Assembly (NCBI GenBank): GCA_030653035.1
Contig: JAUSAB010000059.1
Coordinates: forward strand, 1-49,906
Reading direction: 5' to 3'
Source of the DNA: Desulfocapsaceae bacterium
GTDB lineage: Bacteria; Desulfobacterota; Desulfobulbia; Desulfobulbales; Desulfocapsaceae
Length of the DNA stretch: 49,906 nt
Below the pieces are notes generated by a model. It ran no database searches, had not been told where the DNA came from, and saw only the letters and a program-made list of their open reading frames with translations. Below are positions 1 through 49,906 of this stretch, piece by piece. Position 1 is the stretch's first letter. Each line of letters starts with the position of its first letter. The position numbers were made by a program, and so were the translations under genes.

Positions 1-140
1 GCCAATTCTCGCAGGAGAAAAAACCTAGCTCGCTTGGTTGCTAATCTTAAATTTCGAGGAGGAATTGCACTTCTTTTTTTGACTTTCGGGGGGGCATTTT
101 TGGACGCTGACAGGGGGTCATTTTTAAAAGCTGATTGACA
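1..140. mobile_element. IS21-like insertion sequence end (remnant, terminal repeats)
   Basis: Two related units lie head to tail, at 88-112 and 113-140. Each begins with a run of G, followed by a CATTTTT or TCATTTTT block, and ends in TGACA. Read from the right on the minus strand, the terminus starts TGTCAA and is followed about 28 bases later by a second TGTCAG unit. Multiple short terminal repeats starting with TGT are typical of IS21-family (istA/istB) ends, which is known for the family; the assignment here is inference. The body of the element would lie to the left, outside the window. The plus-strand frame from base 1 is open until about 135 and could be the tail of an istB-like gene, but it is too short to recognise. 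Confidence 0.4.
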
Positions 141-297
141 AGATCGGAAACAAGCAGAAGCAAGCACTACGGGAATAGGCCGAGAAGCATAATCAGTCAA
201 AGAAATCAAAGTTTCCTTATAGGAACCCTTGATTTCTTCAACCATTTTTAAAAAAACTGGGTGATTCTCTGTCACCCTCATACGGTCAAAGCTTGGG

Positions 298-810
298 GTG
301 GTCAATTTTCAGTTGTCATTACTATCCGGCGAAACAGAGGTACTCATCACTTCGTTGACAGATATGGAACAGTATCCCCATGACCTTTTTGCTGACCTGT
401 ATCACGATCGATGGCCGGTAGAAGAAGACTACAAGATCATGAAATGCCGAATCGAAATTGAAAACTTTACAGGCCAAAGTGAGCTGTCCGTTTACCAGGA
501 TTTCCACGCCCGTGTTTTGTCTAAAAATATCAACATGATGCTGGCACATGCCGCTCAGGATAGCGTGGAGCAGTCAACTAACCACAGAAGACTTCCCTAT
601 AAAATCAATATTTCCCACGCTCTTTCAACCATGAGAGATACTATCGTGTTGCTCTTTCACAAAACCGGGGGTGCGCTACAAACTCTCATATCTGAATTGC
701 TTGATACACTTGCCTCGGCCATCGAACCGATAAGACCTGGAAAAAGTAATCCTCGTTACCATAAAAGATCACAACGAAATTTTTACCAAACTTACAAGCC
801 GGTTCTTTAA
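298..810 (+). pseudogene. IS4-family transposase, 3' fragment
   Basis: This 170-codon frame (GTG at 298, open from about 265) encodes the C-terminal part of a DDE transposase. At residues about 38-53 it carries the IS4 family Y(2)R(3)E(6)K signature: LYHDRWPVEEDYKIMK, with Y, R, E and K at the expected spacing and E as the third catalytic acid. IS4-family transposases are usually about 350-450 residues with two catalytic Asp upstream; those are missing, so the gene has lost its 5' half. Immediately upstream is flanking DNA and an IS21-like end, which suggests nested or successive insertions. No start codon with a ribosome-binding site is visible. It is almost certainly inactive. Confidence 0.75.
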
Positions 811-846
811 GTTAATGACATTGAATTTGCGCTTACAAAACAATCG

Positions 847-1098
847 TTATTTTTTACCTTTTGCAGATGCCCTCTTAGCTGCCTTCAGCGGATTAACACG
901 AATAGTAACGATATTAATTTCCGGTTTAGCATGTGTTGCAAAATTACAAATTCCCAGACGCCACTTAGCATCTGGTTGCATATAAGTCTTGCAAAATTGT
1001 GCCCCAGATTCTTCCACAATTCTTTCACATCCAGAACATTTATCAATTACAGATTTAAAATTTCTTTCGCTATAACTTTTCACAGCTTGATTTTGCAT
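847..1098 (-). CDS. PxxKW-family cysteine-rich small protein
   Basis: This is an 83-residue protein with four Cys: a CSGC pair at about 21-24, a single Cys at about 36, and one more in GICNFATH. The sequence QPDAKW matches the PxxKW motif that names a small cysteine-rich family found mainly in anaerobic Desulfobacterota. Its function is unknown; Cys spacing suggests metal binding (inference). The C-terminus is basic (KAAKRASAKGKK). I chose the ATG at 1098 because a strong GGAGG sits five bases upstream; a start seven codons earlier (1119) has no such site. It stands alone between the transposase fragment and pilC, on the opposite strand to both. Confidence 0.7.
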   Translation of the reverse strand: MQNQAVKSYSERNFKSVIDKCSGCERIVEESGAQFCKTYMQPDAKWRLGICNFATHAKPEINIVTIRVNPLKAAKRASAKGKK

Positions 1099-1119
1099 AT
1101 TATCCTCCTGATTTCTCAA

Positions 1120-1497
1120 ACAACCTTACAATCATGTCATGTTTATTGACGTAAAACTCATCATTGTCCCATGGAGCTTAAAACCAAGCCATGATTCATC
1201 ATCACAAAAAAAGTTAGTCTAACAAATCACGTAAATTTTCTCAAGCAAAAAACAGAAAGAGCCTGCACAACATAGCGAGCACTCAACATTCTTCTTTCTT
1301 CTCAACAGAGAGAAACGACACCCTTTCACACCTCTTTTTTCCATGCAAACCATAAAAAAAAACAACCTCTTATCTCTACTTCCTTGTATTCAGCAACTTC
1401 ATGAGATAGAATATACTTTATCTTTAACTCAATACAATTTAATTATTTAATTTTACACAGAATATAATCTGTACACAACGTCACAGAGGGACAAATT
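1120..1497. other. AT-rich intergenic region upstream of pilC
   Basis: This roughly 380-base gap separates the divergent PxxKW gene and pilC, so it should hold both promoters. It is markedly AT-rich. I see no sigma-54 -24/-12 pair, no RNA gene and no strong inverted repeat. A purine-rich AGAGGG lies about nine bases before the pilC ATG and probably serves as its ribosome-binding site. Confidence 0.4.
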
Positions 1498-2709
1498 ATG
1501 CCAGTCTATGTATGGAAAGGTATAAATTCACAAGGCGTCAAGCGCAAAGGCGAAGTTGAGTCTCCGGATCAAGCAGCCGCATTAGCTCATGTCAAACGTC
1601 TGCGGATTCAGGATATCAATATAAAAGAAAAGCCGAAGGATCTGCTGGAAAATCTTTCTTTCTTTAAACCAAAAGTAACGGGCAAGGATCTTGTAATCTT
1701 TACCAGACAACTTTCGACCATGATCGATGCTGGACTACCCCTAATCCAAAGCCTTGAAATATTGGCTAAACAACAGGAGAACTCAACGTTTAAGGCAGTT
1801 CTAACCGCCATCAAGAGAGATGTTGAAACCGGGACTACCATCGCGGATGCGATGAGAAAACACCCCACCGTCTTTGACAATCTTTTTTCCAACATGATTG
1901 AAGCTGGTGAAACTGGTGGTATTCTCGACACCATTCTTGGACGACTGGCGATGTTTAAGGAAAAGTCGATGGCTCTGACCAAAAAAATTAAAGGGGCAAT
2001 GACTTATCCCACTATCTGTCTCGCCATCTCTTTTCTTATCCTTGGTGTCATTCTTGTCTTTGTAATTCCTGTTTTCTCGACAATGTTTTCCAGTATGGGG
2101 GCCGCCCTGCCAATCCCTACACAAATAGTTGTCCAGATGAGTAATTTTGTAAAATCAAATTTTCTCTACATTATCATGGGGATATTCGCTCTGGTATTTA
2201 TCATTAAAAAAATATACCATACGGAAAAAGGTCGCTACAGAATAGATGCCATGCTTTTGCGAGCACCCGTTGTCGGCCCTTTAATCAGAAAAGTGGCTGT
2301 TGCTAAATTTACAAGAACATTAAGTACCATGCTCCAGAGTGGCGTGCCCATCCTTGACGCACTGAAAGTAGTAGCCAAAACCTCTGGTAACAAAGTTATT
2401 GAGGCGGCTGTTTTCAGAGTCGCGGACAGTATCAGCGAAGGTCGGCCTATTGCCGAACCCCTGGAAGAAAGTGGCGTTTTCCCAAACATGGTAGTACAAA
2501 TGATCAATGTTGGCGAATCCGTAGGCGCTTTGGATACGATGCTCGCCAAGATTGCAGATTTTTATGACGACGAGGTGGATCAAGCTGTAAACAATCTCAC
2601 ATCCATGATTGAACCATTTATGATGGTCTTTTTAGGGGGAATGATAGGCGGAATAGTTATAGCCATGTACCTGCCTATCTTCTCAATGGCATCTGTAGTT
2701 TCAAAATAA
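1498..2709 (+). CDS. pilC: Type IV pilus inner-membrane platform protein PilC (GspF family)
   Basis: PilC is the inner-membrane platform of the type IV pilus machine, coupling the PilB/PilT motors to pilin assembly. The 403-residue length is normal. Two T2SSF (GspF) domains are visible, at about 66-190 and 270-395, each opening with a similar pattern (FTRQLSTMIDAGLPL and FTRTLSTMLQSGVPI). Hydrophobic membrane segments lie at about 168-195, 215-232 and 370-395. The N-terminus (MPVYVWKGINSQG) is the usual PilC opening. pilB, pilT and the sensor genes that commonly precede pilC are not here, so it is either at the end of a dispersed set or a solitary copy. A GspF of a type II secretion system is the alternative; the N-terminus favours PilC. 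Confidence 0.88.
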   Translation: MPVYVWKGINSQGVKRKGEVESPDQAAALAHVKRLRIQDINIKEKPKDLLENLSFFKPKVTGKDLVIFTRQLSTMIDAGLPLIQSLEILAKQQENSTFKAVLTAIKRDVETGTTIADAMRKHPTVFDNLFSNMIEAGETGGILDTILGRLAMFKEKSMALTKKIKGAMTYPTICLAISFLILGVILVFVIPVFSTMFSSMGAALPIPTQIVVQMSNFVKSNFLYIIMGIFALVFIIKKIYHTEKGRYRIDAMLLRAPVVGPLIRKVAVAKFTRTLSTMLQSGVPILDALKVVAKTSGNKVIEAAVFRVADSISEGRPIAEPLEESGVFPNMVVQMINVGESVGALDTMLAKIADFYDDEVDQAVNNLTSMIEPFMMVFLGGMIGGIVIAMYLPIFSMASVVSK

Positions 2710-2778
2710 TTAATATTTCATTAATCAGGCGTTTTTAACAATTCAACAAGATTATTTTTATTTTTAACGGAGAACAAT

Positions 2779-3066
2779 ATGACACTTACTAAGGCAGAAT
2801 TAGTTCAACAAATCTACAAAATCCATCCCACACTCAGTAAAACCCAGGCAACAGAGTCAATAGAGGCTTTTCTTCGTATCTCAAAAAATACCCTGATCAA
2901 CGGATCTGATCTCCTCCTGAGTGGATTTGGAAAGTTTAACGTAAAAGACAAAAGCTCAAGAAGAGGACGCAATCCTCAAACTGGAGACGAACTCACCCTT
3001 GATGCACGAAGAGTGATTACATTTAAACCCTCTGGAATCCTTCGTGACAAAATAAATAATTCTTAA
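2779..3066 (+). CDS. ihfA: HU/IHF-family DNA-bending protein, IHF alpha type
   Basis: This is a 95-residue histone-like protein of the bacterial DNA-binding (HU/IHF) family. It starts MTLTKAELVQQIY and carries the DNA-intercalating arm motif RRGRNPQTG at about 61-69, with the preceding LSGFGKFNVKDK strand. The arm and the following ARRVITFKPSG agree better with integration host factor alpha than with HU. IHF bends DNA at specific sites and assists sigma-54 promoters, recombination and replication. A matching beta subunit is not in the window. A purine-rich ACGGAG precedes the ATG. The gene lies 69 bases after pilC and may be co-transcribed with it. Confidence 0.82.
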   Translation: MTLTKAELVQQIYKIHPTLSKTQATESIEAFLRISKNTLINGSDLLLSGFGKFNVKDKSSRRGRNPQTGDELTLDARRVITFKPSGILRDKINNS

Positions 3067-3214
3067 CAACCTTGAGATTGACAGCAACCATATCATCTTT
3101 TCTTTTTCTTTCATTCAGGGCTGGATCTGCTACAAACACTTTTAGCCCTGAGTGTCTCACGCCTTTTCAAACTCAACAACATCTTTCTTCTCTACAAACA
3201 CCCAAGTCTTGTCC

Positions 3215-4168
3215 ATGTCCACCCAACTCTCATTAAAAGATATTCAGCTGAGTTCAATCAACACCACTCAACTCTGGAACATCCATCCTTTTCTGGATGA
3301 CACACCCTCACCGGCACTCCAACAATCATTTACTGAAGTGGGAATCCTGCACCCCCCCATTGTTCAACAGGCACAGGATGGAACTTTTAATCTTATCTGT
3401 GGGCGCAAACGCCTCTATGCCCTCAAACATTACTTCAAGCAAACAAGCTGGCACTGCCTGATTATTCAACCCACGCTCGCGCCATCTGCTTTTCTTCTCA
3501 ATATCTTGACCGATCAGCAGCTTAATGGACCACTTTCTCCTATAGAAATTGCCCATTTTCTCAAATATTGTCTGGATAAAATGGACAAAAATGAGGTACT
3601 AAATTTCTTTCTCCCTCGTCTGGGTTATAAAAAACAGGAATTTCTTATCAAACAACTTGTAAGCCTCTTAAGCCTGGAAGAAACGATACAACGACAAATT
3701 CATCATGGCCTCATCATCGATAAAATCGCCTTTGAACTTGTGACACTACCACCAAGAGACAGGTTCTGTCTTTCATCCCTCTTTGAACTCCTGCAACCAG
3801 GTACTGGAAAACAAAAAAGAATATTAACTCTCAGTCAAGATATAGCCAATCGTTCACAAAAATCAATTTCATCTCTCTTTGAAGAACAAGATTTCAAAAA
3901 CATAATTGAACATCAAGAGATGAATCCACCGCAAAAAATCCATACTCTTCTTGAGCTCCTGCAAAAAGAATTTTATCCTAGAAGCAGTGACGCTGAACAC
4001 ATCTTTAAAGACAGGGTGAGAAAACTCAATTTACCTGACAACTATGAGCTCACCCACAGTCTTAATTTTGAAAGAGATGAAGTGTATCTTACTCTGACGT
4101 TTCCAGATTTGGAAAGTTGCGAAACAGCCTGGATGCAAAAAATGGGCTACACAAGCAAACATGAGTGA
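3215..4168 (+). CDS. Orphan ParB N-terminal-domain protein
   Basis: The roughly 317-residue product has a ParB/Srx-like N-terminal fold: LSLKDIQL near the start, then PALQQSFTEVGILHPPIVQ at about 32-50 and LICGRKRLYALK at about 61-72, matching the ParB box I (GERRxxA-like) pattern. A helical middle (about 110-220) is compatible with the ParB DNA-binding region, but I see no clear helix-turn-helix. The C-terminal third is unrecognised. There is no parA and no obvious parS site nearby, so a role in chromosome partition is not supported; orphan ParB-like proteins often act as regulators. The start is uncertain: ATG 3215 and in-frame GTG 3152 both lack a clear ribosome-binding site. It converges with ribD. 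Confidence 0.65.
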   Translation: MSTQLSLKDIQLSSINTTQLWNIHPFLDDTPSPALQQSFTEVGILHPPIVQQAQDGTFNLICGRKRLYALKHYFKQTSWHCLIIQPTLAPSAFLLNILTDQQLNGPLSPIEIAHFLKYCLDKMDKNEVLNFFLPRLGYKKQEFLIKQLVSLLSLEETIQRQIHHGLIIDKIAFELVTLPPRDRFCLSSLFELLQPGTGKQKRILTLSQDIANRSQKSISSLFEEQDFKNIIEHQEMNPPQKIHTLLELLQKEFYPRSSDAEHIFKDRVRKLNLPDNYELTHSLNFERDEVYLTLTFPDLESCETAWMQKMGYTSKHE

Positions 4169-4215
4169 AATACCGGGGAACAACTGAAAGAAACAGAGAA
4201 TGACTTATGATGGCT

Positions 4216-5334
4216 TCAGGAAAGACCATAGATCACATCACCGGCAACCATTATATCCTGTTTAAGATGGCGGTAATGAACATTATGCAGGCGGACGGCA
4301 TCGCTGTGGCCAGAGATATTGAGCCCCTCAACAACCGAAACGCCAGAGTCACCAGCAAAAATTGGGGCAATAAAAAGATTCACATGATCAACCAATTGCT
4401 CTCTTAAAAAAGCACCATGAATAGTTGCTCCCCCTTCAACAAGCACCGAGGAAATCCCTTTACTGGCAAGGATCTTTAACAGCTGGCGAAGATCAACCCT
4501 GCCATCAGCACCACATCCCACCTGATAGATAACTACTTTCTCTGATCTTCTGATCCGTTCCATTTTTTCAAAACTGACTTCGGTTCCACAAAAAATCCAA
4601 GTGGGAGCTGAGGAATCAAGATGAAGGAGTCTAGCAGACTCTGGAATATGCAAGTGGGTATCAAGAACAATCCGGATAGGATCCCGTCCACCATGGGGCA
4701 GGCGAGTAGTAAGGGATGGGTCATCGACCATGACGGTACCATTTCCCACCAGGATCGCATCCACGCGATCACGCAACCGATGGACCTTCCGCAATGAGGC
4801 AGCCCCTGTCATCTGACCACTTTTATGCGGCTGATAACTGATGCGTCCATCAAGACTCATCCCTGCTTTCATCACTACCCAAGGCAAGGATTGAGTGATA
4901 TATTTTAAAAAAGGACGATTCATGGCTCGACATTCAGCCTCAAGCACCCCGCTAATCACTTCAATCCCCTGACTTTGCAGATAGCTGTTGCCGCTACCAT
5001 CAACCAGGGGGTTGGGATCTTGCATCCCAACGACCACCCGCCTGATACCACTGGCAGCTATCGCCTTACTGCATGGGGGAGTCCGTCCGGTATGATTACA
5101 AGGCTCAAGGGTCACATACAGTGTGGCACCAGAAGCCAATGCCCCTGCCTGACGCAAGGCATGTATTTCTGCATGCGGTGTCCCTGCCTTTTTATGATAA
5201 CCCGTAGCAACAATCACCTGATCACGAACGATAATCGCCCCCACGCAAGGATTGGGGGAGGTTCGCCCTATGCCTTTACGCGCCTCTCGTAAAGCCAGGC
5301 GCATATAATAGTGATCTCGCTCAGATGGCAGCAC
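4216..5334 (-). CDS. ribD: Bifunctional riboflavin deaminase/reductase RibD
   Basis: RibD carries out steps two and three of riboflavin synthesis: deamination of the pyrimidine intermediate, then NADPH-dependent side-chain reduction. The 372-residue length is typical. The N-terminal deaminase domain shows the zinc site HAEIHAL (about 54-60) and PCNHTGRTPPC (about 78-88). The C-terminal reductase domain starts near residue 150 (MKAGMSLDGRISY) and includes the VEGGATIHGAFL motif near 300. It begins with GTG directly after the nrdR stop codon, so translation is probably coupled. The order nrdR-ribD is common in Desulfobacterota and other Proteobacteria, but the usual ribE/ribBA/ribH genes do not follow here. 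Confidence 0.93.
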   Translation of the reverse strand: MLPSERDHYYMRLALREARKGIGRTSPNPCVGAIIVRDQVIVATGYHKKAGTPHAEIHALRQAGALASGATLYVTLEPCNHTGRTPPCSKAIAASGIRRVVVGMQDPNPLVDGSGNSYLQSQGIEVISGVLEAECRAMNRPFLKYITQSLPWVVMKAGMSLDGRISYQPHKSGQMTGAASLRKVHRLRDRVDAILVGNGTVMVDDPSLTTRLPHGGRDPIRIVLDTHLHIPESARLLHLDSSAPTWIFCGTEVSFEKMERIRRSEKVVIYQVGCGADGRVDLRQLLKILASKGISSVLVEGGATIHGAFLREQLVDHVNLFIAPIFAGDSGVSVVEGLNISGHSDAVRLHNVHYRHLKQDIMVAGDVIYGLS

Positions 5335-5805
5335 TTAGGCCTCTTTGCTATCTCTGGCATCCAACAGGGTTTTCAACTCATCCACAAACTGACTAACATC
5401 TTTAAACTGGCGATACACTGAGGCAAAACGGACATAGGCGACCTCATCAAGTTCAGGCAGTGACTCCATCACCCACTCACCAATAATTTGCGAGGAGACC
5501 TCTTTTAACCCCAGATCTTGAAGCCTTTTCTCAATTTCATCGACAAAGGCATCAATATCATCATAACTTACTGGTCTTTTTTCACAGGCCTTTTCAAGGC
5601 CGACAACCATTTTCTGACGATCCCACGCCTCACGACGCCCATCCTTTTTCACCAGGACAGGCATCATCACTTCCAGTCGTTCATAAGTGGTAAAACGCTG
5701 GTTACATGTTAGACAAGAGCGTCGCCGTCTGGTAATAGTACTCTCCTTATTCAAGCGAGAGTCAATAACCTTGTTATCAAGATGACCACAATAAGGACAC
5801 TTCAT
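5335..5805 (-). CDS. nrdR: Ribonucleotide reductase transcriptional repressor NrdR
   Basis: NrdR senses ATP/dATP and represses ribonucleotide reductase genes. The 156-residue protein has the N-terminal zinc ribbon (CPYC at 3-6 and CLTC near 31-34), the basic DNA-binding stretch ITRRRRSC, and an ATP-cone domain from about 49 to 140 beginning with VLVKKDGRREAW. It is adjacent to ribD with no gap and follows glyA by 12 bases, so the three genes probably form one transcript. Its likely target in this window is nrdJ at 45332-47503, which has an NrdR-box-like palindrome upstream. Confidence 0.95.
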   Translation of the reverse strand: MKCPYCGHLDNKVIDSRLNKESTITRRRRSCLTCNQRFTTYERLEVMMPVLVKKDGRREAWDRQKMVVGLEKACEKRPVSYDDIDAFVDEIEKRLQDLGLKEVSSQIIGEWVMESLPELDEVAYVRFASVYRQFKDVSQFVDELKTLLDARDSKEA

Positions 5806-5817
5806 ACTTTCTCCGAT

Positions 5818-7068
5818 TTACAGTACAGGATCAACGATATCGGAAAGAGGAAATTTTGCACACAGTTCCCGTACTTCCTGACGTACCTGCGCGATTGTCT
5901 GTTGATCACGTTTAGTGATAACACGCTCAATCCAATCGGCAATCCGCAACATTTCTGCAACTTTTAACCCCCTGGTGGTAACGGTAGGCGTCCCGATACG
6001 CACTCCACTTGTCACAAACCGCGACTTGATATCAAAGGGAATCGCATTTTTATTCACAGTCATTCCACCCTGCTCAAGAAGCTCCTCCGCCTCTTTCCCG
6101 GTTATATCCTTATTGCTCAAATCCACAAGAAAAAGATGATTATCGGTCCCGCCGGATACCAATCTGAAGTTTTTGGCCATCAAGCCTGCAGCAAGTGCTT
6201 TAGCGTTTTCGACAACTTGCCCCTGATATGCCTTGAATTCCTCACTCATCGCCTCCTTGAAGCCAACGGCCTTGGCAGCTATGACATGCATTAACGGCCC
6301 GCCTTGGATACCAGGGAAGATATGACTATTCAGGGCTTTACCCCATTTTTCACGTGCCAGGATTAATCCGCCCCTGGGGCCACGCAAGGTCTTATGGGTT
6401 GTTGTTGTGACAAAATCCGCATACGGAACAGGGGAGGGATGCACTCCAGCGGCAACAAGTCCGGCAATGTGGGCCATATCCACCATAAACATGGCGCCGA
6501 TCTCATCGGCTATTCTCCTGAATCCGGCAAAATCGATAAATCGTGGATAGGCGCTGGCCCCGGCCACTATCATCTTGGGCTTGTTTTCAAAGGCAAAACG
6601 TTCAACTTTTTCCATATTGATTCGCTCAGTATCACGCTCTACACCGTAGGAAATAAAATCAAACAACTGTCCCGAAAAATTAACCCCGCTGCCATGGGTC
6701 AAATGACCACCATGGGCAAGATCCATTCCCAGCACCTTGTCCCCAGGCTTCAGTGTAGCAAAATAGACGGCCATATTGGCCTGTGATCCTGAATGAGGCT
6801 GGACATTGGCATACTCAGCGCCAAATATTTCTTTGGCCCGGGAAATAGCCAAGTCCTCCACCTGATCAGCAAAATCACAACCACCGTAATATCGTTTCTG
6901 CGGATAGCCCTCGGCATATTTATTGGTAAAAATCGATCCCTGGGCCTCGAGAACCGCTTGTGATGCTATATTTTCAGAGGCAATCAGCTCTAACTGATTA
7001 TTTTGACGCTCATATTCAAGTTTGATACTGTTGTAAATTTTAGGATCTGTTTTTTGCAATGCATTCAT
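5818..7068 (-). CDS. glyA: Serine hydroxymethyltransferase
   Basis: This PLP enzyme interconverts serine and glycine and loads tetrahydrofolate with a one-carbon unit. The 416-residue length matches the family. The PLP lysine lies in [14 protein letters not shown] (about 224-237), and the active-site stretches [13 protein letters not shown] and [13 protein letters not shown] are intact. I chose the ATG at 7068 because AAAGGTGA precedes it by seven bases and it yields the normal N-terminus; an in-frame codon at 7101 would add eleven unconserved residues. It lies downstream of the rpiB terminator, so it needs its own promoter within 7069-7300. Confidence 0.95.
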
Positions 7069-7303
7069 AGCGGAATCACCTTTTGCTTTTCCAGTTGACA
7101 ACCAACCAGATTTCTTCTCAAAGACAGTCTAAACCGTTGTAACAAAATAATACCATTATCTAAATGACAAAAGCGGCACCAAGGACCGATCGTTCTTCAT
7201 CTTTCCCTGAAGTGAGCAAGCCCACACCAGATAAACAAGAGAAAAACAAGACTTCAGCCATGACCGTCGGCCGCAACGAAATGGTTGTTCTGTAAAAGAT
7301 CCT
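7069..7303. other. Gap between glyA and rpiB, probable glyA promoter region
   Basis: This stretch follows the rpiB terminator (in minus-strand reading) and precedes glyA, so a glyA promoter is expected. I looked for a glycine riboswitch or another structured leader and did not find a convincing one. No open frame here looks real. Confidence 0.3.
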
Positions 7304-7340
7304 AAAAAAAAACCGGCATTTCATATTCACAATGCCGGTC
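7304..7340 (-). terminator. Rho-independent terminator after rpiB
   Basis: On the minus strand a nine-base stem ACCGGCATT (7339-7331) pairs with AATGCCGGT (7320-7312) around a ten-base loop, and is followed directly by a run of T (7312-7304). It lies about 30 bases past the rpiB stop codon and marks the end of the rpmF-to-rpiB transcript. Confidence 0.88.
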
Positions 7341-7368
7341 CTTGTACGTTATTCTCAAACTAATCGCT

Positions 7369-7800
7369 TCAGCATTTACTATACAGCTCAATACGCCCTA
7401 GGTGACGCCCACCACTAAACTCAACCGCCAGCCAGGTACGAACGATTTCCTCAGCAACGCCAGGGCCAATAACCCTTTCCCCCATACAAAGCACATTGGC
7501 ATTGTTATGCTCACGGCTCATACGGGCAGTATAGTGATCATGACAGAGTGCAGCGCGCACATGCAAATATCTATTGGCAGCCATGGACATACCAAGCCCT
7601 GTCCCGCAGATCAGGATACCACGATCCGCTGTACCTGCCTCCACCTTTTCACAAACCAGTTTGGCCAGATCAGGATAATCCACGGAGGCAGGGGAATAAC
7701 AGCCTAAATCCTGCACCTCATGCCCCAACTCTTCCGCCAACACTCGGATTATCTCTTTCAGATGAAAACCACCATGATCGGCACCAATTGCTATCTTCAC
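7369..7800 (-). CDS. rpiB: Ribose-5-phosphate isomerase B
   Basis: RpiB interconverts ribose 5-phosphate and ribulose 5-phosphate in the pentose phosphate pathway. The 143-residue product has the substrate loop IAIGADHGG at the N-terminus, the catalytic Cys in ILICGTGLGMS, and the conserved HDHYTARMSREHNNANVL stretch. I chose the GTG at 7800, preceded by GGGAG six bases upstream, because it gives the normal family N-terminus. An earlier in-frame GTG at 7842 overlaps the fabF stop as GTGA and would add 14 residues; it cannot be excluded. A terminator follows. The fabF-rpiB-glyA-nrdR-ribD order is common in Desulfobacterota. Confidence 0.93.
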   Translation of the reverse strand: MKIAIGADHGGFHLKEIIRVLAEELGHEVQDLGCYSPASVDYPDLAKLVCEKVEAGTADRGILICGTGLGMSMAANRYLHVRAALCHDHYTARMSREHNNANVLCMGERVIGPGVAEEIVRTWLAVEFSGGRHLGRIELYSKC

Positions 7801-7838
7801 ATCAATCTCCCGTAAGTGGTCTTTTCCCTGACTGCATT

Positions 7839-9083
7839 TCACCCTTGAAAACGCTGCATAACGATAACACCGTTGGTGCCACCAAAACCGAAGGAATTAG
7901 ATACCGCTGCTCGAATCTCCATCTTCCTGGCCTGATTCGGCACATAATCAAGATCACACTCCGGACTGGCCTCCTGCAGATTGATCGTCGGCGGGGCAAT
8001 CTGTTGACTGACACTCAGAGCTGTAAAGGCTGCCTCAATTCCGCCAGCAGCCCCCAGCATATGGCCGGTCATCGATTTTGTGGAACTGATGGCAAGCTTC
8101 TGGGCGTGATCACCAAAAACTGTTTTAATGGCCTGGGTTTCACAACGATCATTTAACGGGGTAGATGTGCCATGGGCGTTAATATAATCAATATCTTCAG
8201 GGGCAAGTCCTGCATCCTGCAAGGCCATACGCAGACATCGCGCCGCCCCTTCCCCATTTTCCGGCGGAGCGGCAATATGATAGGCATCACTGCTGGCACC
8301 ATAACCAGTTATTTCAGCATAAATTATGGCGCCGCGCTTAATGGCGTGTTCCAACTCTTCAACAACAAGCATACCAGAGCCCTCAGACATGATGAACCCA
8401 TCCCGATCTTTATCAAAAGGCCTGGATGCCTGTTCCGGCGCATCATTTCGCGTAGAAAGCGCCTTCATGGCGCTAAATCCACCGACCCCAAGCGGACATA
8501 TTACAGCCTCGGTGCCACCAGTAATCACCATATCACTGCTGCCATAGACAATGGAGCGATAGGCTTCACCAACAGCATGGGTCCCTGCAGCACAGGCAGT
8601 TGAAAGGGCAAGATTAGGCCCTTTTGCTCCCAGCTGCATAGATATATGACCAGAGGGCATATTGGGGATGGCCATGGGAATAAAAAAAGGCGAGATCTTC
8701 CTTGAACCACGTTCAAGACAGCTCACATGATTCTGCTCAATAGTAGGAAGGCCACCCATACCACATCCAGTAATCACACCTACCCGCTGACAATTGGTTT
8801 CATCAATACTGGCTCCACTGTCTGCAAATGCCAATTTGGCTGCAACTACGGCATACTGCACATACAAGTCAAGGTGTTTGGCAAGTTTTTTTTCAATAAA
8901 CTCTTCTACCTGAAAGTCCTTTACCTCTGCTGCAATCTTGACCGCATAATCACTGGTGTCAAAGCGGGTGATAAGGCCAACACCACTGGTTCCGGCGCAG
9001 ATATTCCCCCAGGTTTTTTGTGTCCCAGTACCAAGCGGCGTTACTAAGCCAATTCCGGTAACGACAACTCTACGCTTTGCCAT
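7839..9083 (-). CDS. fabF: 3-oxoacyl-ACP synthase II (KAS II)
   Basis: FabF condenses malonyl-ACP with a growing acyl-ACP in type II fatty-acid synthesis. The Cys-His-His triad is intact: Cys in STACAAGTHA (about 165), His in NAHGTSTPLND (about 304) and His in KSMTGHMLGAAGG (about 340). The glycine-rich C-terminal FGFGGTNGVIVMQ is also present. The 414-residue length is normal. It follows acpP by about 85 bases, and that gap contains a short perfect palindrome. Confidence 0.95.
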   Translation of the reverse strand: MAKRRVVVTGIGLVTPLGTGTQKTWGNICAGTSGVGLITRFDTSDYAVKIAAEVKDFQVEEFIEKKLAKHLDLYVQYAVVAAKLAFADSGASIDETNCQRVGVITGCGMGGLPTIEQNHVSCLERGSRKISPFFIPMAIPNMPSGHISMQLGAKGPNLALSTACAAGTHAVGEAYRSIVYGSSDMVITGGTEAVICPLGVGGFSAMKALSTRNDAPEQASRPFDKDRDGFIMSEGSGMLVVEELEHAIKRGAIIYAEITGYGASSDAYHIAAPPENGEGAARCLRMALQDAGLAPEDIDYINAHGTSTPLNDRCETQAIKTVFGDHAQKLAISSTKSMTGHMLGAAGGIEAAFTALSVSQQIAPPTINLQEASPECDLDYVPNQARKMEIRAAVSNSFGFGGTNGVIVMQRFQG

Positions 9084-9123
9084 GTAAACTCTCCATCAAG
9101 CCAATAGATTCGTTTCTCACAGA

Positions 9124-9140
9124 CATGAGAGGCTCTCATG
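9124..9140. repeat. 17-base perfect palindrome between acpP and fabF
   Basis: CATGAGAG and CTCTCATG flank a single central G. It lies about 40 bases upstream of the fabF start. It could be an mRNA hairpin that tunes relative ACP and FabF expression or slows decay of the acpP message, or a protein-binding site. No T-run follows, so it is not a standard terminator. Confidence 0.45.
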
Positions 9141-9167
9141 TTCCACGAAAGCCCCTTTTTCCAGAGC

Positions 9168-9398
9168 TTATTTAAGCTTGTTTATATAATCAATGGCATT
9201 CTGGACAGTATTGATCTTCTCTGCCTCTTCATCAGGAATCTCAACATCAAACTCCTCCTCCATGGCCATAATCAGCTCGACAAGATCCAGAGAGTCAGCG
9301 CCAAGATCATCCACGAATGAGGCATTGGGAACCACTTTATCTTTTTCCACACTCAACTGCTCAACAATAATATCAACCATCTGTTGATCTATAGCCAT
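9168..9398 (-). CDS. acpP: Acyl carrier protein
   Basis: ACP carries the growing acyl chain on a phosphopantetheine arm. The 76-residue acidic protein has the modification site [12 protein letters not shown], with Ser at about 37. The length and the N-terminal helix ([15 protein letters not shown]) are normal. AGGAGA precedes the ATG. It lies between fabG and fabF as in many bacteria. An intergenic stretch of about 95 bases before it may allow separate control of this abundant protein. Confidence 0.96.
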
Positions 9399-9492
9399 TT
9401 TTTTCTCCTAGTTTTCAATATGTTAGTTAACAACTATTACAAATACAGCAACAAGACATCATTCATCATCCGGAAATTCTATTTCCCGTTTT

Positions 9493-10236
9493 TTACATAT
9501 ACATTCCACCATTGACATGCAGAACCTGACCGGTCACATAGCGACCATCTTCACCGAGAAGATAGGCAACGGCACCGGCTACATCTTCTGCGGTGCCCAA
9601 GGCAGCCAAAGGGATCTCTGCCTTGATCTTTTCCTGGATATCCTCAGAGAGGGAACTGGTCATATCCGTCACGATATACCCTGGAGCAACCCCGTTCACC
9701 GTGATATTCCGGGAAGCAAACTCCCTGGCCATGGATTTGGTCAGCCCCACAAGTCCGGCCTTTGCCGAGGCGTAATTGATCTGGCCGGCATTGCCGGTAA
9801 AACCAATGACAGACGTGATATTGACAATCCGCCCCCATTTGTTTTTCATCATCACCCGTGAAGCAGCCTTGGCACAAAGAAAAGCACCTTTCAGATTGGT
9901 ATCCAGCACCAGGTCCCAATCTGACTCCTTCATTCTGGCCATTAGCCCATCTCGAGTTATACCGGCATTATTCACGAGTACATCAAGAGATCCGGCAGCG
10001 GTAGTTATCTGTTTAATGGCGTCCTGCACCTGTTCCCCGGCGGCAACATCAAAACAGATAATATCGGCACGTCCACCCGCCCCCTGAATCATCTTTTGAG
10101 TTTCTTCAGCTGCAGCTGGATTCGACACATAGTTAATATATACATGGGCACCCATGGAACTGACACGCTGACATATGGCACGTCCAATACCACGGCTTCC
10201 ACCAGTTACAAGTGCTATTTTCCCTTTCAAACTCAT
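9493..10236 (-). CDS. fabG: 3-oxoacyl-ACP reductase
   Basis: FabG is the NADPH-dependent short-chain dehydrogenase that reduces 3-oxoacyl-ACP. The cofactor loop TGGSRGIGRAI lies at about 11-21, NNAG at about 88-91, and the catalytic Ser-Tyr-Lys in NITSVIGF (about 139-146) and YASAKAG (about 155-161). The 247-residue length is normal. Its ATG overlaps the etfA stop as ATGA, so it is translationally coupled to an electron-transfer flavoprotein gene rather than to fabD, which is unusual for this operon. Confidence 0.95.
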   Translation of the reverse strand: MSLKGKIALVTGGSRGIGRAICQRVSSMGAHVYINYVSNPAAAEETQKMIQGAGGRADIICFDVAAGEQVQDAIKQITTAAGSLDVLVNNAGITRDGLMARMKESDWDLVLDTNLKGAFLCAKAASRVMMKNKWGRIVNITSVIGFTGNAGQINYASAKAGLVGLTKSMAREFASRNITVNGVAPGYIVTDMTSSLSEDIQEKIKAEIPLAALGTAEDVAGAVAYLLGEDGRYVTGQVLHVNGGMYM

Positions 10237-11426
10237 GACTTGCGACGCGCCTCAATTTGCGTAAGAAGCTTGGGTACGATCTCAAACAGATCTCCTACCA
10301 AGCCAAAATCTGCCACATCAAAGATGGAGGCATTTTTATCCCGGTTAATAGCCACAATGGTCTCTGCTGACTGCATACCAGCAACATGCTGTACTGCCCC
10401 CGAGATACCACAGGCAATATACAGTTTTGGCGCCACAGTTTTACCCGTCTGTCCAACCTGATGGGGATAGCTGATCCATCCGGCATCAACCGCTGCCCGA
10501 GTTGCAGCAACCGCGCCACCAAGCGAGTCGGCAAGCTCACGCATCAACGTAAACCCTTGGGCGTTGTCCAAACCACGACCACCAGCAACAAGGATATCTG
10601 CTTCCTGAATATTCACATTATCCTGTTCCGAGACGACGGATTCAATAACCCGTACCCGGGTCGCAAGTTGTTCGGGAGTTGGTTTCACCTCAACAATTTC
10701 ACCCTGCCGCTCACCATCAAAGACCAAGGCCTTCATCACTTTGGGACGCACGGTGGACATCTGCGGCCTTGAATTCGGACAGACAATGGTCGCCATAATA
10801 TTGCCGCCAAAGGCAGGTCTGGTCTGCAACAAGGCGCCATCCTCGTCGCGGATGGCAAGCTGGGTACAATCAGCAGTAAGTCCAGCGCCGAGGGTTGTGG
10901 CAACACCCGGAATAAAGGAGCGGCCAATGGCAGTCGCCCCGGCCAGAACGATCTCCGGTTTATGTTGCCGGATCAGCGAGGTCAGGATTGCGCCATAGGC
11001 CTCATCAGTAAAATGGGCCAACGCCGGATCGTCAATTCGATACACCGTATCGGCCCCATGGGCAATCAGTTGGCTGGCAACTTCACCCGTTTCAGAGCCA
11101 ATCAGAACCGCTGCTAACGGCACGTTCCGGGTATCGGCCAGCTTGCGCCCTATTCCCAAGAGTTCAAGAGAAACCGGCGCCAAGGTACCTCTTCTGAATT
11201 CCCCATAAACCCAAACCCCAGACCAGCTTGCGAGATCCAAAGGAGCATCCTTTCCTGCCCCTTCAATCTTTAAGGCCCCAGGATCACATACCTCTACACA
11301 CGTTCCGCAGAGCGTGCAACCATCACCCACCACTGCCCAACTATCCACAACCGTAATAGCGCCAAATGGACAATTACTTTCACACGCGCCACAACCGATG
11401 CACAGCTCTGTATCTATAATCAACAT
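10233..11426 (-). CDS. etfA: Electron transfer flavoprotein alpha subunit with N-terminal ferredoxin domain
   Basis: The 397-residue protein is a fusion. Residues 1-60 hold two four-Cys clusters (CIGCGACESNCP and CTLCGTCVEVCDP), as in two-[4Fe-4S] ferredoxins. Residues about 70-395 are the ETF alpha subunit, with the FAD-binding C-terminal part visible in GGRGLDNAQGF, SYPHQVGQTGKTV and ACGISGAVQH. ETFs take electrons from or deliver them to acyl-CoA dehydrogenases; the clusters could link this one to ferredoxin or another low-potential partner. Similar fusions are known in anaerobes. It starts 20 bases after etfB and overlaps fabG by four bases. Confidence 0.93.
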   Translation of the reverse strand: MLIIDTELCIGCGACESNCPFGAITVVDSWAVVGDGCTLCGTCVEVCDPGALKIEGAGKDAPLDLASWSGVWVYGEFRRGTLAPVSLELLGIGRKLADTRNVPLAAVLIGSETGEVASQLIAHGADTVYRIDDPALAHFTDEAYGAILTSLIRQHKPEIVLAGATAIGRSFIPGVATTLGAGLTADCTQLAIRDEDGALLQTRPAFGGNIMATIVCPNSRPQMSTVRPKVMKALVFDGERQGEIVEVKPTPEQLATRVRVIESVVSEQDNVNIQEADILVAGGRGLDNAQGFTLMRELADSLGGAVAATRAAVDAGWISYPHQVGQTGKTVAPKLYIACGISGAVQHVAGMQSAETIVAINRDKNASIFDVADFGLVGDLFEIVPKLLTQIEARRKS

Positions 11427-11446
11427 TTCGTTTTCTCCCGCCAGTA

Positions 11447-12226
11447 TTATAGATACGATTGCAAACTATCCACAAGCTGCACGATCTGCTCATCCAGACT
11501 TCCGGTAAAGACGGCCCGCTTGCACCGTGCTTCCGGTGGAAAGACCTTGACGACCTGAGTTGGAGAGCCAGGAAGACCGATACAGGCAGGATCAGCACCA
11601 ATATCAGCCGCACTCAATCTCCTGATTTCCACCTTTTTTGCCCGCATCTTCCCTTTAAGCGAGGGAATCCGAGGCTCATTGATATCTTTCACCACCGTCA
11701 GCAAGGCCGGAAAATCAACAGCCAGCACATCATAACCATCATCCATCATCCGTTCCAAGATCAGTCCGGAATCTGTAGCCTGGCGCACCTTCTGCACACA
11801 GGTCACATAAGGGATCTGCAGACGCATGGCAAGCCCTGGGCCAACCTGAGCAGTATCACCATCAATTGCCTGTTTTCCACAAAGGAGAAGATCAAAAGGG
11901 CCAATAACATTTACCGCCTTGGCCAGGGTATAAGAAGTGGCCCAAGTATCCGCTCCGGCAAAGGCCCGATCCGAGACCAGCACCGCATGATCCACGCCGC
12001 AGGAGATGGCCTGCCGGAGAACCTCTTCCGCCTGGGGCGGCCCCATACTCAAGACTGTGACTTCACCGCCCAGCAACTCCTTTAACCTCACCGCCTCTTC
12101 TACCGCATGCTGATCATACGGATTCATGATCGACTGCACACCTTCGCGGGCCAGGGTATTAGTCTTGGGATCCAGTCGGACATCCTTGGCATCAGGCACC
12201 TGTTTCACACAGACAATGATCTTCAT
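11447..12226 (-). CDS. etfB: Electron transfer flavoprotein beta subunit
   Basis: The 259-residue product has the family N-terminus MKIIVCVKQVPD and the adenine-nucleotide binding region at about 118-135 (LLCGKQAIDGDTAQVGP). It pairs with the ferredoxin-EtfA encoded next. The start is debatable: the ATG at 12247 shares its A with the stop of the upstream acyl-CoA dehydrogenase gene (TGATG) and would add seven residues, while the ATG at 12226 gives the conserved N-terminus. Either way the two genes are translationally coupled or nearly so. Confidence 0.93.
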   Translation of the reverse strand: MKIIVCVKQVPDAKDVRLDPKTNTLAREGVQSIMNPYDQHAVEEAVRLKELLGGEVTVLSMGPPQAEEVLRQAISCGVDHAVLVSDRAFAGADTWATSYTLAKAVNVIGPFDLLLCGKQAIDGDTAQVGPGLAMRLQIPYVTCVQKVRQATDSGLILERMMDDGYDVLAVDFPALLTVVKDINEPRIPSLKGKMRAKKVEIRRLSAADIGADPACIGLPGSPTQVVKVFPPEARCKRAVFTGSLDEQIVQLVDSLQSYL

Positions 12227-12246
12227 AGCATCCAGTTCCCGACCCA

Positions 12247-13401
12247 TCAAGAGCGGGCATACTCCTTATTCAGTTCCTGACCAACCACGTTACGCTGAAT
12301 CTGGTTAGTGCCCTCATAAATCTGCAGAATCTTGGCATCTCGCATCATCTTCTCGACAGGATACTCACGCATATAGCCATATCCTCCCATCACCTGCACT
12401 GCGTCTGTAGCCACCTTCATAGCCATATCCGTGGCAAAGACCTTACACATGGAAGAAACCTTGGACATATTATCAGGATGGGCATCTATATGCCTGGCCG
12501 CACCATAAACCAAGGCCCGTGCCGCCTCAAGTTGAATGGCCATATCGGCAAGCATATGCTGAACCGCCTGAAAAGCCATGATTGGTTTACCGAACTGGAC
12601 ACGCTGTTTCGCATAACTGGCAGCCTCATCAAGGGCCCCCTGCGCCAAGCCCAGTCCCAGTGCAGCAATCCCTGGCCTTGATGAGTCAAGAGTCTTCATG
12701 ACGGTGATAAAACCGGTTCCCTTCCGACCGATCAAACGGTCTTTGGGGATTCGACAATCTTTAAAAATAAGCTCAGTGGTAGACGATGCCCTGATCCCCA
12801 TCTTTTTCTCTTTCGGGCCACAACGGAAACCAGGATCACCCTCTTCAACCACCAACATGGACGCACCCCGCGCCCCCCTGCTCCGGTCGGTGATGGCAAC
12901 GACCGAATAGATCTGAGCCTCCCCGCCGTTGGTGATCCATTGTTTCGTGCCGTTCAGTACCCACTCATCACCATCCAGTACCGCCGTTGTCTGAATGCCC
13001 GAGGCATCAGAACCGGCATTGGCCTCGGTCAGACCAAATCCGGCAAATTTCTTGCCAGCAGCCACAGCCGGCAGATATTTCTCTCGCATCTCTTGCGAGC
13101 CGGCTATAAGGATGGGATAAATACCCAGCGAACTGGCGGCAAAAGCCGTACCTACTCCAATACAACCACGCCCCAGTTGTTCAAGGGCAAGGACGATATC
13201 AAGACATCCGCCACCAAATCCGCCAAACTCTTCTGGAATCGGGATCCCAAACAGGTCCGCCTGAGCCATCTCATTCAGGATTACTCGGGGAAATTCATCT
13301 TTTTCATCAAGTTCAGCCCGATGCGGGATAATACGCTCATCCGTGATCTGGCGGGCGGTTTCCACTATCATTTCTTGTTCTTCAGATAAAAAATAGTCCA
13401 A
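12247..13401 (-). CDS. Acyl-CoA dehydrogenase-family flavoprotein embedded in the fatty-acid synthesis operon
   Basis: The 384-residue protein is a full-length acyl-CoA dehydrogenase: the FAD-binding strand FGLTEANAGSDASG at about 127-140, the WITNGGEA loop, and the C-terminal YEGTNQIQR (about 368-376) with the Glu that is the usual catalytic base of short-chain enzymes. Such enzymes oxidise acyl-CoA to enoyl-CoA, or work in reverse, with ETF as partner; etfB and etfA follow directly. It starts with TTG, supported by AGGAG six bases upstream. It sits between fabH and fabG, the usual place of fabD. Whether it acts in degradation, in butyryl-CoA-type metabolism, or as an enoyl-thioester reductase for synthesis cannot be read from sequence. 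Confidence 0.93.
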   Translation of the reverse strand: MDYFLSEEQEMIVETARQITDERIIPHRAELDEKDEFPRVILNEMAQADLFGIPIPEEFGGFGGGCLDIVLALEQLGRGCIGVGTAFAASSLGIYPILIAGSQEMREKYLPAVAAGKKFAGFGLTEANAGSDASGIQTTAVLDGDEWVLNGTKQWITNGGEAQIYSVVAITDRSRGARGASMLVVEEGDPGFRCGPKEKKMGIRASSTTELIFKDCRIPKDRLIGRKGTGFITVMKTLDSSRPGIAALGLGLAQGALDEAASYAKQRVQFGKPIMAFQAVQHMLADMAIQLEAARALVYGAARHIDAHPDNMSKVSSMCKVFATDMAMKVATDAVQVMGGYGYMREYPVEKMMRDAKILQIYEGTNQIQRNVVGQELNKEYARS

Positions 13402-13434
13402 TCTTGTCTCCTCGTTAGAAACCGTTAAGAATAC

Positions 13435-14409
13435 TTACCACCTGATCAAAGCTGCGCCCCAGGTAAATCCGCCACCAAAAGAACAAAGCAGAATAATATC
13501 TCCAGATTGAATCCTGGAATCACGATTTGCCTCATCAAGGGCAATAGGAATAGAGGCAGCCGACGTATTACCATATTTCTGCACATTTACAAAAACCTTT
13601 TCTTCACCTATTCCAAGACGTTCAACTAATTTATTCAAGATACGAATATTCGCCTGATGGGGAATGACCAACTTGATGGCATCGAGCTCAATCTGCTCTT
13701 GGTCCAAAAGCAGTATAATGGCCTCTTCCATGGCCTTAACAGCATATTTGAAGACCTCACGCCCCTCCATAACGATATGAGCTCCTGGACTTTCAGATTG
13801 TATCAGTTCGGGATTACAACTGGCAGCAGTGTGCATATGCAATAGACGCCAGAGGTTTCCATCGGAAAACAATTTGGCCCCGATCACCCCGCGATTTCCC
13901 TCGACATGGCCAAGGACAACGGCTCCAGCGCCATCTCCAAAAAGAATACAGGTGTTGCGATCATCCCAGTTCGTACGACTGGAGAGGGTTTCCGCCCCGA
14001 TCACCAGAATCTTCTTGTTCGGATCAGCCTGTATATACTTATCAGCCAGATCAAGGGCATAAACAAATCCTGAACAGGCGGCATTGATATCAAAGGCAAA
14101 GGCCCTGCCGGCGCCCAGTTCTTTCTGCACAAAACAGGCACAAGAAGGCATCAGCATATGGGAAGAGATGGTCGCGACAATAATAAGATCAATCTCATAG
14201 GCAGAAACCTCGGCCATCTGTAGGGCATTCTCCGCCGCTCTGGCCGCAAGTCGATATGTTTCTTCGCCCTGCCCGCCAATACGCCGCGTGCTGATTCCGG
14301 TTCTAGTCCGTATCCATTCATCACTGGTATCAACGATCTTTTCCAAGTCCTGATTGGTCACAACCCGTTCAGGCAGATGGGCCCCTGTCCCCAGAATCGC
14401 AGTACCCAT
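13435..14409 (-). CDS. fabH: 3-oxoacyl-ACP synthase III (KAS III)
   Basis: FabH starts fatty-acid synthesis by condensing acetyl-CoA (or another short acyl-CoA) with malonyl-ACP. The 324-residue protein has the full triad: Cys in INAACSGFVYAL (about 113), His in LVIPHQANIRI (about 249) and Asn in KYGNTSAASIP (about 279). The N-terminus MGTAILGTGAHLPERVVTN is typical. Its ATG overlaps the plsX stop (TGATG). Confidence 0.95.
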   Translation of the reverse strand: MGTAILGTGAHLPERVVTNQDLEKIVDTSDEWIRTRTGISTRRIGGQGEETYRLAARAAENALQMAEVSAYEIDLIIVATISSHMLMPSCACFVQKELGAGRAFAFDINAACSGFVYALDLADKYIQADPNKKILVIGAETLSSRTNWDDRNTCILFGDGAGAVVLGHVEGNRGVIGAKLFSDGNLWRLLHMHTAASCNPELIQSESPGAHIVMEGREVFKYAVKAMEEAIILLLDQEQIELDAIKLVIPHQANIRILNKLVERLGIGEEKVFVNVQKYGNTSAASIPIALDEANRDSRIQSGDIILLCSFGGGFTWGAALIRW

Positions 14410-15428
14410 CAGACCACAACCTCTTCATCCTGAGCGCTGAGGGCAAGACCGGCGGCTATTTTCTGATTTACTTGTTTTTCGACCATCTTGGCAGCTTCAA
14501 GGATTGCATTTTTAATCGCCTCAGCACTGGATTTACCATGACAGATAATACCAATGCCATTGACACCTAAAAGAGGCGCACCACCATATTCTGCATAATC
14601 CACACGCTTAGCAAATGCACGAAAGGCGGGACGGGCAAGAAAATACCCGATTTTGGCAAGGGTTGATTTCATGATTTCATCTTTTAACATCTGCATGGCC
14701 GCCCCAGCTAATCCTTCACTGATCTTCAAACAGATATTTCCGACAAAACCATCACAGACGATCACGTCAACGTCACCCTGAAACACATCACGCCCTTCCA
14801 CATTTCCAACAAAATTCAAGGAACTGGCAGCAAGCCGGGCATAGGTCTCCTTGACAAGGATATTTCCTTTCCCAACTTCTTCACCAATGCTGAGAATACC
14901 AATCCGCGGATGATCTATATCAAATATATGGGAAAAGGCAGAGGCCATGACCGCAAATTGAAAAAGATGCTGGGGACGGCAATCCACATTTGCCCCAACA
15001 TCCATCATAACGACCGGCTTCTTCAAGGTAGGAAAGATACTGGCAATTCCTGGCCGGGACACATGCTCCATCCGGCCAAGCTTGCGCACAGCCGCCGCCA
15101 TCGTTGCCCCGGAATTGCCGGCACTGACAGCAGCGTCAACCAGCCCTTGACGTACAAGTTCAAAGGCAACCAAAACCGAGGCATCTTTTTTCCTGCGAAT
15201 GGCATCAACAGGTGACTCGCCCATCTCCACCACCTCTGAAGCATGGACAATCTGGATATGTGACGACCCAGTATTACCAGCAGCCAAACGGTCAAGATAG
15301 GCCTGCAAGATCTGCTGGTTCCCGACTAAGGTAACATCCAGCCCTGTCTGTTTTACCGCAAGCAATGCCCCGCCAATCAGTTCCTCGGGACCATGGTCTC
15401 CGCCCATGGCATCCAGGGCAATCCGCAC
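14409..15428 (-). CDS. plsX: Phosphate acyltransferase PlsX
   Basis: PlsX converts acyl-ACP to acyl-phosphate, the donor used by PlsY to begin phospholipid synthesis. The 339-residue sequence opens with MRIALDAMGGDHGPEELIGG, the family signature, and contains the conserved SAGNSGATMAAA and VVMMDVGANVDCRP stretches. It lies 9 bases after rpmF and overlaps fabH by one base, the standard rpmF-plsX-fabH arrangement. Confidence 0.95.
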   Translation of the reverse strand: MRIALDAMGGDHGPEELIGGALLAVKQTGLDVTLVGNQQILQAYLDRLAAGNTGSSHIQIVHASEVVEMGESPVDAIRRKKDASVLVAFELVRQGLVDAAVSAGNSGATMAAAVRKLGRMEHVSRPGIASIFPTLKKPVVMMDVGANVDCRPQHLFQFAVMASAFSHIFDIDHPRIGILSIGEEVGKGNILVKETYARLAASSLNFVGNVEGRDVFQGDVDVIVCDGFVGNICLKISEGLAGAAMQMLKDEIMKSTLAKIGYFLARPAFRAFAKRVDYAEYGGAPLLGVNGIGIICHGKSSAEAIKNAILEAAKMVEKQVNQKIAAGLALSAQDEEVVV

Positions 15429-15437
15429 GATTATGCC

Positions 15438-15626
15438 CTATTCTATATCAACATCAAGGCTAACAACCGTACGCCCCTTGTATTTGCCACAACTTGGACA
15501 AAGACGATGTGGCTGTTTTGGCGCACCACACTCGGCACAGGTGGCCATGCCTGGGGCACTCAGGGCGTCATGCGATCTTCTTTTACGGGTACGAGAGTGA
15601 GAATGTCGCCTTTTGGGTAATGCCAT
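15438..15626 (-). CDS. rpmF: Ribosomal protein L32
   Basis: The 62-residue basic protein begins MALPKRRHSHSRTRKRRSHD and has the four-Cys zinc ribbon of the Cys-containing L32 form (CAECG and CPSCG). GGAGG lies five bases before the ATG at 15626; a longer frame to 15701 is not supported. It heads the plsX-fabH-acd-etfBA-fabG-acpP-fabF-rpiB run. The DUF177 (YceD) gene that often precedes rpmF is absent. Confidence 0.95.
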   Translation of the reverse strand: MALPKRRHSHSRTRKRRSHDALSAPGMATCAECGAPKQPHRLCPSCGKYKGRTVVSLDVDIE

Positions 15627-15932
15627 AATATCCTCCAATAAAAAACAAAACCTGTTTTTCAGGGTAAATTTGAATAATTTTCTACTTGTTTCAACAAACA
15701 ACCTGTTGAACTTTCACGTAAAATCGGCACGATTTGTTTTTTCGCAAGCACGACAACGGAAAATTTTTTATTCACTCCAGGCTACTAAACCTCAAAAAAA
15801 CACACCCAAAAGGATGTGCATAAAGAAAGAGAAAATAAACAATTTTCGCAAGAATGGCGAGGAAAAAAAACAACTACCCACACTTTATCGATTTCCCCCT
15901 CTTTCACTCAATACTCCCCCAAGAGCACCTGA
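15627..15932. promoter_or_regulatory. Upstream region of the rpmF-fab operon with an inverted repeat
   Basis: This roughly 300-base AT-rich gap separates mlaC from rpmF, and should hold the promoter of the lipid operon. A seven-base inverted repeat, TTCAACA at 15690-15696 and TGTTGAA at 15704-15710, lies about 65-85 bases before the rpmF start; its spacing is suitable for a dimeric regulator, but no regulator is identified. Nothing else stands out and no small gene is supported. Confidence 0.35.
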
Positions 15933-16571
15933 TTACTCAAGGGTACTATTTTTTTCCTCCAGAAGTTTAACCAAACCATCAAATTTGTCACGACGAAGGA
16001 TAGACTTGAACTGCTCCATATAATTTCGAACCAGGCTCACCCCTTCGATGTTGATATCATATACCATCCATCGATCTTCTTTTTTTGTCATAATATAATC
16101 AACAGGCATCAACTGACCGTTATTCTCAATCTGCGTAGAGACGATGGCCCTATCATCTTTCAACCTCTCCCCAGTATATTGAATTTCCTGGCCTGAATAA
16201 TTCTCAAACTTACCGATATAGGCATTTTCAAGAAGTTTGGTGAAAAGCGCCTGGAAATGATCCTGTTTTTCTTGCGGCAAATCCTTCCACTCTTTCCCGA
16301 CCACCCGCTGAGACATCTCTCGAAAATCAAACCCCTTGGTCACATGGCCCATAATCTTGGCACGTCGCTCCACCTTATGTGCCTCTCCCTTCAAAGAGGG
16401 ATCAAGTAAAATATCTACCAGGGATTTTAATGTGGGTTTTAACTGCTCGGTAGGCCCGGAAACCGCCAAAGCAGAAGAATTCACCACAAAAAAACAACAG
16501 ACCAGTACCAACAATGTATACATATATTTCATAATTTTTATCTTCTTTAGATTTCTTGATACCATTTTCAC
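15933..16571 (-). CDS. mlaC: MlaC-family periplasmic phospholipid-binding protein
   Basis: MlaC-type proteins (Ttg2D/toluene-tolerance family) shuttle phospholipid across the periplasm between an outer-membrane MlaA complex and an inner-membrane ABC system. The 212-residue product has a lysine-rich n-region and a hydrophobic signal core ending near SSALAVS (about 37-42). The mature part shows the family pattern FDFREMSQRVVGKEW and YIMTKKEDRWMVYDINIEGVS. I chose GTG 16571, which has GAGGAG six bases upstream; an ATG at 16595 that overlaps mlaA, and an ATG at 16532, are alternatives. It follows mlaA closely. The inner-membrane mlaEFD genes are not in the window. Confidence 0.88.
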   Translation of the reverse strand: MKMVSRNLKKIKIMKYMYTLLVLVCCFFVVNSSALAVSGPTEQLKPTLKSLVDILLDPSLKGEAHKVERRAKIMGHVTKGFDFREMSQRVVGKEWKDLPQEKQDHFQALFTKLLENAYIGKFENYSGQEIQYTGERLKDDRAIVSTQIENNGQLMPVDYIMTKKEDRWMVYDINIEGVSLVRNYMEQFKSILRRDKFDGLVKLLEEKNSTLE

Positions 16572-16584
16572 CGACAACTCCTCA

Positions 16585-17373
16585 TCATAACTCATTCAGT
16601 ATATTTTTCCTCCCGTCCCTGTCCAACACCTTATTTCGCCTGTACTCAAGATACACCTGCCGCATGGATATATACGGATCTAAAGAATATCGCTTCATGT
16701 CTTCATAAAGCCCTGGATGCAGAGACAACAGGTTCACTTTATTAGTAGTGTAATAGGCTACAGCATCCAGATACGTAATATCGATATAGGCGATAGGATG
16801 ACTTAGCGCATCACCGGCGAAACCGACAGAATCACGCAAAGTCGATGGCCCGAGAAGAGGTAGGCACAGATAAGGCCCTTCCCCCACTCCCCAAGTCCCC
16901 AAAGTCTGTCCAAAATCTTCCGGTTTGGGCTTAATCCCAAATGACTGCAAGGCAGGATCGCCAAGACCCAAAACCCCCACAGTGGAATTAATCAAAAATC
17001 GTGAAAGATCAATCCCCGCACCAGCAAATTTGCCCTGCAAGAGATTATTCACCACCCATATCGGGGACGCAATATTATCAAAAAAATTACCAAAACACTG
17101 GCGGAAATCAAGAGGAACCACCGTTGTATAGGCAGTATTAACAGGTTTCAATATCCAGAAATAGAGTCTATCATTTACCTCAAAGAAAAACCGGTTCATG
17201 GACTCTAAAGGATCACCGGCCTCCTCCTCGACAAAGAACTCATCAAGATTTCCTCCCCCCTCATCAATCAACAAACTGGCATCCGGGCTAAGCTCATTAG
17301 CCTGGGCAACCCAAACAGATCCCGCCATAAGGGCCAGAAACAACAAAAACGTGGTTCTTTTTTTTGACATCAT
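16585..17373 (-). CDS. mlaA: MlaA/VacJ-family outer-membrane phospholipid transport protein
   Basis: MlaA sits in the outer membrane and removes mislocalised phospholipid. The 262-residue protein has the family core DPLESMNRFFFEVND (about 52-66), INSTVGVLGLGDPA (about 127-140) and the GVGEGPYLCLPLLGPSTLRD block (about 162-181). The N-terminal signal peptide (about 1-25) ends VWVAQANE and has no lipobox Cys, although classical MlaA proteins are lipoproteins. GGAGG precedes the ATG. It lies 31 bases after fabD and just ahead of mlaC, so lipid synthesis and lipid transport genes appear to share a transcript. Confidence 0.88.
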   Translation of the reverse strand: MMSKKRTTFLLFLALMAGSVWVAQANELSPDASLLIDEGGGNLDEFFVEEEAGDPLESMNRFFFEVNDRLYFWILKPVNTAYTTVVPLDFRQCFGNFFDNIASPIWVVNNLLQGKFAGAGIDLSRFLINSTVGVLGLGDPALQSFGIKPKPEDFGQTLGTWGVGEGPYLCLPLLGPSTLRDSVGFAGDALSHPIAYIDITYLDAVAYYTTNKVNLLSLHPGLYEDMKRYSLDPYISMRQVYLEYRRNKVLDRDGRKNILNEL

Positions 17374-17404
17374 AATTACCTCCGTAATACCGCTTCTGAC
17401 AAAA

Positions 17405-18355
17405 TCAATCTATCCCCATTTGTTCAAGACATGCGGCCAGACTATCAGGACTATCAACCTGCAAGGCCTGACAGACATACCCCTTGGGGGCAATCTTGCG
17501 CATCATCCCTTTCAGCACGGCCTTGGGCCCCACCTCGATAAAGGTGTCAACCCCTTGGGCAATCATGGCCTGAATGAGTTCACACCAGCGAACCCTGGAG
17601 GCAATCTGCCTGGCCATCATCTCTCTGATGACAACTGGCTGTTCTTCCACTGTTGCCGAGACATTAAAATATACCGGAGTTCGCGGACGATTAAATTCCA
17701 CTCCGTCCATAAAAGCGGCAAAATCGGGAACGGCATCGGCCACCAGCGGACTATGATTGGCCACACTGACTGCCAAGGGAATAATCTTCGCCCCCCGCGA
17801 CGCGGCAATAACCCCAATGGCATCAAGTGCCGCCGCCTCTCCTGAGATGACAATCTGTTGTTCGGTATTATGATTGGCAACGGTGGCAATACCCGCGCCC
17901 ACGCACTGTTCAACAATCCCTTCAATCTCAGCGACAGACAAGCCAAGCACGGCCCGCATGGCCCCTGGGTGCTTCTGCCCCTCACGTTCCATCAGCATAC
18001 CGCGTCTGGCCACCAGACGCATGGTATCCTGGACACTGAGCACCCCGGCCGCACAAAGCGCCGAATATTCACCAAGACTGTGCCCGGCAAAACAACTGGC
18101 GACAACCTTTTCTCCCCAGGCCTTTTGCAAGGCCTGCCAGCAGACAAGATTGGTCACGGTAATGGCCGGTTGCAGATGAATGGCCCTGGTCAGTTCCTCT
18201 ATCGGCCCTTCAAGGCAAAGCTTGCGCAAAGGAAAGTCACACACGGCCTCAGCCTGTTCCATAATGGCCGCGCAATCAGCGTCTGTCTCAATAAATTCCC
18301 AGCCCATGCCCAGATACTGGGAGCCCTGACCGGGAAAAAGAACTGCAATTTTCAT
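17405..18355 (-). CDS. fabD: Malonyl-CoA:ACP transacylase
   Basis: FabD loads malonyl groups onto ACP. The 316-residue protein has the nucleophile motif FAGHSLGEYSAL (Ser about 93), the conserved GQGSQYLGMG at the N-terminus and the catalytic His in VANHSPLV (about 201). Its ATG overlaps the lspA stop (ATGA). In most relatives fabD lies between fabH and fabG; here it is about 7 kb upstream of fabG, in the ileS-lspA transcript, and that slot is taken by acd-etfB-etfA. Confidence 0.95.
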   Translation of the reverse strand: MKIAVLFPGQGSQYLGMGWEFIETDADCAAIMEQAEAVCDFPLRKLCLEGPIEELTRAIHLQPAITVTNLVCWQALQKAWGEKVVASCFAGHSLGEYSALCAAGVLSVQDTMRLVARRGMLMEREGQKHPGAMRAVLGLSVAEIEGIVEQCVGAGIATVANHNTEQQIVISGEAAALDAIGVIAASRGAKIIPLAVSVANHSPLVADAVPDFAAFMDGVEFNRPRTPVYFNVSATVEEQPVVIREMMARQIASRVRWCELIQAMIAQGVDTFIEVGPKAVLKGMMRKIAPKGYVCQALQVDSPDSLAACLEQMGID

Positions 18356-18933
18356 TTCAACACCTTCAAGGGCTCGTTCCCTTTTATTTTCTCTTTTGTC
18401 GTTCCTGCACCCCCGACACCTGCGCCCCTCAGAGTCTCGCTTCCCGCTCGCTTACCTGAGCGCCCCTGCCGTACCTCTTCCAAGATATTGGCAAGCAAAA
18501 AAAACACCACCCCGATGCTGATCGCTGAATCCGCCACATTAAAGGCCGGCCAGTGATGCGTCCCGATAAAGACATCAAGAAAATCGACCACAGAACCAAG
18601 CCTGACGCGGTCTATCAGATTGCCAAGGGCGCCGCCGCCAATCAATGGTAGACTGAGTGAATAGAGCATATGAGCATGCCGCAGTCGCGACCAGGCAATG
18701 ACAATTACCACCAGGGCCACCGCTCCAAGAATCAAAAACAGATAGTGTCGCCATGCCCCTGTTTGTCCGGCCAGAAAGCCAAAAGCAGCCCCCTTGTTGG
18801 TCAGATAGGTGAGACTGAAAAAGCCGGGGACAATCTCCAGAGATTCGTACAGAGAAAACGATTTCAGGATCCACAGCTTGGTCAACTGGTCGGAGGCGAC
18901 GACTGCCGTAACAATTACCAGAAAACGTATCAT
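18352..18933 (-). CDS. lspA: Prolipoprotein signal peptidase
   Basis: LspA removes signal peptides from diacylglyceryl-modified prolipoproteins in the inner membrane. The 193-residue product has four hydrophobic helices and both catalytic Asp motifs, NLIDRVRLGSVVDFLD and FNVADSAIS. The ATG at 18933 overlaps the ileS stop (ATGA) and gives the normal N-terminus MIRFLVIVTAVVASDQLTK. The C-terminal tail after about residue 160 is basic and Gly-rich and is longer than in many LspA. Coupling of ileS with lspA is very common. Confidence 0.95.
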   Translation of the reverse strand: MIRFLVIVTAVVASDQLTKLWILKSFSLYESLEIVPGFFSLTYLTNKGAAFGFLAGQTGAWRHYLFLILGAVALVVIVIAWSRLRHAHMLYSLSLPLIGGGALGNLIDRVRLGSVVDFLDVFIGTHHWPAFNVADSAISIGVVFFLLANILEEVRQGRSGKRAGSETLRGAGVGGAGTTKEKIKGNEPLKVLK

Positions 18934-21758
18934 TTCTGTGGGGCCTCCAGATCCATCTCTGCCACCACGGCTGCACAACGCGCACAAAGCTGGGGATGCA
19001 CCAGGGTTTGCCCCACAGTAGTTGAACGAATCCAGCAGCGTTCACACTTTTCTCCTGTGGCCTGCCGCACGGCCACAGAAAGCCCGACAAGCTCACGGCT
19101 CACATATGGAGCAAGATCAAGGACGGCAAAATCATCACAAGGAGTCAGCTCCGAGACGATACAGATATCTTTAATGGTCTGCCACTCCTGATTGATAAAA
19201 TCCGCCCATTCACCGCCAACCTGAAGCAGCACCTCTGCCTCAAGGGGATGACCGATGACTTTTTCCTGACGTGCCCCTTCCAGGGCCTTGGTGATCTCGG
19301 AACGAACCATGACCAGTTTTTCCCACCTGCCTTCCAATTCACTGTTGCGTCTCTCCGGGCGCAACGGCGGAAACTCGACAAAGAAGACGCTCTGGTCAAG
19401 AGGGGCGTCCGGGACCAGACGATACAGAGCCTCCCAGGATTCTGCCGCCGTAAAACTGAGCACCGGGGTCATAAGCCGCAACAGACCGTCAAGGATTTGA
19501 TGAAGCACGGTCTGGGCTGCCCGACGCGGAAGCGAATTCGGGCCCGAACAATACAGTCGGTCTTTGAGGATATCCAGATAAAAGGCGCTCATGGTCATCC
19601 CGCAAAAATAATTGAGTCCCTGATGAATCGAATGAAATTCATAGCGCTGATAAGCAGCCACCACTCGTTCTTTCAGCTCCTCAAAACGACCCAGGGCCCA
19701 GCGATCGATCTCCGGCAGATCACCATAGGCAACACTCTCCTGATCGGGATCAAAGTCAAAAAGATTGCCCAGCATGTAGCGGATGGTATTGCGGATCTTG
19801 CGATAGGCGTCGGCCACCTGTTTAAGAATCTCATCGGAGACCTTGACATCATCACGGTAATCCTCACTGGCTACCCAGAGACGGAGAATCTCGGCTCCGA
19901 ACTTGTCAATCACCTCCTGAGGAGCAACCACGTTGCCGATGGACTTGGACATCTTCTTGCCCTTGCCGTCCACCACATAGCCATGGGTCAAAACCCCCTT
20001 AAACGGGGCCCGGCCACGGGTACCAACCGAGGTAAGCAGAGAACTCTGAAACCAGCCGCGATGTTGATCGCTGCCTTCAAGATAGAGATCAGCAGGAGAG
20101 CGCAGTTCTTCACGCTCTTCACAGACCGCCGCATGGCTTACGCCGGAATCAAACCAGACATCAAGGATATCCTCCTCCTTGATAAAATTGGTGGAGCCGC
20201 ATTGGGCACAGCAGGTGCCAGGCGGGAGGAAATCCTCCACACCATGCCGGAACCATGCATCAGCCCCTTCCTCCCTGAAAAGGATATCAATACGTTCAAC
20301 CACCACCTCATTCATCAACACCTCACCACACTTCTTACAACTAAGCACGGTGATGGGAACCCCCCAAGTGCGCTGGCGGGACAGACACCAGTCCGGCCTG
20401 TTTGTAACCATGGACTGGATACGCTGCATCCCCCAGGCCGGGGTCCACTCCACCTTTTCAATCTCGGCGAGGGCCTTGGAGCGCAGGTCATTCTGGTCCA
20501 TGGAGATAAACCACTGGGGCGTAGCCCGATAAATAACCGGTTTCTTGCAACGCCAGCAGTGGGGATAACTGTGGCTGATAGCACCCTCGTGGAGCAAGAC
20601 GCCGGCGGCCCGCATATCGCTATTAATCACCTTATTGACCGCCGGCACCTGCTGGCCTTGATATTGTCCGGCCTCCGCGGTGTAACAGCCCTCACTATCA
20701 ACCGGCGACAGGACCTCCAGGCCATACCGCAGCCCGGTCAGATAATCATCCGCACCATGACCTGGGGCCGTATGGACACAGCCGGTGCCGGCCTCGGCCG
20801 TTACGTAGTCGGCCAGGACCATTAGGGAATTTCGATCCAGGAACGGATGGCGACAGTTCCGGCGTTCAAGACCCCGCGCTGAAAATGTAGCAGCAATGGT
20901 ATAATCAGCAAGCCCCAACTCGGCCATCACCTTGGGCACCAGATCCTGAGCCAGAATCAATATCTCACCCTGGGCAGCCACCGCGGCATAAACGAAATCC
21001 GGATGAAAGGCCACCGCCAGATTAGCCGGCAAGGTCCAGGGAGTGGTCGTCCAGATCACCACCGACACCTTGGCACCACCAAGCGCCGGATCAATATCGG
21101 TGAGATCATCAACCACCGGGAATTTCACATAGATGGATGGCGAGGTGTGGTCATAATATTCGACCTCAGCCTCAGCCAGGGCCGTGGTACAGGTGGAACA
21201 CCAGAAGACCGGTTTCTTGTTGCGGACCACCGCCCCGGAGAGCAGAAAGCGGTTAAACTCCCGGGCAATAACCGCCTCATAGCCATAGTTCATGGTCAGA
21301 TAGGGCTTGTCCCAGTCTCCCAAGACGCCAAGGCGTTTGAACTCAGCCTTCTGGGTCTTGACCCACTTCTCCGCATACTTGCGGCAGGCACCCCGCTTGG
21401 ACAATTTGGGGATTTCTTTTTTCTTTTCGCCCAGTTCCTTGTCCACATTGTGCTCAATGGGCAGACCATGACAGTCCCAACCGGGGATATAGGGGGCCTG
21501 AAAACCGGCCATCCGCCGGGATTTCAGGATAATATCCTTTAAAATTTTATTAAATGCCGTTCCCAGATGGATATGACCGTTGGCATATGGAGGGCCGTCA
21601 TGCAGCACATAAAGGGGTTTGTTCCGCCCCTGCTCCTGCAATTGTCCGTACAGGTCTTCCTTTTCCCAACGCTTCAATAATTGCGGCTCTTTCTGGGGCA
21701 GATTGGCCTTCATGTTGAAACTCGTCTGGGGCAGATTCAGGGTATCCCTGTAATCCAT
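18930..21758 (-). CDS. ileS: Isoleucyl-tRNA synthetase
   Basis: This class I synthetase charges tRNA-Ile. The 942-residue protein has the HIGH motif as GHIHLGTAFNKIL, the CP1 editing domain (TTTPWTLPANLAV), KMSKS as GKKMSKSIGN near 600, and the C-terminal zinc finger CERCW...CARC. I chose the ATG at 21758, preceded by GGAGA, giving MDYRDTLNLPQTSF; an in-frame codon at 21797 is less likely. It is the first gene of the ileS-lspA-fabD-mlaA-mlaC run. A long open frame on the opposite strand (19248-20825) is a composition artefact. Confidence 0.96.
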   Translation of the reverse strand: MDYRDTLNLPQTSFNMKANLPQKEPQLLKRWEKEDLYGQLQEQGRNKPLYVLHDGPPYANGHIHLGTAFNKILKDIILKSRRMAGFQAPYIPGWDCHGLPIEHNVDKELGEKKKEIPKLSKRGACRKYAEKWVKTQKAEFKRLGVLGDWDKPYLTMNYGYEAVIAREFNRFLLSGAVVRNKKPVFWCSTCTTALAEAEVEYYDHTSPSIYVKFPVVDDLTDIDPALGGAKVSVVIWTTTPWTLPANLAVAFHPDFVYAAVAAQGEILILAQDLVPKVMAELGLADYTIAATFSARGLERRNCRHPFLDRNSLMVLADYVTAEAGTGCVHTAPGHGADDYLTGLRYGLEVLSPVDSEGCYTAEAGQYQGQQVPAVNKVINSDMRAAGVLLHEGAISHSYPHCWRCKKPVIYRATPQWFISMDQNDLRSKALAEIEKVEWTPAWGMQRIQSMVTNRPDWCLSRQRTWGVPITVLSCKKCGEVLMNEVVVERIDILFREEGADAWFRHGVEDFLPPGTCCAQCGSTNFIKEEDILDVWFDSGVSHAAVCEEREELRSPADLYLEGSDQHRGWFQSSLLTSVGTRGRAPFKGVLTHGYVVDGKGKKMSKSIGNVVAPQEVIDKFGAEILRLWVASEDYRDDVKVSDEILKQVADAYRKIRNTIRYMLGNLFDFDPDQESVAYGDLPEIDRWALGRFEELKERVVAAYQRYEFHSIHQGLNYFCGMTMSAFYLDILKDRLYCSGPNSLPRRAAQTVLHQILDGLLRLMTPVLSFTAAESWEALYRLVPDAPLDQSVFFVEFPPLRPERRNSELEGRWEKLVMVRSEITKALEGARQEKVIGHPLEAEVLLQVGGEWADFINQEWQTIKDICIVSELTPCDDFAVLDLAPYVSRELVGLSVAVRQATGEKCERCWIRSTTVGQTLVHPQLCARCAAVVAEMDLEAPQK

Positions 21759-22057
21759 GGTGTTCTCCTTTTTCAACAAGGCACGGCTTGCGAACAAATA
21801 AAAGTAAAATAATTAACGAACAGCAATCACAACAAGGAACAAACTGACTTTTTGCAAGGTACCCCCTGTTCCTTTTTGTATAAAACCTATAAAAATACCA
21901 ACTGCGTATCAAGTTGCAAGGGGAAAGTAAGAATCAACGCCCGAAAGCACCTTTAATTTGACATAAAGTGTGGCCTTCATTATATGAAAGAGAGAAGTAA
22001 CTTTCCAACTCTTTTTCCTGAGCATAAATTCAAGCTGCCAACAACTCAAGACAAACG
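21759..22057. promoter_or_regulatory. Divergent promoter region of ileS and cooC
   Basis: About 300 bases separate two outward-facing operons, so both promoters should lie here. I looked for a T-box-like leader before ileS and saw no convincing specifier stem or antiterminator. The cooC ATG lacks a clear ribosome-binding site. Otherwise nothing definite is visible. Confidence 0.35.
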
Positions 22058-22831
22058 ATGACAAAAGTAATAGCCATGGCCGGGAAAGGCGGGACCGGCA
22101 AAACAACCACATCCGCCCTGTTAACCCGATACCTCCTGCAGAAAAAGATGACCCCTCTTCTCCTGGTCGATGCCGATGCCAACGCCAATCTCAATGAACT
22201 GCTCGGCGTGGAGGTGGGTCTTACCCTGGGCAAGATCAGAAAAGAGCTGAAGGGAGAACTACCTCCGAACATGAGTCGCGATCAGTTCATGGAGCTAAAA
22301 ATTCACCAGGCGCTGATCGAGGAAATCGGCTTTGACCTCCTGGTCATGGGTCAGCCGGACGGCCCCGGCTGCTACTGCGCCGCCAACCAGTATCTGGCCA
22401 TGACCATGGACAAACTAGCGGAGAATTATCGCTATATCATCGTCGATAATGAGGCCGGCATGGAGCACCTGAGCCGGATGAACCTGCGCACCATCGATTA
22501 CCTGTTTATCACCTCCGACCCTTCCGCCCGCGGCATCCTGACCGCCAAGCGCATCTCAGACATCACCATTCCCCTGAAACTGGACGTCAAACATCAGTAC
22601 CTGCTGATCAATCGCGCGCCCCAACCTGTGCCCAGCCTGCTCCAGGAAAAGATTGACGCGGCGGTCGCGGAAACAGGCATGACCCTGGGCGGCATCATCC
22701 CAACCAGCAATGACTTGATCAATCAGGAGTTAAGCGGCGAATCCTACCTCAAACTAGGCGATGACACCGAGATCATTCAAACCGTCACCGCTCTTTTTGA
22801 TACCATCTTTGCCATGGACGATGTTCAATGA
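22058..22831 (+). CDS. cooC: CooC-family nickel/CO-dehydrogenase maturation ATPase
   Basis: The 257-residue protein is a SIMIBI-class P-loop ATPase. It has the Walker A AGKGGTGKTT (about 8-17), VDADANANLNELLG (about 36-49) and the Cys-X-Cys pair C105/C107 in GPGCYCAANQYL that binds metal in CooC proteins. CooC helps insert nickel into carbon monoxide dehydrogenase (family knowledge). No cooS/CODH gene is present in the window; the next gene, ftsE, overlaps by four bases (ATGA) and is followed by ftsX. A MinD/ParA protein is the main alternative, but the CXC motif and DNEAGMEHLSR favour CooC. Confidence 0.82.
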   Translation: MTKVIAMAGKGGTGKTTTSALLTRYLLQKKMTPLLLVDADANANLNELLGVEVGLTLGKIRKELKGELPPNMSRDQFMELKIHQALIEEIGFDLLVMGQPDGPGCYCAANQYLAMTMDKLAENYRYIIVDNEAGMEHLSRMNLRTIDYLFITSDPSARGILTAKRISDITIPLKLDVKHQYLLINRAPQPVPSLLQEKIDAAVAETGMTLGGIIPTSNDLINQELSGESYLKLGDDTEIIQTVTALFDTIFAMDDVQ

Positions 22832-23586
22832 CCGAGACCGTTGCCCCTTCCCGCACCGCCATGATCGAAATGATCAAGGTCTGCAAAAAATTTCCACCCA
22901 ATGTGGTGGCACTGGACGATATTTCGGTCTCCATTGCCAGTGGCGAGATCTTCTTTCTGATCGGCAGAAGCGGCGCCGGTAAGACCACCCTGCTCAAACT
23001 GCTTTGCAACATGGAACGACCCAGCAATGGTTTAATCGAGGTCGCGGGCATGAACATCCATCAGGTCACCGGCAACAAACTGGCAAAACTGCGGCAGAAG
23101 GTGGGGGTGGCCTATCAGGATTTCCGGCTTCTGACTGACCGGACAGTGGCGGAGAACATCGCTATTTCCATGGAGGTCTCTTACAAAAAACCCCAGATTA
23201 TCCGCAACCGGGTCAGGAGCCTGCTGGCGCAACTGCAACTCGAAGACAAACACGACATCCTGACCGGCGATCTCTCCCGCGGGGAACAACAGCGCGTGGC
23301 TCTGGCCAGGGCTGTTGCCAATTCTCCTGCCCTGATTTTAGTCGATGAACCCACCGGCAATCTCGATGCAACCAGCACCGAACAGGTCATGGAACTGCTG
23401 ATCAGATGCAGCAACTCCGGTGCGACCATCGTTATCGCCACCCATGACGAGGCCCTCTACCGTCACTCCACCCATCGGATCATGAAACTCCATAACGGCA
23501 AACTCGCATCGCTGACCCGAGGTGACGGCCAGGAACGGCTTAAATCCATGGAAGCCATGAATGGCGGGAGCAGTGACGGGATATGA
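22828..23586 (+). CDS. ftsE: Cell-division ABC transporter ATPase FtsE
   Basis: FtsE pairs with FtsX to control septal cell-wall hydrolases through EnvC-type activators. The 252-residue ATPase has Walker A GRSGAGKTTLL, the Q-loop AYQDFRLL, the signature LSRGEQQR, Walker B LILVDEPTGNLD and a His switch (ATHDEAL). The ATG overlaps cooC as ATGA; an internal ATG at 22861 gives the more usual FtsE N-terminus and could be the true start. The last 30 residues exceed the usual length. It overlaps ftsX by four bases. Confidence 0.92.
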   Translation: MTETVAPSRTAMIEMIKVCKKFPPNVVALDDISVSIASGEIFFLIGRSGAGKTTLLKLLCNMERPSNGLIEVAGMNIHQVTGNKLAKLRQKVGVAYQDFRLLTDRTVAENIAISMEVSYKKPQIIRNRVRSLLAQLQLEDKHDILTGDLSRGEQQRVALARAVANSPALILVDEPTGNLDATSTEQVMELLIRCSNSGATIVIATHDEALYRHSTHRIMKLHNGKLASLTRGDGQERLKSMEAMNGGSSDGI

Positions 23587-24470
23587 ATTTCTGGTTTTCC
23601 ATCTTCCGGCAGACAGGACGCAACCTGCGACAGACTTGGACCACCCAGTTCATGACCTGCCTGACCGTCAGCCTGTCGGTGCTGATTTTTTCTTTTTTTT
23701 ATCTGATCTATCTCAATATGCTGAGCGCCGGCGATAAGGTAACAGATGACCTGCGTCTCGTCGTCTATCTGGATGAAGAGCCAGGACCCGAGATGCAGAA
23801 GCAGCTTCGTCTCAAGATCAGCCAGTTCGATCAGGTTCAGGAGATAAAATTTATCTCAAGGGAAGAGGCTTACGCGCGTTTTGCCGAGCAGCTTGGCGAC
23901 AACCGTGACGTCCTCACCGATATGCCTACCGACTTCCTGCCCGCCTCCATTGAAGTAATCCCCCTGAAAACCCTGCGCAGTCTCAACCAGATCAAACTCT
24001 TTTCCGAATATCTGGCCACACTGCCAGGCAGCCAGAAGGTGCAATACGGCCAGAAATGGGTGGAACGTTTTTACTATTTCACCCAACTGCTTTCCATTAT
24101 CGTGCTGCTCAGCGGGATTCTGCTCATCCTGACCGCGACCTTCATGGTGGCCTCCACCATCCGCCTGACGATCTTCGGCAGACAGGAGGAACTGGAACTC
24201 CTGAAGCTGGTTGGCGCCACCAACAACTACATCCGTACCCCTTTCCTTTTGGAAGGAATACTTCAAGGCCTCATCGGCTCACTTCTGGGCCTGACTTCGC
24301 TCTATATCCTCTTTCAATGGACAGCACGCCATTTCTCAGGTGCAGGCTTTCTTGACCTCTTTACCTTTACCTTTTTTCCTCCAGGGATCATCGCAACCGT
24401 TATTCTTTTATCCATCGTCCTCTGCACCGTAGGCAGCTACACTTCCATGCAGAAATTCCTGCGCATCTGA
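23583..24470 (+). CDS. ftsX: Cell-division protein FtsX
   Basis: The 295-residue membrane partner of FtsE has one N-terminal hydrophobic helix (about 22-45), a periplasmic domain of about 120 residues, and three C-terminal helices (about 175-200, 220-245, 262-285). The periplasmic VVYLDEEPG, the VQEIKFISREEAYARF motif and the cytoplasmic GRQEELELLKLVGATNNYIR motif are typical. The order ftsE-ftsX-envC-ctpA is a familiar cell-wall module. Confidence 0.92.
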   Translation: MNFWFSIFRQTGRNLRQTWTTQFMTCLTVSLSVLIFSFFYLIYLNMLSAGDKVTDDLRLVVYLDEEPGPEMQKQLRLKISQFDQVQEIKFISREEAYARFAEQLGDNRDVLTDMPTDFLPASIEVIPLKTLRSLNQIKLFSEYLATLPGSQKVQYGQKWVERFYYFTQLLSIIVLLSGILLILTATFMVASTIRLTIFGRQEELELLKLVGATNNYIRTPFLLEGILQGLIGSLLGLTSLYILFQWTARHFSGAGFLDLFTFTFFPPGIIATVILLSIVLCTVGSYTSMQKFLRI

Positions 24471-24488
24471 TCCCTGTTCTCAGTCAAG

Positions 24489-25745
24489 ATGGAAATAAGC
24501 CAAGCTGTCAATACATGCTCCTCCTTCAACAGGGCCTTCTGCCAAGGGATCAGATTCTTTCTTTATCCCTCTGCCTTCAGCTTTCTGCTTCTGGGCCTGT
24601 TGCCAGTGCAGGGAGCCAAGGCCACAGACTGGAAGGCCGAAAAACAATCTATCGAACAGAAGATTGAAAGCCAGAGCATCACCATCAATCAATTGCAGCA
24701 AGGCCTCAAAATCCAGCAGGAACAAGCCCTGGAGACCATAGCACAAGAAAGAGACCTGCTGGCCGAACTTGAGGTTATTGATGCGCGTCTCCAGGAAAAA
24801 CTTGCAAAGCTGCGCACCCTGGAGGATTCCATGGCCAGCCAACAGGTGTTGATCAGCACCAAGGAACAGGAAATAAAGGCCATCCAGATTGAAAAACAAA
24901 AGGCGCAAACGCACCTGCAAAAAAGGATCACCGCCTATTACAAGACCGGGAGGGTCGGGATAATTAATGTCGCCTTTTCCGCTGACACATTGCCGAAACT
25001 GCTCAATATCCACGATTCTTTCAGCACATTGATCCAATATGACCAAAACATCCTGCAGCGATACCGGCAAACCATCGAAGGATTAGAACAGACAAAAAAG
25101 GCGCTGACCCTGGAAACCACTCTACTCAACACCTTTGTGAAACAGACCAGTGAAGAAAAAGAAGGGATAGAGCAGAGCAGACAAGAAAAAAATGAACTGC
25201 TCGCCCAGATCCGCACCCAGACTAAACTCCATGAACAGGCGGCCCAGGAGATTGAAAAGGCTGCCGGCAACTTATCGGCCCAGGTTGCAACCATGAAACA
25301 GAAAAATGAACTCCTCAGTCAGGGCTTTCTTATGAATAAGGGCAAACTGCCGGCTCCGGTGAGCGGAAAAACACTCTCCCTTTATGGGCAACCGATAAAG
25401 AACAGGATGGGAGTTGAGAACATCTCAACCGGTATTGCCATTGAGGCCCCGGACGGTACAAAGGTCAAGGCGATATTTGACGGCACGATCAACTACGCCG
25501 GGTACCTGCGGGGCTACGGCAATACCATTATTATCGACCATGGCTTTCGTTATTACACCATTATCTCCAGGGCGGAAAATCTCCTGAAAAAAGAGGGGGA
25601 CGCTGTTACGGCAGGGGAAGACATTGCTGTTATGGGTGAGACAGCCACCCTGATGGAAGAAGGATTGTATTTTGAAATCCGTCATGACACCGAGACACTC
25701 GACCCGCTGCTCTGGCTGGACAAGAATAAACTTTCTGTCCCCTGA
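24489..25745 (+). CDS. envC: EnvC-like murein hydrolase activator (coiled coil plus degenerate LytM domain)
   Basis: The 418-residue protein has a signal-like hydrophobic stretch at about 22-45, a long coiled coil at about 50-270, and a C-terminal M23/LytM fold at about 290-410 (GTKVKAIFDGTINYAGYLRGYG). The zinc ligands of active M23 peptidases look lost: the HxxxD site reads TGIAIEAP and the HLHFE site reads EGLYFEIRH. This fits EnvC, which does not cut peptidoglycan but is pulled by FtsEX to activate amidases. It lies 18 bases after ftsX. The amidase partner is not in the window. Confidence 0.87.
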   Translation: MEISQAVNTCSSFNRAFCQGIRFFLYPSAFSFLLLGLLPVQGAKATDWKAEKQSIEQKIESQSITINQLQQGLKIQQEQALETIAQERDLLAELEVIDARLQEKLAKLRTLEDSMASQQVLISTKEQEIKAIQIEKQKAQTHLQKRITAYYKTGRVGIINVAFSADTLPKLLNIHDSFSTLIQYDQNILQRYRQTIEGLEQTKKALTLETTLLNTFVKQTSEEKEGIEQSRQEKNELLAQIRTQTKLHEQAAQEIEKAAGNLSAQVATMKQKNELLSQGFLMNKGKLPAPVSGKTLSLYGQPIKNRMGVENISTGIAIEAPDGTKVKAIFDGTINYAGYLRGYGNTIIIDHGFRYYTIISRAENLLKKEGDAVTAGEDIAVMGETATLMEEGLYFEIRHDTETLDPLLWLDKNKLSVP

Positions 25746-25852
25746 CACAGGACCTTTAGATGATTATTATTCCCAAAATGTAATGATTCAGGTTGTCTTG
25801 AAACAAAAAAGTTTTTTATTAGAAAATCTTAAATTTAATCTGTAAAACAAAC

Positions 25853-27289
25853 ATGCATCGACCAACCAGCTCTCTGCTCCGCCATGGAATCCTGACCCTT
25901 CTCACCTTCTGCCTCCCCCTCCAGCTCCACGCCGAGATTTCACAGAAAGAACGTAATTCCACCTACCAGCAGCTTGAAACCTTTGCCAATGTCTTGAGTA
26001 TCCTGCAAGAAAATTATGTAGATGACATTAATAGCAAGAAGGTAATGGAAGGGGCCATCAGCGGCATGCTCCTGTCCCTTGATCCCCATTCATCCTATCT
26101 CAAACCTGAAGATTTTAAGGAATTACAGGAAGAGACAGAGGGAAGCTTCAGCGGCATCGGTATCGAGATCACCATTGAGGAGGGGATCCTCACCGTGGTT
26201 GCTCCCATTGAAGAGACACCGGCAGCGCGGGTCGGATTGAAGGCCAAGGACATGATCATCAAGATCGATGGTGAGCCCACCCAGAATATGAATTCTCTAG
26301 ATGCCATCAAAAAACTGCGCGGGATTGCCGGGACAAAAGTCATCCTTGCCATTCACCGCGAAGGCTGGGAGGATCTGAAAGATTTCACCCTTACCCGTGA
26401 AAATATCCCCTTGCACAGCGTCAAGGACTCTTTCCTGGAGCCAGGATTGGCCTACATCCGCATCACCAGCTTTCAAAGTCAGACCACAAAAGACGTCAAG
26501 GACGCATTGCAAAAACTTCAAGGACAACAGCCGATAAACGGGTTGATTCTTGATCTGCGTAACAATCCTGGCGGCCTGCTCGACCAGGCGGTTTCCGTTG
26601 CCGACATATTCCTTGATGGCGGCTTGGTGGTCTACACCAAAGGCCGGGTCAAAGAACAGAATATGACCTTCCAGGCCCACAGCAATGGGGGCAAGAATCT
26701 TTTTCCACTCGTCGTTCTCGTCAACGAAGGTTCGGCCAGCGCCTCTGAAATCGTGACCGGCGCCATTCAGGATCACAAGCGCGGTATCATTGTCGGCACC
26801 AAGACCTTTGGCAAAGGCTCAGTGCAGACCATCCTGCCTCTGCCCGAAGGCGCGGGCCTACGCATGACCACCGCCCGTTACTATACCCCCAATGGCCGCT
26901 CCATCCAGGCTACCGGAATCACTCCGGATGTGGAAGTTCCTTTGGCCGACAACAAAGACACAACCAAGAAAAACAGTCCGCAGGTTACCATCAAGGAGGC
27001 TGATCTAAAAAATCACATCCCCAACCCGGATCAGACCCAAGAATCAAAGCAAACGCCGGCGCCGAAAACAGAAAAAGAGCAGTCCCCTGTCCTCCGGAAT
27101 GAGCCGGACAACGCAGAAAAACCAGCCCTAAAGCCTGCACCCGTTGATTCTTCTGATACTGTCGAGACCCCAATGGACAAGGACAATCAACTCCGTTCAG
27201 CCCTGAGTATCCTGAAAAGCCTGAATATCTACTCTACGGCTGAGAACAAGAAAAACCCTGTTCCGGAACCTGCCCCGGTAAAGGAATAA
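25853..27289 (+). CDS. ctpA: S41-family C-terminal processing peptidase
   Basis: This periplasmic serine protease of the CtpA/Prc type has a signal peptide at about 1-28 (ending LQLHAE), a PDZ domain at about 95-180 (GIGIEITIEEGILTVVAP) and the S41 domain at about 195-375. The catalytic Ser lies in EGSASASEIV (about 294-298) and the Lys in TFGKGSVQ. After about residue 370 a Pro-, Lys- and Glu-rich low-complexity linker leads to a short conserved tail (LRSALSILKSLN). Peptidases of this type often trim cell-wall hydrolases, which agrees with its place after envC. Confidence 0.93.
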   Translation: MHRPTSSLLRHGILTLLTFCLPLQLHAEISQKERNSTYQQLETFANVLSILQENYVDDINSKKVMEGAISGMLLSLDPHSSYLKPEDFKELQEETEGSFSGIGIEITIEEGILTVVAPIEETPAARVGLKAKDMIIKIDGEPTQNMNSLDAIKKLRGIAGTKVILAIHREGWEDLKDFTLTRENIPLHSVKDSFLEPGLAYIRITSFQSQTTKDVKDALQKLQGQQPINGLILDLRNNPGGLLDQAVSVADIFLDGGLVVYTKGRVKEQNMTFQAHSNGGKNLFPLVVLVNEGSASASEIVTGAIQDHKRGIIVGTKTFGKGSVQTILPLPEGAGLRMTTARYYTPNGRSIQATGITPDVEVPLADNKDTTKKNSPQVTIKEADLKNHIPNPDQTQESKQTPAPKTEKEQSPVLRNEPDNAEKPALKPAPVDSSDTVETPMDKDNQLRSALSILKSLNIYSTAENKKNPVPEPAPVKE

Positions 27290-27320
27290 AGAGGGCTGAA
27301 GGTTGGAGACTGAAGGTCAT

Positions 27321-27426
27321 TATAGTTCATAGCAGATGAATTGATACTAAAACATCTAACCTTTTGATTTCATAATAAAGAATCTACATCTGCGAGAGAG
27401 TACCAAGTCATCTGCTACGAACTATA
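27321..27426. repeat. 106-base element with 19-base terminal inverted repeats
   Basis: The left end (27321-27339, TATAGTTCATAGCAGATGA) and right end (27408-27426) are inverted repeats with one mismatch. They enclose about 68 AT-rich bases without coding capacity. The element sits between the convergent ctpA and era genes. Size and ends are compatible with a small non-autonomous mobile element or a large hairpin that separates the two transcripts; no flanking duplication is obvious. Confidence 0.55.
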
Positions 27427-27464
27427 AGCACGCAAAAAAGGCCTTGTTTGCTTAGCAACAGCAC

Positions 27465-28382
27465 CTAAAATCCCAATTCCTTCAAGAACTTTTCGTCCCG
27501 TGACCAGTTTTTCCGCACCTTGACCCAAAGTTTGAGCAGCACCTTCTGATCCAGCAGTTTTTCGATATCCTTGCGGGCGGCAGTCCCGATGCTCTTCAGT
27601 TTCAGGCCGCCCTTGCCGATAACAATCCCCTTCTGTGATTCCCGCTCCAGGACAATGGCGGCATGGATCGTGATCAGCCCTTTATCCAGGTCCTCCTTGA
27701 ACGACTCAATCAGCACTGCCGTTGAATACGGCACCTCCTCGCCGGTCAGCAGGAACACCTTCTCCCGGACAATCTCTGCCACCAGAAAACGTTCGCTGGC
27801 ATCGGTGGGGATATCTTCAGGGTAATAACGCGGCCCATAAGGCAGCACCGCCAGCAGCTCGGCCAGCAACCGATCATTGCCGTCGCCATGGAGCGCCGAC
27901 ATGGGAATGATCGCATGAAAGGGGAAGAGTTCGTCATAGACCTGGATCATGGTCAGCAGTTTTTCCTTGTTCAGCAGATCGACCTTGTTCAAAACCAGAA
28001 TCACCGGACAGCGCACCTGCTCCATATGGCCGGCCAGTTCCTGCCCCTTCTCCTCCTTCAGTTTATCCGGCAGGGGAAGAGAGACATCAATCATATAAAT
28101 CACCGCATCCACCTCATGCAGACTGTCGAGGGCAATGCGTACCATTTCCTGATTCAGCGGCTCACGGGCCTTGTGCAGACCAGGGGTATCAAGAAGGACG
28201 ATCTGATACCCTTCATCATTGATGATCCCCAGGATCCGGTTGCGGGTGGTCTGCGGCTTGGGAGAAACAATAGAAATCTTCTGTTCCAGCAGCCCGTTCA
28301 TCAAAGTTGACTTGCCGGCATTGGGCGGGCCGACAATGGCCACCATCCCTGAACGTATTGGTTTATCACCCAGGTCCATCAT
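27465..28382 (-). CDS. era: GTPase Era
   Basis: Era binds 16S rRNA and checks maturation of the small ribosomal subunit. The 305-residue protein has G1 GPPNAGKST, the switch SPKPQTTRNRILG, G3 DTPGLHK, G4 NKVD and the C-terminal KH domain (GIVIGKGGLKLKSIG near 265). I chose the ATG at 28382, with GGGAG eight bases upstream; the frame extends to 28451 without support. It is transcribed alone and converges with ctpA. Confidence 0.94.
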   Translation of the reverse strand: MMDLGDKPIRSGMVAIVGPPNAGKSTLMNGLLEQKISIVSPKPQTTRNRILGIINDEGYQIVLLDTPGLHKAREPLNQEMVRIALDSLHEVDAVIYMIDVSLPLPDKLKEEKGQELAGHMEQVRCPVILVLNKVDLLNKEKLLTMIQVYDELFPFHAIIPMSALHGDGNDRLLAELLAVLPYGPRYYPEDIPTDASERFLVAEIVREKVFLLTGEEVPYSTAVLIESFKEDLDKGLITIHAAIVLERESQKGIVIGKGGLKLKSIGTAARKDIEKLLDQKVLLKLWVKVRKNWSRDEKFLKELGF

Positions 28383-28526
28383 AAAAGATACTCCCATTAA
28401 GGAAAAAAGTTGCCGCACACAGAGAATAAAAGTGTTCAAAAAGTCAAACAATACTATAAAGTATCTGGTTCAATTCGTCACCTTTGCCGAGTGATTTAAC
28501 TTTCAACTTTCAAATTTCAAATTTTC

Positions 28527-30542
28527 ATGACCATACCGGGAAAACTCATCGAATATCTGGACGGCGGCAAGTTTATCTGCGCCTTTGTCACCGAGGCCCA
28601 GGACAAACGGCTGCGACTGACCAATCAAACCGGCCGCGAGCTCAACCTGCCGCTCTCCCGGGTGCTCCATATCTCCAGGCGCACCTCTTCGGTGACTGGT
28701 GACCGGGAAGCGATGCAGCGACAACTCCATGAGGCCGCAGATCATCGCCGCGCCCTGATGGAGGAGATCAACCTGGAAGAGATCTGGGAGCTCACTGCCG
28801 ATGAATCCACAGCCGTTTTTGAACCGGTGTTTCTGGCGGAGCTGGCCTTTGGCGGCGAGACGGATGACAACCAGGTGGCCGCCTTCATCCGCTGCGTCTT
28901 CTCCGACCGATTATACTTCAAGTTCCGGGAAGGTGAGATCCACGTCCACTCCCGAGAGCAGGTCGAACAGCTCCGACTCCAGCAGGAGAAAGAACAGAGC
29001 AAACAGGCCCTGCTGACCAATGGGGCCATGGCCCTGAACAAGTTGCTGGCGAATGAGACAATCGAGGCCGACCTCAGACCCGTCCTTGACCAATGTCTAC
29101 CGGTGCTCCAGGACTTCTATCTTTTCGCGGGCGATGCCCCCCAGGCGGCCACGGCCAGGGAATTGCTCAAGACGGCCGGCCTCACCGATCCCCACGCCCC
29201 CTTTCATCTCCTGGTGAAGGCCGGCATCTGGGGCCGCAATGAGAACATCCCCCTGCTTCGCCAGGAAATCCCGACCACCTTTTCGCTGGCCGCCAGACAG
29301 CAGGCCGAAATGCTCCTGCAGCGCGGAACTGCCGAACTGTTCAATGATCCGGGCCGGACCGACCTTACTGCCCTGGCGTCCATCACCATTGACGGCGCCA
29401 CCACCCTCGATTACGATGATGCCCTGAGCATTGAGCAGGAAGAGGGCAACTACCTGGTGGGGATCCATATTTCCGATGTCGCCCACTATGTAAAGCCGGA
29501 AGACCCGCTGTTTTTGGAGGCCATGCAGCGCGGCACCTCCCTCTATTTTCCGGAAGGCCAGATCCCGATGCTGCCCCGCCATCTATCCCAGGGCATCTGC
29601 AGCCTGATTCAGGATGAAGTCCGCGCCACCCTCAGCATCATGATCCTGCTGTCACCGGAGGCCGAGGTGCTACGGGTGCGGATCAAGCCCTCCATCATCA
29701 AGGTGGCCCGTCGTCTCACCTATGATGAGGCCGACCAGCTGATTGCTGACAACATTGCAGATGGCGACTGGGAGCTGCAGACCTTGAACATGCTGCGCAC
29801 CAAGTTGCGCGACAAACGTGTGGCAGCAGGGGCCCTGCTCCTGCCCTTTCCCGATGTCAATATCTCGGTGAACGGCGGCAATACTGTCCAGATCAGTCTC
29901 AGCGACACCGACACTCCGGCCCGCACTCTGGTCTCCGAATTGATGATCCTGGCTAATACCGAAGCGGCAAAATTTGTTGCCGACCGGATGGTCCCCGGAC
30001 TCTTCCGGGCCCAGGGTCCGCCCCGGAAACGAATAGTGCATGGCCTTGACAATGATCTCTTCCTCAACAGCCTGCAACGCAAACAGCTCTCGCGCGGCGA
30101 ACTGCTAACCAGCGCCAAGGCCCACAGCGGCCTCGGGGTGGAACAGTACACCACCATCACCTCACCGATCAGAAGGCTCCTTGACCTGCTGATGCAGCAC
30201 CAGCTCCACTCCCTGGTCAGACGGGAAGATCTGCGCTTCAATGAAAAGATGTGCAAGGACTTCACTGCCGTCATCACCCGGACCCTGACTGCCGCCAACG
30301 CTGTCAAACAACAGCGCCACCGCTACTGGCTGCTCAAGTACCTTGAGACGAGAAAAGGAACCGGCATGAACGGACTGGTCCTTGATTCCAACCCCAGACG
30401 GGTCTTCCTCCTGCTCACCGATATCCTCATGGACATCGACCTCCCGGCCCCCGCAGGCCAGGTCCCGCAACCGGGTGTCATGGTACAGGTGAAGGTGACA
30501 AAGGTGGACGCACTCGATAACAGTGTCCGCTTTGAATGGTAG
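28527..30542 (+). CDS. RNase II/R-family exoribonuclease (RNB domain)
   Basis: The 671-residue protein has a central RNB catalytic domain at about 275-590 with the acidic cluster TIDGATTLDYDDALSI (about 287-302), where several Asp bind the metal, and the conserved YFPEGQIPMLPRHLSQGICS. The C-terminal 60 residues look like an S1 RNA-binding barrel. The N-terminal 270 residues lack a recognisable cold-shock domain and are partly coiled (QLRLQQEKEQSKQ), which sets it apart from classical RNase R and II. It degrades RNA 3' to 5' (family knowledge). It faces away from era across a gap of about 140 bases. Confidence 0.88.
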   Translation: MTIPGKLIEYLDGGKFICAFVTEAQDKRLRLTNQTGRELNLPLSRVLHISRRTSSVTGDREAMQRQLHEAADHRRALMEEINLEEIWELTADESTAVFEPVFLAELAFGGETDDNQVAAFIRCVFSDRLYFKFREGEIHVHSREQVEQLRLQQEKEQSKQALLTNGAMALNKLLANETIEADLRPVLDQCLPVLQDFYLFAGDAPQAATARELLKTAGLTDPHAPFHLLVKAGIWGRNENIPLLRQEIPTTFSLAARQQAEMLLQRGTAELFNDPGRTDLTALASITIDGATTLDYDDALSIEQEEGNYLVGIHISDVAHYVKPEDPLFLEAMQRGTSLYFPEGQIPMLPRHLSQGICSLIQDEVRATLSIMILLSPEAEVLRVRIKPSIIKVARRLTYDEADQLIADNIADGDWELQTLNMLRTKLRDKRVAAGALLLPFPDVNISVNGGNTVQISLSDTDTPARTLVSELMILANTEAAKFVADRMVPGLFRAQGPPRKRIVHGLDNDLFLNSLQRKQLSRGELLTSAKAHSGLGVEQYTTITSPIRRLLDLLMQHQLHSLVRREDLRFNEKMCKDFTAVITRTLTAANAVKQQRHRYWLLKYLETRKGTGMNGLVLDSNPRRVFLLLTDILMDIDLPAPAGQVPQPGVMVQVKVTKVDALDNSVRFEW

Positions 30543-30668
30543 AGAACAGCGCAAAATAATATCAGTAGAAAATAGGGAAATGTGGGTAGTGTCCCTGTTT
30601 CCCACTGTTTTCCACTGTTTTCCAACACCTAATAGACAGTTATCCCCGTTTACGACATGTGAGAAGCC

Positions 30669-31280
30669 ATGAACTTACTGCATTTTAAGAACAGATTGAA
30701 ACAACTTGCCATAGGGATATCACATGGCAGGTACCATTTGCTTAATATTGCAACCTTGACAATCACATTTTTCTATCTATTTGGAGTTTTGAAGTTCTAT
30801 CCTAAAACTGTAGCGCTATCAATGACATTGACCGGACTCTTAACAATTCTGGCTCAACAAATTTCTGACACCATTAAATTTGGCTCGCACAAACCAAATA
30901 CCTTTTCGAGCTGGATCAAAGTTATCAGATCCTCTCTTACAGGCAAGCCGAACTCTGAAACTGCACGCTGTGTTATGAGTGGTGTAGGCTCCTTGAAGGC
31001 TCATGCCACAGCATCAATTGCTGCTGATGCGACGATTGAAAAAAAGATCGATTTCCTTTTAAAGCAATTCGTAACACTCAATTCTGACATAGCATGGCTT
31101 AGTGACAAAATCGACTCATCATTGGAGAAAACCGAAAAAAGGTTTCAAGTATCTCTCGACACAATAACGACATCCCTAAACACCGTTATTGCGAGTCATG
31201 TCGTTGGTGCTTACGATATGACTCTGTTCGGCATCACCATTACTATTTGTGGGACAGTCATTCAATTCTTCTGTTCATGA
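30669..31280 (+). CDS. Hypothetical membrane protein
   Basis: I do not recognise this 203-residue protein. It has two adjacent hydrophobic helices near the N-terminus (about 25-45 and 48-68), a soluble or coiled middle rich in Ser, Thr, Lys and Asp (about 85-175), and a final hydrophobic helix (about 183-203) running to the C-terminus. The layout resembles two membrane anchors flanking a cytoplasmic or periplasmic rod. Base use is more AT-rich than the flanking nuclease and exporter genes, which suggests later acquisition. Just upstream, at about 30597-30625, is a short imperfect tandem repeat of CACTGTTTTC. Confidence 0.5.
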   Translation: MNLLHFKNRLKQLAIGISHGRYHLLNIATLTITFFYLFGVLKFYPKTVALSMTLTGLLTILAQQISDTIKFGSHKPNTFSSWIKVIRSSLTGKPNSETARCVMSGVGSLKAHATASIAADATIEKKIDFLLKQFVTLNSDIAWLSDKIDSSLEKTEKRFQVSLDTITTSLNTVIASHVVGAYDMTLFGITITICGTVIQFFCS

Positions 31281-31435
31281 AATATTTATTCATCCGCGGA
31301 TTCAAAATTGAAGTGCAACTTTTTAACCTCAATCAGTAACAACACCAAACAACCCACTGTATATGGAGCCGTGGACCGTGGGGTTGTGGAGATCCATCGT
31401 TTGTCACAGCCTCAACAAGAACGTAAGAGTTCATC

Positions 31436-32062
31436 ATGCCTTCCATTGATACCATCATCACTTTCTTCACCTTGTCTTTGATCCTGGGCTTCACTCCGGG
31501 GCCAGACAATCTCTTTGTCCTGATGCAGTCAGCAACGCATGGACAACGGGCAGGAATGTTTATCATGCTTGGTCTGTGCGCCGGACTGGTTGTGCACACC
31601 AGTGCCGTGGCGTTTGGCCTGGCGGCACTCTTTGCAGCATCCGCGACTGCCTTCACACTTCTCAAATTCATTGGCGCCGCCTATCTTGCCTTTCTTGCCT
31701 GGCAGGTATTTCGCACACCGGCAACGAGCATCACCGGGGAGGGCAATCCCCAAGCCGACAGGCGACACATGTTTCTTCGTGGGATGATCATGAACCTGAC
31801 AAACCCAAAGGTGATTTTCTTTTTTCTTGCCCTTCTCCCCCAGTTCGTGCAGGCAGATCGCGGCCCGGTCACTCTCCAGTTATTTGCGCTCGGTTGCATA
31901 TTCATTCTCGCAACTCTCCTTGCTTTTGGGTCGATAATCTCTCTTGCAGCCTTAGTCAGTAAGCATCTGAATGGTTCACCCAGGATTCAGCATTGGTTAA
32001 ATCGCCTCGCCGGTACCGTTTTTTTGGGTCTGGCTGCCCGCCTGGTAGTGACCGAAATCTAA
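31436..32062 (+). CDS. LysE/RhtB-family amino-acid exporter
   Basis: The 208-residue, very hydrophobic protein has about six membrane segments and the family motif GFTPGPDNLFVLM near the N-terminus, followed by GQRAGMFIMLGLCAG. The later MNLTNPKVIFFFLALLPQF stretch is also typical. LysE/RhtB proteins export amino acids or related small molecules; the substrate here cannot be told from sequence. It seems to be a single-gene unit with no regulator beside it. Confidence 0.88.
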   Translation: MPSIDTIITFFTLSLILGFTPGPDNLFVLMQSATHGQRAGMFIMLGLCAGLVVHTSAVAFGLAALFAASATAFTLLKFIGAAYLAFLAWQVFRTPATSITGEGNPQADRRHMFLRGMIMNLTNPKVIFFFLALLPQFVQADRGPVTLQLFALGCIFILATLLAFGSIISLAALVSKHLNGSPRIQHWLNRLAGTVFLGLAARLVVTEI

Positions 32063-32126
32063 GTGTGATTTTTTTCCAAACAAACTAAAAAGAGACATCT
32101 ACGCCCTCACTTTCCCGTGGTAAACA

Positions 32127-32804
32127 ATGAACAAAAAAACACAAACAAGAAAGCCATATCTCCTCTTTTGGACAGGACTTCTTCTCCTACTCACTACCCC
32201 AGCCCATAGCACCGAACCTACAAAAATTGCCATCAGTGATTTTGCAACTGAGGGCCTGACAGGATGGGAGGAGAAGAGATTTTCCGGGAAAACCGAGTAT
32301 CAGCTTGCCAAGGAAGGCGATGCCACGATACTCAAGGCCACCAGCCGGGCGACAGCATCTGGCCTGTTCAAAAAGAAGCGCATCGACCTGCAACAGACCC
32401 CCTACCTGAACTGGCGATGGCGGGTTGACAAGCCCCTGCAATCGCTTGCGGAAAAGACAAAATCAGGCGATGATTACGGGGCGCGGATCTATGTGGTCAT
32501 TGACGGCGGCCTGTTCTTCTGGAACACCAAGGCCATCAATTATGTGTGGGCCTCCACCGTCCCCACCGGCGAAAGCTGGCCCAACGCCTTTGCCGGCAAA
32601 AGTGCCATGATGGTTGCCCTCCGATCATCCACCGACAAGGCCGCAACCTGGTACCAGGAAAAACGCAATGTCTATGCCGACCTCAAGGAGTTTTTTGGGC
32701 CCGAGGTCCGCTACATTGACGCTGTCGCCATCATGACCGACACCGACAACAGTGGCCAGCAGACAACCGCCTATTATGGCGATATCTTTTTCACCAGTGA
32801 CTGA
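32127..32804 (+). CDS. DUF3047-family secreted protein
   Basis: The 225-residue protein has a signal peptide (about 1-28, ending PAHSTE) and a single domain matching the DUF3047 pattern: LNWRWRVDKPL, DDYGARIYVVIDGG, INYVWAS, YADLKEFFGPE and DAVAIMTDTDNSGQQTTAYYGDI. The function of the family is not established; a periplasmic location and a beta-sandwich are likely. It lies directly ahead of a lipoprotein gene (12-base gap), so the two are probably co-transcribed. Confidence 0.82.
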   Translation: MNKKTQTRKPYLLFWTGLLLLLTTPAHSTEPTKIAISDFATEGLTGWEEKRFSGKTEYQLAKEGDATILKATSRATASGLFKKKRIDLQQTPYLNWRWRVDKPLQSLAEKTKSGDDYGARIYVVIDGGLFFWNTKAINYVWASTVPTGESWPNAFAGKSAMMVALRSSTDKAATWYQEKRNVYADLKEFFGPEVRYIDAVAIMTDTDNSGQQTTAYYGDIFFTSD

Positions 32805-32815
32805 TATCCGGCCTT

Positions 32816-33823
32816 GTGAACAGAATGGAAAATATCTTAAAAGCACTTCATATATTCATCATATTACTGTTACTGGCGCTGCCAGGATGCGCCTACAGAG
32901 ACGCAGGCAACTCAACAATCAGCACTCCAACAACCGCCTATATCCCTCGTGGTTCATCGCTCCTCGCCCGCTTTGCCCCTGTCTTTCTTGTTGAAAACGA
33001 TCATATTCCCCATAATCGTATCGGTTCCCCAATCGCATGGAAAGATCAGGAAGGGACCGTTCATCTCTCCATTGATCCGGATCAACCAGCGCTTTATAGC
33101 CAGCAGATTCCCTTTCAGACCCCAAAAGGGACATATACCAACCTGATCTACAGAATACATTTTCAGGAAACCCCTTCCACCTTGTCTCCATTTTATCTAA
33201 CCAGCGGCAAAAACGTGGGGCTGCTCGTGATTGTCACCCTCAACGTGCGGGAACAGCCGGTGCTGATCACCAGTGTCCACACCTGTGGCTGCTACCTCGC
33301 TTTTTCCCCCACATCATTTTTACCGCTGGAGGCCTTGCCAGCCGGATGGAACAAAGCAACTCAACAGATATATGGAGAATCACTCCCTGGAATATTAAAA
33401 TTAACAACCAACCAACCTCATAATGGCCGGGCACCACGAACAGTTGTGGCAATCAGGGCCGACACCCACAGGGTCATGGGGATTACCCAGGAAGAAGAGC
33501 TGGATTTGACCAGCAGACACAAAGCAGTCACCACACCACTTCTCACGATGCAGACTCTGCAGGCAATAGCTGTTGATGGGACGACCACCTCTTTTTTTGA
33601 AACGGAAGGGGCAAGAAAAGGGTACGTCAAAGAAAGTCTCAAACCCAGAGAACGATTGTTGATGAGCTGGTGGACAATGGACTGGCATATCGGCGAAGAC
33701 AAGGCCTACGGCCCAGGCGATACCGGCACAACCTTCTATACCAGCACGAAATTCTGGGCACGAGACCAATCAGATATGGGGAATTTCCCTCAATTTCTTC
33801 GATATTGGGGCTGGAATCTCTGA
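32816..33823 (+). CDS. Hypothetical lipoprotein
   Basis: The 335-residue product has a lipoprotein signal with lipobox LALPGC (Cys at about 25), so it should be membrane-anchored outside the cytoplasm. I do not recognise the mature domain. Visible features are a TCGCYLAF pair of Cys near 157-159, a Thr/Pro-rich first third, and an aromatic C-terminus (MSWWTMDWHIGEDKAYGP and RYWGWNL). The start is GTG at 32816; an ATG at 32825 is equally possible. It follows the DUF3047 gene and probably shares its transcript. Confidence 0.7.
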   Translation: MNRMENILKALHIFIILLLLALPGCAYRDAGNSTISTPTTAYIPRGSSLLARFAPVFLVENDHIPHNRIGSPIAWKDQEGTVHLSIDPDQPALYSQQIPFQTPKGTYTNLIYRIHFQETPSTLSPFYLTSGKNVGLLVIVTLNVREQPVLITSVHTCGCYLAFSPTSFLPLEALPAGWNKATQQIYGESLPGILKLTTNQPHNGRAPRTVVAIRADTHRVMGITQEEELDLTSRHKAVTTPLLTMQTLQAIAVDGTTTSFFETEGARKGYVKESLKPRERLLMSWWTMDWHIGEDKAYGPGDTGTTFYTSTKFWARDQSDMGNFPQFLRYWGWNL

Positions 33824-33989
33824 CAACCTGCAATTCTTTCCCAACTCACCGCGGGAATTTGTCCCATCCATGCGTTTTACCATTGCATTCCTGCCAAAAA
33901 GACCTATTGTGATTTGCTTTCTCTATCCTCTACAATTACGCCTTGCAACAACTCCAGGACAACAGGCAAAAAAGACCTTTTGAAATATC

Positions 33990-35579
33990 ATGAGTAAACA
34001 GCTTGAACAAGAAGTAGCCAAACGACGGACATTCGGCATCATCAGCCACCCGGATGCAGGAAAGACCACACTGACCGAGAAGCTCCTCCTCTTTGGCGGC
34101 GCCATCAATCTGGCCGGGGCCGTCAAGTCACGCAAGATAGCGCGACGCGCCACCAGTGACTGGATGGCTATTGAGCAGGAACGCGGCATCTCCGTTACCA
34201 CCTCGGTGATGAAGTTCACCTACCGCGATTACGAGGTCAATCTCCTCGACACCCCCGGCCATCAGGACTTTTCCGAAGATACCTACCGGGTGCTCACCGC
34301 CGTTGATTCGGCGATCATGGTCATCGATAACGCCAAAGGGGTTGAGGCCCAGACCGAAAAGCTGATGGAGGTGTGCCGGATGCGCAACACGCCGCTGATC
34401 ACCTTCATCAACAAACTGGACCGGGAGGGAATGGAACCGCTCGACATCCTGGCCGAGATCGAAGAAAAACTGCAGATCGAATGCGCCCCGATGTCCTGGC
34501 CCATCGGCATGGGCAAGACCTTCAAGGGTGTCTATAACCTCTATCGAAAGCAGCTCCACCTCTTCACCCCAGGCCAGGAAACCCGTAGCCAGCAGGGAAT
34601 CACCATCGACTCCCTGGATGATCCCCGCCTTGACCAACTGGTAGGGGCCCGTCAGGCCAATGACCTGCGCACTGACCTTGAACTTCTGGCCGGGGCGGCC
34701 AACCCCTTTGAGTATGACCAGTTTATGAGGGCCAATCAGACCCCGGTCTTCTTCGGCAGCGCCGTCAATAATTTCGGTGTCCAGGAACTCCTTGATGCCT
34801 TTGTGGAAATGGCCCCTCCGCCCGGTCCACGGGCAGCAGTCACCCGCGACGTGGATCCCACCGAGGAAGATTTCTCCGGTTTCGTTTTCAAGATCCAGGC
34901 CAACATGAACCCGGCCCATCGCGACCGTATCGCTTTTTTCAGGATCTGCTCCGGAAAATTCACCCGCGGCATGAAGGTGCGCCATCACCGCCTCGATAAA
35001 GACATCACCCTGGCCAATGCCACCATCTTCATGGCCCAGGACCGGGCCAATGTCGAAGAGGCCTGGCCCGGAGACATCATCGGTCTGCACAACCACGGCA
35101 CCATCAAGATCGGCGACACCTTTACCCCCAAGGAACCGCTCAAATTCACCGGCATCCCCAACTTTGCCCCTGAGCACTTCCGCAGAGTCTTGTTAAAAAA
35201 CCCCTTGAAGATGAAGCAGTTACAAAAGGGATTGATTCAACTGGCGGAAGAAGGCGCAGTCCAGGTATTCCGGCCGCTCATCGGCGCTGATTATATCATG
35301 GGCGCAGTGGGCGTTCTCCAATTTGAAGTCACCATGGCCCGGCTGAAGAATGAGTACGGCGTCGATGCCGTTTATGAACCGATCAATTACCAGGCGGCAC
35401 GCTGGGTGACCTGCACAGACCCGAAAAAAATGGCGGAGTTTGAAAGAAAAAATCAGGCGACACTGGCCCGGGATGCGGAAGGATTCTTGACCTATCTTGC
35501 CCAGAATGAATGGATGCTGAACTTTTTCATGGAAAAATGGCCAGCCATTGAATTCCATAAAACCAGAGAGAATATTTAG
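33990..35579 (+). CDS. prfC: Peptide chain release factor 3
   Basis: RF3 is a translational GTPase that recycles RF1/RF2 after termination. The 529-residue length is typical. The G domain has G1 [16 protein letters not shown], the switch region [14 protein letters not shown]3 [16 protein letters not shown] and G4 FINKLDREG. The rest follows the RF3 layout (domain 2 beta-barrel about 300-390, C-terminal domain to 529). It is preceded by a 165-base gap and followed directly by a strong hairpin. Confidence 0.95.
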
Positions 35580-35630
35580 GAGCAGTTACAGAACAGCCGA
35601 CGCTGTTCCGGCTGCTCTGTTTACTGCTCC
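35579..35630 (+). terminator. Long imperfect hairpin at the prfC stop codon
   Basis: Arms 35579-35599 and 35609-35630 pair over about 19 bases, with one small internal loop and one mismatch, closing on a nine-base loop. The hairpin begins at the prfC stop. No clear T-run follows, so it may protect the 3' end or be a relative of the repeats that follow, rather than a classic terminator. Confidence 0.5.
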
Positions 35631-35905
35631 TTATGCCGCTTCCAAGAAACAGCAATCTTTTCCGGCTGTTTCTTGGAGTGGCGTCTGGCAGATAACGGCC
35701 AGTGGTTGTAAAGATCAACCGGTCAAACACAATGAGCAACGTTTTTTTTGCTCATTTCTTAACGGTTTCTTATGCCGCTTCCAAGAAACAGCAATCTTTT
35801 CCGGCTGTTTCTTGGAAGCGGCGTCTGGCAGATAACGGCCAGTGATTGCGAAGATCAACCGGTCAAACGCAATGAACATGCTTTTTCGTTCATTACGTGA
35901 CAGTT
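35630..35905. repeat. Two tandem copies of a 139-base hairpin-rich repeat
   Basis: Copy 1 is 35630-35768 and copy 2 starts at 35769; both begin CTTATGCCGCTTCCAAG and run in the same direction. A third start (CTTTATGTCG) appears near 35906, overlapping the next gene's stop codon. Each unit has three inverted repeats: a long stem (19 perfect pairs in copy 2, 35774-35792 with 35804-35822; 12 in copy 1), CTGGC/GCCAG, and an AATGA(G/A)C stem. The last stem shows a compensatory change between copies (AATGAGC/GCTCATT against AATGAAC/GTTCATT), which argues for conserved structure. Reading frames across the copies are not conserved. Confidence 0.8.
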
Positions 35906-35907
35906 CT

Positions 35908-36216
35908 TTATGTCGTGGAATCCTCTTCTTGTTCATCATCATCGACAAAGATCAGGGCCTGCCCGGTAGACAGGGCTGTAGCCACCTTCTTTCTGGCCGT
36001 GGTGATAATCCGCTGAATCGTTCCTCGCGATACCCCCATAAACTGCCCAGCCTCTTCCTGAGTCAATCCGTCACGATCACAAAGCCGGAGGGATTCAAGC
36101 TCGTCACGATGCAGTTCTATTCGATCAAGTTTGCTTAAAGGAGTACCAGTAGGCTTAAAGGCCCGGCCACAGAAGTTCCCCTGACAATGTCGTATTTTTT
36201 TTGGACGTGGAGACAT
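35908..36216 (-). CDS. UPF0251 (DUF134) family DNA-binding protein
   Basis: The 102-residue protein opens MSPRPKKIR, carries Cys in CQGNFCGRAFKPTG, and has a sigma-70 region 4-like helix-turn-helix at about 47-75 (GLTQEEAGQFMGVSRGTIQRI). The acidic tail is DDDEQEEDS. UPF0251 proteins are small predicted regulators often found beside NifX/NifB-like genes, as here. The target is unknown; a nine-base inverted repeat at 36291-36341 upstream is a candidate site. Confidence 0.87.
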   Translation of the reverse strand: MSPRPKKIRHCQGNFCGRAFKPTGTPLSKLDRIELHRDELESLRLCDRDGLTQEEAGQFMGVSRGTIQRIITTARKKVATALSTGQALIFVDDDEQEEDSTT

Positions 36217-36290
36217 GTTGTTCTTTTTTGCAGTTAGAAGAAGCTGTTATAATACAATAATATCGTCACCAGGATGGCCAAAACAGCATA

Positions 36291-36341
36291 AGGAGCCGTA
36301 ACGAAACATTAAAAAAACAGGGTTATTCCGTAACGGCTCCT
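36291..36341. promoter_or_regulatory. Inverted repeat upstream of the UPF0251 gene
   Basis: AGGAGCCGT (36291-36299) and ACGGCTCCT (36333-36341) form a perfect nine-base inverted repeat around 33 bases. It lies about 75-125 bases before the UPF0251 start and after the NifX-like gene. No T-run follows on either side, so an operator or an mRNA processing hairpin is more likely than a terminator. Confidence 0.4.
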
Positions 36342-36450
36342 AAACAAATATGGCAGTTTGCATGCGTTGACACACACAGACTGCCATCATCAATTCCTTC
36401 TTTTTATACTGCAGATGAAGGAAAAAATCAAATATTTAGGTTCCTGTCAA

Positions 36451-36840
36451 TCAATGATGGCAATTACTGCCACCACCACAGACCTGATCCGCATGCATAA
36501 TTGGCAATTTACCTGCCACAAAATGTTCAATAACTGCCGCCGCATCAGGGATACTGTTTCTATCAGCCCAATACACTTCAATCCCCACCTGATTAAAACC
36601 CCGTAAAGGGTTAGCGCCCATACCGCCCACCACAATGGCATTCACATTGGCGACATTAAGGGTACTCACCGGCACCATGCAGCCACCGGCACCATGTTCA
36701 GGTGTTGGGATCATTTCCACCGTTTTGATGTTTTTATCATCATCCAGCTCAACCACGGTAAAGACATCACAATGACCAAAATGTTCTGAACGACGGGCCT
36801 GCATTCCCCCTGGATTATTTGTCGGAATAGCTATACGCAT
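36451..36840 (-). CDS. NifX/NifB-like dinitrogenase iron-molybdenum cofactor-type protein
   Basis: The 129-residue protein has the family opening MRIAIPTNN and the motif RRSEHFGHCDVFTVVELDD (about 17-35), followed by VVGGMGANPLRGF (about 70-82). The C-terminus has CGGGSNCHH, a plausible metal ligand set. Proteins of this fold bind iron-molybdenum or iron-sulfur clusters in nitrogenase assembly, but small stand-alone members in anaerobes have unknown roles. No nif genes are nearby. GGAG precedes the ATG. It is followed by the UPF0251 regulator-like gene. Confidence 0.85.
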   Translation of the reverse strand: MRIAIPTNNPGGMQARRSEHFGHCDVFTVVELDDDKNIKTVEMIPTPEHGAGGCMVPVSTLNVANVNAIVVGGMGANPLRGFNQVGIEVYWADRNSIPDAAAVIEHFVAGKLPIMHADQVCGGGSNCHH

Positions 36841-36907
36841 TTTGTTCTCCTTCCATAACCGGTATCCCCGGATTCGTTAAAGATCATACAACGTTACCAA
36901 TACCTGC

Positions 36908-37894
36908 TCATTGCTGAACAGATGCCGGACCAAAAAAAACATCTGTAAACTTGACATACCATGCCGCAGCCTGCACCTGAATGATGTAGGAAACAGCAAT
37001 CACCAGCGCCGCATCCGCCCCTTGCACCCCAAAGGCATTGATAGACAGGGCAAGGGCAATGGACAGGTTCCGCATGACCGTTCCATAGACGAGGGCAATG
37101 GCATCACCACGGGAAAACAGCAACCTGCCGACAACGGTACCAATAATAAAATTCGCCGCATATAAAATAAGCAAGGGCTGCAGAATCTTCCACAGCACTG
37201 CCGGATCCTGGGACAACTGCTGCGCCTTCAGGGCAATGGCGACAAAGACAATGCCCAGCACACCAACTGTTGACAGTGAGGGAAAACGCGGGGCCCAGGT
37301 CTTCTTGAACTCCTGCTGCCCATATTTCTTCAAGAAAAAAGAGCGGGTTACATAGCCAAGGGCCATGGGGATAAAGACAATATAGGCAATCTGCTTGACC
37401 ACCATAACCATATCCATATCCACCTTGGCGCCCATAAGCATCTTGACATAAAACGGTGTTGCCAGCGAGCCAAGGGTCAAACCAATAACCGTCATGTTGA
37501 TGGCCGCTCCCATATTGCCTTTGGCAAAACCCGTCCAGGAGATGGTCATGCCACTGGTGGGCAATAAGGACGCCAACAACAATCCAAGCGCCATATAATG
37601 GTTATCAGGAAAAAAATAGAGCCCCAGACCATAAGCCAGAAAAGGAACGATACCAAAATTGATGGCCTGAGTCAGAACCTGCAGCTTGACATTTTTGATG
37701 CCCTCCTTGAGATGCTTGATATTAAGCGTCACCATCATCGGATAGACCATAAGAAAGGTCAGGGGCATAATCAGCGCTTTCAGCGATTTGACCGTTTCCT
37801 GATTAACGCCCTTGCCAAAAAGAAAGCCCAGCAACATCATCACCGGGATGGCCACAAAGAGTTTTTTATTAATTGAAAGAAGAAATTTCCACAT
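36908..37894 (-). CDS. BASS/ACR3-superfamily membrane transporter
   Basis: The 328-residue protein has about ten hydrophobic segments and resembles bile acid:sodium symporter and arsenite (ACR3) permeases: IMPLTFLMVYPMMV (about 40-53), LLASLLPTSGMTISWTGFAKGN (split about 108-130) and GTVMRNLSIALALS (about 278-291). The substrate is not evident. No arsR, arsC or other arsenic gene is close, so arsenite export is not well supported. I chose the ATG at 37894; an upstream GTG at 37906 is possible. It lies between the DUF302 and NifX-like genes on the same strand. Confidence 0.8.
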   Translation of the reverse strand: MWKFLLSINKKLFVAIPVMMLLGFLFGKGVNQETVKSLKALIMPLTFLMVYPMMVTLNIKHLKEGIKNVKLQVLTQAINFGIVPFLAYGLGLYFFPDNHYMALGLLLASLLPTSGMTISWTGFAKGNMGAAINMTVIGLTLGSLATPFYVKMLMGAKVDMDMVMVVKQIAYIVFIPMALGYVTRSFFLKKYGQQEFKKTWAPRFPSLSTVGVLGIVFVAIALKAQQLSQDPAVLWKILQPLLILYAANFIIGTVVGRLLFSRGDAIALVYGTVMRNLSIALALSINAFGVQGADAALVIAVSYIIQVQAAAWYVKFTDVFFGPASVQQ

Positions 37895-37942
37895 ACATGC
37901 TCTCACTCGAATAATCAGATACAGTCATCTCATAAAAATCCG

Positions 37943-38359
37943 TCATTTTGCCTCATCAATCATCGATCTGATCTTGGCAAACGTTTCCGCAAGAGATTCC
38001 GGGAACTTGGAATCACCAGGAACCATTTCCGTAATATCGGCGGCACTATAGCTCATATAGCGAATCTGCGTTTTCCCTTCTTTGGAGAAAACCATAACAA
38101 ATTTAGGCATCAGAATCGCCCGCTCAGGATTGGCAGTCAGGCTTTTATCCGCCTTAGTGGGTTTGCAGACCTGCATCATATGCAGATCAAAGTCATCAGG
38201 AACAACGCCGCCATGCGCCGTAAAGGTTTTCTTCATATCCATGCTGTCACTATTATTGACGACAAAGGAATACTTCTTACAAATTGCCTCAAAATCGCGG
38301 GCAAACTGGGCCGCGCCCTTGGTGGTCTCCGCCTGATACAAATTTTCACTTCTGTTCAT
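37943..38359 (-). CDS. DUF302-family protein
   Basis: The 138-residue soluble protein matches the DUF302 pattern: an N-terminal half with GAAQFARDFEAICKKYSFVV, then LHMMQVCKPTKADKSL with a single conserved Cys, and the ERAILMPKFVMVF strand. The family has no settled function; it is common in sulfur-metabolising bacteria. AGGAAA lies before the ATG. It seems to start the DUF302-transporter-NifX-UPF0251 run. Confidence 0.75.
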   Translation of the reverse strand: MNRSENLYQAETTKGAAQFARDFEAICKKYSFVVNNSDSMDMKKTFTAHGGVVPDDFDLHMMQVCKPTKADKSLTANPERAILMPKFVMVFSKEGKTQIRYMSYSAADITEMVPGDSKFPESLAETFAKIRSMIDEAK

Positions 38360-38649
38360 AGTTTTTCCTCTTGTAACTTAACTGTCTCTATTCTTTTCCG
38401 GCGCAAGGACTGCCCTTGCGCCAGCTTCTTTCGTCACGAAAACGCTAATGAACATATGCACAAAGTAATAAGCCAAGTTCCTTCTGTCAAGCAAATTACG
38501 CCCCACTCTGTTCTCAGGAAACAAACCGTGACATATTCGGCAATATCAGGTAAGTTTTTAGATAAAAACATCCCTTATCATTTCTATTTAAAAATAGATT
38601 CAATCTTGCGAGGTGTCGTCACGACTCTCTCTTATTTTCCATAATCCCC
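38360..38649. other. Divergent intergenic region with a hairpin
   Basis: About 290 bases separate the DUF302 gene (minus) from the DUF4390 gene (plus). A GC-rich inverted repeat, GGCGCAAGG and CCTTGCGCC at about 38401-38422, lies in the 5' leader of the DUF302 transcript. It has no downstream T-run. No open frame here looks genuine. Confidence 0.4.
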
Positions 38650-39225
38650 ATGCAACGTAAACTCTTCTTCCTGCTACTTCCTTTATCCCTCTTCATTTTT
38701 CTCCATACCGCTCACGCCGAAGACAAGCAGAACAAAGATGTCCATTTCTCCGATCTGATCATTACCACCTCAAAAACCCATCTGCTCCTTTTTGGCCTTG
38801 TCAATAACGGCACCACTGAAGAAATGTTGCTGGGATTACACAATGGCATCCCAATCCAGTTCACCTTTCTGGTTGAGCTCAACAAAAAAGAAAAGCACTG
38901 GTCCGATCTGCAACTTGCCTCTCTCCAATTTCAGCACAGACTCACCTACGATACCTTGCAGGAAAATTACCGGCTTGAAACCAATGAAAAGAGCCAGAAA
39001 ACCGAGATATTTCCGCAACTCAACAACGCCTTAAAAGCGATGAATGAGATAAACGGGATACAGGTTCTTGAACTCTCCAAACTCATCCCGGACAGTTCCT
39101 ATCAACTCCGCATCAAGGCAGAACTCTACAAGAAGACCTTGCCCCTGAAACTCAATTATATTGTCCCCTTTGCCTCTTGGTGGGATCTGGAAACCGATTG
39201 GCATACTATTGAATTCACTTATTAA
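38650..39225 (+). CDS. DUF4390-family secreted protein
   Basis: The 191-residue protein has a signal peptide (about 1-23, ending HTAHAE) and a beta-rich mature region with LHNGIPIQFTFLVEL, LQFQHRLTYDTLQENYRL and PFASWWDLETDWHTIEFTY near the C-terminus. This matches DUF4390, a family of unknown function usually encoded ahead of an NtrY-like kinase, as it is here (18-base gap). It may be a periplasmic partner of that sensor (inference). Confidence 0.8.
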   Translation: MQRKLFFLLLPLSLFIFLHTAHAEDKQNKDVHFSDLIITTSKTHLLLFGLVNNGTTEEMLLGLHNGIPIQFTFLVELNKKEKHWSDLQLASLQFQHRLTYDTLQENYRLETNEKSQKTEIFPQLNNALKAMNEINGIQVLELSKLIPDSSYQLRIKAELYKKTLPLKLNYIVPFASWWDLETDWHTIEFTY

Positions 39226-39243
39226 AACCTCGCCGCCCCGCGC

Positions 39244-41541
39244 ATGGACAAAGTATCACCAAACAGCCCGCAACCTGTGCCTGCATCTGAACGACCGGCG
39301 TTAAACCCGGCACAGCGTCAGCAGAAGAAAAGACTCATCCGCCTGGTCATTCTGACCTGTTTCTGTCTCTTTTTTCTCTTGAGCTGGCTGGAAAAAAGTC
39401 TTGTCACCAGTAACAGCACCCTGCCTGTCAGCAGCAATATCCTGCTCTTTGGCATCATCAATCTCAATGTGCTGCTGGCCCTGCTCATGTTCTTTCTGGT
39501 CTTACGCAATCTGGCAGAACTCCTTTTTGAAAGCCGTCAGAAATTCTTAGGCACCAAGCTGAAAACAAAATTGGTGACGTCCTTCATCTGTCTCTCGCTC
39601 GTCCCCTCAATCCTGCTCTTTTTTGTGGCCCTGCAATTCATCTCCACCAGTATGGACTACTGGTTTAACGCCAATATTGAACGGTCCCTGCAAGAGTCAT
39701 TGGAGCTTGCCCAGGCCGTCTTTCAGGAACGAAAAGAACAGGTAAACAGAGAAAGCCACTTAATTGAAGGACTTATTGCCAAACAAGAGACGACCCAATC
39801 CAAACCGGAAACCATCCAGAAAACACTGAATGACATCATCAGTTCTCATCTTATTGACGGCCCGGACAGCCTCACCCTGATTTCTGACAATCAGTCTCTC
39901 GAGATCACCGCCTCGACATCTGCACTAACCGACCTGACGCTGCCCAAAATCCCGATTAGCACCCTGCATGAAGCGCGCAACCAAAAAGAGCCAATCACCC
40001 TCGTGCAGGAATCCACGCGAGGCGATCTGATCCGTTGCGTTGCCCAGATCGTTTTGCTATCTTCCCCCCCCCAGAAAGCAATTCTGATCACCACTAGATT
40101 GATAAAAAAAGCACAAAAAGAGCGAATGACCCTTATCACGCAGGGCATAGAGGATTACCGGCAACTCAAGCACATGAAGAAACCCTTCAAATTCTGGCTG
40201 CTGGCAATTTTGTTTATTGTGACCCTGCTTATCGTCTTTGCCGCTATCTGGTTCGGTTTTTATATCGCCAGAGGAATTACCGATCCCCTTGCCAAATTGG
40301 CTACCGCCACCAGAAGGGTTGCCGAAGGAGATCTGGGTTTTGTCCTGGAGAAAAAAGCCGACGACGAAATGGGTTTACTGGTAGATTCATTCAACACCAT
40401 GACCACCAACCTGAATTCCAGCAATACCAGACTGGAAGAAGTACATAAGGCACTGCAGAAAAGTTCTCAGGAATCAGAACAACGCAGGCGCTACACCGAA
40501 ATCATTCTCCAGAATGTCGCCGCCGGCGTGGTCTCACTTGACAACTCCGGCCGAATCACCACCATCAACAGATTTGCCGAAAAACTTCTCCACATCAACA
40601 AGGATCACTTTCTGAATCGGCATTACCAGGAGGCCCTGCTCAAGGGACACGCGGAGATTATCAGCGGTTTTCTCAAGGAATTACAGATCACCGGCAAGAC
40701 ATCCATTGAGCAGCACCTGAAGCTCAGCATCCTCAAAGAAAAATTTTCATTGCTGGTCAATTTTACCCGGCTGGAGGATGAAGATGGCAACTCCCTGGGC
40801 TTTGTCATGGTCTTTGACAATCTGACCAAACTGGAAAAAATGCAACGCATGGCCGCCTGGCGTGAGGTTGCCAGACGCATCGCCCACGAGATCAAAAACC
40901 CACTCACTCCCATTCAGCTCTCGGCCCAACGGCTGCGCAGGCGTTACCCTGAAATCCTGAAGGAAGAAGACGGCATCTTTGATCAATGCACCCACACTAT
41001 TATCAAGCAGGTGGATGAGCTGAAACGACTGGTCAGTGAGTTCTCCCAATTTGCGAGGATGCCCAAGATCCAGCAGGCCGCAGCCGACCTGGGCAAGGTC
41101 GCCAGAGAAACCCTTTTTCTCTACCAGGAGGCCCACAAAGAGATCACGTTCACCTGCAGCGAGACAGAACCCATCCCCATCTTCAGCTTTGACGCCGAAC
41201 AGATCAAGCGCTGCCTGATCAACCTACTGGACAATGCTGTTGCAGTTTTATCCAATGACAGTACAATAGGCGGCACGATAGACATCGTCCTTTCTCTGAA
41301 CGAAGAGAAAGAAAGCGTTTTTATCAAGATATCCGACAGTGGACCAGGCATACCTGAAGAAGACATCCCAAAACTCTTTGAGCCCTATTTCTCCACCAAG
41401 AAAACCGGGACAGGACTGGGACTGGCCATCGTCTCCACCATTGTGGCAGACCATAATGGCTACATCCGGGTCCAGAACAACATCCCTCACGGCTCAATCT
41501 TTATTATTGAACTGCCCCTTTTACAGAAAGAAACCAGTTAG
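39244..41541 (+). CDS. ntrY: NtrY-like membrane sensor histidine kinase
   Basis: The 765-residue kinase has N-terminal membrane helices at about 30-50, 60-85 and 100-130, a sensor region to about 310, another helix at about 318-340, HAMP (about 340-395), a PAS domain (about 415-520), HisKA with RRIAHEIKNPLTP (phospho-His about 547) and the ATPase domain with LLDNAVAVL, DSGPGIPEED and GTGLGLAIV. It should signal to the NtrX-like regulator, which starts immediately after its stop codon. The stimulus is unknown; in other bacteria NtrYX responds to nitrogen, redox or envelope state. Confidence 0.92.
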   Translation: MDKVSPNSPQPVPASERPALNPAQRQQKKRLIRLVILTCFCLFFLLSWLEKSLVTSNSTLPVSSNILLFGIINLNVLLALLMFFLVLRNLAELLFESRQKFLGTKLKTKLVTSFICLSLVPSILLFFVALQFISTSMDYWFNANIERSLQESLELAQAVFQERKEQVNRESHLIEGLIAKQETTQSKPETIQKTLNDIISSHLIDGPDSLTLISDNQSLEITASTSALTDLTLPKIPISTLHEARNQKEPITLVQESTRGDLIRCVAQIVLLSSPPQKAILITTRLIKKAQKERMTLITQGIEDYRQLKHMKKPFKFWLLAILFIVTLLIVFAAIWFGFYIARGITDPLAKLATATRRVAEGDLGFVLEKKADDEMGLLVDSFNTMTTNLNSSNTRLEEVHKALQKSSQESEQRRRYTEIILQNVAAGVVSLDNSGRITTINRFAEKLLHINKDHFLNRHYQEALLKGHAEIISGFLKELQITGKTSIEQHLKLSILKEKFSLLVNFTRLEDEDGNSLGFVMVFDNLTKLEKMQRMAAWREVARRIAHEIKNPLTPIQLSAQRLRRRYPEILKEEDGIFDQCTHTIIKQVDELKRLVSEFSQFARMPKIQQAAADLGKVARETLFLYQEAHKEITFTCSETEPIPIFSFDAEQIKRCLINLLDNAVAVLSNDSTIGGTIDIVLSLNEEKESVFIKISDSGPGIPEEDIPKLFEPYFSTKKTGTGLGLAIVSTIVADHNGYIRVQNNIPHGSIFIIELPLLQKETS

Positions 41542-42915
41542 ATGGCCAAACGAATTCTGATCATAGACGATGAAGTCAGTATCCAGGAATCTCTTTCCGG
41601 TATCCTCCAGGACGAAGGATTTTCCCCCCTCTGCGCTTCAACGGCTGAGGCAGGTATAGAGCTGCTTGAAGAAGAACAGGTTGATCTTGTCCTCCTTGAT
41701 ATCTGGATGGGAAAGCACATGGACGGAATGACCGCCCTTGAAAAAATCAAGGAACGTTTTTCGCTGCCGGTGATCATGATCTCCGGCCACGGCACCATTG
41801 AAACAGCCGTCCAGGCCACCCGGAAAGGGGCCTTCGATTTCATTGAGAAGCCCCTTTCCTACGACAAGATCATCCTCGCCATCAATAATGGTTTGCGCTA
41901 TGCCCAGCTTGAGCAGGAGAATCTCCTGCTCAGAGAAAATAGTGCAAAGCCGACCACCCTTACCGGCAACTCCCCGGTAATCCAAGCACTGCGGGCCCAG
42001 ATCGAACGGGTGGCCCCGTCAGATGCCTGGGTGCTTATCCGCGGTGCCCACGGTACAGGTAAGGAGATCGTGGCCCAGTCTATCCACCGGCTTTCCCAGT
42101 CACACGACAAGGCAATGGTCGAGGTCAACTGTGCGGCAATCCCGGAAGAGCTCATCGAGTCCGAGCTCTTTGGCCATGAGAAAGGCTCCTTTACCGGAGC
42201 CCATACCAGCAAACGGGGGAAATTTGACCAAGCCGATGGCGGCATCCTCTTCCTCGACGAAATCGGCGATATGAGCCTTAAAACCCAGGCCAAGATCCTG
42301 CGCATCCTCCAGGAACAAAAATTCGAGCGGGTTGGCGGCAACAAGACCATCAGCGTCAATGTACGGGTGCTGGCGGCAACCAATAAAAATCTGGAAGAAG
42401 AAATAGAGAAGGGAAACTTCCGGGCTGACCTGTTCTGGCGTCTCAACGTGGTGCCCATCCAAGTTCCTCTTCTGCGCGACCGCCTGGAGGACATCCCCCC
42501 GCTGGTGCAGGAATTTCTCACAAGACTGGCCGCAGGAGGCATGGGCCAGAAAGAGTTTTCAGATGGTGCCTATCAGGCCTTGATGACCCACTCCTGGCCG
42601 GGAAACGTCAGGGAACTGCGAAATTTTATTGAACGGATAGTCATCATGTGCCCAAATCTCGTGATCTGTGAAAAGGAAATTCACCTTTTCCTGACCCCTG
42701 GCACAACAAGCGTGGCCCCGCATGACCAGACCGGCCTGCTCCCCTATCTAGCTACTGATTTCCAGGAGGCAAAAAAGAGTTTTGAGCGGTATTATCTCCA
42801 GTTAAAACTCAATGAAAACGAAGGCAATATATCCCAGACCGCCGAACAGATAGGGATGGATCGGAGCCATCTCCATAAAAAGCTCAAAAGTCTGTACATT
42901 ATCGCTGAAGGTTAA
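41542..42915 (+). CDS. ntrX: NtrX-like sigma-54-dependent response regulator
   Basis: The 457-residue protein has a receiver domain at about 1-120 (phospho-Asp in LVLLDIWMG, about 54), an AAA+ domain at about 140-370 and a Fis-type helix-turn-helix at about 415-455 (NISQTAEQIGMDRSHLHKKL). Walker A reads RGAHGTGKE rather than the common GESGTGKE, and the sigma-54 contact loop reads GSFTGA, so it should still contact sigma-54. Walker B is GGILFLDEIGD. It overlaps no gene but follows ntrY without a gap. Targets are not evident. Confidence 0.92.
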   Translation: MAKRILIIDDEVSIQESLSGILQDEGFSPLCASTAEAGIELLEEEQVDLVLLDIWMGKHMDGMTALEKIKERFSLPVIMISGHGTIETAVQATRKGAFDFIEKPLSYDKIILAINNGLRYAQLEQENLLLRENSAKPTTLTGNSPVIQALRAQIERVAPSDAWVLIRGAHGTGKEIVAQSIHRLSQSHDKAMVEVNCAAIPEELIESELFGHEKGSFTGAHTSKRGKFDQADGGILFLDEIGDMSLKTQAKILRILQEQKFERVGGNKTISVNVRVLAATNKNLEEEIEKGNFRADLFWRLNVVPIQVPLLRDRLEDIPPLVQEFLTRLAAGGMGQKEFSDGAYQALMTHSWPGNVRELRNFIERIVIMCPNLVICEKEIHLFLTPGTTSVAPHDQTGLLPYLATDFQEAKKSFERYYLQLKLNENEGNISQTAEQIGMDRSHLHKKLKSLYIIAEG

Positions 42916-42939
42916 AAAAAATTTTAAGGAGTTCACATT

Positions 42940-43920
42940 ATGGTTTTCCCTGAATATCGACCACGCCGCATGCGCCGCAACGAGACCTTCCGCGCCCTTA
43001 TCCGCGAGACCAGCCTCTCGGCCTCACAACTCATCTACCCTCTGTTTGTCATGCCCGGCAAGAATAAGCGGGAAGAGATTCCCTCAATGCCCGGCGTCTT
43101 TCGACTCTCGGTGGATCAACTGAAAAAAGAGGCGGAAGAGTGTCTGCAACTGGGCGTTCATTCCGTGATTCTCTTTGGCCTTCCGGAAAAAAAAGATGGG
43201 GTGGGTTCCGGCGCCCATGCCAAGGATGGGATTATCCAACGAGCCATCAAGGAATTAAAAAACAAGGCCCCGGAGATGATGGTAACAACCGATGTCTGTC
43301 TCTGTGAATACACCGACCATGGCCACTGCGGTTGCCTGATCGGCAACACGGTGGACAATGACGCCACTTTGGAAATCCTGGCCAAGACCGCCCTTTCCCA
43401 TGCCCAGGCCGGCGCTGACATGGTGGCCCCATCCGACATGATGGACGGCCGGGTGGCAGAAATTCGTGCCGCCCTTGACGAAAACAATTTTGAGATGATC
43501 CCCATCATGTCCTATGCGGTCAAATACGCCTCCGCCTTTTACGGCCCTTTTCGGGACGCTGCCAACTGCGCTCCGCAATTCGGCGACCGCCGCAGTTACC
43601 AAATGGATCCGGCCAACAGCCGCGAGGCCTTGCGCGAGGCGACACTCGATGTGGAGGAAGGGGCGGATATTCTCATGGTCAAACCAGCGGTTGCTTATCT
43701 TGACATCATCTCAAAACTCAAGGATGAATTTGACCTGCCCATTGCCGCCTACCATGTGAGCGGTGAATATGCGATGATCAAGGCTGCCGCCGAAAAAGGC
43801 TGGATAGATGGAGATAAGGTCATGGCTGAGACCCTGCTTTCGATTAAACGGGCCGGCGCCGATATCATTCTCACCTATTTTGCTAAAGATATGGCCCGGC
43901 TGCTCCGCGACCACAGATAG
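42940..43920 (+). CDS. hemB: Delta-aminolevulinic acid dehydratase (porphobilinogen synthase)
   Basis: HemB condenses two aminolevulinate molecules to porphobilinogen for heme, siroheme and cobalamin synthesis. The 326-residue protein has the metal-binding Cys set in [12 protein letters not shown] (about 124-135), the Lys of [17 protein letters not shown] and the Schiff-base Lys in [12 protein letters not shown] (about 248). AAGGAG precedes the ATG by eight bases. It follows ntrX by 24 bases and ends at a strong terminator. Cobalamin made from this route would be needed by the NrdJ encoded nearby. Confidence 0.95.
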
Positions 43921-43935
43921 ACAACAAACACAATA

Positions 43936-43976
43936 AAAAAAGGGGGAACGCTCTTCATGAGCGATTCCCCCTTTTT
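43936..43976. terminator. Bidirectional rho-independent terminator after hemB
   Basis: An A-run and GGGGGAaCGCTC pair with GAGCGatTCCCCC and a T-run around a five-base loop (TTCAT). It works on the plus strand for hemB, and on the minus strand for the 44006-44278 gene, since both sides have matching A and T tracts. Confidence 0.92.
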
Positions 43977-44005
43977 ATCAAACAACCATAAGACAGTAAC
44001 TAGGG

Positions 44006-44278
44006 CTACACCCTGATATCTATCCGTTTTTGCGGACTCTTTTCTGCCACCTTCTCACTCTCATCTGCTCCGGTTTTCCCTTGCTCAGCACTCTCCCCTG
44101 CAGGAGGGACATTTTTAGCCAGAGCCAAAGCCGCCGTTGACAATGACGTGCTGTCAACCCCGCCTTGCAGATTACTCGACAAATCGTCTTTTGCCTTGGA
44201 AGTCCCTTCAGTTACAGAAGAACGCTGAACCCGTTCAGCCCCGGTAAGCGGCATCATCCCTGTCATTTGACCAATCAT
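44006..44278 (-). CDS. Small hypothetical protein
   Basis: The 90-residue product is hydrophilic and rich in Ser, Ala, Glu and Lys, probably largely disordered, with a short Met-rich N-terminus (MIGQMTGMMPLTGAERVQRS). I do not recognise it. The ATG at 44278 has AGGGG seven bases upstream; a GTG two codons earlier is possible. It lies 20 bases after the VanZ-like gene on the same strand and just before the bidirectional terminator, which supports it being real. Confidence 0.5.
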   Translation of the reverse strand: MIGQMTGMMPLTGAERVQRSSVTEGTSKAKDDLSSNLQGGVDSTSLSTAALALAKNVPPAGESAEQGKTGADESEKVAEKSPQKRIDIRV

Positions 44279-44298
44279 AATCACACCCCTGCTAAAAG

Positions 44299-44778
44299 CT
44301 AAAAAGATTTATCCTTAAATCTTTTTTCAATATAATCTCCTTTCAACCACTTGACAAGGGTCATATCCCATGATTCCAAGAAGACACGCAGCGACTTACT
44401 CCGTAACCAAATCCCGCAGACCAACATCGCCCCCACCAGATCAGCCGACAAATCCAGCCCACTGACCGAACGCTGAGGAATAAATGACTGATGGAACTCA
44501 TCAGTCATCCCATAACCCAGGCAAAAGACAACTGTTTTCAGGGCCACCTTGACAAGAGTCCCCTGTCTTCCGGGATAAAAACTCCACAACACGGTCAAGG
44601 CAAGCAGGCCATATATGGTCATATGACAGATCTTATCAGACCCAGGAAACGCAGGCAAATAAGGGGAAAGGGTATCACCCGACTGATGGGAGAGACAAAA
44701 GATAATTCCCATCACCAAAAACAAGGGAGCTCTACGCACGAGGGAAAACAATCGATTCCGGTCAGGCTGACGGCACAA
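44299..44778 (-). CDS. VanZ-like family membrane protein
   Basis: The 159-residue protein has four hydrophobic helices and the VanZ-family pattern IIFCLSHQSGDTL (about 25-37), DKICHMTIYGLLALTVLW (about 47-64) and the DEFHQSFIPQRSVSGLDLSADLVG block (in two pieces, about 92-115). VanZ itself gives low-level teicoplanin resistance, but most homologues have unknown roles. The frame opens with TTG and overlaps the SEC-C gene by 17 bases; the true start is uncertain (GTG at 44739 is another option). Confidence 0.82.
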   Translation of the reverse strand: MCRQPDRNRLFSLVRRAPLFLVMGIIFCLSHQSGDTLSPYLPAFPGSDKICHMTIYGLLALTVLWSFYPGRQGTLVKVALKTVVFCLGYGMTDEFHQSFIPQRSVSGLDLSADLVGAMLVCGIWLRSKSLRVFLESWDMTLVKWLKGDYIEKRFKDKSF

Positions 44779-45295
44779 CCGTATTTTGATTATCCTGCTT
44801 TACATGAACCATCCCGAGTTGTTCTGCCGAGAATTTCTTCTTAATCCGCTTCATTGAGGCATGAATTTCTTTGGTGGGATAGCCAGTCAATGTTTGCACA
44901 GATCGATCCGCATAAGCGGTGATCTCAAATTCACGGTTGGGGAAGGCAAAGGTATGACTCCAGTTGATCTCAATAGTTTCCGGTTGCTGATCAAGGGGAA
45001 CATCGAGCGCCACTCCACCACGAGCCAACTGCACACCGTCGGATTCAGAAATCTCAAGCAGCCAGGCATCACCGACAACCGTCGAAAAGAGAATAAAAAC
45101 ACCAAGTTCCTTGACCTTCTGTTTTCCTTCAGCAGCCGCCTTCTGGATCAAATCAATTTCATGGGCCAGAGAGATCTTAAAGGCCTGTTCCGGACTCCTG
45201 GGAACAAGGCCAGCCTGTTGTTTCAACAAACAACAGTGTTTGAATTTTCTGCCACTACCACAAAGACATTGTTCATTTCTTCCTATCTTTCCCAT
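44762..45295 (-). CDS. SEC-C metal-binding motif protein
   Basis: The 177-residue protein starts MGKIGRNEQCLCGSGRKFKH, continuing CC: the N-terminal zinc-binding CxCxnCC SEC-C motif, like the end of SecA. The remaining 150 residues contain a long helix (about 40-60) and beta strands that I do not recognise. The ATG at 45295 has AAAGGTG five bases upstream. It is 36 bases after nrdJ and overlaps the VanZ-like gene. Confidence 0.82.
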   Translation of the reverse strand: MGKIGRNEQCLCGSGRKFKHCCLLKQQAGLVPRSPEQAFKISLAHEIDLIQKAAAEGKQKVKELGVFILFSTVVGDAWLLEISESDGVQLARGGVALDVPLDQQPETIEINWSHTFAFPNREFEITAYADRSVQTLTGYPTKEIHASMKRIKKKFSAEQLGMVHVKQDNQNTVVPSA

Positions 45296-45331
45296 TGTCA
45301 CACCTTTCACTCTTTCAACTTTATCAATCTA

Positions 45332-47503
45332 TCACGAACACTTGCTATATCCACACTGATGACAGGTTTCACACCCCTCTTCAAAAATCAATTGTCCTGA
45401 ACATTCCGGGCAGGCACTGGCAAAACCATGCTGGGTCCCAGCCATGAATGATTTAAACAGTTTGCTCAACTGCGCCGGGAGGTCTAACATATGTCCGCTG
45501 GAACGGTCAAGCTGTTTGATGATCTCACTGACCGGGATATTGAAACGCAGGGCCAGGGAAACCAGGCGACAAGTGGTCGTCCACATCGTTGATTTGTCCT
45601 TCAGATCGATACGGTTATCAAAGGGGAATTTGGCAAAGACCTCCATCGGCTTCTCATTCTCATCAAAACAGACAATAATATAGACCGATTTCTGGTCATG
45701 ATCCTTCAGGCGATAGCGCTTGGCATTCAAGGTATCCGGCAGGTTCTTTTTCACCATGCCGTCACAGGAGACCACTGCCACCTGCTCCGTTGCCGACAAT
45801 TCCCCGCCGGCATTCAGGACCTGCGAATCCCTGGAGCCATCGCGATAGACTGTCAACCCCTTGCACCCTAACTGGTAGCCAAGCAGATAGCACAACTTCA
45901 CCTCTTCACGAGTGGCGTTATGAGGCAGATTAATGGTCTTGGAGATGGAGGAATCAACCCCACTCTGCTGCAAGGTCCCTTGCATACGGATATGATCCTC
46001 AGGCCTGATATCCTGGGCCGTACAAAAGACCTCCTGCCAGCGGGCCGGGATCTCATCATGGCCCATCACCGTGCCGGAATCCGCCACCTTGCTCATCAAC
46101 TCTTCCGAGTAAAAACCCTCTCGTCTGGCAATCTGTTCAAAGTATTTATTAACCAGAATCAACCGGTCCCCATCCATCACGTGCTTAACCATGACAATGG
46201 AGAAATACGGCTCGCAGCCCGAGGCACAGTCGGCAATCATAGAGACCGTCCCGGTTGGCTGGATCGAGGTCAGGGCCGCATTGCGACGGGCGCCATAGGT
46301 ATTAATGGCAGGATCATAAGCAGGGAAGGCCCCTTTTTCCTCCGCAAGCTGCATAGAGCGCTCTTCGGCCGCATCACGGACAAGCTGCATCACCTCAGCG
46401 GCCAAGGTCCGTCCCTCAGCACTTCCATAGGGGATAGCCATCTGAATCAGCATATCATGGAGCCCCATAATCCCCAGACCAATTTTCCTGGTCTTCAGGG
46501 TCATTGCCTCAATCTCAGGGATGGGAAAGCGGTTACAGTCAATTACATTATCAAGAAAGACGGTGGCCATCTGGGCAACTCTCTTCAGGCGCCCGTAATC
46601 GACCTGACCATTGACGACAAAATTGGCCAGATTAATGGAGCCAAGATTACAGCTCTCATAAGGCAGCAGCCACTGCTCTCCACAAGGATTGGTGGCCTCA
46701 AACACACCCAACTGAGGGGTCATATTGGCCCGATTGGCCGCATCGATAAACAGCACCCCCGGCTCCCCATTATGCCAGGCAAGATCAATGATCTTTTCAA
46801 AGACACTGCGCGCATCAAGACAGGCCACAACCGCGCCCGTGGCCGGCTCAATCAGATCGTATTCACAGCCATCCTCCACTGCCGTCATAAAGGCATCGGT
46901 GATCGCCACGCTGAAATTAAAATTATTAAACTTGTTCTGGTCCTCTTTGGCGCGGATAAAATCCATGATATCAGGATGATCAATACGCAACACCCCCATA
47001 TTGGCCCCCCGCCGCTTCCCTCCCTGCTTGATGGTTTCCGTAGCAACATCAAAGACCGCGGCAAAGGAAAGGGGGCCAGAGGCAACACCTTGGGTTGATC
47101 TCACGGCCGCATTCTTGGAACGAAGACGGGAAAATGAATATCCGGTTCCGCCCCCGGTCTTGTGAACCAGCGCTCCATTGCGGATAGCGGTAAAAATCCC
47201 ATCCATCGAATCCTCTACGGGAAGGACAAAACAGGCAGACAACTGACCCAGGTCCGTCCCGGCGTTCATCAGGCAGGGGGAATTAGGCAGGAAATCGAGA
47301 TGATAGATCAATTGAAAAAATTCTTCCCGCAATTCATCACTTTGCTGTCCCTGACTACCACCCTGGGCCACAGCATCGGCAACCCGGCGGCAAAGGGTCT
47401 CCCAGGTTTCCACCGACTGACCGGCATCATCTTTTAGATAATAGCGCCGGGCCAGGACGGTCTCGGCCGTGGCAGTCATTTCCTGTTGGGTGTGATCATG
47501 CAT
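45332..47503 (-). CDS. nrdJ: Adenosylcobalamin-dependent (class II) ribonucleotide reductase
   Basis: NrdJ reduces ribonucleotides to deoxyribonucleotides with a B12 radical and works with or without oxygen. The 723-residue protein shows LSACFVLPVEDSMDG (about 90-104), NPCGEQWLLPYESCNLGS (about 275-292) and the PTGTVSMIADCASGCEP block (about 415-431). The C-terminal part has a KRYRL-type domain and ends with a four-plus-Cys zinc ribbon (CPECSGQ...CETCHQCGYSKC). No N-terminal ATP-cone is visible. An NrdR-box-like palindrome and a plausible promoter lie upstream. Antisense frames over this gene are artefacts. Confidence 0.94.
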   Translation of the reverse strand: MHDHTQQEMTATAETVLARRYYLKDDAGQSVETWETLCRRVADAVAQGGSQGQQSDELREEFFQLIYHLDFLPNSPCLMNAGTDLGQLSACFVLPVEDSMDGIFTAIRNGALVHKTGGGTGYSFSRLRSKNAAVRSTQGVASGPLSFAAVFDVATETIKQGGKRRGANMGVLRIDHPDIMDFIRAKEDQNKFNNFNFSVAITDAFMTAVEDGCEYDLIEPATGAVVACLDARSVFEKIIDLAWHNGEPGVLFIDAANRANMTPQLGVFEATNPCGEQWLLPYESCNLGSINLANFVVNGQVDYGRLKRVAQMATVFLDNVIDCNRFPIPEIEAMTLKTRKIGLGIMGLHDMLIQMAIPYGSAEGRTLAAEVMQLVRDAAEERSMQLAEEKGAFPAYDPAINTYGARRNAALTSIQPTGTVSMIADCASGCEPYFSIVMVKHVMDGDRLILVNKYFEQIARREGFYSEELMSKVADSGTVMGHDEIPARWQEVFCTAQDIRPEDHIRMQGTLQQSGVDSSISKTINLPHNATREEVKLCYLLGYQLGCKGLTVYRDGSRDSQVLNAGGELSATEQVAVVSCDGMVKKNLPDTLNAKRYRLKDHDQKSVYIIVCFDENEKPMEVFAKFPFDNRIDLKDKSTMWTTTCRLVSLALRFNIPVSEIIKQLDRSSGHMLDLPAQLSKLFKSFMAGTQHGFASACPECSGQLIFEEGCETCHQCGYSKCS

Positions 47504-47636
47504 CGTATTGTGCCTCTTGTTATAATCTTGTCCATCAATAAATCTGGAAGAGCTAACCTTAAACCTTCTGGACGACCCTGCATTCTGGGGAAAACCCTCA
47601 ATAAAAAAAGTTTGGCAGAAACAAGGAACGCATCAC

Positions 47637-47687
47637 CTTATACACCACCCTTGCGATGTTACTCAAGCAGATTCTACAACATATTGT
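47637..47687 (-). promoter_or_regulatory. Putative nrdJ promoter with NrdR-box-like site
   Basis: On the minus strand -35 TTGAGT (47666-47661) and -10 TATAAG (47642-47637) are 18 bases apart. Ten bases upstream of the -35 is ACAATATGTTGT (47687-47676), which fits the ACwATATaTwGt core of the NrdR box at all but one position. NrdR sites normally come as a pair; I did not find a convincing second copy one to three helical turns away. Confidence 0.45.
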
Positions 47688-47792
47688 GGTACAGACAGAG
47701 ATAACGATGACAACTCCTTTAATATTCAAGAAAATCACATGAAAAAAAAGAAAGATAAAAAGATTAGCTCTTCTTTGTCACATTCAACATCA

Positions 47793-47929
47793 CCCCCCTT
47801 AATTTTACGTTGTCAGATTAGCTTAAATAGCACAACCAGTCACCCACCCCATCCCCTCCTTGATAAGGAGGGGATGGGGTGGGTCGGGGGAATAAAGTTC
47901 CCCCCTGATTCAGGGGGGATTAAGGGGGG
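47793..47929. repeat. REP/MITE-like nested palindrome cluster
   Basis: Three nested or adjacent inverted repeats are visible. The outer pair is CCCCCCTTAAT (47793-47803) with its complement at 47919-47929. Inside is a perfect 19-base stem with a three-base loop (47843-47861 with 47865-47883) in C- and G-rich sequence, and a 19-base palindrome CCCCCCTGA-T-TCAGGGGGG (47900-47918). Such C/G-rich palindromes closing on TTGATAAGG-type loops are common extragenic elements. It lies between nrdJ and the fic gene. Confidence 0.72.
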
Positions 47930-48030
47930 GTAAAGGGTTGCCGGATACAACGGTGAAACAATGTGATAAAGTAGAAATAACCTATGACTGCTTCTGGACT
48001 TTTTTGTAAATTTCTGGACACTACCACCTT

Positions 48031-49161
48031 TCATTCTCCCCTCAAGTTTTTGATGGGACAAAGTTCGTAACTTGTACTTCTTCCTTTTCCGGGACATTTT
48101 TGCAGGATATTGTTTTCCACAAGATCGCTGAGATCGCGGCTGGCTGTTACCTTGCTGCACTTCGTCATTCCTGCATATTTCCGGGTTGTCATGCCTCCTT
48201 CAAATCTTTCTCCGGCATCCAGCAGTCGGTTGATTACCTTGTGCTGTCGGGCATTGAGGGCAGTATTCTTATGATACTGCCAGAACGCAGCTTTCTGGAC
48301 CACTTTTTCAATAAGCCATTCTGATTCATTAATGGCAGCCTTCAGGGTCTGTAAAAACCATTGGAGCCAGCCGGTGATATCCAGGCCATTCTTGCCGGCA
48401 GTTTCAAGAACACGATAATACCCTTTTCTGTCCAGGCTGATTTGCTTGGAGAAAGAGGCCAGTTGCATAACAGCCGGATAACTCCCTGTCAGTTGGCGAT
48501 CTGTAATGGCTCTGCCAATTCGTCCGTTACCATCGTCAAAAGGATGGATCATAACAAACCACAAATGAGTGATTCCGGCCTTGATCAGTGGATCTTGTTC
48601 ATTGCTGCTGTTGACCCAGGCAAGAAATTGCTCCATCTCTTTTGATAAGATTTTTTTGGGTGGCGCGATGTAATAAACCGTTTCCCGGCCCAGTGGACCG
48701 GATACAATCTGCATTTCTTCTTCGCCACGATATTGACCGACCCGAATTTTTGTCAGACCTGAATACCCTGAAGGAAACAGGCCTGCATGCCAGCTGCAGA
48801 GCCTTTCTTCGGTTAATGGCTGATGCGGCTCATTTCTCGCATCAAGCAGCATGGAGACAAGGCCATCCGCCTGAGCGTCCCAGTCTGCGGAATCTTCAGA
48901 CAGTCCGAGTCGCCTGCGGATTGATGCCCGAACTGAACTGCGGCGAAGGACTTCTCCTTCGATGGCAGATGTTTCCATGGCATCATCCGCCAACACCTGT
49001 TCCTGCACGCCCATCTGTTCTTCATTGTTCAGCGTGCGAGAGATTGTGTCCAGTCTCCCTGCCAGTCGGGAAACAGCACCTATGTCTGCAAGCAAGACGC
49101 CGGCATCATACGAAAATGCGGGCCAGTTACGATGTTGCCATATCCAATGATTCGTTTGCAT
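48031..49161 (-). CDS. Fic-family protein (DUF4172 + Fic + helix-turn-helix)
   Basis: The 376-residue protein has an N-terminal DUF4172-like region (about 1-85, NHWIWQHRNWPAFSYD), a Fic core with HPFDDGNGRIGRAITDRQL (about 206-224) and a C-terminal winged or helix-turn-helix part (about 300-360, GMTTRKYAGMTKCSKVTASRDL). Fic proteins transfer AMP or similar groups to target proteins. TSAIEG at about 63-68 fits the [ST]xxxE[GN] inhibitory motif, so activity would be self-restrained. It is alone, without a separate antitoxin. The start region carries a palindrome and direct repeats, and no Shine-Dalgarno sequence is present. Confidence 0.92.
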   Translation of the reverse strand: MQTNHWIWQHRNWPAFSYDAGVLLADIGAVSRLAGRLDTISRTLNNEEQMGVQEQVLADDAMETSAIEGEVLRRSSVRASIRRRLGLSEDSADWDAQADGLVSMLLDARNEPHQPLTEERLCSWHAGLFPSGYSGLTKIRVGQYRGEEEMQIVSGPLGRETVYYIAPPKKILSKEMEQFLAWVNSSNEQDPLIKAGITHLWFVMIHPFDDGNGRIGRAITDRQLTGSYPAVMQLASFSKQISLDRKGYYRVLETAGKNGLDITGWLQWFLQTLKAAINESEWLIEKVVQKAAFWQYHKNTALNARQHKVINRLLDAGERFEGGMTTRKYAGMTKCSKVTASRDLSDLVENNILQKCPGKGRSTSYELCPIKNLRGE

Positions 49162-49209
49162 GGGATAATCGTATCAATTAGCTTATGAATAAGCAAGCTA
49201 ATCGTATCA
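49162..49209 (-). promoter_or_regulatory. Putative fic promoter and operator
   Basis: Two identical 11-base repeats, TAATCGTATCA at 49166-49176 and 49199-49209, lie exactly 33 bases apart. Between them are ATTAGCTT/AAGCTAAT (49177-49184 and 49195-49202) and an inner palindrome GCTTAT-GA-ATAAGC (49181-49194). On the minus strand -35 TTGCTT (49196-49191) and -10 TACGAT (49173-49168) are 17 bases apart and fall within this array, so a bound protein would block transcription. The -10 ends six bases before the ATG, implying a leaderless or nearly leaderless mRNA. Confidence 0.6.
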
Positions 49210-49375
49210 TTTTTTGCAGGAGAGGGGGATGCTTTTTAAAAAGAATATTTTCTTACTGGAATACTCAGGGAAGGTGGTGATTTTGATTATTCCCTTTCAG
49301 TGTTGGGAACAAAAACAAATGGCAATAAGTTCTCCCCAAATGTTGGGTATAGTGTTGGGTAGCATAATTTCAAGG
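49210..49375. other. Short AT-rich stretch between fic and tRNA-Arg
   Basis: No gene is visible. The octamer GTTGGGTA occurs twice in close succession near 49343-49361. I found no repeat of the tRNA 3' end here that would mark an integration site. Confidence 0.3.
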
Positions 49376-49412
49376 CATAAAAAAAGGGGATAGAAATTAA
49401 TCTAACCCCTTG
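49376..49412 (-). terminator. Rho-independent terminator after tRNA-Arg
   Basis: On the minus strand an AAGGGG(T)TAGA arm pairs with TCTA(T)CCCCTT and is followed by a run of T. It lies about 25-60 bases past the tRNA 3' end, so it should end the tRNA transcript. Confidence 0.75.
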
Positions 49413-49437
49413 ATATTTTTATTACTGACAAAATTAC

Positions 49438-49514
49438 TGGTGGGCGAGGCGGGATTCGGACCCGCGACCTTCGGCTTCGGAGGCCGACACTCTATCCAGC
49501 TGAGCTACCCGCCC
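49438..49514 (-). tRNA. tRNA-Arg (anticodon CCG)
   Basis: The minus strand folds as a standard cloverleaf. The acceptor 5' strand GGGCGGG pairs with CTCGCCC (one G-T pair), followed by discriminator A and an encoded CCA. The D arm contains AGCTCAGCTGGATAGAG, the T arm GGTCCGAATCC. The anticodon stem TCGGC/GCCGA closes the loop CTCCGAA, giving anticodon CCG, which reads the Arg codon CGG. A TATAGA hexamer nine bases upstream could be its -10 box. Confidence 0.95.
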
Positions 49515-49906
49515 TGAACGGATCTATATGGTACTACAAATTTTGTACTTAACCATGAGCTTCAACATCAAAAATTCACAAGATCGCTTCTAACAGATTA
49601 CGAAATATAATACTACATTTTTCAATTTTCGATACAGCTATCGAACCATCATTGAAAGATTTGATATAATTATCTCTAGTTTGCTCCGCGATCTCTTTTC
49701 GGTAGAGCTATTAACTTGGGCACTGGCTTTCCAGATATAAACTATTCCCCACATGGAGTGCAGATCCAACGAGTCTGTAGAAAAACTCGATTTACAATAA
49801 TGATCCAAATGAAAAACGAGTGATTTTTTCTCCATTTTCATTTTGATTGGAATTTTTATTCGTTTTTATTTTCCGACCGTCTTGTTTCTATTGTTCGAAG
49901 CTCTAT
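49515..49906. other. Gene-free right edge of the window
   Basis: This AT-rich stretch holds the tRNA promoter at its left end. A short minus-strand frame (49638-49841, 67 codons) has no recognisable motif, no ribosome-binding site and unconvincing composition. I see no RNA gene or repeat here. Confidence 0.35.

Follow-up and report, generated by a model that had tools for sequence, protein, structure and literature searches.

A tandem hairpin repeat at the prfC stop codon of a Desulfocapsaceae bacterium as a probable member of a family of small mobile palindromes

Introduction

What kind of sequence is a pair of hairpin-rich tandem repeats lying between two bacterial genes, and does a base change that is matched on both arms of one of its stems reveal selection on RNA? 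The locus that raises this question lies in a stretch of 49,906 nucleotides from a Desulfocapsaceae bacterium (contig JAUSAB010000059.1), here called the window. An earlier note on this DNA had read the repeats as a structure under selection, i.e., a small RNA, a REP-type element, or a 3' stabilizer between convergent genes. Our analysis gives a probability of roughly 0.8 that the tandem hairpin repeat belongs to a family of small mobile palindromes that occur dozens of times per genome in an uncultured bacterial genus. Just as probably, the array in the window is a long, tandemly expanded form derived from a mobile palindromic element of the MITE-like, non-autonomous type.

Results

Layout of the array in the window

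Two direct copies are indeed present at 35630-35768 and 35769-35908, with matched blocks spaced 139 and 140 bases apart. Copy 2 carries the perfect 19-pair stem that had been described (35774-35792 with 35804-35822); the equivalent stem of copy 1 has an exact run of 13 pairs, the remainder being broken by a G:U and a one-base gap. The last hairpin does show the paired change (AATGAGC/GCTCATT in copy 1 versus AATGAAC/GTTCATT in copy 2). When folded against dinucleotide shuffles, the hairpins of the two copies are strong (z of -6.8 and -7.0), and across both strands of both copies z ranges from -6.3 to -7.8, with none of 200 dinucleotide shuffles equally good. The limits drawn for the repeat hold only for the two-copy layout and not for its start, because an additional hairpin at 35579-35630 precedes it at the stop codon of prfC (model match 35576-35692). 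Nor is the 139-base "copy" a whole element: it consists of one hairpin (B), a tail, and part of another hairpin (A). The gene prfC encodes release factor 3 (RF3 domains are present) and its reading frame ends at 35579. The features in and next to the array are as follows:

35576-35578, plus strand: TTA target at the left end, which together with G35579 forms the TAG stop codon (35577-35579) of prfC
35579-35630, plus strand: hairpin A1 (GGAGCAGTTACAG ... CTGCTCC), with TTA on either side; covariance-model match
35633-35684, plus strand: hairpin B1 (ATGCCGCTTCCAAGAAACAGC ... GCTGTTTCTTGGAGTGGCGT), from folding and the aligned structure
35685-35729, plus strand: tail with small hairpins, from folding
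35730-35769, plus strand: partial hairpin A2, i.e., inner stem and 3' arm (AATGAGC ... GCTCATT) without the left outer arm; model match 35710-35832
35772-35824, plus strand: hairpin B2 with the perfect 19-pair stem, from sequence and folding
35825-35869, plus strand: tail of the second copy, from sequence
35870-35907, plus strand: partial hairpin A3 (AATGAAC ... GTTCATT), site of the paired change, from sequence
35908-35910, minus strand: TTA at the right end of the array, equal to the TAA stop codon of a DUF134 gene (35908-36216), from sequence, reading frame, and domain
36243-36340, minus strand: plain core copy, TTA followed by GGAGCCGTTACGGAATAACC ... ATAACAGC; model match 36233-36343 with 44.2 bits

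The array thus runs from the stop codon of prfC to that of the convergent DUF134 gene, and the region of hairpin A1 (35575-35640) folds at -32.7 (z -6.3). Some 330 bases further downstream, the opposite strand carries the plain core copy, which has TTC instead of TTA at its right flank, and genome G015 has a copy at the orthologous place. Long A-B forms of the window type retain the left end (TTA followed by G..GCCGTTA...), hairpin A, an inner TTATGCCG, and a hairpin B; their right end, also in the window, is often worn and was directly seen in few cases. The 139-base unit of the array comprises half of A, B, and the tail. Similar tandem units occur elsewhere (second matches in L140, L147, L157, L195, and L197; also L002 and L005), and such tandems probably arose when replication slipped between the hairpins of a single element.

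A dispersed family with covarying stems

The suggestion that the repeat might have further copies is borne out. The window's own genome (G000) holds copies at 39 places with E<=2e-8, and a covariance model finds matches in all 17 genomes of the genus, with 19-37 per genome among the 37 candidates scored for each. BLAST gives 67 matches to the repeat in the window's genome, part of which are reverse-strand self-matches of the palindromes. The covariance model yields 137 matches at E<=1, 42 of them above 60 bits, a count that covers both strands and includes part of the palindromes twice. Across all relatives, 40 of 97 genomes have model matches, and those from outside the genus are weak (best E 1.9e-8). 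A pattern scan of named genomes returned 22 stretches, all from metagenome-assembled genomes, mostly of Desulfobulbaceae or Deltaproteobacteria and some of them the same contigs as in G002, G004, G008, G014, G015, and G016. The core had no match among plasmids and phages.

Covariation goes well beyond the single pair noted before. In an alignment of 31 own-genome copies starting with TAG, for which a two-hairpin structure had been written, 16 of 32 pairs are altered on both sides, which none of 500 shuffles reproduced. Pairing is retained in 92.5% of the alignment cells; shuffled alignments reach 86.1%, and sliding the partner by 1-3 columns brings the value to 34-56%.

Ends, target, and direction of insertion

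The core of the element spans about 100 bp and reads (TTA)GGAGCCGTTACGAAATAACATGGCC...hairpin A...TTATGCCG...GGCCATGTTATTTTTTTACAGCGGC(TTA). Its terminal inverted repeats are imperfect (GCCGTTACGAAATAACATGGCC on the left, GGCCATGTTATTTTTTTACAGCGGC on the right), and 109 intact copies lie between two TTA, with lengths of 48-233 bases and a median of 100; these copies were selected for both TTA, and another deduplication plus the G055-type copies gives 110. Terminal repeats, size (below 300 bp), lack of coding capacity, and copy number are those of a prokaryotic MITE. Among 133 paired ends, TTA is found on the left in 119 and on the right in 107 and TAA on the left in 4, in a scan whose pattern itself held TTA with 4 mismatches allowed. 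With a pattern lacking TTA, the left flank is still TTA in at least 117 of 156 cases, and the G055-type copies have it in 11 of 11, one of these 11 being located in G019. Since TTA nearly always stands at the left end on the element's own strand, insertion is oriented and 3' of TTA, as in the IS200/IS605 group.

Three comparisons of filled and empty sites show a single TTA in each empty site, two in speA and one at L227, again as for a MITE. In speA, the filled site of G000 (...TATAGCGGC TTA GGGTATC, i.e., ...AGCGGC-TTA-GGGTATC) compares to the empty site TTAGGGTATC in G004, and that of G008 (...CAGCGGC TTA GGATAG) to TTAGGATAT in G015. At L148 of G015 the filled site reads TTA-GGAGCC...CAACGGC-TTATTTCC, with L227 of the window's genome being empty (TTATTTCC). 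From these comparisons it follows that the unit lies between two TTA. We had considered TTAG as a four-base target and dropped it in favor of TTA, because the empty L227 reads TTAT and because some kdsA stops read TTAA.

Non-autonomous elements of the IS200/IS605 kind make no target duplication, and the site at their right end is part of the element. Here, the target and the right-end motif are both TTA, so that a target duplication and an element-borne site look alike. The terminal inverted repeats and the TTA on both sides would therefore also suit a DDE-type MITE (e.g., IS5-like) with a true 3-bp target duplication, and IS5-like elements do make 3-bp TNA duplications. However, such a reaction is blind to direction and should put TAA and TTA at the left end in roughly equal numbers, whereas TTA was seen in all G055-type copies and in 119 of the 133 pairs versus 4 with TAA. 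We consider this narrower form of the mobile-element reading doubtful. Because the left end faces TTA and hardly ever TAA, we favor a strand-specific, IS200/IS605-like reaction that acts in trans, and an enzyme of this sort is, tentatively, our leading candidate for moving the element.

Search for an autonomous copy and a transposase

The element would be moved by a transposase supplied in trans. In a search that covered part of each genome, none of 228 left ends belonged to an autonomous copy (a right end being visible only if it lay in the same locus), and 19 more stretches contained none either. Candidates for such copies were rejected: 13 left/right pairs more than 450 bases apart span host genes (judged by eye and longest reading frame), and the partial ends in L466, L468, L472, and L473 contain another nested repeat or host genes in the part covered.

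We also considered that the family might be of the REP/BIME kind, spread by a RAYT (Y1) transposase that recognizes a hairpin tagged with TTAG in place of GTAG. An oriented tag beside a hairpin, the high copy number, and tandem mosaics would fit this idea, as would the presence of Y1 genes in all 17 genomes of the genus. However, none of the Y1-transposase loci examined (35 of 75 matches, with flanks up to about 1.5 kb) has a left end of the element, i.e., no Y1 gene is flanked by it as RAYT genes are. The covariance model R1 found no match at seven own Y1 loci, a loose right-end pattern gave 20 scattered look-alikes at the 35 loci, and the copy-rich G015 has one Y1 fragment only. The tag also differs from the unpaired GTAG-type tetranucleotide in being TTA plus a paired G (A3-U61 in 30/31 copies, G4-C60 in 31/31), even where it reads TTAG (81 of 84 strong copies), and the core is bounded by long-range terminal repeats and flanked by TTA at either end. 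A RAYT-driven spread, likewise a narrower form of the mobile-element reading, is unlikely. As a separate observation, L046:1438-2445 encodes a Y1 transposase fused to a DnaA C-terminal domain that is unlinked to the element.

Recent copies and variants

Recent bursts of the core form are seen in G014 and G001. In G055, a member of another genus, there are 11 identical copies and 3 of 99% identity, each of 105 bases, and G074 from another family has 17 matches with up to 90% identity.

Several variants were noted alongside. A second repeat (GCAGGCCAGGGA(C/T)GGCC...GCGACCGG, with variants) is nested at one and the same position of hairpin A in many copies, chiefly in G014 (L005, L013, L029, L386, L389-L391, L394, L395, L397, L399, L400, L402, L403, L404, and L405). 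A different inverted-repeat element with ends like GAGGCTCTTGCAAAA / TTTTGCAAGAGCCTC sits within copies at L473:2785-2930, L466:4500-4730, and L472. Minimal copies of about 48 bases have both ends and scarcely any interior and are mostly flanked by TTA (L357, L383, L393, L480, and L481). At L465:4044-4101 of G055, the left hairpin alone lies between TTA and TAA, and half an element may thus also be able to insert or persist. Orthologous copies without hairpin A and with TTAG-ATGCC at the left are found at L008:1499 and L038:1702, compared to L134 and L198; this loss fits a deletion between the ATGCCG of A and the ATGCCG of B.

Coincidence with stop codons

The first base of the element is G, so that TTA followed by the element forms a TAG stop codon, as at prfC. 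Among 84 strong copies from seven other species, 81 start with TTAG, and the TAG is in frame with an upstream reading frame of at least 80 codons in 49 (versus 3 and 8 in the other frames). The 31 own copies, which had been picked for beginning with TAG, have it in frame in 18 cases (5 and 2 in the other frames). The element's TTAG coincides with a stop of a simple gene caller in 40 of 81 cases versus 10 of 464 other TTAG in the same loci, which had been selected for containing elements. Where the upstream gene is in sense, 41 of 55 copies lie at distance 0. Core copies show an in-frame stop on the left in 28/109 (versus 6 and 5) and on the right in 17/109 (versus 3 and 8). Of 359 stops scanned without bias in 443 kb of the window's genome, 3 of the 29 TTAG stops and none of the 330 others are followed by a stem of at least 12 pairs that starts at offset 0-1.

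The coincidence differs with similarity to the active forms: it is 4/21 for the newest copies (>=95%), then 7/29 and 16/60, and 49/84 in the long forms. The difference between newest and long forms has a p of 0.0014, to be read with the age classes differing in structure and with the 84 long copies including orthologs and so not being independent. In the newest copies the frames are 4 versus 1 and 2, i.e., without clear enrichment among as few as 21. This suggests that stop-codon copies are enriched through retention at harmless sites rather than through targeting, and a weak insertion preference for stop codons may exist in addition. Insertion into a T-TAA or T-TAG stop leaves TAG, and the second TTA on the other side is usable as TAA by a convergent gene. 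Copies elsewhere were presumably lost more often and those at stop codons kept because the genes there stay whole.

Orthologous gene ends and the question of an RNA role

We followed the element at the ends of four genes across orthologs. Of the 13 species readable at prfC, 12 have a hairpin that begins at this stop codon (the exception is G010 with TATAG; G012 is outside the count); among these hairpins are at least three A stems and four B stems of unrelated sequence. In acsB, 13 of 15 orthologs have a hairpin at the stop codon, and G001 and G010 end in GTAG with none there; the folding energy is -24 to -46.5 kcal/mol for ten of these hairpins, and the other three, in G002, G011, and G016, have decayed to -9 to -16. 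Among 15 speA orthologs, four have the element at a TTAG stop (G000, G008, G013, and G014), five have TTAG without it (G002, G004, G006, G015, and G016), three have another stop without it (G003, G005, and G009), and three a different or partial hairpin (G001, G011, and G012). In kdsA, it is present in 3 of 14 orthologs (G000, G013, and G014) and absent from 11, which end in TTAA (G006, G008, G012, and G015), TTAG (G002, G010, G011, and G016), or GTAA (G003, G005, and G009). These kdsA endings are in line with TTA as the target.

Pairing is thus often, but not always, kept while the sequence turns over. Selection on RNA could be the cause, as could gene conversion among copies or the repair of imperfect palindromes. 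The first of these would make the family a structured RNA kept by selection, with hairpins at mRNA 3' ends that block exonucleases or signal ribosome release or termination, the mobile origin being mere history. The both-side changes in half of the aligned pairs speak for it, as do a U:G pair on the sense strand at columns 64-117 in 27/31 copies, the prfC hairpin, which keeps its place at the stop codon while its stem sequences differ widely, the greater stop-codon coincidence of older and longer forms, and the ten well-paired acsB hairpins, which could also mean selection. Against it stand the three decayed acsB hairpins, the absence of the element from 2/15 acsB, 11/14 kdsA, and 8/15 speA orthologs, and the lack of a canonical terminator or of an Rfam match above cut-off, and we judge this explanation distinctly unlikely.

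A scan of 35400-36500 for intrinsic terminators (loops of 3-8 only) gave one site on the minus strand inside prfC and none in the element. With Rfam 15, only a tRNA exceeded the gathering score in the window (tRNA-Arg (CCG) at 49438-49514, its sole tRNA), and four loci with copies gave five matches, all far under cut-off. A dedicated small RNA was rejected on this ground and since presence or absence varies between species. A placement of copies always between convergent genes is not supported either: 15 of the 84 strong copies lie there, with both genes in the element's direction in 40, both opposite in 16, divergent genes in 12, and 1 unclassed. Adjacent gene pairs in the background are ++ 380, -- 299, +- 135, and -+ 137, and the copies show no marked preference for convergent pairs. 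What survives of the structural reading in the earlier note is a REP-like multi-copy palindrome with covariation, often at gene 3' ends, and not a dedicated small RNA or an always-convergent stabilizer.

Because the element is a mobile palindrome and 3 of 13 orthologous acsB hairpins have decayed, paired changes are here no proof of selection on RNA. An RNA function is possible and unproven; transcribed hairpins may protect mRNA 3' ends solely as a side effect.

Discussion

The mobile-element reading explains the array at prfC as a local expansion of an element that is found between TTA motifs throughout a genus, and the habit of sitting on stop codons is its unusual part. A mobile palindrome can settle on stop codons harmlessly, because its first base and its second TTA give both neighboring genes their stops back. 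One could go further and see in it a portable gene end that has been domesticated: the last base of the stop codon comes from the element, as does a hairpin starting within that codon, landed copies are selectively kept with stems rebuilt by paired changes, and numerous housekeeping genes in the genus (prfC, acsB, speA, and kdsA) thereby share an interchangeable kind of 3' end. We regard this as improbable.

Beyond the locus itself, 17 species with dozens of copies in most of them and with both filled and empty sites form a natural data set on how pairing is kept during sequence turnover and on RNA selection versus repair of imperfect palindromes. It also carries a caution, i.e., that covariation in repeated hairpins alone does not prove a functional RNA.

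The literature searched, including parts of PMC3733652, PMC12306157, PMC2817692, PMC10969869, PMC2229807, PMC3049150, and PMC5896051, yielded no description of this element, though several known systems share features with it. One of them is Chunjie, a MITE of Geobacter uraniireducens that is likewise short, with terminal repeats, flanking direct repeats, tens of mostly intergenic copies, and many partial ones; however, it measures 178-235 bp compared to a core of about 100 bp here, and the comparison is with its description in a review and not with its sequence (PMC10969869). This review of prokaryotic MITEs does not mention "stop codon". QMITE2 of Coxiella burnetii resembles our element in being a MITE inserted at the 3' end of enhC: in one strain a stop codon immediately precedes it, and in another it lies within the reading frame (PMC5896051). 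Yet QMITE2 is a single case of C-terminal change, while here the junction itself makes the stop, and does so in many genes.

Pneumococcal BOX elements, with hairpins arranged as boxA-boxB(n)-boxC and over-represented between convergent genes, are similarly mobile and modular with repeated inner modules (as outlined in PMC3049150), but they differ in sequence and phylum. In our element, the inner unit combines B with half of A, and the left end also serves as a stop codon. REPs of the GTAG/CGTC type and their RAYTs offer tagged palindromes of 20-40 bp that are clustered near the 3' ends of reading frames (within less than 20 bp in P. entomophila; from parts of PMC3733652 and PMC2817692), whereas TTA plus G replaces GTAG in our element and no element-flanked RAYT was found. 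Finally, REPs of E. coli at no more than 15 nt from stop codons stall ribosomes (as cited in the relevant part of PMC12306157) and thus likewise place a strong hairpin next to a stop codon, but in the family described here the hairpin starts inside the stop codon itself.
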